A stretch of DNA of 64,000 bases, from assembly GCA_021771915.1 (NCBI GenBank), contig JAETNY010000007.1:1-64000 (forward strand). Reading direction: 5' to 3'. This document shows, piece after piece, positions 1 to 64,000 of this stretch. This DNA is from Bacillota bacterium. GTDB taxonomy: Bacteria > Bacillota > Dehalobacteriia > UBA4068 > UBA4997. The notes beneath the pieces were generated by a model. It was not told the DNA's origin, did no database searches, and saw only the letters and a program-made list of their open reading frames with translations. The number at the start of each line of letters is the position of its first letter. Position 1 is the stretch's first letter. The translations under genes and the position numbers were made by a program.

Positions 1-1362
1 ATTATATGACTTATATAAATATTTGTCTGAATTTACATCAACACCTATTAATACAAAAAAATGTTCTATTGCTCTTCGTAAATATTTTACCCCATCGTTA
101 TCTGCTATAGTTAAAGAATTAATATATTGCAACACCCTAAAATGATCTATTTCATCAGATAAATATATTTTGTAATCTTCTATTAATATAGTTAAAATTT
201 CATTTGCTATTTTCTTTCTTAAAGCGATATCTTTACCAGATTCAGTAAATAACAATTTAGTAATTAAACAAAATACATTCATCGAATCATATTTTATTGG
301 CGTAACATCTGGTGCATCAAAATTTACATTTGGTAATAATACTTGTATTTCGTTTAATAAATCATAAAGCAAATGCCATCGTGGCGCAACAATACATATT
401 TCGTTCTCTGCAACCCCTTGAGATAATTCTTTAGTTATAATATTGGCAATTGCTTTATACAAATCAACATTATTTATAAAATTATTATAATACAAAGATC
501 CGCTCTCATCCTTTATATTTGAAACAGAATATATCGGCATAGTTTTCAATTGAAAATTTGAATAAAAATCAATCAATCGTTGCGTTGTTCGATAGCATCC
601 ATCTAATCTTCTCTCAGTAAATACCAAGTCAAATTCCTCTTGTAATTCATAACATGATTTAGCAATTCCCCCCAAATTCCCATATATGGCTTGATCTGTA
701 TCTCCCACAAAAATTACTTGTATATTTTTATTTAATTTTACAATATTGCTAAGTATTTTATATTGCAAATTATTTGTATCTTGATATTCATCAACTAAAA
801 TACTTCTTATTATTCCAGCAATATTTTCAGAAATAAATCTATTTTTACCCACCAACTCATAAGATATTTCTAAAATACTATCAAAATCTATTTCTCTTTC
901 GGTCAATAATCGTTTCTTATATCTAGTTCTTATTTCTATAAAACTTAAAGGATCTTTATATCCAACCTCAATATTAAGCTGTTGCGCAATTTCTTTTGTA
1001 TACATCTCAGTAACATACTCATCTATAATATGATAACCTTGTTTCAAACGATTATGATACATTGTATAGGGTCTAATAATAAATTTAAGACAAAATTGAT
1101 GTATAGTACCAACCCATACCTTATCCTGCTCAACATTCATCTTTTCTAATCTTTCCCTAATTTCATCTGCCGCTCTGTTTGTATAGGTTATTGCAATATT
1201 AAGCTTTCGAGAATTGTTATTTTTTTCAACGATATATGCTAACTTATAGGTTAAGGTTCTTGTCTTTCCACTTCCAGGACAAGCTGTAAGTAAAATATTG
1301 CCTTCATCCATACAAATTTGTCTTTGTTGTGGATTTAAATCATCTAAAAGCGTATTTGTCAT
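1..1362 (-). CDS. UvrD/Rep-family DNA helicase (GajB-like), truncated by window edge
   Basis: Not in ORF track (open at the edge). Reverse-strand translation gives 454 open codons from ATG at 1362, with Walker A ACPGSGKTRT, ILVDEYQDTNNLQ and VIFVGDTDQAIYG. Confidence 0.92.
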   Translation of the reverse strand, partial: MTNTLLDDLNPQQRQICMDEGNILLTACPGSGKTRTLTYKLAYIVEKNNNSRKLNIAITYTNRAADEIRERLEKMNVEQDKVWVGTIHQFCLKFIIRPYTMYHNRLKQGYHIIDEYVTEMYTKEIAQQLNIEVGYKDPLSFIEIRTRYKKRLLTEREIDFDSILEISYELVGKNRFISENIAGIIRSILVDEYQDTNNLQYKILSNIVKLNKNIQVIFVGDTDQAIYGNLGGIAKSCYELQEEFDLVFTERRLDGCYRTTQRLIDFYSNFQLKTMPIYSVSNIKDESGSLYYNNFINNVDLYKAIANIITKELSQGVAENEICIVAPRWHLLYDLLNEIQVLLPNVNFDAPDVTPIKYDSMNVFCLITKLLFTESGKDIALRKKIANEILTILIEDYKIYLSDEIDHFRVLQYINSLTIADNDGVKYLRRAIEHFFVLIGVDVNSDKYLYKSYN

Positions 1363-3533
1363 TATTCACACCAATCTACACAATATTTATCTACTTCTAC
1401 CAAAAACTTTGATAAAACATCCTTTTCGTATGTTTTTCTGAATTTTTTTATACATTCTTTTTTTGTTTTTACGTCTTTAATATTCTTTATTCTTTGCTCT
1501 AAATCTTTTTTCTTCTCATCAGTATACCTAGATAACGAATATTCAACCATCCCAAAAACGATATTCAATGAAATTACTTCTCTGCTAGCAAACGCAATAG
1601 CCGATAAAATATATTGAGGAATATTAGCATTTTTATCAATATAACTTGCAAGAACAGTAGCATACCAACCCTTTTTCATTTTATCAGCTATTGTCAAAAT
1701 TGTATTGGCACATTCAGCATCTGTACCAGATTTTATTTTCTCTTTATGACTTTGTTTTTTATTATCTTGACGATACTCACTATCTATTATTTCATTAATA
1801 TAACCAGCATTCGCTCTATTCTCGACTAACGCAAAATCAATCTCTAACGTATGCGGCGCATAAAATATTTCAACCCAATTATTATCACCATATAATCTAT
1901 CTAGTTTATCTCTTCTGCTTTTGCCTCTCTTTTCTGCTTCCAGTTTATAAAAATGACTTCTTTCATCTACAATTTGTACATCTTCATCCGTAACAATAGC
2001 ACATGACCTTCGTATTCTTTCCTCACCAAAAAGACTTGCAATATATTCAAATGACACACTTCCTACATTAACCAAACCAATACCCAACTCATCTAATGAA
2101 ACGCCAAATGCCATTTTAGTAATATTAGGTATTAATATTTCTTCTCCATCACCTTCTACTAAAATAACACCTTTTGAAAACAACAAAACAGACCGTTTAG
2201 CATCCAAATAACGTTCAATACAAGTCGACAATGCTAGATTCTTTAATTCAAGATATTGCCGTCCAAAATCATCAAGACTTCTGTTTGGTTGTAATGCAAC
2301 ACTTTTATTATTAATTGATTTAAGCACATTAACACTATGTATAGCTGATACCTCTGCCAAATGTGTTGAATGAGTAGTAGTTATAATCTGTGTATAATCC
2401 TTTGTAATTTTCAACTTATCAAATAATGTTCTTTGAATATGAGTATGTATATGTGCCTCCGGTTCTTCAATTATCATAATATTAATCAGTTCTCGTGTTC
2501 TATTTATCTCATATTCCACAATTTTCAAAGCCATATAAATCATATTTAAATGGCCTAGTCCCAATGATTCAATATCATTCTGCTTTGATGTTTTCATAAA
2601 TAAATATCGTGATAATGAATTTATATCATCTTTTAACCCTGATTCTAAAATAATATCAGGCGAATAAACCATACCAATCATATCTAACAATTTATTATTA
2701 ATTCTTTGACCAACTAATTCAACCTGTTCGACTTCTGAAATAGATTGATTCAGTTGTACAATTTCATTTTTTATTTTATCAATTTCAGATTCTTTTATCA
2801 ACGACTCAACTGATTCCATAATTCGCCGAATAGGGTTTTTAGGTTTTCGTAATTCATTTGCTACATCACGCAAGGCATCAATGAACACTACTGAAATATG
2901 GTCTTGCACATCGGAAATATTAAGTTTACATCCCAAAATTCCGTCATCATCTTTATCTGGATCATTACATTTTCCATTTTCTAAATCTCCAACAATTTTG
3001 GTATACACTTCTTCATTTGTAAAATCAGTTTGAGAACGACTTGTATAATAAAACTCATAATCTGATAACTTTATCTTATTTCTTTCATTTTCAAAATCAA
3101 CAGGATCTGTAATTTCACTTAATTTTTTTCGAATATTTTTTTGAGGGCGAATAAAAAGTGAAATAACACCAATATTTTCACCACCACTTTTTATATATGC
3201 TTTCAAAAAATCTTCATTTTCTTTATCCGGTACAATTTCCGCACAAACCTCTGTTTGTTTATCCTCAGAAGTTATATTGCCAAATATTGCTGAAATGATA
3301 ATCCAATGCCCTTTCCAATTATTAAGTGAACCTGAAAAATCACTTTCCTTCAATCTTTTTGTATTATAATAATATGTATCATCCAACAACATTCTTAATG
3401 CTGTCATAGCATTAGATTTTCCAGAATCATTCTCACCAATAATTGTATTAACACCCTCATTAAAAGATAAACGCATTGCACTAATATTTTTATAATTAAC
3501 AATTTGTAAATAATTTAAAAACACAATATTCAC
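1362..3533 (-). CDS. OLD-family ATP-dependent endonuclease (ABC ATPase + TOPRIM), GajA-like
   Basis: GENDSGKSNAM Walker A, IIEEPEAHIHTHIQ Walker B, TTTHSTHLAEV, TOPRIM-like VILVEGDGEEILIP...IVTDED. Stop overlaps start of the UvrD gene by 1 nt (TAATG). Confidence 0.9.
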   Translation of the reverse strand: MNIVFLNYLQIVNYKNISAMRLSFNEGVNTIIGENDSGKSNAMTALRMLLDDTYYYNTKRLKESDFSGSLNNWKGHWIIISAIFGNITSEDKQTEVCAEIVPDKENEDFLKAYIKSGGENIGVISLFIRPQKNIRKKLSEITDPVDFENERNKIKLSDYEFYYTSRSQTDFTNEEVYTKIVGDLENGKCNDPDKDDDGILGCKLNISDVQDHISVVFIDALRDVANELRKPKNPIRRIMESVESLIKESEIDKIKNEIVQLNQSISEVEQVELVGQRINNKLLDMIGMVYSPDIILESGLKDDINSLSRYLFMKTSKQNDIESLGLGHLNMIYMALKIVEYEINRTRELINIMIIEEPEAHIHTHIQRTLFDKLKITKDYTQIITTTHSTHLAEVSAIHSVNVLKSINNKSVALQPNRSLDDFGRQYLELKNLALSTCIERYLDAKRSVLLFSKGVILVEGDGEEILIPNITKMAFGVSLDELGIGLVNVGSVSFEYIASLFGEERIRRSCAIVTDEDVQIVDERSHFYKLEAEKRGKSRRDKLDRLYGDNNWVEIFYAPHTLEIDFALVENRANAGYINEIIDSEYRQDNKKQSHKEKIKSGTDAECANTILTIADKMKKGWYATVLASYIDKNANIPQYILSAIAFASREVISLNIVFGMVEYSLSRYTDEKKKDLEQRIKNIKDVKTKKECIKKFRKTYEKDVLSKFLVEVDKYCVDWCE

Positions 3534-3545
3534 CTCATAATATAG

Positions 3546-6500
3546 TTATCTTATCACAAAACATTTCTCCACCAATTCACTTAACCTACCCTGCTTTGCT
3601 GCCTCCGCAGCATCAGCCTGCGCAAAATTATGTGTGGCATTTTTCAATTCCTCATCAAAACCTAAAATATAATTTGTCGCAATCAAATAAATAATGCGTG
3701 TCGGAGCCAGACCATAAACCTGTTTTTGCAAAATATGCTCAATCCGCTCTCTATCATCAGGAAAGGCCGCTTTCAAGCCCTCGCTGCGATACAAACGCTT
3801 AACAATCTCTGTTATATAAAGCCCAGATTTCATATACAAATCAGCAAATGTTTTATCAGGACTATCAAAGCAGCCCGGATTGTTGTCCGCCAACTGGTCA
3901 ACCATCATCGAAACAACCCAGCGAGGCGTAAATATCTGGTTAGTTTTTTGCGGCGGAATATAATCAAAAATATCTTCCGTCTGGGTTTCATCAAAATAAT
4001 TGGCCAACTGCTGTTTTTTATGCAAAAATTCTTCCAGCGCATCATCAAAAACAACTTCGTCAAAAAGATGACCGGCAAAATATTCAATCTCACCTGTATC
4101 TGGATTAAGATACTCACCACCATCTCGCAAAAAGCGAAAATCTTCCAAAGAAATACCCGTTACTTCCCGAAAAGCGTCCGGCTCTACATATTTATCAAAA
4201 TTAGCCAGCGTTAATTTTTCATCACCATAGGCCATAATAAAACTGGGAATTGTGCGAGAAAAACCACGCAAATGAGCCCGCATCTCATCTTCAACCGAGC
4301 GTTTTTCCTGTTCGGCCTTATGACGCTCAACCTGTTCAATAATCTCCTGCGGCTTGTCCGCAATAGTCTTTTGAACTGAATCCTTTACATTTTGCACCAA
4401 ATCTGCCAAAGCAGCTTCCATATTTATGTTATACTCAGCCTCCGCTTTTTGAACCTCATGCTCTGTTTCAGCCGCTTGCCTTTTGCGCTCTAATTCTGCT
4501 TGCGCAATTCTATTCTGTTGCTGGTAATCACTATGAATCTTCTGTAAATTATTATCAATTTCTCGCTCTGTTTGATTTATCAGCCGATTAGCAAAGCCTC
4601 TTTTTAAATCGTAATCAGCAATAACAGGCGCTAATATTTTTTCCTTAATGTCGCTTTTTACTGTTTCAGCAATATTATTGATACTGGCCTGTACTGCATT
4701 TACGCTGTTATTATCCGACAGCTTTTCAACCTGCTCCTGCACATTCTGGCTTATATTATCATATATTTTCGCCCCAAACAAACCCTGCGTCTTGCCAATC
4801 ACTATTTCATTGTCAATCAGAACACCACCATTTTCATCTAATTCTATGGTGTTCATACCAGCCAAACTATTTTGCTTAGGCTTTCTGATTTCTTCCTGCG
4901 CCGGCGTCAGCTTCTCCACAATCTCTCGCACAACAGCCGGTGCACCAAATATGTTGCTGATATTTTGAAACAGGAAATTGCACATAAACCCCCGGCGCAC
5001 AACCTCCTGACTTTTCAGGCGGCGAGGAATGGAAAGTACAGCAGCAGCGTCCAGCTTAACCATTTTGCCGTTTTCATCTTCACCAAGAACTGGTAAGAAG
5101 TTAAGCAGATTTTTAATATTTTCCCGGCGTTCATCTGTTGTGCCACGCCCAGAGGCAGTTTTGCCAGACAAATTATTGGCAAACTCATCAAATATAATAA
5201 GCGTTCTGGCCGGGTCAAAATCAAACACATAGGCAGTTTCTTTACGCAGGCGTTTATTGTCCATGGTTAAAACGCAAGGGTTTTGCGCCCGAAAAGCCGC
5301 CTGCATATAAGCGGCAGGGCTTTTCATATTACAAAGCATCAACACGCCGCTCCATTCGGGGATGGTAACGCCCACCGTCAACTGACCAACTGTTAAGGTG
5401 ATAGTTTTGTCGTTTTCAGCAATAGCCTTTTTCACCCGGTCATAGGCTTTAGTTACCTGCTCGTCATCATCCCGGCCATCACCAACTGCTAAAACAACTT
5501 CATAATCCCCAAAAACCTCATCATCTTTAAGCAGCTTTTTCAATGCCTTAGCGCTGGCAACTCGCTCCAGATACCACATAGTATGGCAAAGTTCCTGCCG
5601 CAGCTCCGGCGTGGAAAATGGATACTTCTCCTGCGTACTTAAAGCGTGCAAAAACTTTTTCACTTCCGCTTCATGAATAAACTTCTGGCTTTCATTGGTG
5701 GCAAAAAATTCATTCAAATCAAAGAAATAATCAACCGTATCTTCATCGGATATTTGAATACCCTTTGCCGCCTTTTCCTGAATCATTTCAGAAAGCTGAT
5801 ATGTAAACAACTCTAAACGAGGCAGCCGTTCATAGGGATTGTAATCGTTGGAACTCCATTTTTCTTTATAGCTTTGCTCGTCGGCATATGACCAGTTAAA
5901 AATCTGCTCTTTGGAAAACTGTTCGCTGGCCAGCGCCTTAAACGGCGTGCCGGATAGATACAGAGTTTTTGAGCGTTTTATTTTTTGAAAGGCTCGCTCC
6001 GTTTTTATGGTGTCCACGCCCTCATGGGATTCGTCCACAATAAGCAGGTCAAATTGCAAATCGGCAAGCCATTTTCGCTTGTCCGTAATATCCCTTTGTC
6101 CACCAAAATGAATGGAGCCTTTTAAGCCCTGCAAAGACTCAAAAGCAATTACCTTTCGGGGATTATTTTTATTGCTTAAATATTCCTCTCTGGAAATAAC
6201 TCCCGGTTTGCCTTTTACAGCGTCATTATCTGAAACAAAAGAGTATTTGCCACGCCAGCCAACAAATTTATAAAAATCGTCAGCCCAGGCATTTGCCACA
6301 CTTGGCCGATTGGTAACTACCAAAACCTTGCTTAAACCCATACGCTGAATTAAATCATAGGCAGTTAAAGTTTTGCCAAAGCGTGGTTTGGCATTCCAAA
6401 GAAACTCAAGATTATCATCTTGGGTATTTTCAAAATACGTCTTAGTCATATCAACAGCCATTTGTTGTTCTTTGCGCAATTCATATATGTACTGTTCAGC

Positions 6501-6872
6501 AGGAATCTGGTTTGTACGCATACAAAATTCATTAAAGTACATTAAAGAAACAGGGCCATTTAAACGAAACCATTCTGTCGAACCGTCAAAACAATTACGC
6601 TCAACATTGTACACATTTTGCAAAAAATCGTGAAACGCATTATCATTAAAATATTCGCCTGAATTATCTTTGAACATCGCATTATCCTGCCACAACAGGT
6701 TAGGACGAATCCCGGCAGTATGTGTTTGCTGTCTTATCCGTTGCGCCACCGTTTGCTTTTCTGTATAGCCAATTTTAGTCCAACCGTCCAAATAGGTTAC
6801 GCCCGGCGCATTATAGGCATAAATCATCGGCACAACTCGTGTAAAGGGCTTTATTTTGGCAATTTCGCTCAT
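3546..6872 (-). CDS. GIY-YIG nuclease-like N-terminus + SF2 DEAD/DEAH helicase + C-terminal methylase-like segment; restriction-type protein
   Basis: N-term MIYAYNAPGVTYLDGWTKIGYTEKQTVAQRIRQQ (GIY-YIG/T5orf172-like); helicase motifs PRFGKTLTAYDL, LLIVDESHE, LYLSGTPFKAL; C-term IFTPRWVVSMMVDQLAD. Confidence 0.85.
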   Translation of the reverse strand: MSEIAKIKPFTRVVPMIYAYNAPGVTYLDGWTKIGYTEKQTVAQRIRQQTHTAGIRPNLLWQDNAMFKDNSGEYFNDNAFHDFLQNVYNVERNCFDGSTEWFRLNGPVSLMYFNEFCMRTNQIPAEQYIYELRKEQQMAVDMTKTYFENTQDDNLEFLWNAKPRFGKTLTAYDLIQRMGLSKVLVVTNRPSVANAWADDFYKFVGWRGKYSFVSDNDAVKGKPGVISREEYLSNKNNPRKVIAFESLQGLKGSIHFGGQRDITDKRKWLADLQFDLLIVDESHEGVDTIKTERAFQKIKRSKTLYLSGTPFKALASEQFSKEQIFNWSYADEQSYKEKWSSNDYNPYERLPRLELFTYQLSEMIQEKAAKGIQISDEDTVDYFFDLNEFFATNESQKFIHEAEVKKFLHALSTQEKYPFSTPELRQELCHTMWYLERVASAKALKKLLKDDEVFGDYEVVLAVGDGRDDDEQVTKAYDRVKKAIAENDKTITLTVGQLTVGVTIPEWSGVLMLCNMKSPAAYMQAAFRAQNPCVLTMDNKRLRKETAYVFDFDPARTLIIFDEFANNLSGKTASGRGTTDERRENIKNLLNFLPVLGEDENGKMVKLDAAAVLSIPRRLKSQEVVRRGFMCNFLFQNISNIFGAPAVVREIVEKLTPAQEEIRKPKQNSLAGMNTIELDENGGVLIDNEIVIGKTQGLFGAKIYDNISQNVQEQVEKLSDNNSVNAVQASINNIAETVKSDIKEKILAPVIADYDLKRGFANRLINQTEREIDNNLQKIHSDYQQQNRIAQAELERKRQAAETEHEVQKAEAEYNINMEAALADLVQNVKDSVQKTIADKPQEIIEQVERHKAEQEKRSVEDEMRAHLRGFSRTIPSFIMAYGDEKLTLANFDKYVEPDAFREVTGISLEDFRFLRDGGEYLNPDTGEIEYFAGHLFDEVVFDDALEEFLHKKQQLANYFDETQTEDIFDYIPPQKTNQIFTPRWVVSMMVDQLADNNPGCFDSPDKTFADLYMKSGLYITEIVKRLYRSEGLKAAFPDDRERIEHILQKQVYGLAPTRIIYLIATNYILGFDEELKNATHNFAQADAAEAAKQGRLSELVEKCFVIR

Positions 6873-8798
6873 TTATTCCATCTCCTTTACATGAGTTTCG
6901 ATAAACTCAATTTCCTTTTCATCTAAACTATATTTAGCATATAGCTGCTTGTCGATTTCAGATATTGATTTTGTCCAGTCAATATCTGAATTAGAAGTAA
7001 AATCTTGCAAAGGAACATATCTCCATTTTGGCGCAGGATTATGCTGTGTTATCTTTAAAATACCCAACATAACACGACAAAACTTACTCTTGATATATTT
7101 AAGCAAATTTTCTACCTCAATAGAAGTTTGAAAATTACCAATAGAAATAAAGGTCTGGGTATGCCCGATTAAGGGCTGCCCGATTAAGGGCTGCCCGATT
7201 AAGGGTGTAGATAAAACCTCGCCCAAAGCGCCAGAACCATTAGCAGCAGGAACAAATACCTTATAAGCAGTAAAATTATCTGGAGCCTTAACATATTCCT
7301 TTTTTATCCATTTTGCCGTTCTATTGCCTTTAATCAAACCAAGAATTTGCACATAATCGCCATCAGCAGGCTTTTGTGAAAAGAAAATAGCATTATCCAA
7401 ATTTTCCAGCACACTGGTCTTAAAATCATATTTATGACCTTTACTCAGCAATCCCTCAATATTTGGATTCTCCTTGTGCATTAAATCAGTAAAACGATAG
7501 GACTCGGAAGCGTAAATAATAGAATTTAAACTTTGATGTGCAGTAGCATTTACCTTATTGGCAATACCTCTTAACTCGTCAAATACAATGAAATGTTCTA
7601 TTGCACCAAAATTTTGCTTGCTATCACGATATGTAATAGCGACGCCGCCTTTTATATCCGTATTAGCGAAAACCTCTGAACTATTGGGTTTATAATATAG
7701 CACTTTCAAATGCTCATCATTCAGCATTTTTTCATTCCACGCTTTAGGAGTGCTGCCAGCATTAAAAAGAAATCTGGCAGGGTGAATAAGTTCCACACAA
7801 TCAGCAATTTTATATGCTTCGTCCATAAACAGATTATAAATCGGCGGCGCATAGGTTTTATTTTCCCCAATAGTTTCATCTTGATAAGGCGGATTGCCAA
7901 TAATAAAATCAAACTTCATTGCCTTTTGCTCCTTTCGCTGCAATGCCAAAAACTCCAAACTGCGCCCCCCACGCCAATTATAAATGCGGCAACAGGGCTG
8001 GTGGTTTTCTTCCTCATCAGCTATGCCCCAGCCAAACAATTCCGCCATACTTACCTGCAAAGAATTGTTTTCGGCTTTTGCATAAGGCACAGTCCCGGTC
8101 AGCCCGTCCATTTGCCAAAGATTCCAACAGATTATGTTGGCAATTTTTTTATATTCAGCAAGTGTAGGTTTACGCTGCCAACGCTCAGTAAGATACTCCT
8201 CAAAGGTCATCAGCAAATTAACACGGGCAATCAGCAAATTATCGCCCTGAAATTCATAACCATAGGCAGCCTGAAAAGCCCTATAAACCCACTTAAGCCA
8301 TTCCGCTTCATTTTGGGCATTTTCATTAACCAAACGCAGCTTTCTATCCAAAATTCCGATACGTTCAGCTATCGGTATCATCTCGCCGCTTTCCACATCA
8401 TAGCGGCTCACCAGATACGGAGCCTCGCCGCAGGTTATCTCCAAGCGCCGGGAGTCCACATAATCCTGCCAGCTTTTGGTTTTGTCCCAAACTTCATCAG
8501 CATAATCATTCATCTTTCGGCAAACCCACAGTGGCGTAAAGACCTCGGCATGTTGCCTTGTCCTTACCGACTGCTGTTCCTGGGCCTTTCTGGCTCTGGT
8601 TTTAATAACCCCAGCATTTAAACCAGTAATCACTTCTGGCAAAATCTCCTCATTACGGCCATATTTTGCCCCAAAAGAGGAGTAAGCGTCAGTCGCCCAC
8701 ATAGTATTGCGCTTTGTCGTTTTATCAATCAATATTCTGTCTAAAATCCCTAAAGAATTTATTTTCAGAATATCGTCCTGAATATTGATAATCACCAA
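6873..8798 (-). CDS. Eco57I-like N6-adenine DNA methyltransferase
   Basis: EVFTPLWVCRKMNDYAD, motif-I-like LEITCGEAPYLVSRYD, catalytic FDFIIGNPPYQ; stop directly abuts the start of the helicase gene. Confidence 0.88.
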   Translation of the reverse strand: MVIINIQDDILKINSLGILDRILIDKTTKRNTMWATDAYSSFGAKYGRNEEILPEVITGLNAGVIKTRARKAQEQQSVRTRQHAEVFTPLWVCRKMNDYADEVWDKTKSWQDYVDSRRLEITCGEAPYLVSRYDVESGEMIPIAERIGILDRKLRLVNENAQNEAEWLKWVYRAFQAAYGYEFQGDNLLIARVNLLMTFEEYLTERWQRKPTLAEYKKIANIICWNLWQMDGLTGTVPYAKAENNSLQVSMAELFGWGIADEEENHQPCCRIYNWRGGRSLEFLALQRKEQKAMKFDFIIGNPPYQDETIGENKTYAPPIYNLFMDEAYKIADCVELIHPARFLFNAGSTPKAWNEKMLNDEHLKVLYYKPNSSEVFANTDIKGGVAITYRDSKQNFGAIEHFIVFDELRGIANKVNATAHQSLNSIIYASESYRFTDLMHKENPNIEGLLSKGHKYDFKTSVLENLDNAIFFSQKPADGDYVQILGLIKGNRTAKWIKKEYVKAPDNFTAYKVFVPAANGSGALGEVLSTPLIGQPLIGQPLIGHTQTFISIGNFQTSIEVENLLKYIKSKFCRVMLGILKITQHNPAPKWRYVPLQDFTSNSDIDWTKSISEIDKQLYAKYSLDEKEIEFIETHVKEME

Positions 8799-8917
8799 AC
8801 TTCCCCTTTCGGTATCAGAAAAACAACGATGTTATATATAATATTTTAGTCTATATTGACAGAAAATGCAATCGGATTATTGCAGGAACTCTGCATTGCT
8901 ATATATTATACATATTA

Positions 8918-9214
8918 TTAAAATTGATCAAACTCATCATAACAAGACAAAACAGGATTCTCTATTACTGATATATCATCTGACTCTATTAAAACATAAT
9001 TTATTGCACCTTCTGGATACTCCCACACTGAGATTTTCATAGATATTTCTGCATTACATTTATCGCAAACAAATTTTTGTTCATCTTTATACTCTATCTC
9101 TGCACCCATATTACGCTCATATGTTGCAACCATATCTAAATCTATATCTTCAATTACAATTAAATGCAAACATTTTTTACATTCTACCACTGCTGGTTTA
9201 ACAACACGCATCAT
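8918..9214 (-). CDS. small putative zinc-ribbon protein
   Basis: 98 aa with VECKKC (CxxC) and FVCDKC (CxxC); ATGA overlap with upstream HEPN-like gene. Confidence 0.65.
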   Translation of the reverse strand: MMRVVKPAVVECKKCLHLIVIEDIDLDMVATYERNMGAEIEYKDEQKFVCDKCNAEISMKISVWEYPEGAINYVLIESDDISVIENPVLSCYDEFDQF

Positions 9215-10407
9215 ACCACCTCATTTAATTTTTTCTCTAAATCAACCATTTTGTTGCAAGCATCTTTCAAGTTTTGAATCACCTGTTCATTAAATTCATC
9301 AGTATGATGAACAATTTGTATTCTTAGATTTATTACATCACGCAAACTTTTATACATATTTTCATCAATCAATCCTTTTCTTAGCAATAACTCTATTGCA
9401 CTTCCGAGAAAACTATATTGTCTATCCATTAATCTTTTTCTTTTTAAACAATTATGTATTGCTATTTCTAACTTTTTATAATTCAGTAAAAATTGCCCCA
9501 CTTGCTGTTCCTTATTAGCTATAATATTTTCAGCTAACAGTTCTTTTGATTCATCATCCACTGTTATTTGATCAAGCTCGGCAATCGCCTTTTCAAGTGG
9601 TTCGCTTATATCTTTATATAGTTCACATATTGTTCTATATTCACTTGCATTTATGCCTACATTATGAGCCACACAACACCTTAGATCATAAAACTTGTTC
9701 CATTCTTTTTTTAAATAATCTCCATCAATGGATACACTTTTCTTAAAGAATTTTTCCCAATTTGACATAGGCAAAAATTTTTCCAGCTCATCTACTTTAA
9801 GTTGTTTACGTTCACTACATAATTTTTTTAATTCTCCAATATTTGAAATTTGATACTCATCAAATAAAAAATTAGCCAAATCAATAAAGTCTAAATCATA
9901 TAAATATCCTCGTTTTCTATTTTTATTTTTATTACGTTCTTTAAATGCGGCAATTTTTGCTGGAACATTTTCTTTTTCCCAATTTGCACCAACATTTATC
10001 AACATAAATTTTGTAATCAATTTTCTCATTAAATTTTCAATTCTGAAAATTTTTGTATATGCTTTTTCTGCATAATATAATCCAACATCATTCCATATCA
10101 CTTCAATTTTTGCTTTTACTGTTCCCATTAGAACTTTAATTGCTCTTAATAATTCTTCAAAAATTTTTAATTCATTATCAAAGTGTTGCCCATTTTCATA
10201 GTTAAATTCGATGCTAATATCATAATAATATATATTATCTTTAATATTACCATTCTGTAAACTATAATGAAAACAAGTATTTTTAAAATAAATCTCATTA
10301 TTACTTATCGTTATATTACTATCTGATTGTAAAAAATACTTAAAAGAATTAATATTTTGGCAAAAATCTTTTTCTGTATCAAAAATAATTATATATTCAA
10401 CTTTCAT
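9211..10407 (-). CDS. protein with two HEPN-like Rx4H motifs
   Basis: 398 aa; RCCVAH (aa 243-248) and RIQIVH (aa 362-367), both in helical contexts typical of HEPN domains. Confidence 0.65.
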   Translation of the reverse strand: MKVEYIIIFDTEKDFCQNINSFKYFLQSDSNITISNNEIYFKNTCFHYSLQNGNIKDNIYYYDISIEFNYENGQHFDNELKIFEELLRAIKVLMGTVKAKIEVIWNDVGLYYAEKAYTKIFRIENLMRKLITKFMLINVGANWEKENVPAKIAAFKERNKNKNRKRGYLYDLDFIDLANFLFDEYQISNIGELKKLCSERKQLKVDELEKFLPMSNWEKFFKKSVSIDGDYLKKEWNKFYDLRCCVAHNVGINASEYRTICELYKDISEPLEKAIAELDQITVDDESKELLAENIIANKEQQVGQFLLNYKKLEIAIHNCLKRKRLMDRQYSFLGSAIELLLRKGLIDENMYKSLRDVINLRIQIVHHTDEFNEQVIQNLKDACNKMVDLEKKLNEVV

Positions 10408-10596
10408 AACATATATACCTCACATATTTTATAATTACAAATATAAACAATCCTATATTATACTTTTCTATTATCTACTAAATCCAATAACTTCATTATA
10501 TCATCTTATAATTATAAATAAAAGTCTATTAAGCAAAGTAAAAAAATATATTAACAATAAAAAACTTAAAACAACTCCAAAAACTATCGCAACAAT

Positions 10597-10839
10597 TCAT
10601 TTTCGTCTAAACATTACAGTTTTATTATTAAAATCTACACTCTCAACCTCATATCCTGCGTCAAGCCAAGCATAAGATTGTCTACCCTTACTTTTGTTAT
10701 TAGCCCACCACTGCCTATGCACATAAGCGCTTGCAGGCAATTTATCAACCAAGATTTTTTCAATTTCTGCAAATACTAAACATACATTTGCTTCTTCACT
10801 TTTTATTAAATATTTATACAAAGGTTCATATTTACTCAT
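10597..10839 (-). CDS. small conserved protein (DUF7662-like)
   Basis: 80 aa; pattern FAEIEKIL.DKLPASAY...WWAN...AWL.AGY.V..V; paralogue of 12251..12484. Confidence 0.7.
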   Translation of the reverse strand: MSKYEPLYKYLIKSEEANVCLVFAEIEKILVDKLPASAYVHRQWWANNKSKGRQSYAWLDAGYEVESVDFNNKTVMFRRK

Positions 10840-10859
10840 ATTTAATACTCCTTATATAA

Positions 10860-12065
10860 TTACTTCAAAAGCCAATCCAAAACATTTTTCTGCTTAATCC
10901 CATTATGCGAAATAACCGGCTCAGCATCCATAGTCAGCAAAAATTTAGGATTATGGTCGTGAATAGCCTGCAATGGCGCTAACTCTCTGGCCAAAATACT
11001 GCCATCAGCGTCCTGCACCGTTTGCGCCACCTGATAATATTCTTCACCCTCCTCGTTTATAGCGATAAAATCAACCTCCACCTTGTCAACCTTACCCACA
11101 TAAACCTCATAGCCCCGGCGCAAAAGCTCCAGATAAACCACATTCTCCAAAATATGCCCAGTGTCTGCTCGCTTGCTGCCCAAAAGATAATAACGCAAGC
11201 CAATATCAGCCAGATAATATTTACTACCAGTTACCAGTAACTGCCGCCCTTTCACATCATAGCGTTTAGCCCGATACAGTATGAAACTGTCGGTCAAGGC
11301 ACTCAAATAACTGTCCACCGTATGAGCACTGATTTTCCGTCCAGCCGAAGTCAGCGTATTAGCAATCTTGGTAGAAGAACATAAATTGCCGATATTGTCA
11401 AACATATAGCTGATAACATTTTCCAGCAACGCCACATCAGAAATTCGCTTTCTAGCCACCACGTCTTTCAGTACCACCGCCGTATAAATGCTCTCCAAAT
11501 AGACGCGAATATCCTGTTTGCGCTGCAAATCAAGCACATAGGGAAATGAGCCGTTCTGAATATAATCCCGATATTTGAATAACAAATCCGTTGGCGCAGG
11601 AAAAGCCGAAACATATTCCTTGAAGGATAGCGGCAGCATTTTGATCTCCACATAACGCCCAGAAAGCAGCGTCGCCAATTCACCAGAAAGCAAATAAGCA
11701 TTAGAGCCTGTTACATAAACATCACAGTTAGGCTTGATAAATAGCCCATCAACCGCCTTTTGAAAGTCCGGCACATTTTGTACCTCATCAATAAAAATGT
11801 AATTCATTTTATCCGCCACAAGCTGATTTTTAATCAAACCGTATAGCTTTTTCCAATCGTCAATCTCTCCCAAATCTGGATCCTCAAGATTTATACGGAT
11901 AATCTGCTCGACCTCCACGCCAACACTGCGCAAATAATCTCCATACAAATCAAACAAAGTTGACTTGCCACAACGACGAATACCTGTTACAATTTTGATA
12001 AGCTGTTTATCCTTAAAAGCGATAAGCTGCTGCAAATAATTTGGTCTTTCAATTAACTTTGGCAT
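10860..12065 (-). CDS. AAA ATPase, DUF4143-type ATP-binding protein
   Basis: VTGIRRCGKSTLFDLY Walker A, YIFIDEVQNVPDF Walker B; C-terminal DUF4143-like VDFIAINEEGEEYYQV. Confidence 0.92.
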   Translation of the reverse strand: MPKLIERPNYLQQLIAFKDKQLIKIVTGIRRCGKSTLFDLYGDYLRSVGVEVEQIIRINLEDPDLGEIDDWKKLYGLIKNQLVADKMNYIFIDEVQNVPDFQKAVDGLFIKPNCDVYVTGSNAYLLSGELATLLSGRYVEIKMLPLSFKEYVSAFPAPTDLLFKYRDYIQNGSFPYVLDLQRKQDIRVYLESIYTAVVLKDVVARKRISDVALLENVISYMFDNIGNLCSSTKIANTLTSAGRKISAHTVDSYLSALTDSFILYRAKRYDVKGRQLLVTGSKYYLADIGLRYYLLGSKRADTGHILENVVYLELLRRGYEVYVGKVDKVEVDFIAINEEGEEYYQVAQTVQDADGSILARELAPLQAIHDHNPKFLLTMDAEPVISHNGIKQKNVLDWLLK

Positions 12066-12206
12066 AACAACACCACCTTTTATGAAATCATTATATCATA
12101 TATCCGTTGCTATTGCAAATTTATTAAATAGATTTCTTAAAATATATCTAACAAGCAACTTTCAGCACTATAATTATATATAAACATCAGATTGTTTATA
12201 CATTAA

Positions 12207-12241
12207 AAAGCGCCTACCCCTAGCAAGGATAAACGCTATTT
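12207..12241 (-). terminator. Rho-independent terminator after 12251..12484
   Basis: Hairpin agcgcc-tacccctagcaaggata-aacgct flanked by A/T tracts. Confidence 0.55.
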
Positions 12242-12250
12242 TATAAATTA

Positions 12251-12484
12251 TTATTTGTGAAAAGTTACAGCCTGCATATCCCAATTTACATTATCAACTT
12301 TATAGCCTGCCTCAAGCCAAGCATTAGCCTGTATATGACCACCATTAGCCCACCATGCAGCATATTTATAAGCACTCGCAGGCAATTTATCAGCCAAAAT
12401 TTTCTCAATTTCTGCAAATGTCAAACGCAAATTCAACCGTCCGCTTTTTTTCAAATATTCATTTAAGGGGTCATATTTAGTCAT
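12251..12484 (-). CDS. small conserved protein (DUF7662-like), paralogue of 10597..10839
   Basis: 77 aa; LTFAEIEKILADKLPASAY...WWAN...AWLEAGYKV. Confidence 0.7.
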   Translation of the reverse strand: MTKYDPLNEYLKKSGRLNLRLTFAEIEKILADKLPASAYKYAAWWANGGHIQANAWLEAGYKVDNVNWDMQAVTFHK

Positions 12485-12568
12485 TTTTACTTTGCACTTC
12501 CTTTCTGATAAATATTTAATCAGAAAATAATAGCATCACGTTATAATGTCAGAATACTAACATTATTT

Positions 12569-14977
12569 CTATTCATTATTCTGTGCCGTATCAAAGCCTA
12601 TCTCGAATGAAGACTTAAATTTTTGCAAGCTTTTTCGTGCCAGATTCATAGCTTTTACGGTTTCTTCTTCCCTTTTAATTTCAGCTTTTATCTCTTTGGC
12701 CTCTTTTTCCTTAGCCTCACCAGCCCGCAATCTTAAATCAACCAGGCCCTTTTCGATTTCGCTAATTTTTTGCACATATTGCTCATAAATGCTATTAGAA
12801 TATTCAATATCTTTTTCATCATTAAGAAATATTTCTCTGACAGCAACAAGCAGTTTGGCTGATTGCATAATAATAGTTTTTTTACCAGCCACACCAGCCA
12901 AACCCACAGCGCCGCCCACGCCAGCGCCAACTCCCAATCCAAGAACAGCGCCGCCGCCAACTATTACCAATCCTCCAGCAAACATTCCCCCACCTCCAGC
13001 AGCAATCGCTCCGCCGCCCAAATAAGCAAGACAAGCACTTGTTAAAGCCGCACCATGCAAACCTACAAAATTTGAACCCACCAAGGCAACTGCTATTGAC
13101 GGCGCAAACACTCCAGCAGTCGCAACAATAACAACAGAAACAACCGCTGTAACGGCCAAACCTGTTACCACATTTTTCAAAACCTCATTCAATTCTCCAA
13201 GCACATTGTCATAGCACTTTCGCAATCGCTTAATATATCCTTTAGGACAGTATTCTTCACAAAAAATATCGTCTAAATATTTATCGCCAAGATCTTTATT
13301 ATAACCGCTAATAATGTTTTGCAGATCCTTATACATTTTACTTGGAACATCATTGCCCTTTTTATCCTTTTCAAGAGTTAGTGTGTAATAGGGTTCAAAG
13401 AGCATTGCTTCCAGCATGACAAGCCGAAACCAAGTGTTCTGTGGATTATTTTCCTTAATTTTGGCAATAAGTTCCTTTTCATTTTGATACCAATGCAGTT
13501 CCGCACCTTCAATCTGCATAAAGCTTGCAAATCCTCTGGTCATATTAACTTTCCATTCTGCAAGCCAACGCTTTTTCAAACTCTTTATACGTTCATTACT
13601 AATTAACACTTTAGTATTCCTTAAATCATTTAATGTCTTAAAATAATCAATATTATATAAAATCTCTGTTTGTTCCATAGTTAAACAAAATTTATCCATA
13701 TTTATACTATTATTCATATCATCACCTATTCGCTTATAAATGTTATTATCTTCCACCAAAAAAGCAAATTGTTTAATATTTTCGTACATCTGCTTAATTT
13801 TTTTAATATTTCTGGTTTTCAAACACCAGCCAACATCTTCGCTAAAAGCAACAGCAAAACGTCCAACACCTATGTAATTAACTGCAACCCAATATTTTTG
13901 TGAAATAACCGCCTCGCCTATATCAAGCGTTGTAAAAACACCAGTTGCTATCAAAAGCATTCTGGAAATCGTTGGGTTGTTTGTCGGAACTACATTTGCC
14001 AATTCGATTTTTTTTATATTCATAAGCGTTTGAACATTACGAGTTTGCATTTCCATTGCCAAGCGACGAATAAAATAAAATGCTCGCACAATACATTCAT
14101 TAGCAACAACAGGAACTGCCTGCTGTCCCAGTTCAATCCCGATACCAAGTTCACCCCGCAAATCAAACCTCAAAACTGTGTCTTTTATAATGGCTCCAGA
14201 TTCATCACGCTGGGCCAGCAATGTTCCGTTAAACAGCTTAGACAAAAATATCGACAAAGAATTACCGCCAATCTTAATATTCTTAAAAAAAGGCAGTACT
14301 GATAATTCCTTAGCTAATGACAATATCGGGCCTGGAATGCCGGTTCCGCCGCTCTGCCCTACCGTACTGCTTGAACCAGCCATATCGCTAACAAGATGAA
14401 AGAACCAAGTAATTGTGCCAAACAATATTTTAGAAGGAATATCACGGCCAATAAAAGCCTTGCTTTTTTCAGGTACCTCTGCCACCATAAAACAACCATT
14501 TACATCTGTGCCATAAGATTTATATGTAAATTGTGTTAACAGCGAAAACATCAAACCAACTATTGTCGGGTGATGTGCAAAATCTCGAAGATGATGTTGA
14601 AGTCCACCACCAAAAACAGGAGTATTTCCATCACTGGGAATGGGAAATTTATTCTCCAAAAATCTAACGGCAGACTCCAAATCATCGCCTTGATAACCAA
14701 GCATTTTGGCCGTCTTTTTAACAAATCCATCAACCTGTTTGCTTGCTACATCCCGTCCTTGTTTCAAACTAAAATCGCCAACCCATAAAATGTCAAGCAA
14801 AGCGCATAATATTCCGCTGCCAACGGCTACTAAATAGTCATATCTATCAGCCTTACTTGACAGCAAGTCAATTTGGCCGTCCAAATCATATAAAATCCTA
14901 TCAATGTCATATTCACTGTTTGCAGCCATTTTATTATCTGACATAAGTTCTACTTGCAGTATTTTCTCTTTTTCCAT
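12569..14977 (-). CDS. large protein of unknown function with Gly/Ala-rich hydrophobic C-terminal region
   Basis: 802-aa ORF; hydrophobic segment VVTGLAVTAVVSVVIVATAG...GGGAIAAGGGGMFAGGLVIVGGGAVLGLGVGAGVGGAVGLAG, then a charged helical tail. Confidence 0.8.
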   Translation of the reverse strand: MEKEKILQVELMSDNKMAANSEYDIDRILYDLDGQIDLLSSKADRYDYLVAVGSGILCALLDILWVGDFSLKQGRDVASKQVDGFVKKTAKMLGYQGDDLESAVRFLENKFPIPSDGNTPVFGGGLQHHLRDFAHHPTIVGLMFSLLTQFTYKSYGTDVNGCFMVAEVPEKSKAFIGRDIPSKILFGTITWFFHLVSDMAGSSSTVGQSGGTGIPGPILSLAKELSVLPFFKNIKIGGNSLSIFLSKLFNGTLLAQRDESGAIIKDTVLRFDLRGELGIGIELGQQAVPVVANECIVRAFYFIRRLAMEMQTRNVQTLMNIKKIELANVVPTNNPTISRMLLIATGVFTTLDIGEAVISQKYWVAVNYIGVGRFAVAFSEDVGWCLKTRNIKKIKQMYENIKQFAFLVEDNNIYKRIGDDMNNSINMDKFCLTMEQTEILYNIDYFKTLNDLRNTKVLISNERIKSLKKRWLAEWKVNMTRGFASFMQIEGAELHWYQNEKELIAKIKENNPQNTWFRLVMLEAMLFEPYYTLTLEKDKKGNDVPSKMYKDLQNIISGYNKDLGDKYLDDIFCEEYCPKGYIKRLRKCYDNVLGELNEVLKNVVTGLAVTAVVSVVIVATAGVFAPSIAVALVGSNFVGLHGAALTSACLAYLGGGAIAAGGGGMFAGGLVIVGGGAVLGLGVGAGVGGAVGLAGVAGKKTIIMQSAKLLVAVREIFLNDEKDIEYSNSIYEQYVQKISEIEKGLVDLRLRAGEAKEKEAKEIKAEIKREEETVKAMNLARKSLQKFKSSFEIGFDTAQNNE

Positions 14978-15054
14978 ACCCCAAAATCACCTTTTAATCT
15001 GCATTTTATTTTTTTATTATACTTTATCGTCAATGATTTTGCAATGCTTTACAC

Positions 15055-15098
15055 AAAAAAGTCGCCTACCCTCCAATCTGGAGGGTAGGCGACTTTTT
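15055..15098. terminator. perfect hairpin, probable bidirectional terminator
   Basis: aaaaagtcgcctaccctcca-atc-tggagggtaggcgacttttt: 20-bp perfect stem, 3-nt loop. Confidence 0.85.
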
Positions 15099-15128
15099 CA
15101 TATTATTTTATTACCCAAACAAAACGCT

Positions 15129-15260
15129 CTATAATATTACCTCTATATGTACCGTACTTTTGCTAACCCCAAAAACTCCGGCCGTCTGCCGCACTGTTGA
15201 TTTGCTTTCAATTATATAATTGCTGATTTCCAACACTCTTTTTTGGATATACTCCTGCAT
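15129..15260 (-). pseudogene. spoIIID: truncated sporulation regulator SpoIIID (N-terminal HTH half only)
   Basis: MQEYIQKRVLEISNYIIESKSTVRQTAGVFGVSKSTVH then IEVIL-stop; matches the SpoIIID N-terminus from memory; good RBS (GGGGAGG). Confidence 0.75.
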
Positions 15261-15395
15261 AAAAAGGCCTCCCCACTTGTGCCACAAACTTTTGTAAAGT
15301 ATATGACTCAAGTGGGGGATTATGCCAAAGAAAAAGTTATCTGTTCCCGTTCCGTTCTAAAAAGCCCTCTATTGCACACCCTGTTTCATCATTTT

Positions 15396-15917
15396 TTATA
15401 TACACGGCCCAATTAAACTTTTAATCTCACCACAGGCGATTTTAGTACCAGAATTGCCAGAGGGTTGTGTAGCAAAATCATCAGGGTTATTATGAATTAT
15501 AACCGTTCGTCCAACAATCTCATCAACGCTGAAGCGATTGGTCAAAAACGCCGAAATCGCAAGTCCCTTGTTACCAAACAGCGGCGGCAAATCACCGGCA
15601 TGATACGGGTGCGCACAATTCGCCAAATCAAAATGCTGCATAGCGTCAGCAAAAGGGTCTTTCATATTGCCCTCGCAGTCCGTTCCTTGGTGTATGTGAA
15701 AGCCAAAAATCCCCTCATAACATGGACGCTGAACATCAGGCAGTCCGCATATCTCAGCAAACACAATCACACCTTCATGGGTTTGATAAAACAGCACCGT
15801 TCCCAGAACATCAGGGTATTTTTCGCTACCCCTGATAACGGCCGCCGCCTGCGCCCGACTGCATAAAATTGACGATAAATGCAAATCGGAATGGCTGCAA
15901 TAAAACTGCTTTGTCAT
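15396..15917 (-). CDS. Cu/Zn superoxide dismutase family protein
   Basis: GFHIHQGTDC, HPYHAGDLPPLFGNKG, GRTVIIHNNPDDFATQPSGNSGTKIACGEI. Confidence 0.93.
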   Translation of the reverse strand: MTKQFYCSHSDLHLSSILCSRAQAAAVIRGSEKYPDVLGTVLFYQTHEGVIVFAEICGLPDVQRPCYEGIFGFHIHQGTDCEGNMKDPFADAMQHFDLANCAHPYHAGDLPPLFGNKGLAISAFLTNRFSVDEIVGRTVIIHNNPDDFATQPSGNSGTKIACGEIKSLIGPCI

Positions 15918-15995
15918 ATAAAAACGCTCCCTTACAATTAACGCTTAATATACCAGAATATGCAGCTTTATATCAACAGGTTACCGCTTCGGCGC

Positions 15996-17156
15996 TCAAC
16001 CATTAAATTGTAATTTAACAACCAACAGAACAAGAACCGCCAGAAAACAGATATTTCCCAGCGTAAACAATGCAATATATTTACCTTTACTCTGCGGAAT
16101 TTCCTTAGCAACCTGCTTATAAGAAATTAAACTTGCCATGGAAGCAATCAGAGTACCAAGCCCACCCAGATTTGTGCCGATAATAAGGCCGGCAAAATTC
16201 TCCGTAAAACCAGACAAAAGCAGCGCCGCCGGCACATTACTAATAATCTGGCTGGCAATTATAGCGGTATAAATTTCCCGACTGGCAATAATATTCTGCA
16301 AAAACTCACAAAAAACAGGAATACTGCCAACATTACCAATAAAAATAAAAAAGCCTGCAAATGTAAAAAGCAACGAATAATCAACCTGTTTAAATACCTG
16401 CCTGTCAGTTACAAATATAACAATGCAGACAAGTGCCAAAACCAGCAGCCAAGGCAAAATATGCCCCACCGTCAGCAAACAAAGCAAAAATAACGCCAGA
16501 TAAACTATTAACGGATACATGATTTCTTTCTGACGCAGAGAATTGCAGACGGTTGAATTATGTCTAAAACGCAGCGACAGCGCGCCAATTTTACCCAACA
16601 GCATACTGCAAGCCAATAGCATAACAAATGCCAAAAGCGCATAAGGCAACATCAACAGCATAAATTTGCTAACGGAAAGACCGGCTTTGCCGTAAAGATA
16701 CAAATTTTGCGGATTACCTATGGGCGTCAGCATGCTGCCAAGATTAGCCGCAATCGTCTGCATCACAACCACCGGCAGCAGCAGGCGTTTTCTGAGCTTT
16801 GTTCCCAACAGATTAAAAACTGTAAATGTAAAGGGCACAAAGGTAATCAGCGCCACATCGTTGGTAATCAACATGCTGGAGAAGAAACACAGCAAAACCA
16901 AGGTCAGAAAAAGCCCCCGGCCATTTTTAACACGCAGCAAAAGCTTTCTGGCCGTCCATTGAAATACGCCAATTTTCTGCAAACCGGCCATAACAATCAT
17001 CAGGCAAAACAATATCGCTAAAGTTCTGTAATCAATATATTGCCAATAGCTGCTGTTTGGCGGCACAATAAACATCGAGAATATTGCTAAAATAACAGCA
17101 ACACATAAAACCGTTTCTTTTTTGAAAAAATCAATTATTCTATTCATAAAATGCAT
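15996..17156 (-). CDS. SLC13/ArsB-like anion permease
   Basis: 386-aa polytopic protein; IANLGSMLTPIGNPQNLYLY, NVPAALLLSGF. Confidence 0.85.
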   Translation of the reverse strand: MHFMNRIIDFFKKETVLCVAVILAIFSMFIVPPNSSYWQYIDYRTLAILFCLMIVMAGLQKIGVFQWTARKLLLRVKNGRGLFLTLVLLCFFSSMLITNDVALITFVPFTFTVFNLLGTKLRKRLLLPVVVMQTIAANLGSMLTPIGNPQNLYLYGKAGLSVSKFMLLMLPYALLAFVMLLACSMLLGKIGALSLRFRHNSTVCNSLRQKEIMYPLIVYLALFLLCLLTVGHILPWLLVLALVCIVIFVTDRQVFKQVDYSLLFTFAGFFIFIGNVGSIPVFCEFLQNIIASREIYTAIIASQIISNVPAALLLSGFTENFAGLIIGTNLGGLGTLIASMASLISYKQVAKEIPQSKGKYIALFTLGNICFLAVLVLLVVKLQFNG

Positions 17157-18075
17157 CTAATCCAGTTCCAAAATCCCCTAAACTTAACTGCTTCGCCGCA
17201 GTCTTTTCCTCAAATGTTTGCAGATAACGAAATATCTGCTCATTATCATAAACAATGCCAGAATCCCGGCATTTCTGATAAAAAAACTTCATTAAGCGCT
17301 CATTGTTCGGGCTTTCAATTACATACCGATTTCCGTATGTTTGTATATATTTTTCCTTTAATCGCGGAAAAAAACGGTCTAACTGCGCATAAAAATATTC
17401 GCGGTTCCCCTCGCGCAGCGTCAAACCCATACCAAAACAAATTATCCCATAAACCTTGGCCTCAACACACATATCCAAAATCCCGGCAATATTTTCCTCC
17501 GTGTCGTTAATAAACGGCAAAATCGGGGACAACCACACAACAGTCGGTATGCCGGTGTCATGCAGGCGCTTCAGAACATTAAAGCGCTCCCTGGTAGTAC
17601 TGACATTTGGCTCGATTTTTCTGCACAAGTTTTCATCATATGTCGTCAAAGTCATTTGCACAACGCACTTTGTCTTTTCATTTATCTTCTGCAAAATATC
17701 CAAATCTCGCAAAATAAGGGCTGATTTTGTAATAACTGAAAAGCCAAATCCATATTGATAAATTAAATGCAATGCCTTTCGGAGATTGCCGATTTCCATT
17801 TCCAAAGGAATATAAGGGTCAGTCATAGAACCCGTGCCAATCATACATTTTTTTCGTCTATGTTTAAGCGCATATTCCAACAAATCAAGCGCATTTTCTT
17901 TAACTTCAATATCCTCAAAAGCATGCCCCATATGATAACACCGGCTTCTGGAATCGCAATAAATGCAGCCATGCAAACAACCACGATACAGGTTAAGACC
18001 ATTTTTGGCAGATAATATTCCTTTTGCTTTAACAAAATGCATGGCACATCTCCTGTTTATTGGTGACTTTATCAC
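17140..18075 (-). CDS. SPL-family radical SAM protein
   Basis: LNLYRGCLHGCIYCDSRS (CxxxCxxC), SVITKSALILRD. Confidence 0.9.
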   Translation of the reverse strand: MIKSPINRRCAMHFVKAKGILSAKNGLNLYRGCLHGCIYCDSRSRCYHMGHAFEDIEVKENALDLLEYALKHRRKKCMIGTGSMTDPYIPLEMEIGNLRKALHLIYQYGFGFSVITKSALILRDLDILQKINEKTKCVVQMTLTTYDENLCRKIEPNVSTTRERFNVLKRLHDTGIPTVVWLSPILPFINDTEENIAGILDMCVEAKVYGIICFGMGLTLREGNREYFYAQLDRFFPRLKEKYIQTYGNRYVIESPNNERLMKFFYQKCRDSGIVYDNEQIFRYLQTFEEKTAAKQLSLGDFGTGLDAFYE

Positions 18076-18133
18076 TGAATAAGCAACGGTTTAGCTGTAT
18101 AATAAAAAATAATAAAACCAAAGGAGTTTTAAA

Positions 18134-18331
18134 ATGATTAGAAAAAAAGCTGTTGTCAGCATAAATGAATGTGTTGCCTGTGGCTGTTGTCTTAAGGTTT
18201 GCCCCAGAAATGCAATTTCTATCCCAGCTGGTATCCATTCCGTAATCAACCTGGATCTTTGTGTTGGTTGCGGAAAATGCGCCAAAGAATGCCCGGCAAG
18301 CGTTATCTCACTGGAGGTTGTAGAAGAATGA
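18134..18331 (+). CDS. 2[4Fe-4S] ferredoxin
   Basis: CVACGCCLKVCP and CVGCGKCAKECP. Confidence 0.93.
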   Translation: MIRKKAVVSINECVACGCCLKVCPRNAISIPAGIHSVINLDLCVGCGKCAKECPASVISLEVVEE

Positions 18332-18921
18332 ACAGAAAAAAGAAATGGTATGATTACCTTTGGCTTGTTTCTCTTACTTATCTGATTTTAGGTTTTTTCA
18401 ATATCCTTTTTGCCTGGCTGGGACTCTTTTGCTTTTTTATCCCACTTCTCATAGCAATTATAAATGGCAACAAGGCATATTGCAACAAATATTGCGGCAG
18501 AGGTCAACTTTTTGCCCTTATCGGCGGCCGATTTGGCCTTTCATCAAAAAAAGATATTCCTAAATGGCTAAAATCCAAAACCTTTCGCTATGGCTTTTTA
18601 ATTTTCTTTCTTACCATGTTCTGCCTTATGCTTTGGAACACCTATCTGGTTTTTGCCGGAAACAACGATTTAAATACGGTTGTAACCCTGCTCTGGACAT
18701 TTAAACTGCCATGGCATTGGGCATATCATGGCACGCTGTTTTCTGCCGGCGTCGCCCAGTTTGCATTCGGCTTTTACAGCGTAATGCTAACGTCTACGGT
18801 GCTTGGACTGTTCACCATGATTTTATTCAAACCTCGCTCCTGGTGCGTATACTGCCCTATGGGAACAATGACGCAGCTTATATGCCAGGCCAAAAACCAT
18901 AACACCGCACAGGAAAATTAA
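18328..18921 (+). CDS. 4Fe-4S-type membrane protein
   Basis: Start MNRKKKWYDYLW overlaps ferredoxin stop (ATGA); multiple TM segments; NKYCGRGQLF and SWCVYCPMGTMTQ. Confidence 0.8.
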   Translation: MNRKKKWYDYLWLVSLTYLILGFFNILFAWLGLFCFFIPLLIAIINGNKAYCNKYCGRGQLFALIGGRFGLSSKKDIPKWLKSKTFRYGFLIFFLTMFCLMLWNTYLVFAGNNDLNTVVTLLWTFKLPWHWAYHGTLFSAGVAQFAFGFYSVMLTSTVLGLFTMILFKPRSWCVYCPMGTMTQLICQAKNHNTAQEN

Positions 18922-18927
18922 CCTATA

Positions 18928-19638
18928 TTAAACAGCTAACTCACGCAAACGATTTTTATTAAGGATAGTAACGCCGCCCCGGGAAACCTCAACCAAACCC
19001 TCGCCGGCAAAATATTTCAACATTCTGGAGATAACCTCACGGGCAGAACCCATATATCGGGCAATCTGCCCGTGCGTCATCAGAATTGTATCTGAACCAG
19101 TCCGGGTCGCTTCATCTAAAAGAAAAATTGCCAGCCTTTTATCTATACTCATAAAAAGTATTTGCTGCATTACCCACATCACATCTGCAAAACGGCTGAT
19201 TACCGCTTCCTGCGCAAATATTTTGATATCAGGATTGCGCTGTGAAACTGCGGCAAAGGCAGGCCCACTAATAACATAACATTCGCTGTCCTCCTCAGCG
19301 TCCACAAGGACGTCAAAAGTGACGCTATCCAATACGCAGGAGGCCGATAACATGCATAAATCGTCCTGATGCAAACGATAAAGCGTAATATCTTTCCCCG
19401 TGTCAGACATCATATACAATCGCAGACTGCCGGAACGCACCAGTATCACACCGGAACATTTACTGCCGTCATGAATATTCTTGCCCCGGGGATAATTAAC
19501 AACATAAGAATTTTGGCAGATATAGTTTCTGTCTTTCGCTGATATTTTCTCCCAAAAAGGAAAAATCTCTTTATAAACATCTTCAAACATTTTTTCTGAC
19601 ATATCCTGATTATTCCTCTGTTTTATTTTCAGAACCAA
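18928..19638 (-). CDS. Crp/Fnr family transcriptional regulator
   Basis: cNMP-binding-like domain and C-terminal HTH (THGQIARYMGSAREVISRMLKYFAGEGLVEVSRGGVTILN). Confidence 0.92.
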   Translation of the reverse strand: MVLKIKQRNNQDMSEKMFEDVYKEIFPFWEKISAKDRNYICQNSYVVNYPRGKNIHDGSKCSGVILVRSGSLRLYMMSDTGKDITLYRLHQDDLCMLSASCVLDSVTFDVLVDAEEDSECYVISGPAFAAVSQRNPDIKIFAQEAVISRFADVMWVMQQILFMSIDKRLAIFLLDEATRTGSDTILMTHGQIARYMGSAREVISRMLKYFAGEGLVEVSRGGVTILNKNRLRELAV

Positions 19639-19677
19639 TAATCATTATGCCTCTATTCGTGCAAAAAATCAAGTTTT

Positions 19678-19710
19678 TTAAAGAAGAATGGACAATCCAT
19701 TCTTCTTTAA
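19678..19710. terminator. perfect 15-bp inverted repeat, probable terminator
   Basis: ttaaagaagaatgga-caa-tccattcttctttaa. Confidence 0.5.
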
Positions 19711-19732
19711 TATTTATATTAATTTTCCCCAA

Positions 19733-19800
19733 AAAAATAGCGCGCAGCCAAACCAGCCGCGCACCACAACAGGAACAGTCATATACGGACTGCACCGTTT
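19733..19800. repeat. dispersed intergenic repeat, copy 1
   Basis: gcgcgcagccaaaccagccgcgcaccacaacaggaacagtcatatacggactgcacc. Confidence 0.75.
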
Positions 19801-19806
19801 AAATGT

Positions 19807-20064
19807 TTAATCTTTTTCCGAAAAATATCCAGATATAACTGCTAATAAAATTGCAATAAACCAATAGAATTTTAATATCGTTATACTAAAGTTTGCAGGA
19901 ATATGAAAAAAATCTGCGATTGGACTGACCACTGCAACATCAAGCCACCAACCAAACGGTGTAAATAATATTCCAAGAAAGATTATCCCAAAAAAAATCA
20001 TTACAAAGCTAATTATTCCTAAAATATGACCGGTTTTTCTGGATAATTTTTTCATTTTAAACAA
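19807..20064 (-). CDS. small membrane protein
   Basis: 85 aa with two hydrophobic segments. Confidence 0.6.
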   Translation of the reverse strand: MFKMKKLSRKTGHILGIISFVMIFFGIIFLGILFTPFGWWLDVAVVSPIADFFHIPANFSITILKFYWFIAILLAVISGYFSEKD

Positions 20065-20214
20065 TATTAACGCCCAATATCTATCTGATAAATTTTTGAA
20101 GATGAAACCAAGTGTCTTGGATATAGAGTACCATACAAAGAAAGAATATTTTTATAATTTATAAAGTACAAATCCATTAAGATTTCCACTTATTTTTTTC
20201 TTGCTTAATATTCC

Positions 20215-20333
20215 AATTTCCTCCTAAAATTTTAAGTTATTTCAATTTTCTTTACAAAGTTGCGGCGCGCAGCCAGGACAGGCGCGCGCCACAACAGGAA
20301 CAGCCATAAAGCCCAAAATACTGTGCCACTTTT
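20215..20333. repeat. dispersed intergenic repeat, copy 2
   Basis: ttcctcctaaaattttaagttatttcaattttc...gttgcggcgcgcagccaggacaggcgcgcgccacaacaggaacagccata. Confidence 0.8.
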
Positions 20334-20364
20334 TTAATTCATGTTTCATTTTGGTATAGATGCA

Positions 20365-20823
20365 CTATTCAAAATCGCTGGCCAAATACCCCAACAAAGC
20401 ACGAAATTGCAAACTCTCATTATCATAATCTTCCTGCGATACACCTCGCGCTAACATCATATCAATAAAAAGCTTATTGCTGGAAGAACACATATAACCA
20501 GTCTTTTCCTCAAAAACAATATAACACATATCCTGCATAAGCAACGTGTTGGGTTCAGCAGCAAAATACTGACGGGCACGCTCGTCCATTATTACCTCAA
20601 AGAAACGAAAAACCATTTCATCAGGCATTATTTGCAATTTTTCATTATTAATACAATAAAAGGCGTTAAGTTTAAGCGCCTCACGATAATAATCAGAAAA
20701 TTTTCCTGCGCCTATTTCCTGCACAGTCAATTTGTTTTTTAACAAAATACTCAATTCCAACACAGTTTTAGGGCCGATTTTAATTAAATGCTTAAAACTT
20801 TTTAACTGCTCATCATAATTCAA
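20365..20823 (-). CDS. hypothetical protein
   Basis: 152-aa ORF, low-GC coding-like; no recognised domain. Confidence 0.6.
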   Translation of the reverse strand: MNYDEQLKSFKHLIKIGPKTVLELSILLKNKLTVQEIGAGKFSDYYREALKLNAFYCINNEKLQIMPDEMVFRFFEVIMDERARQYFAAEPNTLLMQDMCYIVFEEKTGYMCSSSNKLFIDMMLARGVSQEDYDNESLQFRALLGYLASDFE

Positions 20824-20997
20824 GCTGAAACCCTACCTTTTCAAAAATCTATTCCTTAAAACATTTACTTAATTTCACCAAGTTTAGATACCATATCAAC
20901 ACTTCTACACATAATAAACATCCGCTACCCAGGCCGGAGCCGCCAGCGCAAAGCACCTGAATAAGACTTAATAAATTCTTCTTTGTTGTTATGTTAA

Positions 20998-21118
20998 TTC
21001 CCTCCTGAAAATTTTAAGTTTTTTCAATTTTCCTGAAAATGCCAAAAAGTTGCGGCGCGCAGCCAAACCAGCCACGCGCCGTATAAGGAGCAGCCATATA
21101 TCACAGAGGACTGCACTA
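20998..21118. repeat. dispersed intergenic repeat, copy 3
   Basis: ttccctcctgaaaattttaagttttttcaattttcc...gttgcggcgcgcagccaaaccagccacgcgccgtataaggagcagccatat...gactgcac. Confidence 0.8.
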
Positions 21119-21166
21119 TTACCACAATTTCTAATCAGAATAAATATATTAAATACAAATATAATC

Positions 21167-22153
21167 TTAACTAAGAGTTACCGCTCTTGCTGTATAACTT
21201 TTCATAGAACCACCGGCACCTATTGACAATACCGGAAGTCCTGTTGCAGATATTGCCACACTTATATTACCAAAACCAAATGTTTTATGTCCATATGCAG
21301 CCTGAATATTAGCCGTACCCTCAGCAATAATACCATATTTTATATATGCACTAAATGAAGTACATTTAGCACTACTTCCACTTGTACAATAATCACATCT
21401 TGTATCAATATTATCAAAATACAAACATGGTACAAAATTATCATAATTCATTACTAAGTCAGCATCAACTGTTGAATTAGCATTTACACTTCTATACCTT
21501 GTAGTTTGTCTGGAACAACCATTTTGACATACAAACGTTTGATTTACATTACCCTGCTCTGTAAAAGCATCATTAAAGAAAGCGTTCGTACCCAATACAA
21601 AAACATCAGACATCTTATTAACATTAATTTTCAGCCAAGTAGCATGCGCCCACACAGTAAAATACTTTTGTGAACCACTGGTCTTTGTTTTGGTAGAAGA
21701 GGTGGTAATTTGCATAACACCATCAGTTGATGTCCAATCAGCTGCCATTGCAATAAGTGCCTCCTCTTTGCTAAGTTCTTCTACCATACCTTGCTCATCT
21801 ACAAGAAGATAAACATTAGATGTTGAGATATTATCATATTCCAACATATCTAATATTTCATTTTCTGGCAGACCTTCACTGTTTTGCTCCGTAAATTCCA
21901 TAATAAATTTTGCTAAATCAATATCAGAAATTTCTAAATGATTATTTCTTACTTCTTCAACAAAACCATTTAAATTTTCAAAAGTGGTTACAACAGCACC
22001 TGATTCTTGTACAGCTTCTGTAACCTGAACAGTAGAATTTGCAATTTCATATAAGTCAATTTCAGCATTTTCAGATGCCAAAGCCGGTGTTGTTAACGCA
22101 AAACATAAGCATAAAGCTAAAATCAAGTTCATTAATGTTCGTTTACTTGTCAT
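21167..22153 (-). CDS. secreted protein of unknown function
   Basis: 328 aa; signal peptide MTSKRTLMNLILALCLCFALTTPALA; Cys-containing C-terminal domain; RBS aaggaggc. Confidence 0.8.
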   Translation of the reverse strand: MTSKRTLMNLILALCLCFALTTPALASENAEIDLYEIANSTVQVTEAVQESGAVVTTFENLNGFVEEVRNNHLEISDIDLAKFIMEFTEQNSEGLPENEILDMLEYDNISTSNVYLLVDEQGMVEELSKEEALIAMAADWTSTDGVMQITTSSTKTKTSGSQKYFTVWAHATWLKINVNKMSDVFVLGTNAFFNDAFTEQGNVNQTFVCQNGCSRQTTRYRSVNANSTVDADLVMNYDNFVPCLYFDNIDTRCDYCTSGSSAKCTSFSAYIKYGIIAEGTANIQAAYGHKTFGFGNISVAISATGLPVLSIGAGGSMKSYTARAVTLS

Positions 22154-22285
22154 TGTAAACGCCTCCTTTTAATTTTCATTATTTTGCATCAACGGGAAAA
22201 TTTAATTTTTTTCCGGGCATACTCCCTTTCAGTTTCTATCAAAATTCCCCCAAAAGGGGAAAAAGCCCACAACAAACTATTAACA

Positions 22286-22672
22286 CTATTTTGTAGCATA
22301 AGCATAAACGGTAATTGCTTCACCGGCCACGTTTATATCGCACTTGATACGATAACTGCCGCTGCCGCTGATTGTATAGCTATCAGAAAAATGGAGAGAG
22401 CCATTATCGCTTAAACCGGACCAGCTTGTCACATAAGCATAGCTGTTATTGGAATTTAACTTCTGCAAGGTTACCGTTGCTGTAATTTTGTAACTGCTAT
22501 ATGCCGCGTCCACGTCCAAGGAACAATATGCATTACTGTTTCTTATAGTAAGTACAGGCTTACAAAGGTCCGTATTATCCCAAATCGGCATAATATCAGA
22601 GGCCAAAGCCACAGAACTGAAAGCCATAGTAAATATCATCACCAATGCCAGGAGCAATGTTTTTTTCTTCAT
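22286..22672 (-). CDS. small secreted protein
   Basis: 128 aa; signal peptide MKKKTLLLALVMIFTMAFSSVALA; strand-rich Ser/Tyr-rich mature domain. Confidence 0.8.
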   Translation of the reverse strand: MKKKTLLLALVMIFTMAFSSVALASDIMPIWDNTDLCKPVLTIRNSNAYCSLDVDAAYSSYKITATVTLQKLNSNNSYAYVTSWSGLSDNGSLHFSDSYTISGSGSYRIKCDINVAGEAITVYAYATK

Positions 22673-22856
22673 CTTTTACACCTCCTTTCTATATTTTATC
22701 AAGAAACAATTTACCTAACCTCATTTGACAAATTTACCCTAATTTGTTTCTCATATATATAGACGCATTTAGAAACATGATTGTGACAAAAAAATTTTTT
22801 TTCTTAGATTTTTTTCAAAAATAAAATATTCATTTTGAATATAAACACCCCATAAG

Positions 22857-23555
22857 CTATTTTATCAAAATATCATTGGCAATCTTTATTAATTCTTTTG
22901 CTGATAAATCGCCATTAATGCTTAAAGCAATATTGTCATCAAACTCTGTCCATAACAAACTGTTCCGCCTATTTTCCTTATCGCGCACAAGGAAAATAGC
23001 CTGCCGGCCATTGTTTAAAGCAATACGTTGCTGTTTATGATACTCATTATCATAATACATCTTGAAATTCGCATCGTTAACGTCAGCATAAATTGTTAAA
23101 ATTTTTCCGTCAGTATTTACATATTCCCAAACTGCATGAGTTTTAGCTCCATTTATATCAAAATAATCAAGTTCATAGCCCTCTGGAATATAGGCAATTT
23201 CAATCTCAGGTAAAATTAACTTTTCATCTTTCAACGCATAAAAAGCAAAATGATAACTATTATACCCCTCATGCCATTCTGTGAACAGGTTGGTAGCGAT
23301 AACTCGCAACTGCGGCACGCCGAAAAGGACGCCACAAGCAATCGCCAACAGCACCATAGCCGTCATCATATAACGCCGCAGTTTCAGCAATGGTCTTTCC
23401 TGCCAGTGCTTAACATACTCAAAAGGATTTGCCAACATTCGCTTAAAACGCCAACGATATTTAAGGGAAAGTACCCCTTGCCAATCTGGAGTTTCCGCAT
23501 AATAATCAGCTAATGCTTCAGATAAAACACGGTCAAATTCACAATCTTCTAACAA
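22857..23555 (-). CDS. DUF4367-like putative anti-sigma factor
   Basis: One TM (YMMTAMVLLAIACGVLFG), ectodomain IPEGYELDYFDINGAKTHAVWEYVNTDGKILTIYAD; directly downstream of ECF sigma. Confidence 0.8.
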   Translation of the reverse strand: MLEDCEFDRVLSEALADYYAETPDWQGVLSLKYRWRFKRMLANPFEYVKHWQERPLLKLRRYMMTAMVLLAIACGVLFGVPQLRVIATNLFTEWHEGYNSYHFAFYALKDEKLILPEIEIAYIPEGYELDYFDINGAKTHAVWEYVNTDGKILTIYADVNDANFKMYYDNEYHKQQRIALNNGRQAIFLVRDKENRRNSLLWTEFDDNIALSINGDLSAKELIKIANDILIK

Positions 23556-23563
23556 ACTATCAC

Positions 23564-24088
23564 CTACTTAAAATTCTCTGTCAACCTCTCACGCAGCATT
23601 TTTCTGGCGCGGCTCAATCTTTGTCTGGCATTATCCGATGATATTCCCAGCATCTCAGCAATTTCTGAAATTCCATAGCCAAAAAGATAATATAATGCCA
23701 ACGGTTCCCGATATTTTTCGGGCAGATTTTTAATTTCATCAAGCAGAAAATTGCGCTCTTCCACTCTATCAACATAAGGCTGCTGTTCCCAAAATTCATT
23801 ACTCATTGGCAAACCAGATTTATACTCTTTCCTTAAAATATCTTTCGCTGTGTTAACTGCAACCGCCACCAGCCAAGCCGCCCGGCGTTCCGGCGCCACC
23901 GCGCGCAGCTTTTCTATCGACTTAATAATTTTTAAAAAACTCTCATGCACCGCTTCCGCCGCCAAACCCTTATCATGTGTAACATTTGTTGCCGACAACA
24001 TCATCTTGCGCCAATATAAATTGTAAACATCTGTAATAAGCTGTTTGTCAGCGTCAGTTTTCAGAATGCTTAAATATAATGCTAACAT
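23564..24088 (-). CDS. ECF-type RNA polymerase sigma factor
   Basis: LPEKYREPLALYYLFGYGISEIAEMLGISSDNARQRLSRARKMLRERL (sigma-70 region 4). Confidence 0.93.
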   Translation of the reverse strand: MLALYLSILKTDADKQLITDVYNLYWRKMMLSATNVTHDKGLAAEAVHESFLKIIKSIEKLRAVAPERRAAWLVAVAVNTAKDILRKEYKSGLPMSNEFWEQQPYVDRVEERNFLLDEIKNLPEKYREPLALYYLFGYGISEIAEMLGISSDNARQRLSRARKMLRERLTENFK

Positions 24089-24317
24089 ATATTATCCCCG
24101 CCCCGGTTTATATTTTAACTGAAACGCGAATATCTGTCAACACGCATATATTTAAACGAATTTCAAACTTTAATTGTGACAAGGAGAATAAAAATATTTT
24201 TCACCAGCGCAAAGAAACGGCCAACACACCCATTTTTGCGCTAAAATATTGCTATTTTGCCCCCAACATGGTATTATTAAATATTATAACAAATTAAATT
24301 TAAATGAGGAAAAAACT

Positions 24318-24773
24318 ATGCCAAAAATTGAAAGATTACTTCTGGTCTGCACAGGCAACACCTGCCGCAGTCCCATGGCTGAAGCCCTTTGCCGGCAATA
24401 TCTGCCCCACATCGAAACGCTTTCCGCCGGCGTAGGCGCAATACCCGGATTGCCGGCCAGTATTGGCGCCATAGAAGCCATGCAGCGGCGCGGTCTGAAC
24501 CTGGACCACCACCGCAGCCGGCCGCTTTCCAGCTATCTGCTGGCCGACGCCGATTTGGTGCTGTGTATGAGCCAAAGCCATAAACAAGTCATTTTACAGG
24601 CTTTGCCAGAGGAATGTAATGGCAAGGTGTTCACCCTCGCCGAGTATGTAGACGAGCCAAATCAGGAAATTGACGACCCTTTTGGCGGCGACCAGGAGGT
24701 TTATGAAGCCTGTGCCCAACAAATTGAAGAACTAATCAAAAAGCTGGCTGCCAAATTAGAGGAAAAAGCCTAA
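24318..24773 (+). CDS. low-molecular-weight protein phosphatase (arginine/tyrosine)
   Basis: LLVCTGNTCRSPMAEAL active site; DDPFGG. Confidence 0.94.
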   Translation: MPKIERLLLVCTGNTCRSPMAEALCRQYLPHIETLSAGVGAIPGLPASIGAIEAMQRRGLNLDHHRSRPLSSYLLADADLVLCMSQSHKQVILQALPEECNGKVFTLAEYVDEPNQEIDDPFGGDQEVYEACAQQIEELIKKLAAKLEEKA

Positions 24774-24844
24774 ATACAGCGAATAATTTAACAGTTGTTT
24801 AAATTAACCAAAATTTAACTCTAATAAGGAGGCTGCCAAAAAAC

Positions 24845-25360
24845 ATGAACAATGCTTCAGCAAAAATTGCTTTGGGCTGCGACCATGCCGCCTATCAGCT
24901 TAAAGAACAGATTAAAACGCATCTGCTGGCCAAGGGGCTGGAAGTGAAGGATTTTGGCACTTTTGACGAAACTTCTGTGGATTATCCCGATTATGCGTTT
25001 TTTGTCGGCAAAGCCGTCACCAGCGGCGAATGCAGCCGCGGCATTGTGCTTTGCGGCACTGGTATCGGCATTAGTATTGCCGCCAACAAAATTCCCGGTG
25101 TGCGCGCCGCTCTCTGCCATGATTTATTCACCGCAGAAGCCTGTCGCCAACATAACAACGCCAATGTTCTGGCTATGGGCGCACGCGTTCTGGAGCCGGA
25201 ATTGGCATTGCAGATTTTGGACGTCTGGCTGAAAACTGAATTTGAGGGCGGCCGTCATCAACGCCGTCTGGACAAAATAACCGGCATTGAGGATACTATG
25301 GCCGTGGAACATGCCCAGGAATTGGCGAATATTGTAAACAATGTGAATAACACCAAATAA
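24845..25360 (+). CDS. rpiB: ribose-5-phosphate isomerase B
   Basis: ALGCDHAAYQLKEQIK, GIVLCGTGIGISIAANKIPGVRAALC. Confidence 0.96.
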   Translation: MNNASAKIALGCDHAAYQLKEQIKTHLLAKGLEVKDFGTFDETSVDYPDYAFFVGKAVTSGECSRGIVLCGTGIGISIAANKIPGVRAALCHDLFTAEACRQHNNANVLAMGARVLEPELALQILDVWLKTEFEGGRHQRRLDKITGIEDTMAVEHAQELANIVNNVNNTK

Positions 25361-25386
25361 TCTAAGCCCAAAGGAGCAAAATCTAC

Positions 25387-25968
25387 ATGAATAAGCCTGA
25401 ATATCTGGAATTGGAACTCCCGGCGGAACAGCTGAAAGCGCTGCATGATGAAGCCGCAGAGTTATTTTATGATTTTTTACAGGCCGCCATGCCGCCCCAA
25501 GGCGGTTTGCTGGTGATTGGCTGTTCCACCAGTGAAATTTTGGGCGGTCAAATCGGTCAAAATGGCTGCCGCCGCCTTGGCGAAGTTCTGGCACAGGCCG
25601 CACTAGCTGAAGCTGAAAGCTATGGACTGACAGCCGCCGCCCAATGCTGCGAGCATTTAAACCGCGCGCTGGTTATGGAAAAAACCGCCGCTTTAAGCAG
25701 GGGACTGAATATCGTAAGCGCCGTGCCGAAACCGCATGCCGGGGGCAGTTTTGCCGCCGCCTTTTATCAGCAGCTGCAAGACCCGGTGCTGGTGGAAACG
25801 GCTACCGCGGATTGTGGGCTGGACATCGGCCAAACCCTGATTGGCATGCACCTGCGCCACGTTGCCGTTCCTCTGCGTCTGCCCCAGAAAATGCTGGGAC
25901 AAGCTGTGATAACCGCAGCCTCCACCCGTCCGCCGCTGATTGGCGGTGAACGCGCGGAGTATAAATAA
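25387..25968 (+). CDS. TIGR01440 (YwlG-like) family protein
   Basis: LLVIGCSTSEILGGQIG, CCEHLNRALVMEK, TADCGLDIGQTLIGMHLRHVAVPLR. Confidence 0.92.
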   Translation: MNKPEYLELELPAEQLKALHDEAAELFYDFLQAAMPPQGGLLVIGCSTSEILGGQIGQNGCRRLGEVLAQAALAEAESYGLTAAAQCCEHLNRALVMEKTAALSRGLNIVSAVPKPHAGGSFAAAFYQQLQDPVLVETATADCGLDIGQTLIGMHLRHVAVPLRLPQKMLGQAVITAASTRPPLIGGERAEYK

Positions 25969-25971
25969 GCC

Positions 25972-26475
25972 ATGCAGTCACTGGTAATGCCGGAATGGCG
26001 AGCGCCTAAATTTGCCGAATTGCCAAAAGTAGAATTATATATGGATCAGGTGCTGCTGATTTTGGAAGAAGCCTTGCAGCCATTGCTGCTCCAGTCGGAT
26101 ATGCCGAACAAAGTCGGCAAAATCAGCAAAGCCGAGCGACCGCTCACGGCCAGCATGATTAACAACTATGTCAAGCAGGGGTTAATCGAGCCGCCGCAGA
26201 AAAAGCGTTATACTCGCCAGCAGGTTGCGGCGCTGCTGCTTATCAGTCTGCTGAAAAATCTGCTGCCGATTTCCGATATTAAGCTGCTTTTGCAGGCGGC
26301 GGCAGAACAGGGATTGGCCGATTTCTATGACCGCTTTTGCGAGCAGCTGACGGCGCTGCTTGGCGATTTAAGCGCCGCCACGGCCGCCGAACAGCAGGAT
26401 TTGGCGCAGGCCGCCGCTTTGGCGCTGGCTCACAAAATTTATTTACAGAAACAGCTGCACAACCTGACAGTTTAG
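25972..26475 (+). CDS. DUF1836 protein
   Basis: LTASMINNYVKQGLIEPPQKKRYTRQQVAALLLISLLK. Confidence 0.88.
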   Translation: MQSLVMPEWRAPKFAELPKVELYMDQVLLILEEALQPLLLQSDMPNKVGKISKAERPLTASMINNYVKQGLIEPPQKKRYTRQQVAALLLISLLKNLLPISDIKLLLQAAAEQGLADFYDRFCEQLTALLGDLSAATAAEQQDLAQAAALALAHKIYLQKQLHNLTV

Positions 26476-26517
26476 TTATCGACACCAAAATATCAGAATT
26501 AAGAGAGGATTTTTTAT

Positions 26518-27696
26518 ATGCAGGAATTAGCCTTAAAATATGGCTGCAATCCCAATCAGAAGCCGGCACGTATTTTTACCAGCCAGGGCGAACTACCCAT
26601 CACTATTTTGAACGGTAACCCCGGCTATATCAATCTGCTGGACGCTTTCAACAGCTGGCAGTTGGTTCGGGAGTTAAAAGCGGCTTGCGGTCTGCCGGCG
26701 GCCGCCTCATTCAAACACGTCAGCCCGGCCGGAGCGGCCGTGGGTGTGCCGCTGGACGAAACACTGAAACAGATTTATTTTGTGGAGGGTCTGGAATTAT
26801 CGCCTATTGCTACGGCCTATGTTCGTGCGCGCGGAGCCGACCGTATGTCGTCTTATGGTGATTTTGCCGCCCTTTCTGACGAGTGTGATGAAGCCACCGC
26901 CCGTTTTCTGCTGCGCGAGGTTTCCGACGGCATTATTGCGCCCAGTTATTCCCCGGCGGCGCTGGAGATTTTGCGCCAAAAGCGCAAAGGAACCTATCTG
27001 GTCATTCAGATTGACCCTGATTATCAGCCTCAGCCTTTGGAGTTAAAGCAGGTTTTTGGTATCAGCTTTGAGCAGCAACGCAATGATGTGCTGATTAATG
27101 CTGATTTGTTAAACGCCTGCCCTCGCCCCACCCAAAACCAGGAAATACCGGAAGACGCTTTGCGTGATTTGCTGATTGCTCTGATTACTTTAAAATATAC
27201 GCAGTCTAATTCCGTCTGCTATGCCAAAGGCGGTCAGGCTATTGGTATTGGCGCCGGGCAGCAGTCGCGTATTCACTGTACAAGACTGGCCGGCAATAAG
27301 GCTGATATCTGGTTTTTGCGTCAGCACCCCAAGGTTTTGAATCTTCCTTTTAAAGCGGATATTCGCCGCCCAGACCGCGATAATACGATTGACGTTTATA
27401 TTTCCGAGGAATGGGAGGACGTGTTGGCCGACGGTGTTTGGCAACATTTCTTCACCAGCCGGCCGGAGCCTTTAAGCCATGAGGAAAAGCGTGAATGGCT
27501 GAAGCAGCTTGATGGCGTTGCGCTTGGTTCCGACGCTTTCTTCCCCTTTGGCGATAACATTGAGCGCGCGCATAAAAGCGGCGTGACTTATATCGCCCAA
27601 ACCGGCGGCTCGGTACGCGATGATAATGTGATTGAAACCTGCGATAAATATGGTATTGCCATGGCCTTTACCGGCGTGCGTTTGTTCCACCATTAA
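26518..27696 (+). CDS. AICAR formyltransferase (stand-alone, PurH-type transformylase)
   Basis: LKYGCNPNQKPA, AASFKHVSPAGAAVG, YTQSNSVCYAKGGQAIGIGAGQQSRIHCTRLAG. Confidence 0.94.
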   Translation: MQELALKYGCNPNQKPARIFTSQGELPITILNGNPGYINLLDAFNSWQLVRELKAACGLPAAASFKHVSPAGAAVGVPLDETLKQIYFVEGLELSPIATAYVRARGADRMSSYGDFAALSDECDEATARFLLREVSDGIIAPSYSPAALEILRQKRKGTYLVIQIDPDYQPQPLELKQVFGISFEQQRNDVLINADLLNACPRPTQNQEIPEDALRDLLIALITLKYTQSNSVCYAKGGQAIGIGAGQQSRIHCTRLAGNKADIWFLRQHPKVLNLPFKADIRRPDRDNTIDVYISEEWEDVLADGVWQHFFTSRPEPLSHEEKREWLKQLDGVALGSDAFFPFGDNIERAHKSGVTYIAQTGGSVRDDNVIETCDKYGIAMAFTGVRLFHH

Positions 27697-27711
27697 AAAC
27701 AAATGTCTCAT

Positions 27712-27758
27712 AAAAACAAAAAAATCCAAGCAAATTTACTTGGATTTTTTTGTTTTTT
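27712..27758 (+). terminator. Rho-independent terminator
   Basis: aacaaaaaaatccaag-caaattta-cttggatttttttgtttttt. Confidence 0.8.
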
Positions 27759-27989
27759 GGTGGTATAAAAATATGAAAAAAAGAAATGTTTGGAAAACAT
27801 TTACACAACCGAATTTATCAAACAGAAAGGGTTTGGCGACCGTTTGGAGGGAAGCCATAAAGCCGCCAAACCAAAAAGGGATTAAGTAAAAAAGAAAGTT
27901 AAAAGGGGAAAAACTAAAAGAATGTTGAAAAACGCATTACATCTCAGGCAGATGCTTAAAACAATAAAACCCATCAAACACCGATGGGA

Positions 27990-28018
27990 AAACAAAAAAC
28001 GGCTCAACAGGTGAACCG
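27990..28018 (-). terminator. terminator downstream of cobalamin riboswitch
   Basis: Reverse strand CGGTTCA-CCTGT-TGAGCCG followed by TTTTTTGTTTT; a second 6-bp hairpin + T tract follows at 27970-27988. Confidence 0.75.
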
Positions 28019-28084
28019 CGGATAAAACATCAATGACGAAATAAAAGCGCAAGCTGATATTTCCTGCCAAAGCCTCCCACCCTA

Positions 28085-28275
28085 AAGGCAAAAGCAACAT
28101 TTACGGCAAATATCCTGACTTATGACTCTTTCTCCCAGAAACCTTCTCAAGCCAAAGCAAAAAACGGCTCAATGGTGAACATTCTGTTCGTCGTCAAATA
28201 CAGTAGAGTTTGGACTGCGCCGGATTCTCACCGGCTTCCTTTTTAAGCTGTTAACATAAGTTAATTCAGCACCGT
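28085..28275 (-). ncRNA. cobalamin riboswitch (apparently orphan)
   Basis: Reverse strand GGAAGCCGGTGAGAATCCGGCGCAGTCC...CTACTGT...AAGTCAGGATATTTGCC, including the B12 box. Confidence 0.88.
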
Positions 28276-28302
28276 AAACTTTCAATATTCAGTTATACTC
28301 AT

Positions 28303-28331
28303 ATTATACACAGAAGATTGGGGATTGTCAA
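28303..28331 (-). promoter_or_regulatory. consensus sigma-A promoter upstream of cobalamin riboswitch
   Basis: TTGACA-17 nt-TATAAT on reverse strand. Confidence 0.9.
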
Positions 28332-28372
28332 GGGTTTGCGGCAAAATAAATGCCTATATTACCCGGTTTTTT

Positions 28373-28894
28373 CTACATTTTTTCCACAGGCTGACCGGCC
28401 ACCCCGGCCACCAGATGCGCAGGAATTTCCGGCATCAATTCATGATTGATTACCTGCAAAAATTTGGTGATAACAGCCAACTGCTCTGCTGGAAAATATT
28501 CCCGGATACGCTCCATCACCCGATTAACATAGGTACGGCTTAAATTATAATATTCATAATATTTATCTGTAACCATCAGATGATATTCGCGCTTATCATC
28601 AGCTGAACGCACCTTTTTTATATAGCCCTTGCTAATCAGACTATTAATCTTATAAGCTGCATTAGGCGGTGATATTTTAATAAATGAGGCAAATTCATTA
28701 ACCGTCGGATTATTCAAAGCATGAATAGTTTCCACACAAAGCGTTTCCACCGTCGTCAAAGAAGCTTCCCGTTCATGCAGCTGTGAGAACATCTCCTGAT
28801 AAAAATGAATTTTAAATTTAGCATAAATTTCGGCAAAATTTGCCTCCAGCTTGTTATCAAACTGCTTATTTTCCGCTATCATCTCTATGCGCAC
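28373..28894 (-). CDS. MarR-family regulator (FabT-like)
   Basis: wHTH protein at end of fab operon: VNEFASFIKISPPNAAYKINSLISKGYIKKVRSADDKREYHLMVT. Confidence 0.85.
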   Translation of the reverse strand: MRIEMIAENKQFDNKLEANFAEIYAKFKIHFYQEMFSQLHEREASLTTVETLCVETIHALNNPTVNEFASFIKISPPNAAYKINSLISKGYIKKVRSADDKREYHLMVTDKYYEYYNLSRTYVNRVMERIREYFPAEQLAVITKFLQVINHELMPEIPAHLVAGVAGQPVEKM

Positions 28895-28951
28895 CTACTT
28901 AATCTTACTTCCCACCCAATCAACCTTACCCAAACCTTTTACCAAGCCAGC

Positions 28952-29389
28952 TTATTCGCCAATCGCAAAGGAAAGTTCTGCCATCGCCGCCACTTTGCCG
29001 TTTACCTTAGCCACGCCCTTGCCAATACCCAACGGCCCCCGGCGATTAATCAACTCACACTCTAACTCCAGAATATCGCCCGGCTCCACTTTAGCTTTAA
29101 AGCGAGCGTTTTTCACGCCGCCAAAAAACACCAGCTGACCAGCCGCCTCCGGGTCGGTCAGGGTTGCTACCGCGCCCACCTGCGCCAGCGCCTCCAAAAT
29201 CAACACGCCAGGCATAACATGCCGCCCCGGAAAATGACCGCAAAACTGATGCTCATTAGCTGAAACGCATTTATAACCCTTGGCCCATTTACCCGGCTCA
29301 TAATCGGTTATTCTATCCACCAGCAAAAATGGATAACGATGCGGCAGAATTTTTTCAATCTCATTAGAATTTAACTGCATTTTCTTCAT
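28952..29389 (-). CDS. fabZ: 3-hydroxyacyl-ACP dehydratase FabZ
   Basis: ILPHRYPFLLVDRI, NEHQFCGHFPGRHVMPGVLILEALAQ. Confidence 0.97.
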   Translation of the reverse strand: MKKMQLNSNEIEKILPHRYPFLLVDRITDYEPGKWAKGYKCVSANEHQFCGHFPGRHVMPGVLILEALAQVGAVATLTDPEAAGQLVFFGGVKNARFKAKVEPGDILELECELINRRGPLGIGKGVAKVNGKVAAMAELSFAIGE

Positions 29390-29408
29390 TCCTATTCTAA
29401 TCTGTTAA

Positions 29409-30653
29409 TTAAAGCTTGCCAAAAATCAATGAGGCATTATGACCGCCAAAGCCAAAGGAGTTGGACATGGCCAGACTAATTTCTGCTGTGCGCGCTTTAT
29501 TCGGCACAATATCCAAATCACAATCCGGGTCCGGTACCTGATAGTTAATAGTTGGCAAAATAATGCCATTATGCATGGAAAGTGCGGTAAACACTGCCTC
29601 CACGGCGCCGCTGGCGCCCAACATATGCCCCACCATCGACTTGGTGGAACTGACTTGCAGCTTGTTAGCCGCTGCACCAAAAACCTGCTTAACGGCTCCG
29701 GTTTCCGCCTTATCGTTCAGCTGAGTGGAAGTGCCATGCGCATTTAAATAAACAATATCCTCCGCCTGCACGCCAGCATCAGCCAAAGCCAGGCGCATGC
29801 AGTTGGCCGCCCCGGAACCGTCCGGACGCGGCGCTGTGATGTGATAAGCGTCACAATTAGAAGCATAGCCTTTCAATTCACAGTAAATCTTAGCGCCCCG
29901 GGCCATGGCATGCTCATATTCCTCCAAAACCAGAATACCAGCGCCCTCGCCCATTACAAAGCCATTACGTTCCTTATCAAAAGGAATGGAAGCGCGGCTT
30001 GGGTCCTCACTTTCCGAAAGCGCACGCATGGAAGTAAAACCGCCTACGCCCAGCGGTGTAATGCTGGCTTCTGCGCCGCCGCAAACCATCATATCCGCAT
30101 AACCGTCACGTATCAGACGGAAAGCATCGCCAACCGCATTAGTGCCGCCGGCACAGGCCGTCACCGGGCAAGTACACATACCCTGCAAACCATAAGTAAT
30201 TGCAATATGGCCAGCCGCCATATTACCAATAGACATGGGAATAAAAAAGGGCGAAACCCGGTCAAAGCTGTAATCCAGACCTTTTGAGTGTTCACGCTCA
30301 ATCGCACTTAAGCCGCCAATACCACTGGAAACTGTCACACCAATACGGCCGGCGTCTTCTCGCTCAACATGCAGGCCACTGTCCAGCATGGCCTCCTGCG
30401 CCGCAATCAAAGCAAACTGCGTAAATCTATCCAACTTGCGCGCTTCTTTTTTATCCAAAAAATCCTCAACGCGCAGATTTTTAACCTCTGCCGCCAGCTT
30501 AACCTTGTGGTCGCTGACATCAAAGGCTGTAATCGTCGCAATGCCGCAGCTGCCCTCTTTGGCCGCCGCAAAACTGGCCTGCGCTGTATGGCCAATCGGT
30601 GTTACCGCCCCCAGGCCGGAAACAACCACCCGTCTTTTTTCGCTTTTTTCCAT
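29409..30653 (-). CDS. fabF: beta-ketoacyl-ACP synthase II
   Basis: VVVSGLGAVTPIG, PVTACAGGTNAVGDAF, NAHGTSTQLND, SMVGHMLGASGAVE. Confidence 0.97.
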   Translation of the reverse strand: MEKSEKRRVVVSGLGAVTPIGHTAQASFAAAKEGSCGIATITAFDVSDHKVKLAAEVKNLRVEDFLDKKEARKLDRFTQFALIAAQEAMLDSGLHVEREDAGRIGVTVSSGIGGLSAIEREHSKGLDYSFDRVSPFFIPMSIGNMAAGHIAITYGLQGMCTCPVTACAGGTNAVGDAFRLIRDGYADMMVCGGAEASITPLGVGGFTSMRALSESEDPSRASIPFDKERNGFVMGEGAGILVLEEYEHAMARGAKIYCELKGYASNCDAYHITAPRPDGSGAANCMRLALADAGVQAEDIVYLNAHGTSTQLNDKAETGAVKQVFGAAANKLQVSSTKSMVGHMLGASGAVEAVFTALSMHNGIILPTINYQVPDPDCDLDIVPNKARTAEISLAMSNSFGFGGHNASLIFGKL

Positions 30654-30675
30654 ATCTGCTTAAACTCCTTATTAT

Positions 30676-31437
30676 TTACATTGCCATGCCGCCGTCTACG
30701 CGCAGCACCTGTCCAGTGATGTAGGCGGCCTGCGGTGAAGCCAGAAACAGCGCGGCCGCCGCCACGTCCTCCGGCTGCCCCATGCGTCCGGCAGGTATGC
30801 CCTCCAGCATTTTAGCGCGCACCGCCTCTGGCAGTTCTGCCGTCATGGCAGTTTCAATAAAGCCCGGCGCCAGTGCATTTACCGTCACATTACGACTGGC
30901 CAGTTCTCTGGCCAGTGATTTGGTCATACCAATAATACCGGCCTTGCTGGCTGCATAATTGACCTGACCGGCGTTACCACGCAGCGCAACCACGCTGCTG
31001 ATATTGATAATCCTGCCAAAGCGCTGCTTCATCATCAACTTGCTGGCCTGTTTCATACACAAAAAAGCGCCGCGCAGGTTGGTGGAAAGCACCGCGTCAA
31101 AATCATCTGCTGAAAGACGCAGCAGTAACGCATCACGCGTAATACCGGCGTTATTCACCAGAATATCCACGCCGCCCAGCTGCTGCACCATCTCCGCAAA
31201 CAGCTTTGCAACATCTTCTTCCTTGCTGATATCCGCATAACAGCAGACCGCCTGAACACCAAAAGCCCGACATTCCGCCGCCGTGGCCTCGGCCTCCTCC
31301 TCGCTGCCCACAAAGTTTATCATAATATCCGCGCCGGCCTCCGCCAGCTGCAAGGCAATGGCCCGGCCAATGCCCCGGTTGCCGCCCGTAACCAGCGCCC
31401 GGCGGCCTTTTAAGGTTTCGCTTAACAACTTGCTCAT
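30676..31437 (-). CDS. fabG: 3-oxoacyl-ACP reductase
   Basis: ALVTGGNRGIGRAIA, YAASKAGIIGMTKSLARELA. Confidence 0.97.
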   Translation of the reverse strand: MSKLLSETLKGRRALVTGGNRGIGRAIALQLAEAGADIMINFVGSEEEAEATAAECRAFGVQAVCCYADISKEEDVAKLFAEMVQQLGGVDILVNNAGITRDALLLRLSADDFDAVLSTNLRGAFLCMKQASKLMMKQRFGRIINISSVVALRGNAGQVNYAASKAGIIGMTKSLARELASRNVTVNALAPGFIETAMTAELPEAVRAKMLEGIPAGRMGQPEDVAAAALFLASPQAAYITGQVLRVDGGMAM

Positions 31438-32381
31438 GCCAGCGCCCCCTGGTTATGCAAAGCAGCAATCGTCTGGCGGAAACTTTCCGCGTCCTCAATG
31501 TTATAGGTTTTAATACCTTTAACCGTCTTGCGGATAAAACCAGAAAGCGCCTTGCCCGGACCAATCTCAATCACTGTATCAATGCCCTGCTCCGCCATAT
31601 AGCGTACAGTATCCTCAAACAGAACGCTCTGGTGTACCTGCTTTTCCAACAACTCCGGCAATGTTTCGTCCTGTCCCAGCGGACGCGCCGTAGCATTGAA
31701 AATAACCGGGAAATCCATCTCTCCAAATTCAGCATTCTGAAATTCATCATGAAGTTTTTCCGCTGCCGAGTCCATTAACGCCGTATGGAATGGCCCGCTG
31801 ACTTTCAAGGGCAGGCAACGTTTGGCGCCGGCGTCCAAAGCCATTTTAGCCGCTTCGTCCACCGCTGTTTGCGCACCTCCGATTACCAGCTGCATCGGGC
31901 AGTTATAATTGGCAATGGAAACCACGCCCAGTCCCATAGACTCGCACTGCTCGCAAATGGCCTGCAATTTCTCACGCTCCAGACCCAGAACAGCCGTCAT
32001 ACCACAGGGAATATCTTTAACCGCTTCCTCCATAGCCTGGCCGCGGAAAGCTGCCAGCGCCACCGCTGTCTGGGCGTCAAAAACACCGGCCGCCTGCAAA
32101 GCGGAATATTCGCCCAGGCTTAAGCCGGCCGCCATCTGCGGCTGCAAACCAGCGTCGCGCAGAAGCGCATTCACTCCGGCCGCAAAAGCCACCATACAGG
32201 GCTGGGTATATTCTGTACGTGTCAAAACATCTTCAGGCCCCTCAAAAGAAATACGCTTCAAATCAAAATCCACGTCCAAATTATCAATAACCTCACGGTA
32301 ACGGTCAAACTCCTGATAAAAATCGCGCCCCATACCAGCACGCTGACTTCCCTGACCGGCATAAACAAATGCTAAATTCAA
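31434..32381 (-). CDS. fabD: malonyl-CoA:ACP transacylase
   Basis: FVYAGQGSQRAGMG, AGLSLGEYSALQAAG. Confidence 0.97.
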   Translation of the reverse strand: MNLAFVYAGQGSQRAGMGRDFYQEFDRYREVIDNLDVDFDLKRISFEGPEDVLTRTEYTQPCMVAFAAGVNALLRDAGLQPQMAAGLSLGEYSALQAAGVFDAQTAVALAAFRGQAMEEAVKDIPCGMTAVLGLEREKLQAICEQCESMGLGVVSIANYNCPMQLVIGGAQTAVDEAAKMALDAGAKRCLPLKVSGPFHTALMDSAAEKLHDEFQNAEFGEMDFPVIFNATARPLGQDETLPELLEKQVHQSVLFEDTVRYMAEQGIDTVIEIGPGKALSGFIRKTVKGIKTYNIEDAESFRQTIAALHNQGALA

Positions 32382-32462
32382 GTTCTTATCCCCCTATTCT
32401 AATGCTTAACTATACTAAAATCATTTTTTTGATATACTTAATTATGCTTATTTTCCTGAAAA

Positions 32463-33527
32463 TTATTTTTTGATTTCCTTACACAATTCAGCCAGCAACT
32501 CATCAACATGCAGCATTTTCTGCACCCGGCCGACATTGCTGCCGCAGAAAAACAGACCTTTTTCCCAGTTGCCGCGCACCGCCTCAATCAAAGCCTGGGT
32601 GATGCAATACGGCGTTTCCTGCGGCTTACAGCTGGTTATACAGGCAGCGCAGCGCTGTGGCGCAATCCGCCCCAATGACGCCAGCCGCTCCAACAAAGGA
32701 CTCTTCAGCGCCCGTCCCGGCATGCCAACCGGGCTTTGCACAATCTGCACATCTTCCGGTTTGGCCGCCAGCATAATTTCTTTATAACCCGGAGCAGCGT
32801 CACATTCATAGGTGGCAATAAAACGTGTTGCAATCTGGGCGCCGGCCGCCCCAGCCTGAATATATTCCGCCACGTCCTGACCCGTAAACACACCGCCGGC
32901 CACAAAAATCGGTATCTGACAGTTATATTTCTGCTCATAAGGCACCAACTCCGCGCGCACCTCCGGCAGTAATTCGGCCAGTGTTTTAGTATGTCCGGCC
33001 AGCAGTTCATCGCGCTTAAAGCCCAGATGACCGCCAGCCTCAGCCCCCTCAATTACCACAAAATCAGGCACATGGTTAAAACTGCGATCCCAACGACGAC
33101 AGATAGTGCGCGCCGCCTTGCCACTGGAAACAATCGGCGCCAACAAAACGTCCGGATTATCAACAGCCAGTCCCGGCAAATCTAAAGGCAGGCCCGCGCC
33201 GCAAATAATAGCGTCAGCCCCAGCCCGCACGGCCGTCTGCACCGCCTGCGGATATTGTCTGGTGGCTACCATAATGTTCACGCCCACCAAACCTCGTCCG
33301 GTCGCCATACGCAAAGCCTTTTTTATTTCCTCCTGTAAGGCGCGCAGATTAGCGCGCCAGGGGTTTTGCCAGAAATCCGGCTCATTAAAACCAGTATTCG
33401 CACTGCTAATAACCCCCAAAGCCCCACAGGCGGCTACGCTGCCAGCCAGATTACCCAGTGATACACCAATGCCCATACCACCTTGGATAATCGGCAATGT
33501 TAAATGCCGACCTTTAATCAGCGTCAT
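32463..33527 (-). CDS. nitronate monooxygenase / FabK-like flavoprotein
   Basis: PIIQGGMGIGVSLGNLAGSVAACGALGVI, VVIEGAEAGGHLG, PIFVAGGVFTGQDVAEYIQAGAAGAQIATRF. Confidence 0.93.
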   Translation of the reverse strand: MTLIKGRHLTLPIIQGGMGIGVSLGNLAGSVAACGALGVISSANTGFNEPDFWQNPWRANLRALQEEIKKALRMATGRGLVGVNIMVATRQYPQAVQTAVRAGADAIICGAGLPLDLPGLAVDNPDVLLAPIVSSGKAARTICRRWDRSFNHVPDFVVIEGAEAGGHLGFKRDELLAGHTKTLAELLPEVRAELVPYEQKYNCQIPIFVAGGVFTGQDVAEYIQAGAAGAQIATRFIATYECDAAPGYKEIMLAAKPEDVQIVQSPVGMPGRALKSPLLERLASLGRIAPQRCAACITSCKPQETPYCITQALIEAVRGNWEKGLFFCGSNVGRVQKMLHVDELLAELCKEIKK

Positions 33528-34471
33528 TACTCATCGCTCCCAATTTTTTCGCCCAGGCTCTGCCAAACCGGCTGCAAATTGCCGACCAATTCCGTAAAAA
33601 TCTGTCGCAGCGGTTTAATTTCTTTCAGCTGTCCAGCCACCTGACCAGCCATTAAGCTGCCGCGCTGCACATCGCCATCAAATACGGCGCGACGCAGGCT
33701 GCCCAGCGTAAATTTTTCCAGTTCTAAAAGTTCTGCACCGTTCTTTTCCAGCTTAAGATAATCACGCGTCATCGCATTTTTCAAAATGCGCACCGGAGCG
33801 CCGGCAATACGCCCGGTAACGGTGGTGCTGTTATCTTTGGCTTTCAAAACAGCTTCTTTATAATTGGCGTGAATTGGACATTCCTCACTGACCAGCAGGC
33901 AGGTTCCCAACTGCGCTCCCACCGCGCCCAGGGCAAACGCCGCCAGCAGCTGCCGGCTGTCTGCAATGCCGCCCGCCGCCACCACCGGAATTTGCACCGC
34001 GTCCACAACCTGCGGCAATAAAGCCATTGTAGTCGCTTCACCGATATGACCGCCGGACTCACAGCCCTCGGCAATCAACAGGTCTGCGCCGCCCTGTTCC
34101 AGACGGCGTGCCAATGCAACGCCGGAAATTACCGGAATAACCTTAATGCCGGCGCCTTTCCACATTTCCATGTATTTGCTGGGACTGCCGGCGCCCGTGG
34201 TAACCACCGGAACCTGCTCTCTGACCAGCAGCTCCGCCATTTTATCACATTCCGGATTCATCAGCATTAAATTAACGCCAAACGGCTTATCGGTCAGGCT
34301 TTTAGCGCGCTTAATATGCTCCTCCAGCATTTCCGCGTTCATGCCGCCGCTGCCAATTATACCCAAAGCGCCAGCGTTAGAAGCCGCCGCAGCAAATTCA
34401 CCAGTGGCAATATTAGCCATGCCGCCCTGAATAAAAGGAAATTCCAAACCTAAAATTTCCCGTAAAGTCAT
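33527..34471 (-). CDS. fabK: enoyl-ACP reductase II
   Basis: PFIQGGMANIATGEFAAAASNAGALGIIGSGGM, IAEGCESGGHIGE, PVVAAGGIADSRQLLAAFALGAVGAQLGT. Confidence 0.94.
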   Translation of the reverse strand: MTLREILGLEFPFIQGGMANIATGEFAAAASNAGALGIIGSGGMNAEMLEEHIKRAKSLTDKPFGVNLMLMNPECDKMAELLVREQVPVVTTGAGSPSKYMEMWKGAGIKVIPVISGVALARRLEQGGADLLIAEGCESGGHIGEATTMALLPQVVDAVQIPVVAAGGIADSRQLLAAFALGAVGAQLGTCLLVSEECPIHANYKEAVLKAKDNSTTVTGRIAGAPVRILKNAMTRDYLKLEKNGAELLELEKFTLGSLRRAVFDGDVQRGSLMAGQVAGQLKEIKPLRQIFTELVGNLQPVWQSLGEKIGSDE

Positions 34472-34585
34472 ATTTTGCTTTCCCCTCTTTATTGGTTTTG
34501 TATCACAAAATTTAATTATATCATATAATAACTATATATGCCATATTTTTTTATATTTATTAACAATTCTTTTTTAACAGCCCGT

Positions 34586-35587
34586 TTACCAGGTGAGCAG
34601 ACATGCGCCCCAGGTAAATCCGGCACCAAACCCCACACAGATTATTCGCTGACCGGGCTTAAGCAGTCCTTGTTCCCACATATCGTTAAGCGCCAGCGGT
34701 ATGCTGGCCGATGATGTATTGCCATAATGCTGTAAATTGATAAAAAACTGCTCCGGCGCTGCGTGCATTTTTTTAACCACATGTGAGATAATCCGATTGT
34801 TGGCCTGATGACATACCACATGGTCAATATCCGCCAGCTGCAGATTTGCCCTGGCCAGAACCTGTTCGATGCTATGCGGAATAATATCAACCGCAAAGCG
34901 AAAAACCTCCTGACCCTGCATATGCACCACACCGCCGGGACGCCCCTGCTGCTGGTCGGCCAAACCGCTGCAATACAGCATATTTTCATTATCCGTGCGC
35001 GAACCGCAAATTGCCAAATACGGCTTTTCCTCAGAAAGTTCAACCACCGCCGCCGCCGCCGCATCACCAAACAAAACACAGGTGTTGCGGTCGGTAAAAT
35101 CCATAACGCGCGATGGCGTTTCTGAACCAAGCACCAAAGCATAAGGCCGTGTCGGCTCCGCCGTCAGCAGCAGCTGACGCGCTGTTTGCAGACCATACAG
35201 AAAACCGGCACAGGCCGCATTCAAATCAAACATTACGCTGTCCTGCGGCAGCCCCAGCCGCTCCTGCAACATGCAGGCCAAAGAGGGCGACATTCTATCC
35301 GGCGTAAATGTAGCCACCAGACAAACGCCAACTTGTTCCGGCTTTATGCCGGCTCGGCTCATCGCTTCCTCCGCCGCAGCCTGCGCCAACTCAATATTGG
35401 TCTGCTCCGCGCAGAAATAACGCTCCTTAATGCCGGTGCGGCTGACAATCCATTCATCACTGGTATCCACCAGCCGCTCCATATAAGTGTTGGGCACCGC
35501 CCCAGCACTCGGCAGCGCATGCCCTACACCTAAAAATTTCAAACCAATATGCGGCCATTCAGCACGCAACATTTCCAGTTTAGTCAT
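34586..35587 (-). CDS. fabH: beta-ketoacyl-ACP synthase III
   Basis: DTSDEWIVSRTGIKER, FDLNAACAGFLYGLQTA, VCHQANNRII. Confidence 0.97.
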   Translation of the reverse strand: MTKLEMLRAEWPHIGLKFLGVGHALPSAGAVPNTYMERLVDTSDEWIVSRTGIKERYFCAEQTNIELAQAAAEEAMSRAGIKPEQVGVCLVATFTPDRMSPSLACMLQERLGLPQDSVMFDLNAACAGFLYGLQTARQLLLTAEPTRPYALVLGSETPSRVMDFTDRNTCVLFGDAAAAAVVELSEEKPYLAICGSRTDNENMLYCSGLADQQQGRPGGVVHMQGQEVFRFAVDIIPHSIEQVLARANLQLADIDHVVCHQANNRIISHVVKKMHAAPEQFFINLQHYGNTSSASIPLALNDMWEQGLLKPGQRIICVGFGAGFTWGACLLTW

Positions 35588-35617
35588 CTTGACTTTTTAT
35601 TTTTTTCAGCCGCAGGA

Positions 35618-35860
35618 CTATTCAGCCTTGGCCTCAGAGTGAGAGTCGATATAAGCAACAACATCGCCAACCGTTTTCATGCCGGCAATATCCTCATCAG
35701 GAATTTTGATGGAATAAGCGTCTTCCAGCGCCATATTTAATTCCACAGCGTCCAGAGAATCCGCGCCCAAATCTTCAAACAAAGTGGCCTCCGGTTTTAC
35801 CAAATCCTCATCGCAGCACAAAGTATCCACAATAATTTCTTTAACCTTATCAAAAGTCAT
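35618..35860 (-). CDS. acpP: acyl carrier protein
   Basis: FEDLGADSLDAVELNMALED. Confidence 0.97.
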   Translation of the reverse strand: MTFDKVKEIIVDTLCCDEDLVKPEATLFEDLGADSLDAVELNMALEDAYSIKIPDEDIAGMKTVGDVVAYIDSHSEAKAE

Positions 35861-36023
35861 GTTTTTTTACCTCTTTCTCAAATTTGAATGTTTTTTAATT
35901 TTCATGTTTTGAATGTTTTTTCTTTTAAGACAAGCCCAGTTAATTTTTTTAGTTTAAATTCAGTTTATAAAATTTTTAACTAAATTTTTTTACTTAAAAA
36001 ATTTTAACTAACTCGTGATATAA

Positions 36024-36052
36024 AGAATATCATGTTTTAACCAAATTGTCAA
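36024..36052 (-). promoter_or_regulatory. promoter of acpP/fab operon
   Basis: TTGACA-17 nt-TATTCT on reverse strand, ~165 bp upstream of acpP. Confidence 0.8.
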
Positions 36053-36174
36053 GCAAAAGTTGGAAAATTATACGCTCAATCTCAAAAAAAATTAACACCA
36101 CCGCGAAAAAGCAACAGCAATGGTGTTATTTGTCAAATATATGTACAATCTGCCGTATAATTATCAACTGTTAT

Positions 36175-36618
36175 TTAATATTGACGCAGGCAATCCAATA
36201 TCTGCTCCCGATTAGCCAGATGGTTGGGCATGCCGCCGCCCAGCCCGGCGCGTTTGGGCATTTGCAGCTTAATAAAACCGCCGTCGCACATAGTCAGCGC
36301 ACAATTTACAGCGCCCATAATACCCTTTTTAATTACGCAGCTTTGAATATCGGCCAAGGCAAAACAGACGCCCAAATCCTCCGCCACCGTTTTGCGCCAA
36401 TCGGGAATTTTGTATTCCGAACATAAATATTGGCGATTCTCACACTCGATTACCAGCAAGTAATTTTCGCTCAAACCAACGTAAACATCAAAAAAAGAGG
36501 TTTTTTTCTTATTTACCTGTAAAGTAATCGCCTTAATAGCCGCCAGCAGTTTCTCCCCTGGCGGCAGACATGGCCGCAATAAGTTCAGCATATAGTTTTC
36601 GTCCCAAATATCCGCCAT
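36175..36618 (-). CDS. hypothetical protein
   Basis: 147-aa ORF between fab operon and cysE. Confidence 0.65.
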   Translation of the reverse strand: MADIWDENYMLNLLRPCLPPGEKLLAAIKAITLQVNKKKTSFFDVYVGLSENYLLVIECENRQYLCSEYKIPDWRKTVAEDLGVCFALADIQSCVIKKGIMGAVNCALTMCDGGFIKLQMPKRAGLGGGMPNHLANREQILDCLRQY

Positions 36619-36632
36619 GATAAGCCCCCCAA

Positions 36633-37280
36633 TTAATCTTCCCTGCGGCCCAGCTGCCGCAAATCGTCACAGAGCGTATTCAGGCGCTGCTGCAACTGGT
36701 CGATTTCCTGTTGAATGGGGTCTGGCAGGCTGACCTGGTCCAGTTCCCAGCTGCAATACTGCTGCTGATTATCGCCGCGTGTTACAATTACACCCGGCAC
36801 ACCCACCACAGTGGCATTGGGCGGAACCTCTTTAAGAACCACCGCATTACCGCCAATGCGTGCATTATCGCCCACCGTAAACGGCCCCAGAATTTTAGCG
36901 CCGGCGCCCACCAGCACATGATTACCCAGAGTGGGGTGGCGTTTACCCTTATCCTTACCGGTACCGCCCAGCGTTACGCCATGATAAATGTTACAATAAT
37001 CGCCAACCTCGGCAGTTTCACCAATTACAATGCCCATACCATGGTCAATAAACAGACATTTGCCGATTTTCGCCCCCGGGTGAATTTCCACACCTGTCAA
37101 AAAACGCGCAAACTGTGATATCCCACGCGCCAAAGTGCGCATTTTATGTACATGCAGCCAGTGTGAAATACGATGCCAGCGCACGGCATGATAACCCGGA
37201 TACATGAAAAACACCTGCCAGGGACCGGTGGCCGCCGGGTCCTGCGAGGCTATATATTTTGCATCTTCCCAAAAACCCAT
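36633..37280 (-). CDS. cysE: serine O-acetyltransferase
   Basis: [66 protein letters not shown]. Confidence 0.95.
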
Positions 37281-37576
37281 ATTCAGGTCTATCCTTTCAT
37301 TATATAATATTATATTTCTCAATTAGATTTATATCATAATATTATATGATGGTATGCGGCAAAATGCAAGCTATTTTTTTATCCCCAAATTTTTATAAAT
37401 AATAAAAGTCAAGGCTGACGGCATGTCCAACACGCAAAACATCGTAAATGGGCGCAAATCAAAGCAATTGCAAGCATAACCGGATATATCTGCCAGATTT
37501 TGGTTTGAAATTCCAATAATTGATGTTTTTTCAGACTTGCACTGAATGGCATAATTAGCTATCATATAAACAGTTG

Positions 37577-37603
37577 TTAGCACTCGAACAGTTAGAGTGC
37601 TAA
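37577..37603 (+). promoter_or_regulatory. CIRCE element (HrcA operator)
   Basis: TTAGCACTC-N9-GAGTGCTAA. Confidence 0.98.
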
Positions 37604-37661
37604 CAAAAGCAAAAAGTCAAAAATTATTCAATAATAAACATTTTTTTAGGAGGGACAAACA

Positions 37662-37952
37662 ATGAACATCAGACCCATTGGTGAACGTGTGGTTATCAAA
37701 CCCATGCAAAAGGAAGAAAAGACACAAAGCGGTATTCTGCTGCCGGACAGCGCACAGGAAAAACCGATTGAGGGCGAAGTTATGGCCGTTGGCCCTGGCC
37801 GTATCAATGAAAAAGGCGAGCGCGTGCCGCTGGAAGTTAAAGTTGGCGATATCGTGGTTTTTGCCAAATTTATCGGCACCAATGTTAAGCAGGACGGCGT
37901 TGATTATTTGATTGTTAACGGCGAACGCGATATTTTATGCGTAATTGAGTAG
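37662..37952 (+). CDS. groES: co-chaperonin GroES
   Basis: [35 protein letters not shown]. Confidence 0.98.
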
Positions 37953-37993
37953 ACTGCTGTAAATTTTGCGAATTTATAAAGATAAAAATTTAG

Positions 37994-39634
<1,641 letters not shown>

Positions 39635-39636
39635 GT

Positions 39637-39858
39637 GAACACTTAATGAAATCAAGCCGTAGGCGCAGATTGAATTTAGTGTGAACTTATCCAGACGGCA
39701 AAGCCGGTTGGAAACCTATACCGAACACTTAATGAAATCAAGCCGCAGGCGCAGATTGAATTTAGTGTGAACTTATCCAGACGGCAAAGCCGGTTGGAAA
39801 CCTATACCGAACACTTAATGAAATCAAGCCGCAGGCGCAGATTGAATTTAGTGTGAAC
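39637..39858. repeat. 86-bp tandem direct repeat, ~2.6 copies
   Basis: gaacacttaatgaaatcaagccg(t/c)aggcgcagattgaatttagtgtgaacttatccagacggcaaagccggttggaaacctatacc starting at 39637, 39723 and 39809. Confidence 0.97.
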
Positions 39859-39875
39859 TAATAAAGAATAATCAG

Positions 39876-39913
39876 AGCCCTTTAATGCCAAACGGTATTA
39901 GAGGGCTTTTTTA
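39876..39913. terminator. Rho-independent terminator
   Basis: agccctttaatgcc-aaac-ggtattagagggcttttttat. Confidence 0.8.
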
Positions 39914-40300
39914 TCCCATCATAAAATAGCCCAGCAAATCCAGCTTGGTAATTTCTGTTTCCACCAAATCGTCCAGACTGATATCCATAGCATTAGCCAG
40001 CGCCGCCGCATAAAAAAGCAGCGAGCCCAGCTTATCCTTAATTTCATGCCGACATTCCGGGCAAAGGCCGGCCAACTTATCCCCCGTCGGTTGTTGTTTT
40101 AGCTGCTGCCAGTTTAAACTGCCAACCGATGGCAATTTGTCCGTTCCCAGTTTGATACAGCCGCAGGTGTTGGCAGCACGCAACGTCGCCTGGTTCAGGC
40201 GTAGAGCGTTTTGCTGCATTTGCAATAAAATTTGCAATACGGAAGGATTGGCCAACAAATATTCATCAGCCTTTTGTTGCAAAGTTAAAAGCTTGTTCAT
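39911..40300 (-). CDS. conserved hypothetical protein with MazG-like C-terminal helix
   Basis: RBS AAGGAGG before ATG at 40300; IKDKLGSLLFYAAALANAMDISLDDLVETEITKLDLL. Confidence 0.7.
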   Translation of the reverse strand: MNKLLTLQQKADEYLLANPSVLQILLQMQQNALRLNQATLRAANTCGCIKLGTDKLPSVGSLNWQQLKQQPTGDKLAGLCPECRHEIKDKLGSLLFYAAALANAMDISLDDLVETEITKLDLLGYFMMG

Positions 40301-40453
40301 GTGGGTTAGCCTCCTTGGGCAATGCTTAAACATAGTTTATGCAGAAAAAATGCCGTTGGTCATATTTTCTCACCCCAGCGCATAGATTTATTAAACGGCC
40401 TTGGCCGTTGGCGTTGAGAGTTGATAAGCAAGCAAAAACAGGGAGGCGTTAAT

Positions 40454-40969
40454 ATGTATCAAATTGGCGATAAGGTGGTTTATCCGGTGCATGGCGCCGG
40501 CTGGGTGGAGGCTATTGAAAACCGCGAGGTTGCCGGATGCAACCGCAGTTATTATGTTTTAAACCTGCCTTTTAACAGCCTGCGGATTATGGTGCCGCAG
40601 GAGGAGGCAGAAAAAGTCGGGTTGCGCGATTTGATGCCGCCGGAAACCGCCGACCAGGTTTTACGCATACTGGAGGGCAAACAAACCGAAAGTGAGATGA
40701 GCCAGACCGTGCGTGAGCTGAATTTGGAAAAATGGAACAACCGTTTTCGGCTGCAAATGTCGCGTATTAAAAACGGCAATGTTTATGAACTGGCAGAGAT
40801 TGTTCATGGTCTGACCGTGCGCGACCGCTTAAAACCGCTTTCCACCGGCGAACGCAAAATTTTTGAGCAGGCCAGAGAAATACTGTTCAGTGAACTTTTG
40901 CTGATAAGCGACGACGCACAGCCGGAAACCGCCAGCCGCATTAAAAACATTTTAGACCTCCCTAATTAA
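40454..40969 (+). CDS. CarD-family transcriptional regulator
   Basis: MYQIGDKVVYPVHGAGWVEAIENREVAG...YYVLNLP...MVPQEEAEKVGLR. Confidence 0.95.
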   Translation: MYQIGDKVVYPVHGAGWVEAIENREVAGCNRSYYVLNLPFNSLRIMVPQEEAEKVGLRDLMPPETADQVLRILEGKQTESEMSQTVRELNLEKWNNRFRLQMSRIKNGNVYELAEIVHGLTVRDRLKPLSTGERKIFEQAREILFSELLLISDDAQPETASRIKNILDLPN

Positions 40970-40985
40970 ATTAAAAATTTACACC

Positions 40986-41013
40986 AAAAAGACCAGCCTC
41001 TGCTGGCCTTTTT
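40986..41013 (+). terminator. Rho-independent terminator
   Basis: aaaagaccagc-ctct-gctggccttttt. Confidence 0.75.
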
Positions 41014-41176
41014 ATCATTTAAATCAAAGTATCTGAAGATATTTAACGGCTCAAGCAGGTATTTTTATCTCAGAACCGGCTAAAAAATTCCATAACCGGC
41101 AGGAAACACTAACTATATGTCGAATAAAAAATAGTTAAACTAATTAAAATAGGAAATGAAAATTCAGGAGGCACTA

Positions 41177-43306
41177 ATGACAGAAATTTTAAGAAAAAGC
41201 CTGGAAGTCGGCGGACGTACGCTGACATTGGAAACCGGACGCATGGCCAAACAGGCCAGCGGCGCAGTTTTTACAACTTATGGTGATACGGCCGTTCTGG
41301 CAACTGCCACCGTGGCCGCCAAAGCCAAAGATGGTATTGATTTTTTTCCACTAACCGTGGATTATGAAGAAAAAATGTACGCTGTGGGCAAAATTCCCGG
41401 CGGCTTTATCCGTCGGGAGGGACGCGCCAGCAATCAGGCAATTTTGAACGCACGTCTGATTGACCGCCCCCTGCGCCCTTTGTTCCCCAAAGCTTATCGC
41501 AAGGACGTTCAGGTTGTGGCCACAATTCTCTCCGTAGACCATGATTGTCCGCCGGAAATTACCGCCATGTGCGGCGCGTCAGCAGCGCTGCATATCTCGC
41601 ATGCACCATTCAACGGACCAATTGCCGGCGTAATTATGGGCATGGTGGACGGTGAATTTATCATCAACCCAACCGTTGAGCAAAAGGCCAACAGCGTTAT
41701 GCATATTGCCGTGGCCGGCACCAAAGACGCTATCATGATGGTAGAAGCCGGCGCTGCGGAAATTCCGGAGGAAACTATTCTGGAGGCCATTTTGACCGCT
41801 CATGAGGAAATTAAACGCATTGTAGCCTTTATCGAAGATTTCAGAGCCGAGGCGCTGACGCTTGGTCTGGCCAAAGAAAAAGAGATTTTTGTTGAAGAAC
41901 AGGTTGACGAAGAATTGGAAGCCGCCATCATGGCGCATAAAGAGAAGTTAGCGGCCGCTGTGCATAAATGTGCCGTGGAAAAACTGCCCAAACAGGAGCG
42001 CGAAGATTTGCTGGAAAGCACCAAAGCCGCTATTGTTGAGCAGTTTACCGGCGAGGAATATGCTGAAGTACAGGATAATATTGCTCACTTCATTGACAAA
42101 ATGGAAAAGGACGTCTTCCGCACCATGATTGCACGGGACAAGCTGCGCATTGACGGCCGTGCGCTGAATGAGGTGCGCCCGATTACCTGCGAGATTGACA
42201 TTTTAAACAAGGTACATGGTTCTTCCTTGTTTACACGCGGCCAGACGCAGGTTTTGAACATCTGCACACTGGGTATGCTGAGCGACGCCCAAACGCTGGA
42301 CGGACTTGGTCTGGAAACTTCCAAACGCTATATGCATCAATATAATTTCCCACCGTACAGCACTGGTGAAACACGCCCCATGCGTGGTCCCGGCCGGCGA
42401 GAGATTGGCCACGGCGCACTGGCGGAGCGCGCTTTGGAACCGGTAATCCCCAGCCCGGAAGAATTCCCCTATGCTCTGCGCCTAGTTTCAGAAGCTATTG
42501 AGAGTAACGGTTCAACCTCTATGGCCTCCGTATGCTCCAGCACCATGAGCCTGATGGCCGCCGGCGTGCCAATTTCCGCTCCGGTTTCCGGTGTGGCGAT
42601 GGGCTTAATCAGCGACGGCGAAAACATGACAATTCTAACGGATATTCAGGGCATGGAAGATTTCCTTGGCGATATGGACTTTAAGGTGGCCGGCACCAGC
42701 CGCGGCGTAACCGCCATTCAGATGGATATTAAAATTGCCGGCATAAACAAGGAAATTCTGACCAAAGCTTTGGCACAGGCCAAAGAGGGACGCGCCTTTA
42801 TTCTGGGCAAAATGCTGGATTGCATTGCCGAACCCAGAGCCGATATTTCACCCAACGCACCGCGTATTATCTCCATGTCTATTCATCCGGACAAAATCCG
42901 TGAGGTTATCGGCAGCGGCGGCAAGGTTATCAAGCGGATTGTGGAAGAAACAGGCGCTCAGATTGATATTGATGATGACGGCAAGATTGCTATTGCCAGC
43001 GTGGACGGCGAAGCCGGTTTGCGTGCCAAAGCCGTTATTGAAGCTATTATCACCGAGCCGGAGGTTGGCAAAACCTACACCGGCAAAGTGGTTGGTATTA
43101 AGGATTTCGGCGCCTTTGTAGAGATTATTCCCGGCGTTTTCGGCGGCAAAGGCAAGGAGGGCATGGTGCATATCTCTGAGTTGGATAAATCACGTGTGGC
43201 GCAGGTAACCGATATCTGCCATGAGGGCGATATGCTGACGGTTAAGGTCATCGCCATTGATTCCCAGGGCAAAATTAAGCTTTCTCGCAAAGCAACATTA
43301 AAATAA
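41177..43306 (+). CDS. pnp: polyribonucleotide nucleotidyltransferase
   Basis: RNase PH domains, KH ([25 protein letters not shown]) and S1 domain; RBS aggagg. Confidence 0.98.
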
Positions 43307-43345
43307 TATTAAACAGCCCTGCACCAGGCATGGCTATATAGAAAT

Positions 43346-43397
43346 AAAGCGGCTTATTTTTGTCTATACAGTCAGGCGAGTTTAAGCCGCTTTTTTT
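43346..43397 (+). terminator. terminator after pnp
   Basis: aaagcggctta ... taagccgcttttttt. Confidence 0.7.
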
Positions 43398-43416
43398 GGG
43401 AGGGAGAAATTAAATC

Positions 43417-44217
43417 ATGAAAACAGCAGCAACGGAAAAAATTAAACCCAAGAATCTATATCAAAAACTTAATCTTATTTTAATTTTAACCTCCTGCCTT
43501 TTTTACATATTATTAATTCGCACCACGATTAACGCCGTAACGCAGTATAACCGTCTGCAAGATTTTACCGAAACTTATATTGCCTGCCAGAAAGCTGACG
43601 CGCAGCTGGCCGCCGGTTCCGATTATTTAACAGAGCAGGCGCGCATGTATGTTATTATTCAGGACGAGCAAAATTTGCTTAACTATTTTGCCGAGGCTGA
43701 AGAAACGCGCCGGCGAGAGCGCGCCATTAATGATTTGGCCGCTTATCAGCCGCAAAACGCCACCTATGATTATCTGACGGCCGCGCTGGACGCTTCCAAC
43801 CTTTTAATGCAACGTGAATTTTATGCCATGAAATTGACAGCTTTGGCCCAGGGCAAAAAGCCAGAGGATATGCCGGCGAGTTTGCAGAACATCATATTAA
43901 TTGACGAGGACTTAAATTTAACCCCAGAAGAAATGTTAACCAAAGCCCAGGATTTAGTTTTCAATGAGCGCTATAATTTATCAAAGAACACGATTAACAA
44001 AAACCTGGAATATGCTATCAGCAGCCTTTTGAACACCACTATCCAGGAACAGCAAAACGCCAAACAAAACCTGAATCGAACTATTAATGTACAATTTGTG
44101 CTGATAAGTATTCTGTTTCTGGAAAATCTGCTGCTGGCGGCGCTTTTCTGGCTGCATCACAAACATCGGCTCGCCAAAAATCAGCCGCCCCAAATTAATT
44201 ATCAACCCAGCAGATAA
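43417..44217 (+). CDS. hypothetical membrane protein (two TM, helical extracytoplasmic domain)
   Basis: TM near N-term (LILILTSCLFYILLI) and C-term (FVLISILFLENLLLAALFWL). Confidence 0.75.
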   Translation: MKTAATEKIKPKNLYQKLNLILILTSCLFYILLIRTTINAVTQYNRLQDFTETYIACQKADAQLAAGSDYLTEQARMYVIIQDEQNLLNYFAEAEETRRRERAINDLAAYQPQNATYDYLTAALDASNLLMQREFYAMKLTALAQGKKPEDMPASLQNIILIDEDLNLTPEEMLTKAQDLVFNERYNLSKNTINKNLEYAISSLLNTTIQEQQNAKQNLNRTINVQFVLISILFLENLLLAALFWLHHKHRLAKNQPPQINYQPSR

Positions 44218-45218
44218 TTTTCTACAAAGCAGGCCGCACCCAAAGAAACGGTGTTTTCCGCCTTTATCAGATAGATTGGAATTTGCGCCAGCTGTTTTCG
44301 GAAAGGGCAGTCTTTCAAAAAAGACTGATAAAAAACCGCACGGTCAAATAATTCTCCGATTTTGGCAATTACCCCACCGCCAATATAAATGCCGCCGCTG
44401 CTGAAATAGCACAGCGCCAAATTGCTTAAGGCCTGACCGGCGGCTTCGCTGAACAGCTGAAAGGTCTGTCGGCAAGCGGCCGCCAACTCTGGCGCAGCCG
44501 ATTTTTCACCTCTGGCTATGGCGGATACGTCGGCCGGCGATAATTCTGCGGTTATGTTGGCCAATTCTGCCTGTCCGTCAATAAAACAAGCACGCAAAAT
44601 ATTCACCAGACCGCGTCCTGAAAGTAAATCCTCATTGCAAGGCCGCTCAATAAAACGGCGCATATTCTGCCATAGCTTAACCTGTGCCGGGCTTTCCGGC
44701 GCAAAACTGCAATGACCGGCTTCAGTGCTCAACACTCTGCCGCTGCCCATTCTGGCGGCCACACCCAGACCGGTGCCAACTGCCACCGCCATGCAAACCC
44801 CCTGCAAACCATACTCGGCAGAAGTTTCCGCATTAATCAATTCAATCTGTTCTAACGGCATTTTATGCAACGACGGCAGGGCATGCGCAAAGGCGGCCAA
44901 ATCATTAAGCATTGTCCAATGCTTAATCTCTCTCAAGCCAAGGCTCAAATTGGCCAAATCCAGACAACAGGAATTATTAGTCAGCTGCACCCTGCCCTCC
45001 TCATTCGTCACACCGGCCACCGCCAAAGCCGCGGCTTCAATCTGGTGCCCCTGACAAAGCTGCTGCAAATGCGGCAGAAGCCCCTGCTCATCTGCAAAAT
45101 CAGTGGGAACAGTAAGCGTCGCCAACTCCTGCGGCAGAGCCGCACAACTGCTTTGCCAGATAGTCAGCGCGCATTTACTGCCGCCGCAATCAATCGTAAG
45201 TATTTTCGACATATTCAA
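44202..45218 (-). CDS. BadF/BadG-type ATPase / N-acetylglucosamine kinase-like
   Basis: ILTIDCGGSKCALTIW, AVAVGTGLGVAARM, GGIYIGGGVIAKIGELF. Confidence 0.85.
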   Translation of the reverse strand: MNMSKILTIDCGGSKCALTIWQSSCAALPQELATLTVPTDFADEQGLLPHLQQLCQGHQIEAAALAVAGVTNEEGRVQLTNNSCCLDLANLSLGLREIKHWTMLNDLAAFAHALPSLHKMPLEQIELINAETSAEYGLQGVCMAVAVGTGLGVAARMGSGRVLSTEAGHCSFAPESPAQVKLWQNMRRFIERPCNEDLLSGRGLVNILRACFIDGQAELANITAELSPADVSAIARGEKSAAPELAAACRQTFQLFSEAAGQALSNLALCYFSSGGIYIGGGVIAKIGELFDRAVFYQSFLKDCPFRKQLAQIPIYLIKAENTVSLGAACFVENYLLG

Positions 45219-45375
45219 CCTCCTGTTTTAATATTTCCCCCAAATAAATAGAAATATATTTTAATAAATTATTGCTATTCTGCATATTTTTTATTAAAAT
45301 TATAGCATATCCAAGGCATATATTACAGGTCTTTTGCCTAAAAAATTATTAAATACAGAAAGTGGAGTGATTTTT

Positions 45376-47148
45376 ATGTTATCCCCGGAAATCATGGCTC
45401 GTTATCAGGAATGGCTAAACGCAGACTGGTGCGACGCAGCCACCAAGACAGAACTGCAAAATCTGCAAAAGAATGAAAAAGAACTTGAAGACCGCTTTTA
45501 CTGTGATTTGGAGTTCGGCACCGGCGGCATGCGCGGACTGCTGGGCGCCGGCACCAATCGCATGAACATCTATTTAATTCGGCGTTTAACACAGGCGCTG
45601 GCTGACTGTATCAGCGACCACGGCGAGGCCGCAAAGGCACGCGGCGTGGCAATCTCCTATGATTCGCGGCGTTTTTCCCGGGAATTTGCGCTGGAAACCG
45701 CACTGGTACTGGCTGCCAATGGTATTAAGGCCTATCTTTTTGCAGAACTGCGCCCCACTCCAACTCTTTCTTTCGCCGTCCGTGAAAAACAGGCGATTGC
45801 TGGCGTTATGGTAACGGCCAGCCATAACCCCAAGGAATATAACGGGTATAAGGTTTATTGGGAGGACGGCGGCCAGCTGCCTCCGGAACAGGCCGACGTT
45901 ATCATTGCCAAAATGCAGCAGCGAAACACCTGGCAAATTGCCGTGGCTGATAAGGGGCAGGCTTTAAATCAGGGGCTGCTGGAGATTATGGGACCGGAAC
46001 TGGACGACGCCTATGTTGCCAAAGTGCATGAGCAGATGCTAAACCACCAGATGACTGCCGCGCGCGGCGCCAACCTGAACCTGGTGTATACCCCCCTGCA
46101 TGGCACCGGTACCAAGCTGGTGGGGCGTATTCTGCGCGAGAACGGCTTCAGCAGTCTGCATATGGTAACAGAACAGGCCGAGCCAGACACCGAATTTCAT
46201 ACCGTGGCCGTACCCAATCCGGAAGAAGCCGACGCCTGGCGGCTGGCGGAAAAACTGGCGGCCAAGATTGAATCGGCAGGCCAGGGACATGTTGATTTAT
46301 TACTGGCCACTGACCCGGACGCAGACCGTTTGGGCGTTTGCTGCCGCCGCGCAGACGGCGCTTATCAGCGGCTGACCGGCAATCAGGTAGGCGTGCTGTT
46401 GGCCTATTACATCATCAAACAGGCCAAAGATTTGGGCAATCTGCCCATTGACGGCATGGTAATTAAAAGCATTGTGTCCACAGCGCTGGCCAATAAAGTG
46501 GTAACCGGTCTGGGCGTAACCATTAAAGATGTGCCTGTTGGCTTCAAATATATTGGCGAGCAAATTAAGCTAATGGAAGAAAGCGGCCACGGCAACTTTT
46601 TGCTGGGCTTTGAGGAGAGCCTTGGCTATTTGAAAGGCACCTATGCCCGGGACAAAGACGCTGTTTTAGCGGCGGCGCTGGTGGCCGAGGCGGCGCTTTA
46701 TTATCGTGAACTGCTGAATATGAGTCTGCTGGACGTTTTGCAGACAATTTATGACAAATTTGGTTATTTTCTGGATACACAAGTGGCCTGCACCCTTTCC
46801 GGCATTGACGGACGTGAGCAAATAACCGAGATTATGCGTATTCTGCGCGCTGATGAACGACCGGAAATTGGCGGCCTGCCCGTAATGCGCCGGGAATATT
46901 TTGACCGCGCCGAGGTTTGGGAGCAAGCCGATAACGCCCTCAAACCGCTGGATTTTCCGCAAGTGGATATGCTGGGCTTTGTCTTTGCCGACGGCGGCTT
47001 TATCCGTGTCCGCCCCTCTGGTACAGAACCGAAAATCCGTTTCTATTTCTGTATTGCCGGTGAGAATGAAGCAGACGCGCAGGCCAGGGTTCAAAACATC
47101 AAACAGGATTTTTTCCAGCCTGTCAGCCAATACATTAAAAAATTCTAA
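45376..47148 (+). CDS. phospho-sugar mutase (phosphoglucomutase family)
   Basis: VTASHNPKEYNGYKVYWEDGGQ, ATDPDADRLGV, GFEESLGYLKG, RPSGTEPKIRFY. Confidence 0.95.
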   Translation: MLSPEIMARYQEWLNADWCDAATKTELQNLQKNEKELEDRFYCDLEFGTGGMRGLLGAGTNRMNIYLIRRLTQALADCISDHGEAAKARGVAISYDSRRFSREFALETALVLAANGIKAYLFAELRPTPTLSFAVREKQAIAGVMVTASHNPKEYNGYKVYWEDGGQLPPEQADVIIAKMQQRNTWQIAVADKGQALNQGLLEIMGPELDDAYVAKVHEQMLNHQMTAARGANLNLVYTPLHGTGTKLVGRILRENGFSSLHMVTEQAEPDTEFHTVAVPNPEEADAWRLAEKLAAKIESAGQGHVDLLLATDPDADRLGVCCRRADGAYQRLTGNQVGVLLAYYIIKQAKDLGNLPIDGMVIKSIVSTALANKVVTGLGVTIKDVPVGFKYIGEQIKLMEESGHGNFLLGFEESLGYLKGTYARDKDAVLAAALVAEAALYYRELLNMSLLDVLQTIYDKFGYFLDTQVACTLSGIDGREQITEIMRILRADERPEIGGLPVMRREYFDRAEVWEQADNALKPLDFPQVDMLGFVFADGGFIRVRPSGTEPKIRFYFCIAGENEADAQARVQNIKQDFFQPVSQYIKKF

Positions 47149-47331
47149 AAATTTTGGCGAAACTTAACGGCAATAAAATTCACTTCCGCCTGTATAAGAC
47201 GCGCCGCAACTGGGCAATTTTATTAGTGTAAAGGCATTAAGGTAATGGAAGATGCAGCGCATCGGCCTACATAAGCCAGGCTAGGACGTTTAAGCTGTAA
47301 TCTGCCAAAAAAATTGCAGGGAGTGAGTGAA

Positions 47332-47694
47332 ATGCCCTTAAAAAGAGGAGATATTTATTTTGCAGAACTTAACCCGGTGCAAGGCTCTGAACAGGGAGGC
47401 ATGCGCCCGGTGCTGGTAGTGCAAAACGACGTGGGCAATAATTACAGCCCAACGACTATTGTTCTACCGATAACCTCTCGTTTGCAAAAGCCCAAATTAC
47501 CCACCCACGTGGCCTTAAGCCGGCAGGAATCCGGCCTGACCCGGGATTCTGTGGTGCTGGCTGAACAGATACGCACGATTGACAAGGTGCGTTTACAGCA
47601 AAAAGTGGCCTGTCTGGACGCTATAACCATGAACCGCATCAATCAGGCCATGGAAATCAGCATGGGAATTGCGCCGGAGCATTATTTGCATTAA
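47332..47694 (+). CDS. mazF: MazF/PemK-type endoribonuclease (EndoA-like)
   Basis: LKRGDIYFAELNPVQGSEQGGMRPVLVVQNDVGN, LAEQIRTIDKVRL. Confidence 0.94.
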   Translation: MPLKRGDIYFAELNPVQGSEQGGMRPVLVVQNDVGNNYSPTTIVLPITSRLQKPKLPTHVALSRQESGLTRDSVVLAEQIRTIDKVRLQQKVACLDAITMNRINQAMEISMGIAPEHYLH

Positions 47695-47712
47695 AAACGT
47701 ATCATACAAACA

Positions 47713-47746
47713 CAAAACCGCCCGGGCGTTAACCCAGGCGGTTTTT
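47713..47746. terminator. Rho-independent terminator
   Basis: aaaaccgccc-gggcgttaaccca-ggcggttttt. Confidence 0.75.
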
Positions 47747-47764
47747 ATATGCTTAAAATCATGT

Positions 47765-49003
47765 TTAATAAATACGTTTAACAGCAAAGCCCTCATCTTG
47801 CAGCGCTTCTAAAACTTCCTGAATATGCAGATGGCCGTTGGTTTCCACCGTAACCTCAAGCACCACCTTATTGGAATAGCGGTCAATGGCCTTAAACTGG
47901 TCATGCTCCAACTCAATAACATTGGCATTATGTTCCGCCAGCAGATTGGCCACCTTGGCCAGCTGCCAAGGCTTATCCGGCAATTCCACCGAGAAACACA
48001 TAATCCGGCCGCGGCTAATCATACCCTGATTGATAATAGAAGAAATTGTCACCATATCAATATTACCGCCGGAAAGAGTACAAATTATCTTTTTACCGGG
48101 CTGCGCCCGTTTTTTAACCGCCGCCAGCGGAATAACCCCAGCCGTTTCCACAACCAATTTCTGTTTTTCCAGCGTCAGTAAAAAGGCTTCCATAATATCC
48201 TTTTCCGTCACCGTTATAATATCGTCCAGGTAGTGCGAACACAAGGCATAGGTTAAATTACCGGGACGACGCACCGCCACGCCCTCAGCGCAGGTTTTAA
48301 TAGTTTCCAGAGTGGAGGGACGCCCCTGCTCCAGAGAACGCTTCATCGACATCGCCCCAACCGGCTCCAAACCGATTACCTTAATTTTAGGATTAACTGC
48401 TTTGGCCGCCATGGCTATACCGGCCGCCAAACCGCCGCCGCCAATCGGCACCAGAATTTCGTCCGCGTCCGGCAACTCTGCCAAAACCTCCAGCGCAATA
48501 GTACCCTGACCGCAAATAACATCATAATCGTCAAACGGCGGAATAAAGGTATAACCATACTCCTCTGCCAAATGAAAAGCTTTTTCCTGGGCTTCATCAA
48601 AAACATCACCGCTGATTACCACATCAGCACCCAGATTTTTAGTAGCCTCAACTTTCAAAAGCGGCGTTACGTTAGGCATAACAATCGTGGCCTTAACGCC
48701 CTTCTGACGAGCCGAAAGCGCACAGCCCTGCGCATGGTTGCCGGCAGAAGCCGCAATAATACCGCGCGCGCTTTCCTCTGGCGTCAAATTGCTGATTTTG
48801 TTATAAGCGCCACGAATTTTGAAAGACCCAGTGCGCTGCAAATTTTCCGGCTTGATATAGACCTCACAATTATATTCATTGCTGAAAAAACCGCTGCGCA
48901 TAAGGTGCGTGGGCAACAAAATCCCCTGCAAATTGGCCGCCGCCTGCTTAACATCGGCCAGATGGTCGCGCCGCATAAATTCCTCTACCTGTTGTTTATC
49001 CAT
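47765..49003 (-). CDS. ilvA: threonine ammonia-lyase
   Basis: GSFKIRGAYNKI PLP site, SAGNHAQGCA, PIGGGGLAAGIA, C-terminal ACT-like domain. Confidence 0.96.
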   Translation of the reverse strand: MDKQQVEEFMRRDHLADVKQAAANLQGILLPTHLMRSGFFSNEYNCEVYIKPENLQRTGSFKIRGAYNKISNLTPEESARGIIAASAGNHAQGCALSARQKGVKATIVMPNVTPLLKVEATKNLGADVVISGDVFDEAQEKAFHLAEEYGYTFIPPFDDYDVICGQGTIALEVLAELPDADEILVPIGGGGLAAGIAMAAKAVNPKIKVIGLEPVGAMSMKRSLEQGRPSTLETIKTCAEGVAVRRPGNLTYALCSHYLDDIITVTEKDIMEAFLLTLEKQKLVVETAGVIPLAAVKKRAQPGKKIICTLSGGNIDMVTISSIINQGMISRGRIMCFSVELPDKPWQLAKVANLLAEHNANVIELEHDQFKAIDRYSNKVVLEVTVETNGHLHIQEVLEALQDEGFAVKRIY

Positions 49004-49054
49004 TAATTTTTACGCCTCCAAATAAATTATAGCCCTTTTTTTATCTGCCAAAAC

Positions 49055-51001
49055 TTAGCGAACAATACTACCCGGCAAAATCTCCGCCGGTACCTGCAAA
49101 ACCTGCAATTTATCGCCATCTGAAGCCGCCAAAATCATACCGCGTGATTCAATACCGCGCAGCTTGGCCGGCTTCAAATTAGCCACCAGCACCACCTGCC
49201 GGCCAACCAACTCGTCCGGCTGATAATATTGCGCAATGCCGCTAACCACCGTTCGCTCTTCATTGCCAAGCTTAACCGTCAGCTGCAAAAGCTTGTCCGC
49301 CTTTTTCACCTTTTCACAGGCCACAACCTGACAAACGCGCAGATCAATCCGCTCAAAATCCTCAATGCTGATTTCCGGCTTAATTGGAGCAATTTCAGCC
49401 ATAGGTTCTTCAGCTGCCGCCGATTCCTCCGCCGCGCCCTCATTTTCCTCAGCCAACTGCTTTTCCCAGTCAATCCGGGGGAACAACGCTTCGCCGCGCT
49501 GAATTTTGGTGCCAGCCGGGAAACCGCCCCAAGCCAGCGCCTCCCAATCCTGCCCGGCCGTAGCGGCGTCCAAACCCAGCTGCTGCCAAACCTTAGCCGC
49601 CACATTAGGCATTACCGGAGAAATTAAGATTGTTACCTGACGCAGAACCTCGGCCAGATTATACATCACGGTTTTCAGTTTTTCCGTTTCACCATTCTTA
49701 TTCAGCGCCCAAGGCGCTGTATCATCAATATATTTGTTAGCCTTGCCAACCAGCTTCCAAATTTCAGCAATAGCATTAGCAATATCCAACTTGTCCATAT
49801 ATTTGGCCATGTTAGCCGGGGTCTGCGCCGCTAGCTCCCACAACACCGCATCAAACTCCGTGCCCTCGCTACCGGGCGCTACCTCGCCGCCCAAAAACTT
49901 CTCAATCATAGCTGTGGTGCGAGAAAGTAAATTGCCGTAATCATTAGCCAAATCAATGTTAATGCAGTTTACCAATGCTTCCTCGCTGTAATTAGCGTCC
50001 ATGCCGTAGGCCATCTCGCGCAGCAGGAAGAAACGGATAGCGTCCACACCATATTTTTCGGCCAGCACCACCGGGTCTACCACATTACCTTTACTTTTAC
50101 TCATTTTGCCGTCCTGCATCAACAGCCAGCCATGCGCCACTACTTTTTTGGGCAACGGCAGACCGGCCGCCATCAGGATAATCGGCCAGATAATTGAGTG
50201 AAAACGGATAATATCTTTGGCCATCAAATGCACGTCCGCCGGCCAGTATTTTTGATATTTGCTGTCATCATCGCTATCCACACCCAGCGCTGAAATATAG
50301 TTAACCAGCGCGTCAAACCAGACGTAAACCACATGTTTGCTGTCAAAAGGCACCTTGATGCCCCAATCAAAGGTAGTACGTGATACGCACAAATCCTCAA
50401 GCCCCTGCTTAACAAAGTTTATCATCTCATTGCGGCGCGTATCCGGCTGAATAAAATCCGGGTTATCCTCAATAAATTTCAGCCACTGGTCAGCGTATTT
50501 ACTCATCTTGAAAAAATAGCTTTCCTCTTGCGCCAGCTGCACCGGACGGCCACAGTCCGGGCAAACATGCCCCTCTGCCAGCTGATGTTCCGTGAAAAAA
50601 GTTTCACAGGGCATGCAATACCAACCAGAATACTCTGATTTATAAATATCACCCTGGTCATAAATCTTCTGGAAAAGCCGCTGCACAACCTGCTCATGAC
50701 GCGACTCTGTGGTACGAATAAAATCGCTGTAATCAATATTCAAAAGCTGCCAAAGCTGCTTTATGCCAGCCACAATGCCGTCCACAAATTCCTGCGGCGG
50801 TTGACCAGCCTCTGCCGCGCGCTGCTGAATTTTCAGGCCATGTTCATCGGTGCCGGTCAAAAAATAAGCGTCATAACCGCGCTGCCGTTTATAACGGGTC
50901 ATCGCGTCTGCCGCCACCGTAGTATAAGCATGACCGATATGCAGCTTATCGCTGGGATAATAAATCGGCGTGGTAATATAAAAGGTAGGCTTCTCTGTCA
51001 T
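49055..51001 (-). CDS. metG: methionyl-tRNA synthetase
   Basis: TPIYYPSDKLHIGHAYTT, GKMSKSKGNVVDP, C-terminal tRNA-binding domain. Confidence 0.98.
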   Translation of the reverse strand: MTEKPTFYITTPIYYPSDKLHIGHAYTTVAADAMTRYKRQRGYDAYFLTGTDEHGLKIQQRAAEAGQPPQEFVDGIVAGIKQLWQLLNIDYSDFIRTTESRHEQVVQRLFQKIYDQGDIYKSEYSGWYCMPCETFFTEHQLAEGHVCPDCGRPVQLAQEESYFFKMSKYADQWLKFIEDNPDFIQPDTRRNEMINFVKQGLEDLCVSRTTFDWGIKVPFDSKHVVYVWFDALVNYISALGVDSDDDSKYQKYWPADVHLMAKDIIRFHSIIWPIILMAAGLPLPKKVVAHGWLLMQDGKMSKSKGNVVDPVVLAEKYGVDAIRFFLLREMAYGMDANYSEEALVNCINIDLANDYGNLLSRTTAMIEKFLGGEVAPGSEGTEFDAVLWELAAQTPANMAKYMDKLDIANAIAEIWKLVGKANKYIDDTAPWALNKNGETEKLKTVMYNLAEVLRQVTILISPVMPNVAAKVWQQLGLDAATAGQDWEALAWGGFPAGTKIQRGEALFPRIDWEKQLAEENEGAAEESAAAEEPMAEIAPIKPEISIEDFERIDLRVCQVVACEKVKKADKLLQLTVKLGNEERTVVSGIAQYYQPDELVGRQVVLVANLKPAKLRGIESRGMILAASDGDKLQVLQVPAEILPGSIVR

Positions 51002-51203
51002 ACTTCTTTCCCCCCAAAAAAGTTTTTTATCTTATATATAACTGTATAATATTCTGTAAAAAATAGCATTTTCCTCTTTATAATTTACATTTTTAGTCAG
51101 CAGTTTTGGGATATTTGGCTTGACTTTTCAACAAGCCTGTGTTACAATTACAGCACAATAATTAAACTATGAGTTTAGTTAATTTAATAAAGGAGGTTCC
51201 GAT

Positions 51204-51857
51204 ATGGGACGACGCAAAAAAGAACCGCCCAGCACCCACCGGGAAAATATCGCCGCCACCGCTGCTCAGCTTTTTCATACCAGGGGCTTCGCCGCTACCA
51301 CCATGGACGATATTGCGCGCCAAGCTGGTTACAGCAAAGCAACCCTATATGTATATTTCACCAGCAAACAGGAAATTATCAGTCTGCTGGCGCTGAAAAG
51401 TATGCAGCAGCTTTATGAACGCCTGCAACAGGCGCTATCGGCTAATTCAGCAGCTGCCATGCCAGAAAAATATCTGCTGATTTGCCAAAGCCTGCGTCAA
51501 TTTCAGGCGGAGCAGCCGTTATACTTTCAAATGGTCTTAAACAAAATCAACGCCGCACCTGATAACGCTGACAATTTGCCGGAGGAACACGCTGCCTATC
51601 AGGTGGGCGAGGAGATTAATAACCTTATTCGTGATTGCCTGCTGGAGGGTATAGCGCAGGGGGAACTGCGCGCAGACCTGCCGGTTATGCCAACAATTTT
51701 CAGCTTTTGGGGCATGCTGGCCGGCCTTATCCAGCTGGCCGCCGCCAAACAGGAGTATATAGCCGCCGCTTTCCAGCAAAGCCAGGAGGATTTTTTGGAA
51801 TACGGCTTTCAAATGCTTTATCGTGCCATTGCCAAACAGGAGGAAAATTATGAGTAA
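51204..51857 (+). CDS. TetR/AcrR family regulator
   Basis: [44 protein letters not shown]. Confidence 0.95.
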
Positions 51858-52416
51858 AAACATACTGGCTATTTTAGGCAGTCCACGCCCTAATGGTTTA
51901 ACAGCGTCTATGCTGAAATATGCTATCAGCTGCGCAGAAAAGACCGGCCATACCGTTCGCCAGCTAAATCTTTATGAACAAAATCTGGCCTATTGTACCG
52001 GCTGTCAGGCCTGTTATCAAACGCAGTTATGCGTCCAGCAGGACGATATCCAACAAATTGTGCCAATGCTGCGGCAGGCCGATGTCATTATTCTGGCTGC
52101 TCCTGTTTATTGGGCCAATGTGCCGGCGCCGGTAAAAAATCTGTTTGACCGTCTGCTGGGTACGGCCATGCAACCCACCGCCACCTTTCCCCAGCCGCGT
52201 CTTTCAGGCAAGCAATATCTGTTGCTGACCGCCTGCCACACCCCCTCCCCCTGGTGCTGGGTTTTCAACCAAAGCCGCAGCGCTTTTCATAATATGGAAG
52301 AATTTTTTAAAACCGCTGGCATGCGGCCGCTGGGCAAGGTAGTTTGCGCCAACAGTGAAAAAATCCATACGCCGACCCCCAAAGCGCTACGCCAAATTGC
52401 CAAAGCATTTTGTTAA
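51850..52416 (+). CDS. flavodoxin-fold NAD(P)H-dependent oxidoreductase
   Basis: [50 protein letters not shown]; overlaps tetR stop. Confidence 0.92.
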
Positions 52417-52443
52417 TTTTTATCATGAAAGGACTTAAGTAAT

Positions 52444-53295
52444 ATGAAAATGACCCTAACCCCACTGGATTCTCCGCTCTGGGATAAATATCATGGCGCT
52501 TACGGTAATGTGCGCCAAGAGGTTGCCATTATTTCCGGTGCAGAAAAAAAAGCGCCTTCTATTGAACGGCTGCGCAGGCTGGATTTGGCCGAAAAAGATG
52601 ATTTTCAGATAGCGTTTGAAAATCTGTGCGAAAATTTAAGCCACCAGATGACATTCTATGAAGCCAACTATCTGGCGCTGCCCTATATCGTCAAACTGCT
52701 TTCACGCAAGATTGCCGAGGGTGATTTCAGCTGGCAGGTAAATATTTTCTCCGAAGTCGGCTGCTGTCTGGCGGCAGATATTCCCGACGAGCGCAGTCGC
52801 GCCTTTGAGGCCACCCTGCCGCCGGAAATTCTGGAAAGTTATCGTGCTGCTGAAATGCGCATTAAAGATTATGCCAAAAAGTTTATCGTCAACCAAATGA
52901 AAGGACTGCAACTGCTGAATGAGAGCACCCGTGAATTTCTCTTGATTGGCCTGCTGGCTATTTTGGGCAATCATATTCTGGCACAGGTTTTAATCCTTTC
53001 TGATTATGACTCCTGCGGTTTGGCCTGCTCCCAATGCGATTATTATGATGAGGAAGTTTATTTGGACGACCCTGAAATTCAAAGTCGTATTGTCCTGCCG
53101 CCAACCGAAAACTGGGACGGCCAATCCCTGGATAAACCGCAGGTCTGGCTGCCGGCGCTTTTAAGCAAATTTGGCGGCGATATAAAACTGAAACAGAGTT
53201 TAATACCATATTTATTCGGTGAATATACCTGCCCGGAATGTGGCCGTCGGGCACCGCTGCTTGATTTCGCCAAACAATGCTATTGGAGTGAATAA
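52444..53295 (+). CDS. hypothetical protein
   Basis: 283-aa ORF with C-terminal CPECG motif and CSQCDYYDEEVYLDDPE. Confidence 0.75.
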   Translation: MKMTLTPLDSPLWDKYHGAYGNVRQEVAIISGAEKKAPSIERLRRLDLAEKDDFQIAFENLCENLSHQMTFYEANYLALPYIVKLLSRKIAEGDFSWQVNIFSEVGCCLAADIPDERSRAFEATLPPEILESYRAAEMRIKDYAKKFIVNQMKGLQLLNESTREFLLIGLLAILGNHILAQVLILSDYDSCGLACSQCDYYDEEVYLDDPEIQSRIVLPPTENWDGQSLDKPQVWLPALLSKFGGDIKLKQSLIPYLFGEYTCPECGRRAPLLDFAKQCYWSE

Positions 53296-53410
53296 CCTGT
53301 CAAAACATGCAATTCTCACAGGATTGCCATTATTACTCATTTTTTACTCTGCTTTGTCTCATTCCCCTATTGCTGAACAGAAAAATAAGTGATAAAATGA
53401 AAAGGAAATG

Positions 53411-53790
53411 GGAACTAAGCGCAGCTATATTAACCAGGTCTGGGTTGGCGACACCACCTATATTTACACTGATGAAGGCTGGCTATATTTAACTATTGTC
53501 AAGGATTTATATGATAAGAAGATTGTTGGTTATTTTTGGGATAACATATTGATACCAATTTAACTTTAGCTGCGCTAAATATGGCGATAAGCAGGAGAAA
53601 ACCGGGTATTGGGCTAAATATTTTATCGTGACAGGGGCGTACAGTATGCTTCGACAAGTTATCGTGAAAAATTTGAGCTCTGTTATATTTTTCAGAGTAT
53701 GTCGCCAAGTGAACCCCTATGACAATTTTGTTGCTGAAAACTTTTTCAGCTGCCTTATTCGCCTACATTCTGCTTTAGGCTGGATTTCGG
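53411..53790 (+). pseudogene. decayed IS3-family transposase (orfB DDE domain)
   Basis: NQVWVGDTTYIYTDEGWLYLTIVKDLYDKKIVGYFW, then in shifted frames LNMAISRRKPGIGL, DRGVQYASTSYREKFEL and NPYDNFVAENFFSCL. Confidence 0.9.
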
Positions 53791-53987
53791 GAATGGCGCA
53801 CTTGCTCAAACAGCTGTTTAACCGTCTGTTTGCCTTTGTGCTTAACTGGGCTATTCATGGCCTTATTTAGTTTAACCGCCTTGCAGTGCGCCAGATATTT
53901 GCCGACAGTTTCCTTGAGGGTTCTGTCAATAAATTTGCTGCTGCTGACAATTAAGTTTAAAATGCGGCTTTCTATTTCTTCTTGCAT
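53775..53987 (-). pseudogene. PcfB/DUF3801-like conjugative-element protein remnant
   Basis: MQEEIESRILNLIVSSSKFIDRTLKETVGKYLAH...KHKGKQTVKQLFEQ; PcfB-like short form. Confidence 0.6.
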
Positions 53988-54151
53988 TTTTAATCATCTC
54001 ACAATTTAAGATATATTAACGAAATAATACTAGTCACTTGACTGTCTGGAAAGTTAGAATGGATATAGAATTAGGATTGTTTTTCGTAATTATGTATGGT
54101 ATAATTTCTTTTAGTACAAATCTATAAATCGGGATTATTGGAGGATAAACT

Positions 54152-54427
54152 ATGGATTATAAGGACTATATTAAGCAAGGTTTAAATGGAAATGCCCCAT
54201 TAAAATTAATATTATGCGGAAATATACAGAGGACCGAAAATGATAAAGTAGGTGTTGTATCAGTTGTGTATGCTACAAATGATAAAGACCTGGCAGAACA
54301 AAAAATGAATGAATTGATTGTCGCCAATCCCAATAATTATTATATGGTTTATAGCGTGCCACTAAATGTTGATTTGACGGAACTTTCCCATTATCCTTCA
54401 ATAGCAATTTCCAAAGATGATTTATAA
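54152..54427 (+). CDS. hypothetical protein
   Basis: 91 aa; RBS ggagg; terminator-like hairpin downstream. Confidence 0.65.
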   Translation: MDYKDYIKQGLNGNAPLKLILCGNIQRTENDKVGVVSVVYATNDKDLAEQKMNELIVANPNNYYMVYSVPLNVDLTELSHYPSIAISKDDL

Positions 54428-54469
54428 GCAAAGCAATGCCGGTTTAGCGGTTAAAAAATAGCCCAAACA

Positions 54470-54511
54470 GGGCGGTGAGGGTAGGTGTTGACTGTTCTCA
54501 CCGCCTTTTCT
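54470..54511 (+). terminator. terminator
   Basis: gggcggtgag ... ctcaccgccttttct. Confidence 0.7.
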
Positions 54512-54597
54512 GTTATTGCTCCGTTGCGGCCATATCGTGATTAACCTGCATAGCATACAAACCGCCCCTGCACATATGCTGTTGGATATTCCATATC

Positions 54598-54864
54598 TCA
54601 CACCAGCTTAATCACCAGGGCTTTTGTTAATGCAACCTCCAGCATAAGTTCTACCAGCTTCTCCATCTGCTGCTGGTTAATGACGTTGGCTATGTAGGCA
54701 TAACCGACATGTTCTTCGATTTTATTCCGGAGAGTTTGAATGTCCGTCTTTCCAGCAGTTTTAATATTTTTGTTTTTGACCAAATGAATGAGTATTTGAT
54801 ATATATGTGATTCATTAAGATTTGAAGCTACTTGCCTGACGAGTGGTTTTCGATATACAATCAA
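54598..54864 (-). CDS. hypothetical protein
   Basis: 88-aa helical ORF; no recognised motif. Confidence 0.4.
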   Translation of the reverse strand: MIVYRKPLVRQVASNLNESHIYQILIHLVKNKNIKTAGKTDIQTLRNKIEEHVGYAYIANVINQQQMEKLVELMLEVALTKALVIKLV

Positions 54865-54966
54865 CCAGCCGCTGCCCTAAAAGGCGCGACTGGTCGAAAT
54901 GATTCACACCAATCTCTGTCTGCGTCCACTTAAGTGGCCTTGCCAATCGCTAAGTGTTCATACAAA

Positions 54967-54996
54967 AATAAGCCGCCCCAAAAGGAGCGGCTTATT
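54967..54996 (-). terminator. terminator of mmd operon
   Basis: aataagccgcccc-aaaa-ggagcggcttatt. Confidence 0.75.
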
Positions 54997-55021
54997 AATA
55001 ATCTTAACGCATACACCAAGA

Positions 55022-56224
55022 CTATGCCAGGAAAACACCGTTCAACGTCAGCAGAATACCAGCCGCAACAGCGGTACCGATACAACCAGCTACGTTCGGG
55101 CCCATTGCGTGCATCAAGAGGAAGTTAGCAGGGTTATCAGCCTGACCTACTTTTTGAGCTACACGAGCAGCCATAGGTACAGCAGATACGCCAGCAGCAC
55201 CAATCAACGGGTTGAGCTTTTCTTTCAGGAAGATGTTCATGATATGGGCTACAATAACACCGCCGGCGCAAGCCATAGCGAATGCGAATACGCCCAATAC
55301 AAAGATGGACATTGTCTGTGTGGTCAAGAATGTAGTACCCTCGGTGGTAGCGCCCACGGAAGTGCCCAGGAAGATGGTAACAATGTTACACAAAGCATTC
55401 TGAGCAGTATCAGACAGACGGTCTACGCAGCCAGATTCTTTGAACAGGTTGCCGAGCATCAGCATACCAATCAAAGAAGATGCAGAGGGAACAATCATTG
55501 AAACAACGATTGTGTTAACAACCGGGAACAAAATTTTGGTTAATTTCTTAACCTGTTTTTGCTGCTTCATAACAATCTGACGCTGTGCTTTGGTGGTCAA
55601 AGCTTTCATAACAGGCGGCAGAATAATCGGCACCATTGCCATGTAAGAATAAGCAGCAACTGCAATCGGACCCATCAAATGCGGAGCCAGTTTACCAGAC
55701 AGATAAATACATGTCGGGCCGTCAGCACCACCAATGATACCGATAGAAGCAGCTTCAGCAAAGTTGAATTGTACAGCAGGTACATATTCGTCCAGCATCA
55801 AAGCGCCCCACAATGCAATAAATACACCGAACTGAGCAGCACCGCCCAAAATCAAGCTCTTCGGGTTAGCCAAAACCGGACCGAAGTCAGTCATAGCACC
55901 AATACCCAAGAACATCAGAGGCGGGAAAACGCCCAAATGGTCGCCTTGATACAGATAATACAGCATACCGCCGATTTCAGTTACAATAGTATGACCGGCG
56001 TCATCAAAACCCAAGGTGGGGTGAAGCATAACACCGCTGCCGGGAATGTTAACCAACAGCATACCGAAGGAAATCGGAACCAGCAGCAAAGGCTCGAAAC
56101 CTTTCTTAATTGCCAAATACATAAACAGCAAGGCAACCAAAATCATAACGCCGGAGCGCCAATCAAAGATTGCGAAAGATGTGCTTTTGTAAAAATCAAC
56201 AAGAGCAGCACTGATAATTTCCAC
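55022..56224 (-). CDS. mmdB: Na+-translocating decarboxylase beta subunit (MmdB/OadB)
   Basis: EAASIGIIGGADGPTCIYLSGKLAP, GAAGVSAVPMAARVAQKVG. Confidence 0.95.
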   Translation of the reverse strand: MEIISAALVDFYKSTSFAIFDWRSGVMILVALLFMYLAIKKGFEPLLLVPISFGMLLVNIPGSGVMLHPTLGFDDAGHTIVTEIGGMLYYLYQGDHLGVFPPLMFLGIGAMTDFGPVLANPKSLILGGAAQFGVFIALWGALMLDEYVPAVQFNFAEAASIGIIGGADGPTCIYLSGKLAPHLMGPIAVAAYSYMAMVPIILPPVMKALTTKAQRQIVMKQQKQVKKLTKILFPVVNTIVVSMIVPSASSLIGMLMLGNLFKESGCVDRLSDTAQNALCNIVTIFLGTSVGATTEGTTFLTTQTMSIFVLGVFAFAMACAGGVIVAHIMNIFLKEKLNPLIGAAGVSAVPMAARVAQKVGQADNPANFLLMHAMGPNVAGCIGTAVAAGILLTLNGVFLA

Positions 56225-56273
56225 AAGCTTTCCCTCCTATATCCAGTTTATTTTTTTCATAATTGCACAGCAA

Positions 56274-56654
56274 TTACATGGATACCAGAGGATCGCCAGA
56301 CTGAACAGTAGCACCCTGAGCAACGTGAACAGCGGTAACTGTGCCGTCAGCAGGAGCCATAATTTCATTCTCCATCTTCATAGCTTCCAGAATCATCAAA
56401 ACGTCACCAGCTTTAACAGACTGACCAGCAGATACGTTTACTTTCAAAATCGTGCCCGGCAGAGGGCTGGTGATATCGCCAGCGGCAGCAGCAGCCTTCG
56501 GAGCCGGTGCCGGAGCGGGAGCCGGGGCAGCCAACGGAGCAGCAGCCGGGGCAGCAGCAGGAGCAGCAGCTCTCGGAGCAGAAGCTACGGAGCCAGCATC
56601 TTCAACCTCTACAGCAAAAGTTTCACCGTTTACAGTAACATTAAACTTACGCAT
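56274..56654 (-). CDS. mmdC: biotin carboxyl carrier subunit
   Basis: [22 protein letters not shown] biotinylation motif; Ala/Pro-rich linker. Confidence 0.94.
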
Positions 56655-57040
56655 TATTTATTTCCTCCTTCAGTAAGTCTGGCACGGTCTCCCATAATAG
56701 TACCGTTGCCGGCAGCAGCCCAAGGCAGCAGCGGAGCGCCAGTTCTTTCAATAGCTTTAAATTTCAGCTCAGTAGAACCCATAGCCATAGTTACCGCAGC
56801 AACAATAGCGGCAATCTTGGCATTGTTTTTAGCAGCCGGAGCAGGCGCAGCAGCAGGGGCTGCGGCTTTCGGCGCGGCAGCCGGAGCTGCCGGTTTCGGG
56901 GCATCGGGAGCAATCTGATCCACGATTTTATTCAGCAACCATGTGGTAAAGGTCAAAATTGCCAAAATGCAAAATACGCCGCCCATACCAATGACAGTTG
57001 CCAAAGTACCCATCATAAAATTACTGTATGCATATTCCAT
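56654..57040 (-). CDS. mmdD: OadG-like small membrane subunit
   Basis: N-terminal TM ([27 protein letters not shown]) + Ala/Pro linker; between mmdA and mmdC. Confidence 0.85.
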
Positions 57041-57057
57041 ATTAGAATATTACCTCC

Positions 57058-58602
57058 TTACAGCGGAATGTTGCCATGCTTTCTAGCAGGGCGAGATTCC
57101 TTCTTGCCCAACAAGCTGTCCAGGGATTTGCAGAGATAGTAACGAGTCTTATCAGGCTCAACAACCAAATCAACAAAACCGCGAGCCGCAGCCTTATAAG
57201 GATTAGCGAATTCTTCTTCGTATTCGGCAATCTTTTCAGCGCGTGTCTTCTCGGGATTAGAGGAGTTCTTGATTTCCTTAGCAAATACGATGTTTGCAGC
57301 GCCGGAAGCACCCATAACAGCAATCTGCGCAGTCGGCCAAGCAATAGCAACGTCAGCGCCCAAGGACTTGCCGCACATTGCCAGATAAGCACCACCGTAA
57401 GCTTTACGAGTAATCAGAACCAGCAGCGGAACGGTAGCTTCAGAATATGCGTACAACAGCTTAGCGCCGTGGCGGATAATGCCGCCATGTTCCTGAGCAA
57501 CACCAGGCAGATAGCCAGGAGTATCAACACAGGTCAAAATCGGAATATTAAATGCGTCGCACAGACGGATAAAGCGAGCAGCCTTATCAGAGCAGTCAAT
57601 ATCCAAGCTGCCAGCGCCCACTTTGGGCTGGTTAGCAATAACGCCTACGGAACGACCATTCAGACGGATAAAGCCAGTCACGATATTTCTGGCGAAGTTT
57701 TCATGTACTTCAAACAGATAGCCGTTATCAGCAATGCCTCTAACAACTTCTTTCATGTCATAAGGTTTGTTCGGATTGTCCGGAATGATGCTCAACAAGG
57801 ATTCCTCGCAGCGTTCAACCGGGTCATCACAAGCAAATACAGGAGCGCATTCCATGTTGTTGCTGGGCAGGAAGCCTAACAGGGTTTTAACCTGCTCAAT
57901 ACATTCGTCCTCAGTAGCAGCATAGAAATGAGCGTTACCACTCTTGGTGTTGTGGGTACGTGCGCCACCCAAAGCTTCAGCAGTTACAACCTCACCGGTT
58001 ACAGACTGAATTACAGCCGGGCCGGTAATGAACATCTGACATTTATCTACCATGAAGATAAAGTCAGTCAAAGCCGGGGAATACACAGCGCCGCCAGCGC
58101 AGGGGCCCATGATGATGGACAGCTGCGGCACAACGCCAGAAGCCAAAGTGTTCAGTTTGAAAATACGGCCATAGCCGTTCAAAGCGTCAACTGCTTCCTG
58201 AATACGAGCGCCGCCGGAATCGTTGATGCCGATGCAGGGCGCGCCGTTTTTAACAGCCAACTCCATAACTTTACAAATCTTAGCAGCGTGCATTTCGCCC
58301 AAGGAACCACCCTGAACAGTGAAATCCTGAGAGAAAACATAAACCAGACGGCCGTCAACTGTGCCGTAACCAGTTACAACGCCTTCGCCAGGAGCTTTAA
58401 CTTTGTCAAAGCCAAAAGCAGTACCGCGGTGTACCACGAACTGATCCAACTCTACAAAGCTGCCCTCGTCCAGAATTTTGTTAATTCTTTCACGAGCAGT
58501 ATATTTGCCCTTAGCATGATGCTTATCAATTTTGTCTTGCCCACCGCCCAAAATAACTTCTTCACGTTTTTTGATCAACTGAGCCAACTTATCTGTAGCC
58601 AT
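57058..58602 (-). CDS. mmdA: methylmalonyl-CoA decarboxylase alpha (carboxyltransferase) subunit
   Basis: GGGQDKIDKHHAKGKYTARERI, NDSGGARIQEAVDAL, MGPCAGGAVYSPALTDF. Confidence 0.95.
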   Translation of the reverse strand: MATDKLAQLIKKREEVILGGGQDKIDKHHAKGKYTARERINKILDEGSFVELDQFVVHRGTAFGFDKVKAPGEGVVTGYGTVDGRLVYVFSQDFTVQGGSLGEMHAAKICKVMELAVKNGAPCIGINDSGGARIQEAVDALNGYGRIFKLNTLASGVVPQLSIIMGPCAGGAVYSPALTDFIFMVDKCQMFITGPAVIQSVTGEVVTAEALGGARTHNTKSGNAHFYAATEDECIEQVKTLLGFLPSNNMECAPVFACDDPVERCEESLLSIIPDNPNKPYDMKEVVRGIADNGYLFEVHENFARNIVTGFIRLNGRSVGVIANQPKVGAGSLDIDCSDKAARFIRLCDAFNIPILTCVDTPGYLPGVAQEHGGIIRHGAKLLYAYSEATVPLLVLITRKAYGGAYLAMCGKSLGADVAIAWPTAQIAVMGASGAANIVFAKEIKNSSNPEKTRAEKIAEYEEEFANPYKAAARGFVDLVVEPDKTRYYLCKSLDSLLGKKESRPARKHGNIPL

Positions 58603-58623
58603 CCTTTTACCTCCTAAAGATCC

Positions 58624-59031
58624 TTATTTGTGTTCGCAAAGTTCCAGCAAAATGCCGCGTGTAGCCTTCGGGTGCAAGAAAGCAATTCTTGCGCCGCCAG
58701 CGCCATTGCGAGCCACTTTGTCAATCAGACGAACGCCAGCAGCATCCAAATCAGCCAGAGCCTGGTCAATATTATCAACCTTGAATGCAACGTGCTGGAT
58801 ACCCTCGCCGTTCTTTTCCAGGAACTTGGCAACGGGACCATCAGGAGTGGTAGATTCCAACAACTCTACCCAGCTATTTTCAACAGGAATAAAACCAGTA
58901 GTGGTTTTCTGTTCCTCAACTGTTTCTTTGAAGTCCAGCTTCAAACCCAAAGCCTCACCCCAAAAAGCCATAGCCTCGTCAATGTTATTAACTGCCACAC
59001 CCAGATGATCAATTCTTTCTACCTTGAACAT
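58624..59031 (-). CDS. mce: methylmalonyl-CoA epimerase
   Basis: RIDHLGVAVNNIDEAMAFWGEALGL...EGIQHVAFKVDNID...LLELCEHK. Confidence 0.95.
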   Translation of the reverse strand: MFKVERIDHLGVAVNNIDEAMAFWGEALGLKLDFKETVEEQKTTTGFIPVENSWVELLESTTPDGPVAKFLEKNGEGIQHVAFKVDNIDQALADLDAAGVRLIDKVARNGAGGARIAFLHPKATRGILLELCEHK

Positions 59032-59427
59032 ATTTTTTCACCTCCAAAAATTTTTTGCAGAGCCACAGTATTTTGGACAGTATAACCATGCCCCTGCGTT
59101 TAAATAAAATGATTAGGATTTATATAAGAAAAGCACGGATTAAAACCAGCTTTTTCCTACCTTGGCCAAAACTCCGCCCGGCCACATTTTCCAGGCTATG
59201 AGTTTTTTATGAAAATTCTTCTGTTAATCTCCATAATTCGCTTATTATATTACACTAGTTATATAATAACATTAAACACAGATTTTAGCAATACAATTTT
59301 GCGAAAAATTTTATCTATTCTGCATTATTTTTATTCATTTGTGATAAAAAAATGCCGCAAAAATTTTTCTCAAAAAAACATTGACTTCCAACGAAAAATA
59401 GTTTAAAATAAAAAGTACATAAAATTT

Positions 59428-59502
59428 GCGCCTGTAGCTCAGTGGATAGAGCGTCGGCCTCCGGAGCCGAAAGCGTAGGTTCGATTCCTATCAGGCGTAC
59501 CA
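59428..59502 (+). tRNA. tRNA-Arg (anticodon CCG)
   Basis: gcgcctgtagctcagtggatagagcgtcggcctccggagccgaaagcgtaggttcgattcctatcaggcgtacca folds as a cloverleaf; CCA encoded. Confidence 0.96.
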
Positions 59503-59512
59503 TGCGCGAAAA

Positions 59513-59544
59513 ACCTTGGGTATATCAGCCCAAGGTTTTATTTT
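59513..59544. terminator. terminator
   Basis: aaccttggg-tatatcag-cccaaggttttatttttt. Confidence 0.75.
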
Positions 59545-59547
59545 TTA

Positions 59548-60294
59548 TTACACGCGCGCCATACCGTCAACGCTCAAAACCACGCCGTTTATGTATGCCG
59601 CCTTATCAGAAGCCAGGAATACAAAAGCGTTGGCAATATCCTCCGGCTGTCCCAAACGACGCAGAGGAATTTGTGCAATCAAAGGCTCAATAACTTCCAG
59701 CGGCACGGCGCGCATCATGTCCGTTTCAATAATGCCGGGCGCCACCGCATTAACCCGAATACCCTTCGGGCCAAGTTCTCTGGCCAGAGAAACCGTAAAG
59801 CCGTTAACCGCAAATTTAGAGGTCGGATAAGCCACGCCGCTGGGCTGGCCGTAAATGCTGACCATCGAAGAAGTGTTTAAAATAACCCCACTGCCCTGCG
59901 GCACCATATAATCAACCGCCGCCCGGGTACAGTTATAAACACCTTTAACATTCAAATCAAAAACTTTGTCAAATGTTTCCTCGCCATACTCCGCAAAAGG
60001 TGTGCTATCTGACATACCAGCATTATTTACCAAAATATCAATGTGGCCGTATTTTTCGGCAATCCGGCTAAAAGACTGCTTAACAGACTCCGCCTCCGCC
60101 AGCTTGGGACAAATCCCCTCCACTTTTCCCTGCGGATAAGCCGCCTGCAAACTTTCAACCGCCTGGTCCGCCGTCGTCTGCCGGCTGGCACAAAGCACAA
60201 CCACTGCGCCCTCCGCCAAAAATGCTTTGGCCGTGGCCAAACCGATACCGCGACTGCCGCCGGTAATCACTGCAACCTTGTTCTCTAACAGCAT
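59548..60294 (-). CDS. SDR-family oxidoreductase (FabG-like)
   Basis: VAVITGGSRGIGLATA, NNAGMSD, YPTSKFAVNGFTVSLARELG; RBS GGAGG before MLLENK. Confidence 0.93.
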   Translation of the reverse strand: MLLENKVAVITGGSRGIGLATAKAFLAEGAVVVLCASRQTTADQAVESLQAAYPQGKVEGICPKLAEAESVKQSFSRIAEKYGHIDILVNNAGMSDSTPFAEYGEETFDKVFDLNVKGVYNCTRAAVDYMVPQGSGVILNTSSMVSIYGQPSGVAYPTSKFAVNGFTVSLARELGPKGIRVNAVAPGIIETDMMRAVPLEVIEPLIAQIPLRRLGQPEDIANAFVFLASDKAAYINGVVLSVDGMARV

Positions 60295-60476
60295 TTTCCA
60301 AAACCTCCTGCAAAAGTTTTTACAACTATGTCTGTTCTCTATTATAACAAGTTTCGTCAGAAAAATCAATCATCAAATTTATACAAATTTTGTCAATGAT
60401 TTAATCTCATTCATAAAATATTGCTTAATCAAGCCAGACAACGCTATCTTATCATATTTCAGCAGACAACATCTTA

Positions 60477-61862
60477 TTACAACTCCGCCCAGGGCAAAAC
60501 CTGCCCCTGTTCATCAACCAAACCCCAAATTAACGGCTCAATTTGCGGCGGTTCAGGCAAAACCGATAAAATACCCTGCAAATCACGCGCGGCCGTCTCC
60601 GCTCTTAATAAACTGCTGGCATAAATTTCAGCCAGCACATCGCCGGCCTCCACCCAAGCGCCAGCCGGCTGCTTAAAGCGCACGCCAACCTGATAATCAA
60701 TTTCATCTTCCAAACGCTCACGCCCAGCGCCCAAAAACTGCACAATCTCCGCCACCCTGGCCGCATCTGCCGCCGCCAGATAACCGGAACTCGCCGCCAA
60801 AACCGGCAACACAAACTCTGCCTGAACCAGCTGCCCGGCCTGCAAAGCGCTGACATCTCCGCCCTGCGCCTGTAAAAACTGCAATAACCTTTGCCAGCCC
60901 AAACCATTTGCCAAAGCAACCTCGGCCTGCTGCCAGCCAGTCGCCCTATCCGCCGCCAAACCGCCCAAATACAGCAACTCGCCGGCCAAAACCACGGAAA
61001 GCCGCCGCAAGTCCGCAGAAACCTCATTGCCGCGCACAGCCTGACCAGACTGCAAAATCTCGGCGGCCTCGGCCACCTCCAGAGCGTTGCCCACAGCGGC
61101 TCCCAATGGCGAAGCCATCGCCGAAATAACCGCCGTAACGCGCCGCCCGGCGCTGCGTCCCAGCTTAACCATCAAACGCGCCAGCTCCACCGCACTGGCC
61201 GCATCTGGCATAAACGCCCCTGAGCCGTATTTCACGTCCAGCACAATCACGCCGGCGCCGGCCGCAATTTTTTTCGACATCACACTGGCGGCAATCAACG
61301 GCAGAGAGTCCACCGTGGCCGTCATATCGCGCAACGCATAAAGACGCTTATCCGCTGGCGTTAAATTTTTATTCTGCGCCACAACCGCCAGGCCAATATC
61401 GGCCACCTGCGCCAAAAGTTCCGCTTCTGTCAAATCCAGCTTAAACCCCGGCACAGCCGCCAGCTTGTCCGCCGTACCGCCGGTTTTGCCCAGACTGCGG
61501 CCGCTCATTTTGGCAATCTTTAGGCCACAGGCCGCTGCCAGCGGCATGGCAATCAACGTCGTTTTATCGCCCACACCGCCGGTAGAGTGCTTATCAGCCG
61601 TCACGCCCTCAATACCGCTTAAATCCAGCTGTTCCCCGGAAGCCACTATTTCCTCTGTCAGCGCAAATGTCTCCGCCTCATTCAAACCACGCCAGAAAAT
61701 CGCCATCAACATGGCCGCTGTCTGATAATCCGGCACCGAGCCGTCCAGCATACCGCGCAGCCAGAAGCTAATTTCCTCCGTCTGCAAACAGCCGCCGTCC
61801 CGTTTCCTGGCAATCAAATCATACATTGAAAATCTACTATTTAAAAAAGAATTATCCGCCAT
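60477..61862 (-). CDS. thymidine/pyrimidine-nucleoside phosphorylase
   Basis: DKHSTGGVGDKTTLIAMPLAAACGLKIAKMSGRSLGKTGGTADKL. Confidence 0.95.
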   Translation of the reverse strand: MADNSFLNSRFSMYDLIARKRDGGCLQTEEISFWLRGMLDGSVPDYQTAAMLMAIFWRGLNEAETFALTEEIVASGEQLDLSGIEGVTADKHSTGGVGDKTTLIAMPLAAACGLKIAKMSGRSLGKTGGTADKLAAVPGFKLDLTEAELLAQVADIGLAVVAQNKNLTPADKRLYALRDMTATVDSLPLIAASVMSKKIAAGAGVIVLDVKYGSGAFMPDAASAVELARLMVKLGRSAGRRVTAVISAMASPLGAAVGNALEVAEAAEILQSGQAVRGNEVSADLRRLSVVLAGELLYLGGLAADRATGWQQAEVALANGLGWQRLLQFLQAQGGDVSALQAGQLVQAEFVLPVLAASSGYLAAADAARVAEIVQFLGAGRERLEDEIDYQVGVRFKQPAGAWVEAGDVLAEIYASSLLRAETAARDLQGILSVLPEPPQIEPLIWGLVDEQGQVLPWAEL

Positions 61863-61898
61863 ATCGATGCCCCCATTATCCGTTTTCTAAAATTGCTA

Positions 61899-63101
61899 TC
61901 AGACCAGACCTATTTCCGGCAGAAAACTTCGGCCGGCCGGCAATTCCGCGGCCCCCAGATAAGCCGCCGCCGTTGCGCCCAAATCCGCAAAACAGGAACG
62001 CACGCCCAAATCCACGCCACGGCGCATAGCCGCCGCCTGCGCAATAACCGGCACATATTCCCGGGAGTGGTCGGTGGAGGGCGTAGTCGGGTCGTTTCCG
62101 TGGTCAGCCGTAATCAGCAGCAAATCCTGCGGCCGCAAAGCCGGCCAAAGCTGCGGCAGCCAGGCGTCAAAAACCTGTAAGGCAGCCGCATAACCGGCCA
62201 CGTCGTTGCGATGCCCAAACTGCATATCAAAATCCACCAGATTGGCCCAAATCAAACCGCTGGAGTGACTGGCCATCGCCGTCAAAATTTTTGTCATACC
62301 GTCGGCATTATTTTCCGTAGGATAACTGAAATCAATATGCTGGTCAGCAAAAATATCATGTATTTTGCCAATCGCCACCACCGGCAGGCCAGCCGACTGA
62401 ACCGCTTCCAGCAGATTACCGGCCGGCGGCAGCAGTGAAAAATCGCGCCGATTGGCCGTGCGCCGAAAACTGCCCGGCTCACCCACAAACGGACGGGCAA
62501 TCACGCGCCCCACGCCGTGCTCACCAACCAGCAAATGGCGCGCCACTGCGCACATCTCATAAAGCTGCGGCAGAGGGATAATCTGCTCATGCGCTGCAAT
62601 TTGAAAAACACTGTCCGCAGAGGTATAAACAATCGGCCGCCCCGTGCGCAAATGTTCCTCGCCCAGCTGCTCAATAATTACCGTGCCAGAGGCAGTAATA
62701 TTACCCAGCGTGCCGCGGCCAATCTGCTTTTCAAACTCCGCCAGCAAATCAGCCGGAAAACCGTCGGGATAGGTCGGCAACGGCCGCAACAGCGGCGTGC
62801 CGGCCAGCTCCCAATGCCCAGCCGTGGTGTCCTTGCCGCAGGAAACCTCCTGCATTTTGCCAAAGGCGCCAGCCTGCGCCAACTCCGCCGGCTTAATCAG
62901 TGGCGGCACACCTGACAGCGGCAAAATATTACCCAAGCCTAATCGCTGCAAGTTTGGCAGGTTTAAACCGCCCACAGCTTTGGCAATATTACCCAGCGTA
63001 TTGCTGCCAACATCACCATAAGCCGCCGCGTCTGGCGCTTCGCCAGCACCGACACTGTCCAGCACAATTAAAATCACTCTTTTTTCCGTCATATAAATCA
63101 A
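61899..63101 (-). CDS. deoB: phosphopentomutase
   Basis: [68 protein letters not shown]. Confidence 0.97.
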
Positions 63102-63194
63102 CCCCCAATGCCTTTGCCTATTCAGTATGGCGCTGTGGCCTGTTTTATATGCTTATTCGTGAAAAATTGCCCATATCCTGCTTTTTATTCGCGT

Positions 63195-63728
63195 TTAATA
63201 TGGCTGAACCGTCGCCTGCTCCCCAAAAATTACCGCTTTCAAGCGCTCCAAAAGCCCCGGCTTATCAACTTCCTCCTCTGTACTTCCTGTACTTTCCGTA
63301 TTCTCTGCATTTATCGTACTTTCCGTACTGTTTGCGCTCTCTGCACTATCCGTGCTCTCTGTGCTTTCAGTATTTTCTGCATTACCGGATTTTTCGGCAT
63401 TTCCGACACTTTCGGCACTATCGGAATTATGGACATTTTCCGTTGGCACAGCGCCGGCCTGTTCATCAGGCGCTGCCGCGGCATTTTTTTCGTTATTCAA
63501 CGGTTGGCTGTCGCCTGGAGCCTGTTCTGGCGGCGCACTCTGCTCCGTTGGCACGCCTGTTTCAGTCTGCACACTTTCTCCCGATGCGAACAGGCTCATC
63601 GCGCCCACGGTTTGCAGGCCGTGATAAATCCCTGGCACCACCACACCCAACAGCAGCAGCAAAGCGCCGCCTTTAAGCAGACGTTTTAATTTGCGTCGCG
63701 GTTTGGTAACAGTTAACATAATCATCAA
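63195..63728 (-). CDS. membrane-anchored protein with Ser/Thr/Asn/Glu low-complexity tail
   Basis: N-terminal TM (GGALLLLLGVVVPGIYHGL) and SAESVGNAEKSGNAENTESTESTDSAESANSTEST. Confidence 0.7.
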   Translation of the reverse strand: MMIMLTVTKPRRKLKRLLKGGALLLLLGVVVPGIYHGLQTVGAMSLFASGESVQTETGVPTEQSAPPEQAPGDSQPLNNEKNAAAAPDEQAGAVPTENVHNSDSAESVGNAEKSGNAENTESTESTDSAESANSTESTINAENTESTGSTEEEVDKPGLLERLKAVIFGEQATVQPY

Positions 63729-63787
63729 AAATCCCTCCTAAAACCAATTAAAATATCAAATTCAGGCTTTAATAAATATGCTGAAAC

Positions 63788-63829
63788 TAAAAAAAAATGA
63801 GCATCACCCAACAGGTTCGCTCATTTTTT
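63788..63829 (-). terminator. terminator downstream of spo0A
   Basis: aaaaaatgagc ... gctcatttttt. Confidence 0.7.
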
Positions 63830-63899
63830 TACTATTAAATTGAAAAAAATGCATTTGATAAAACATCGAACTTTTATTCACTATCCCTAAAAAACTTTT

Positions 63900-64000
63900 T
63901 TAAATAACTTTTTCGCCAATACGCAGACGGTCGGCTACCATAGCAATAAATTCACTGTTGGTGGGCTTGCCACGCTCCATATTTACTGTATAGCCAAAGA
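63900..64000 (-). CDS. spo0A: sporulation response regulator Spo0A, C-terminal end (truncated by window edge)
   Basis: Reverse translation [32 protein letters not shown]-stop; matches Spo0A C-terminus. Confidence 0.9.

Follow-up and report, generated by a model that had tools for sequence, protein, structure and literature searches.

Bacterial Swt1-like HEPN proteins (HEPN_Swt1 and the Abi2/Swt1 group) have been tied to restriction-modification (R-M) operons (Anantharaman et al. 2013, PMC3710099), and in the described Swt1 forms the fusion partners are AAA+/DUF499, PIN or wHTH/REase domains. Tha, encoded by prophages of S. aureus, is a single-protein HEPN RNase with a phage tail protein as its activator (PMC11087260), and auxiliary HEPN effectors occur in BREX and BREX-related loci (PMC12839542). 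Hotspots of defense genes, HEPN genes included, are carried by P2-like phages and P4-like satellites (PMC9122126).

The gene analyzed here lies on the minus strand (9211..10407) of a 64 000-nucleotide stretch of a Bacillota contig, hereafter the window, and encodes a 398-aa protein with two probable HEPN domains, HEPN1 and HEPN2, as delineated from the open reading frame (ORF), a 24-sequence family alignment and an AF2 model. The likeness to HEPN_Swt1 (PF18731) consists in matches of HEPN1 in 22 of the 24 family members (E <= 0.05, best E 2e-8); in contrast to the described Swt1 forms, the family combines this domain with an N-terminal alpha/beta domain and with either a HepT-like HEPN or a PD-(D/E)XK-like domain. 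With Tha, the family shares the single-protein, prophage-borne HEPN format, an N-terminal region and the RNxxxH motif, but Tha, compared by its published architecture only, is a protein of 301 aa with one C-terminal HEPN domain (PMC11087260). The PDB matches to HepT of the MntA-HepT type VII toxin-antitoxin system (7bxo, 5yep, 6m6u) are presumably due to HEPN2, and there is a weak Pfam/NCBIfam match to HepT at aa 325-380; HepT, however, is a single domain of about 130 aa, whereas the window protein has two HEPN domains and no MNT antitoxin was found adjacent to it. The remark in a preliminary description of this DNA that an MNT nucleotidyltransferase is missing was borne out in that no match to this family was detected among the neighbors scanned, and a HEPN-MNT (type VII) module was accordingly rejected. 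Like the BREX-associated effectors, the homologue from Nostoc is encoded between brxC and pglX, within a BREX-1 operon, but most members of the family found lie outside BREX.

The closest library entry is the PADLOC-DB candidate PDC-M34B, the profile PDLC04592 of which is matched by all 24 members (best E 4.9e-12; window protein, 1.4e-7). The match is partial (the profiles are 147-192 aa long) and covers, in the window protein, the region ENLMRKLI..NVG..W; no publication for the name PDC-M34B or PDC-M34 was found in the literature searched. Beyond this partial match, no named system for the family turned up in the libraries searched. ApeA was rejected given the lack of a match to a PADLOC or Pfam ApeA model at E <= 10, and so were PrrC and RloC, in which HEPN is fused to an SbcC/Rad50-like ABC ATPase, the 398-aa protein being devoid of an ATPase domain. 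The protein family is thus one for which no name was found, although its parts and its general strategy are already known.

Motifs and predicted fold of the 398-aa protein

The two Rx4H motifs on which the preliminary description built its HEPN assignment are present as claimed, R243-C-C-V-A-H248 (9664..9681, minus strand) and R362-I-Q-I-V-H367 (9307..9324, minus strand). By count only, such motifs are mildly unusual: at least two Rx4H motifs occur in 1.7% of the shuffles of the same protein, and at least two CxxC pairs in 0.7% of the shuffles of the 98-aa protein encoded next to it. The motifs are taken as real because they are conserved in homologues, not on the strength of these counts. E124, R128, G140, W143, R243, A247, H248 and N249 are invariant in the family alignment (24/24), and R243 and H248 are also invariant in a separate alignment of nine further sequences that include very distant ones, so that the invariant pair spans Bacillota, Pseudomonadota, Bacteroidota, Ignavibacteriota, Cyanobacteriota and phage contigs. 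The second Rx4H motif, mostly in the form RNxxVH, is found in 16 of the 16 close relatives that have HEPN2 (15 others in the alignment, and Nostoc); in locus L032, a second Rx4H is located further downstream, at residue 425, outside the shared alignment column. The second motif is absent from Persicobacter and from eight members with a PD-(D/E)XK-like C-terminus.

In the AF2 model, calculated on the alignment (mean pLDDT 82, pTM 0.64), the N-terminal domain (residues 1-106; 10090..10407, minus strand), a putative sensor, has the order b-a-b-b-b-b-a-b, with pLDDT about 80-96, and its Foldseek matches are weak, of the ACT or ferredoxin-like kind, every one with E > 0.2. The Swt1-like HEPN1 (residues 107-276; 9580..10089, minus strand) is helical throughout save for short bridges, from the helix 107-138 to the helices 229-247 and 254-276, and the HepT-like HEPN2 (residues 285-397; 9217..9555, minus strand) is all-helical (helices 301-323, 334-343, 349-367 and 374-397). 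Motif 1 lies at the end of the helix 229-247 and motif 2 at that of the helix 349-367, each of which is the penultimate helix of its bundle. All-alpha bundles around both motifs are what the HEPN assignment predicts, and the assignment is supported by the predicted fold together with the conservation in homologues and the Pfam HEPN_Swt1 and HepT-like matches. The window protein itself is not among the PF18731 matches at the 0.05 limit; its only Pfam match when searched alone is HepT-like (PF01934, E 0.015, aa 325-377, below the gathering score), a domain matched by seven of the 24 family members. The best Foldseek match in the PDB, HepT 7bxo (prob 1.00, target TM 0.54, E 0.09), is of the right kind, with a weak score; sequence searches of the PDB gave nothing convincing, and in a Foldseek search of viral models no E-value was lower than 0.13. 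Alignments and model together show a predicted layout of an alpha/beta N-terminal domain, a Swt1-like HEPN and a HepT-like HEPN, each HEPN domain with its own Rx4H motif.

In the window protein, motif 2 reads RI where the relatives have RN, a departure overlooked in the preliminary description, and because the usual polar residue after the arginine is thereby missing, the HEPN2 site is possibly weakened here. This substitution, along with a fast branch (length 1.48 in a rapidly built tree of the core region), could be taken to mean that the protein is decaying, or that it binds RNA as a HEPN protein without catalytic activity, but the ORF, motif 1 and all the invariant positions are intact, which renders such a reading quite improbable.

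Spread of the family and an exchanged C-terminus

A tblastn search detected homologues in Persicobacter and, with 34% identity at 93% coverage, on a plasmid of Nostoc, and the alignment of these with the window protein was used as the query of a wider search. This query yielded 13 loci from one-per-species genomes, of the genera Bacillus, Paenibacillus, Serratia, Pantoea, Silvania, Acidovorax, Acidithiobacillus, Pontibacter, Moritella and Pseudoalteromonas as well as of other Bacteroidota and Ignavibacteriales, and 12 loci from viral contigs, where a single-sequence scan with the window protein had found nothing. The reading frame is interrupted in two of these 25 loci (L028 and L040). A profile search of 399 genomes of the phylum found the family in seven, six of them besides the window's own and all six with distant members. 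The HEPN loci outside the window genome hence number 34 (three from plasmids, six from the phylum search, 13 from the one-per-species genomes and 12 from viral contigs), each counted once, the viral contigs possibly overlapping genomes already counted. No homologue of the window protein, and none of the P2-type protein, was detected in the phage collection; E. coli genomes had no homologue of the L030 gene.

The gene is absent from the 34 other genomes of the order, including eight of the same genus, and its GC content is 25%, compared with 47% in the window from 15 to 64 kb; for these two reasons, it appears to be a recent acquisition. Homologues are found in prophages and phage-like contigs, near integrases or tail genes (flanking ORFs read by eye). 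The neighbors of homologues include a zinc-ribbon DUF4145 protein and, in L026, a DUF4238 gene that follows the HEPN gene.

In eight members, from Moritella and seven viral contigs (L027 and L033-L039), the N-terminal domain and HEPN1 are unchanged, and HEPN2 is replaced by another C-terminus. The replacement has an Asp that never varies and an ExK that is retained for the most part (D...A[VI]E[VI]K), an arrangement of PD-(D/E)XK nucleases, and a few family members show weak Pfam REase_AHJR-like and UPF0102 matches, so that, by its sequence, this C-terminus is classified as PD-(D/E)XK-like. In the rapidly built core-region tree, a branch with SH-aLRT 100 separates the eight members from the others; therefore, one exchange suffices. 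An exchange confined to one clade is as expected of a core with a swappable effector: the core would accept different effectors, HEPN2 having apparently been swapped for a PD-(D/E)XK-like domain in a prophage branch.

The 98-aa gene and the surrounding cluster

Downstream of the HEPN gene, on the same strand, an ORF (8918..9214, minus strand) encodes a 98-aa protein that was correctly described as carrying two CxxC pairs and as overlapping the HEPN gene by ATGA. The pairs, C12-x-x-C15 (9170..9181, minus strand) and C50-x-x-C53 (9056..9067, minus strand), are invariant in both alignments of the small-protein family, as are M36, G37, E65, Y66, P67 and G69, which gives the signature CxxC...MGxE..Y...CxxC...EYPxG. 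The AF2 model is all-beta (mean pLDDT 80), and the fold search with it returned no informative PDB match; judging by its cysteines, the protein would be a zinc-ribbon module, a putative zinc binder. Free-standing relatives are encoded on a Synechococcus plasmid, small Proteus plasmids and Lactococcus plasmids, and in viral contigs. In Bacillota, the module is N-terminal to an Mrr_cat nuclease in L042 (E 2e-30) and L043 (by its sequence), and in L044-L046 it is the C-terminal part of MerR-like regulators, behind a MerR-type helix-turn-helix. The Mrr_cat nucleases and MerR-like regulators thus share the signature with the 98-aa protein, but the module is fused there and free-standing beside the HEPN gene here. 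Because the module elsewhere serves as the N-terminal part of Mrr-type proteins or is included in MerR-like regulators, a role in nucleic-acid or partner binding is likelier for it than catalysis. In L044 and L045, by eye, a recombinase-like gene adjoins the MerR/zinc-ribbon gene.

The preliminary description had gone further and proposed that the two genes constitute a linked system. In a toxin-antitoxin or sensor-effector pair of this kind, the zinc-ribbon protein would restrain or trigger the HEPN RNase. The arrangement of the genes in the window suggests joint translation: in addition to the ATGA overlap, the end of the HEPN gene, AAATGAGGTGGTATGATG, contains the SD-like sequence GAGGTGG ahead of two possible starts, which makes translational coupling plausible, and the matching extreme GC3 values of the two genes (HEPN, 0.17; zinc-ribbon, 0.19; compared with 0.39-0.40 in the R-M-like neighbors) suggest joint arrival. 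The comparative evidence points the other way. When a zinc-ribbon profile was run on the six-frame ORFs of all the HEPN and zinc-ribbon loci collected, every strong match came from a zinc-ribbon locus or the window genome and none from the other HEPN loci (0/34, with less than 500 bases available downstream of the gene in L019, L032 and L034); conversely, the HEPN profile had no match in the zinc-ribbon loci save the window's own. Loci were also seen that encode a relative of the 98-aa protein but no HEPN gene. Among the 399 genomes, nine contain the zinc-ribbon family (three at E > 0.001), and the window genome is the only one that contains both families. Conserved pairing, the lack of which the preliminary description had itself named as refuting its proposal, was absent in every locus tested; the proposal of a linked system is not supported, and we regard a two-gene pair as unlikely. 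The best reading of the 98-aa gene is that of a local, optional rider, neither an essential nor a conserved component; since the ORFs overlap and share the extreme AT-rich composition, local, strain-specific coupling of the two genes may nevertheless exist.

In two viral contigs (L037:5352-5771 and L039:7374-7817), a protein of 139-147 aa with two CxxC pairs is encoded directly behind the HEPN gene. It does not belong to the zinc-ribbon family of the window; by eye, its HHDH stretch is HNH-like, and it has no Pfam match above the cut-off.

The HEPN gene shares its cluster with several defense-like genes; those given below with coordinates are on the minus strand. At 1-3533, Gabija, which the preliminary description had also overlooked, is represented by GajA (1362-3533, PADLOC E 1e-235) and GajB (1-1362, E 3e-151), with GajB truncated where the contig begins. 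Next, at 3546-8798, are a ResIII helicase with an N-terminal T5orf172, GIY-YIG-like domain and a separate Eco57I methylase, which correspond, respectively, to the middle and the end of one single-chain type IIG restriction-methylase profile, so that, by sequence comparison, the pair looks like a split type IIG restriction-methylase. The placement of the HEPN gene between this pair and an AAA_14/DUF4143 ATPase on the other side was confirmed. The ATPase matches the candidate PDC-S01 (E 3e-158) and is flanked by two similar small proteins, one on each side (10597-10839 and 12251-12484), the first of which is DUF7662 (E 6e-18). At 12569-14977, an 802-aa protein resembles BnzB of Bunzi over residues 28-232 (E 5e-45), covering only part of BnzB, and PDC-M09A over residues 603-716. 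In GC3, GajA (0.18) is similar to the HEPN and zinc-ribbon genes. A pattern scan detected no terminator-like site, and its promoter-like sites were about as frequent as in shuffled sequence.

In this setting, the HEPN protein could be a PrrC-like back-up suicide effector of the adjacent R-M genes that is released once a phage disables restriction. The helicase and the Eco57I methylase adjoin the HEPN gene, the Nostoc homologue is located inside BREX-1, and HEPN genes within R-M and Pgl/BREX loci have been described as back-up effectors (PMC3710099, PMC12839542). Nevertheless, dependence on the R-M genes seems doubtful, considering that most of the homologues lie in prophages or islands rather than beside R-M genes (ORFs by eye) and that the GC3 of the HEPN gene differs sharply from that of the R-M-like genes (0.17 and 0.40, respectively).

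Possible mode of action

The defense function of the 398-aa protein, which we infer throughout, would proceed in several steps. The two HEPN domains would jointly provide a single composite RNase site, metal-independent and built either in one chain or by dimerization. The RNase would be held in check, to be released when the N-terminal domain recognizes a phage product or the state of infection; it would then cleave host and phage RNA, resulting in growth arrest and abortive infection. In the window, the 98-aa protein, plausibly coupled in translation, may tune expression or activity. A stand-alone, infection-triggered RNase is the most economical reading, with precedents in Tha, a stand-alone prophage defense that has been tested, and the HEPN back-up effectors, and the protein is probably a two-HEPN RNase triggered by phage. 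The entire reading, RNase mechanism included, in which the protein is a self-contained anti-phage effector from a widespread, horizontally moving HEPN family, appears reasonably likely.

An alternative with a similar protein layout is an RNA-guided or RNA-restrained HEPN of the Cas13an or AbiF kind, held by a non-coding RNA. Two HEPN domains within about 400 aa amount to a similar size and layout, and the HEPN domains of Cas13an are structurally like those of Swt1 and AbiD/F (PMC12165695). However, no CRISPR-like repeats were found in window positions 1-16000 or in nine homologous loci, with no direct repeats of at least 20 bases within 400 bases in the same part of the window, and there was no PADLOC Cas13 match; Cas13 and Cas13an were rejected on the repeat evidence. 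Likewise, AbiD/AbiF was rejected for lack of any Rfam match, AbiF RNA (RF03085) included, up to E 5 in the region 8600-12600 around the gene. An RNA partner is, accordingly, highly improbable.

The infection-triggered RNase can be placed in a broader, more tentative scheme, that of a hitherto undescribed, modular single-gene defense family from at least five bacterial phyla in which the N-terminal domain and the Swt1-like HEPN core would sense infection and drive either the second HEPN, as a composite RNase with Cas13-like pairing in one small chain, or the PD-(D/E)XK-like domain; a single sensor would thus give an RNA-cutting or a DNA-cutting output. We consider this scheme possible but on balance rather doubtful. 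With this family, the prophage-borne RNase defenses would gain a compact two-HEPN protein outside CRISPR, and the two C-terminal versions on one core would allow a direct test of a shared sensor with different effectors. The family would also provide a small model for HEPN pairing within one chain, a question raised by the work on the origin of Cas13.
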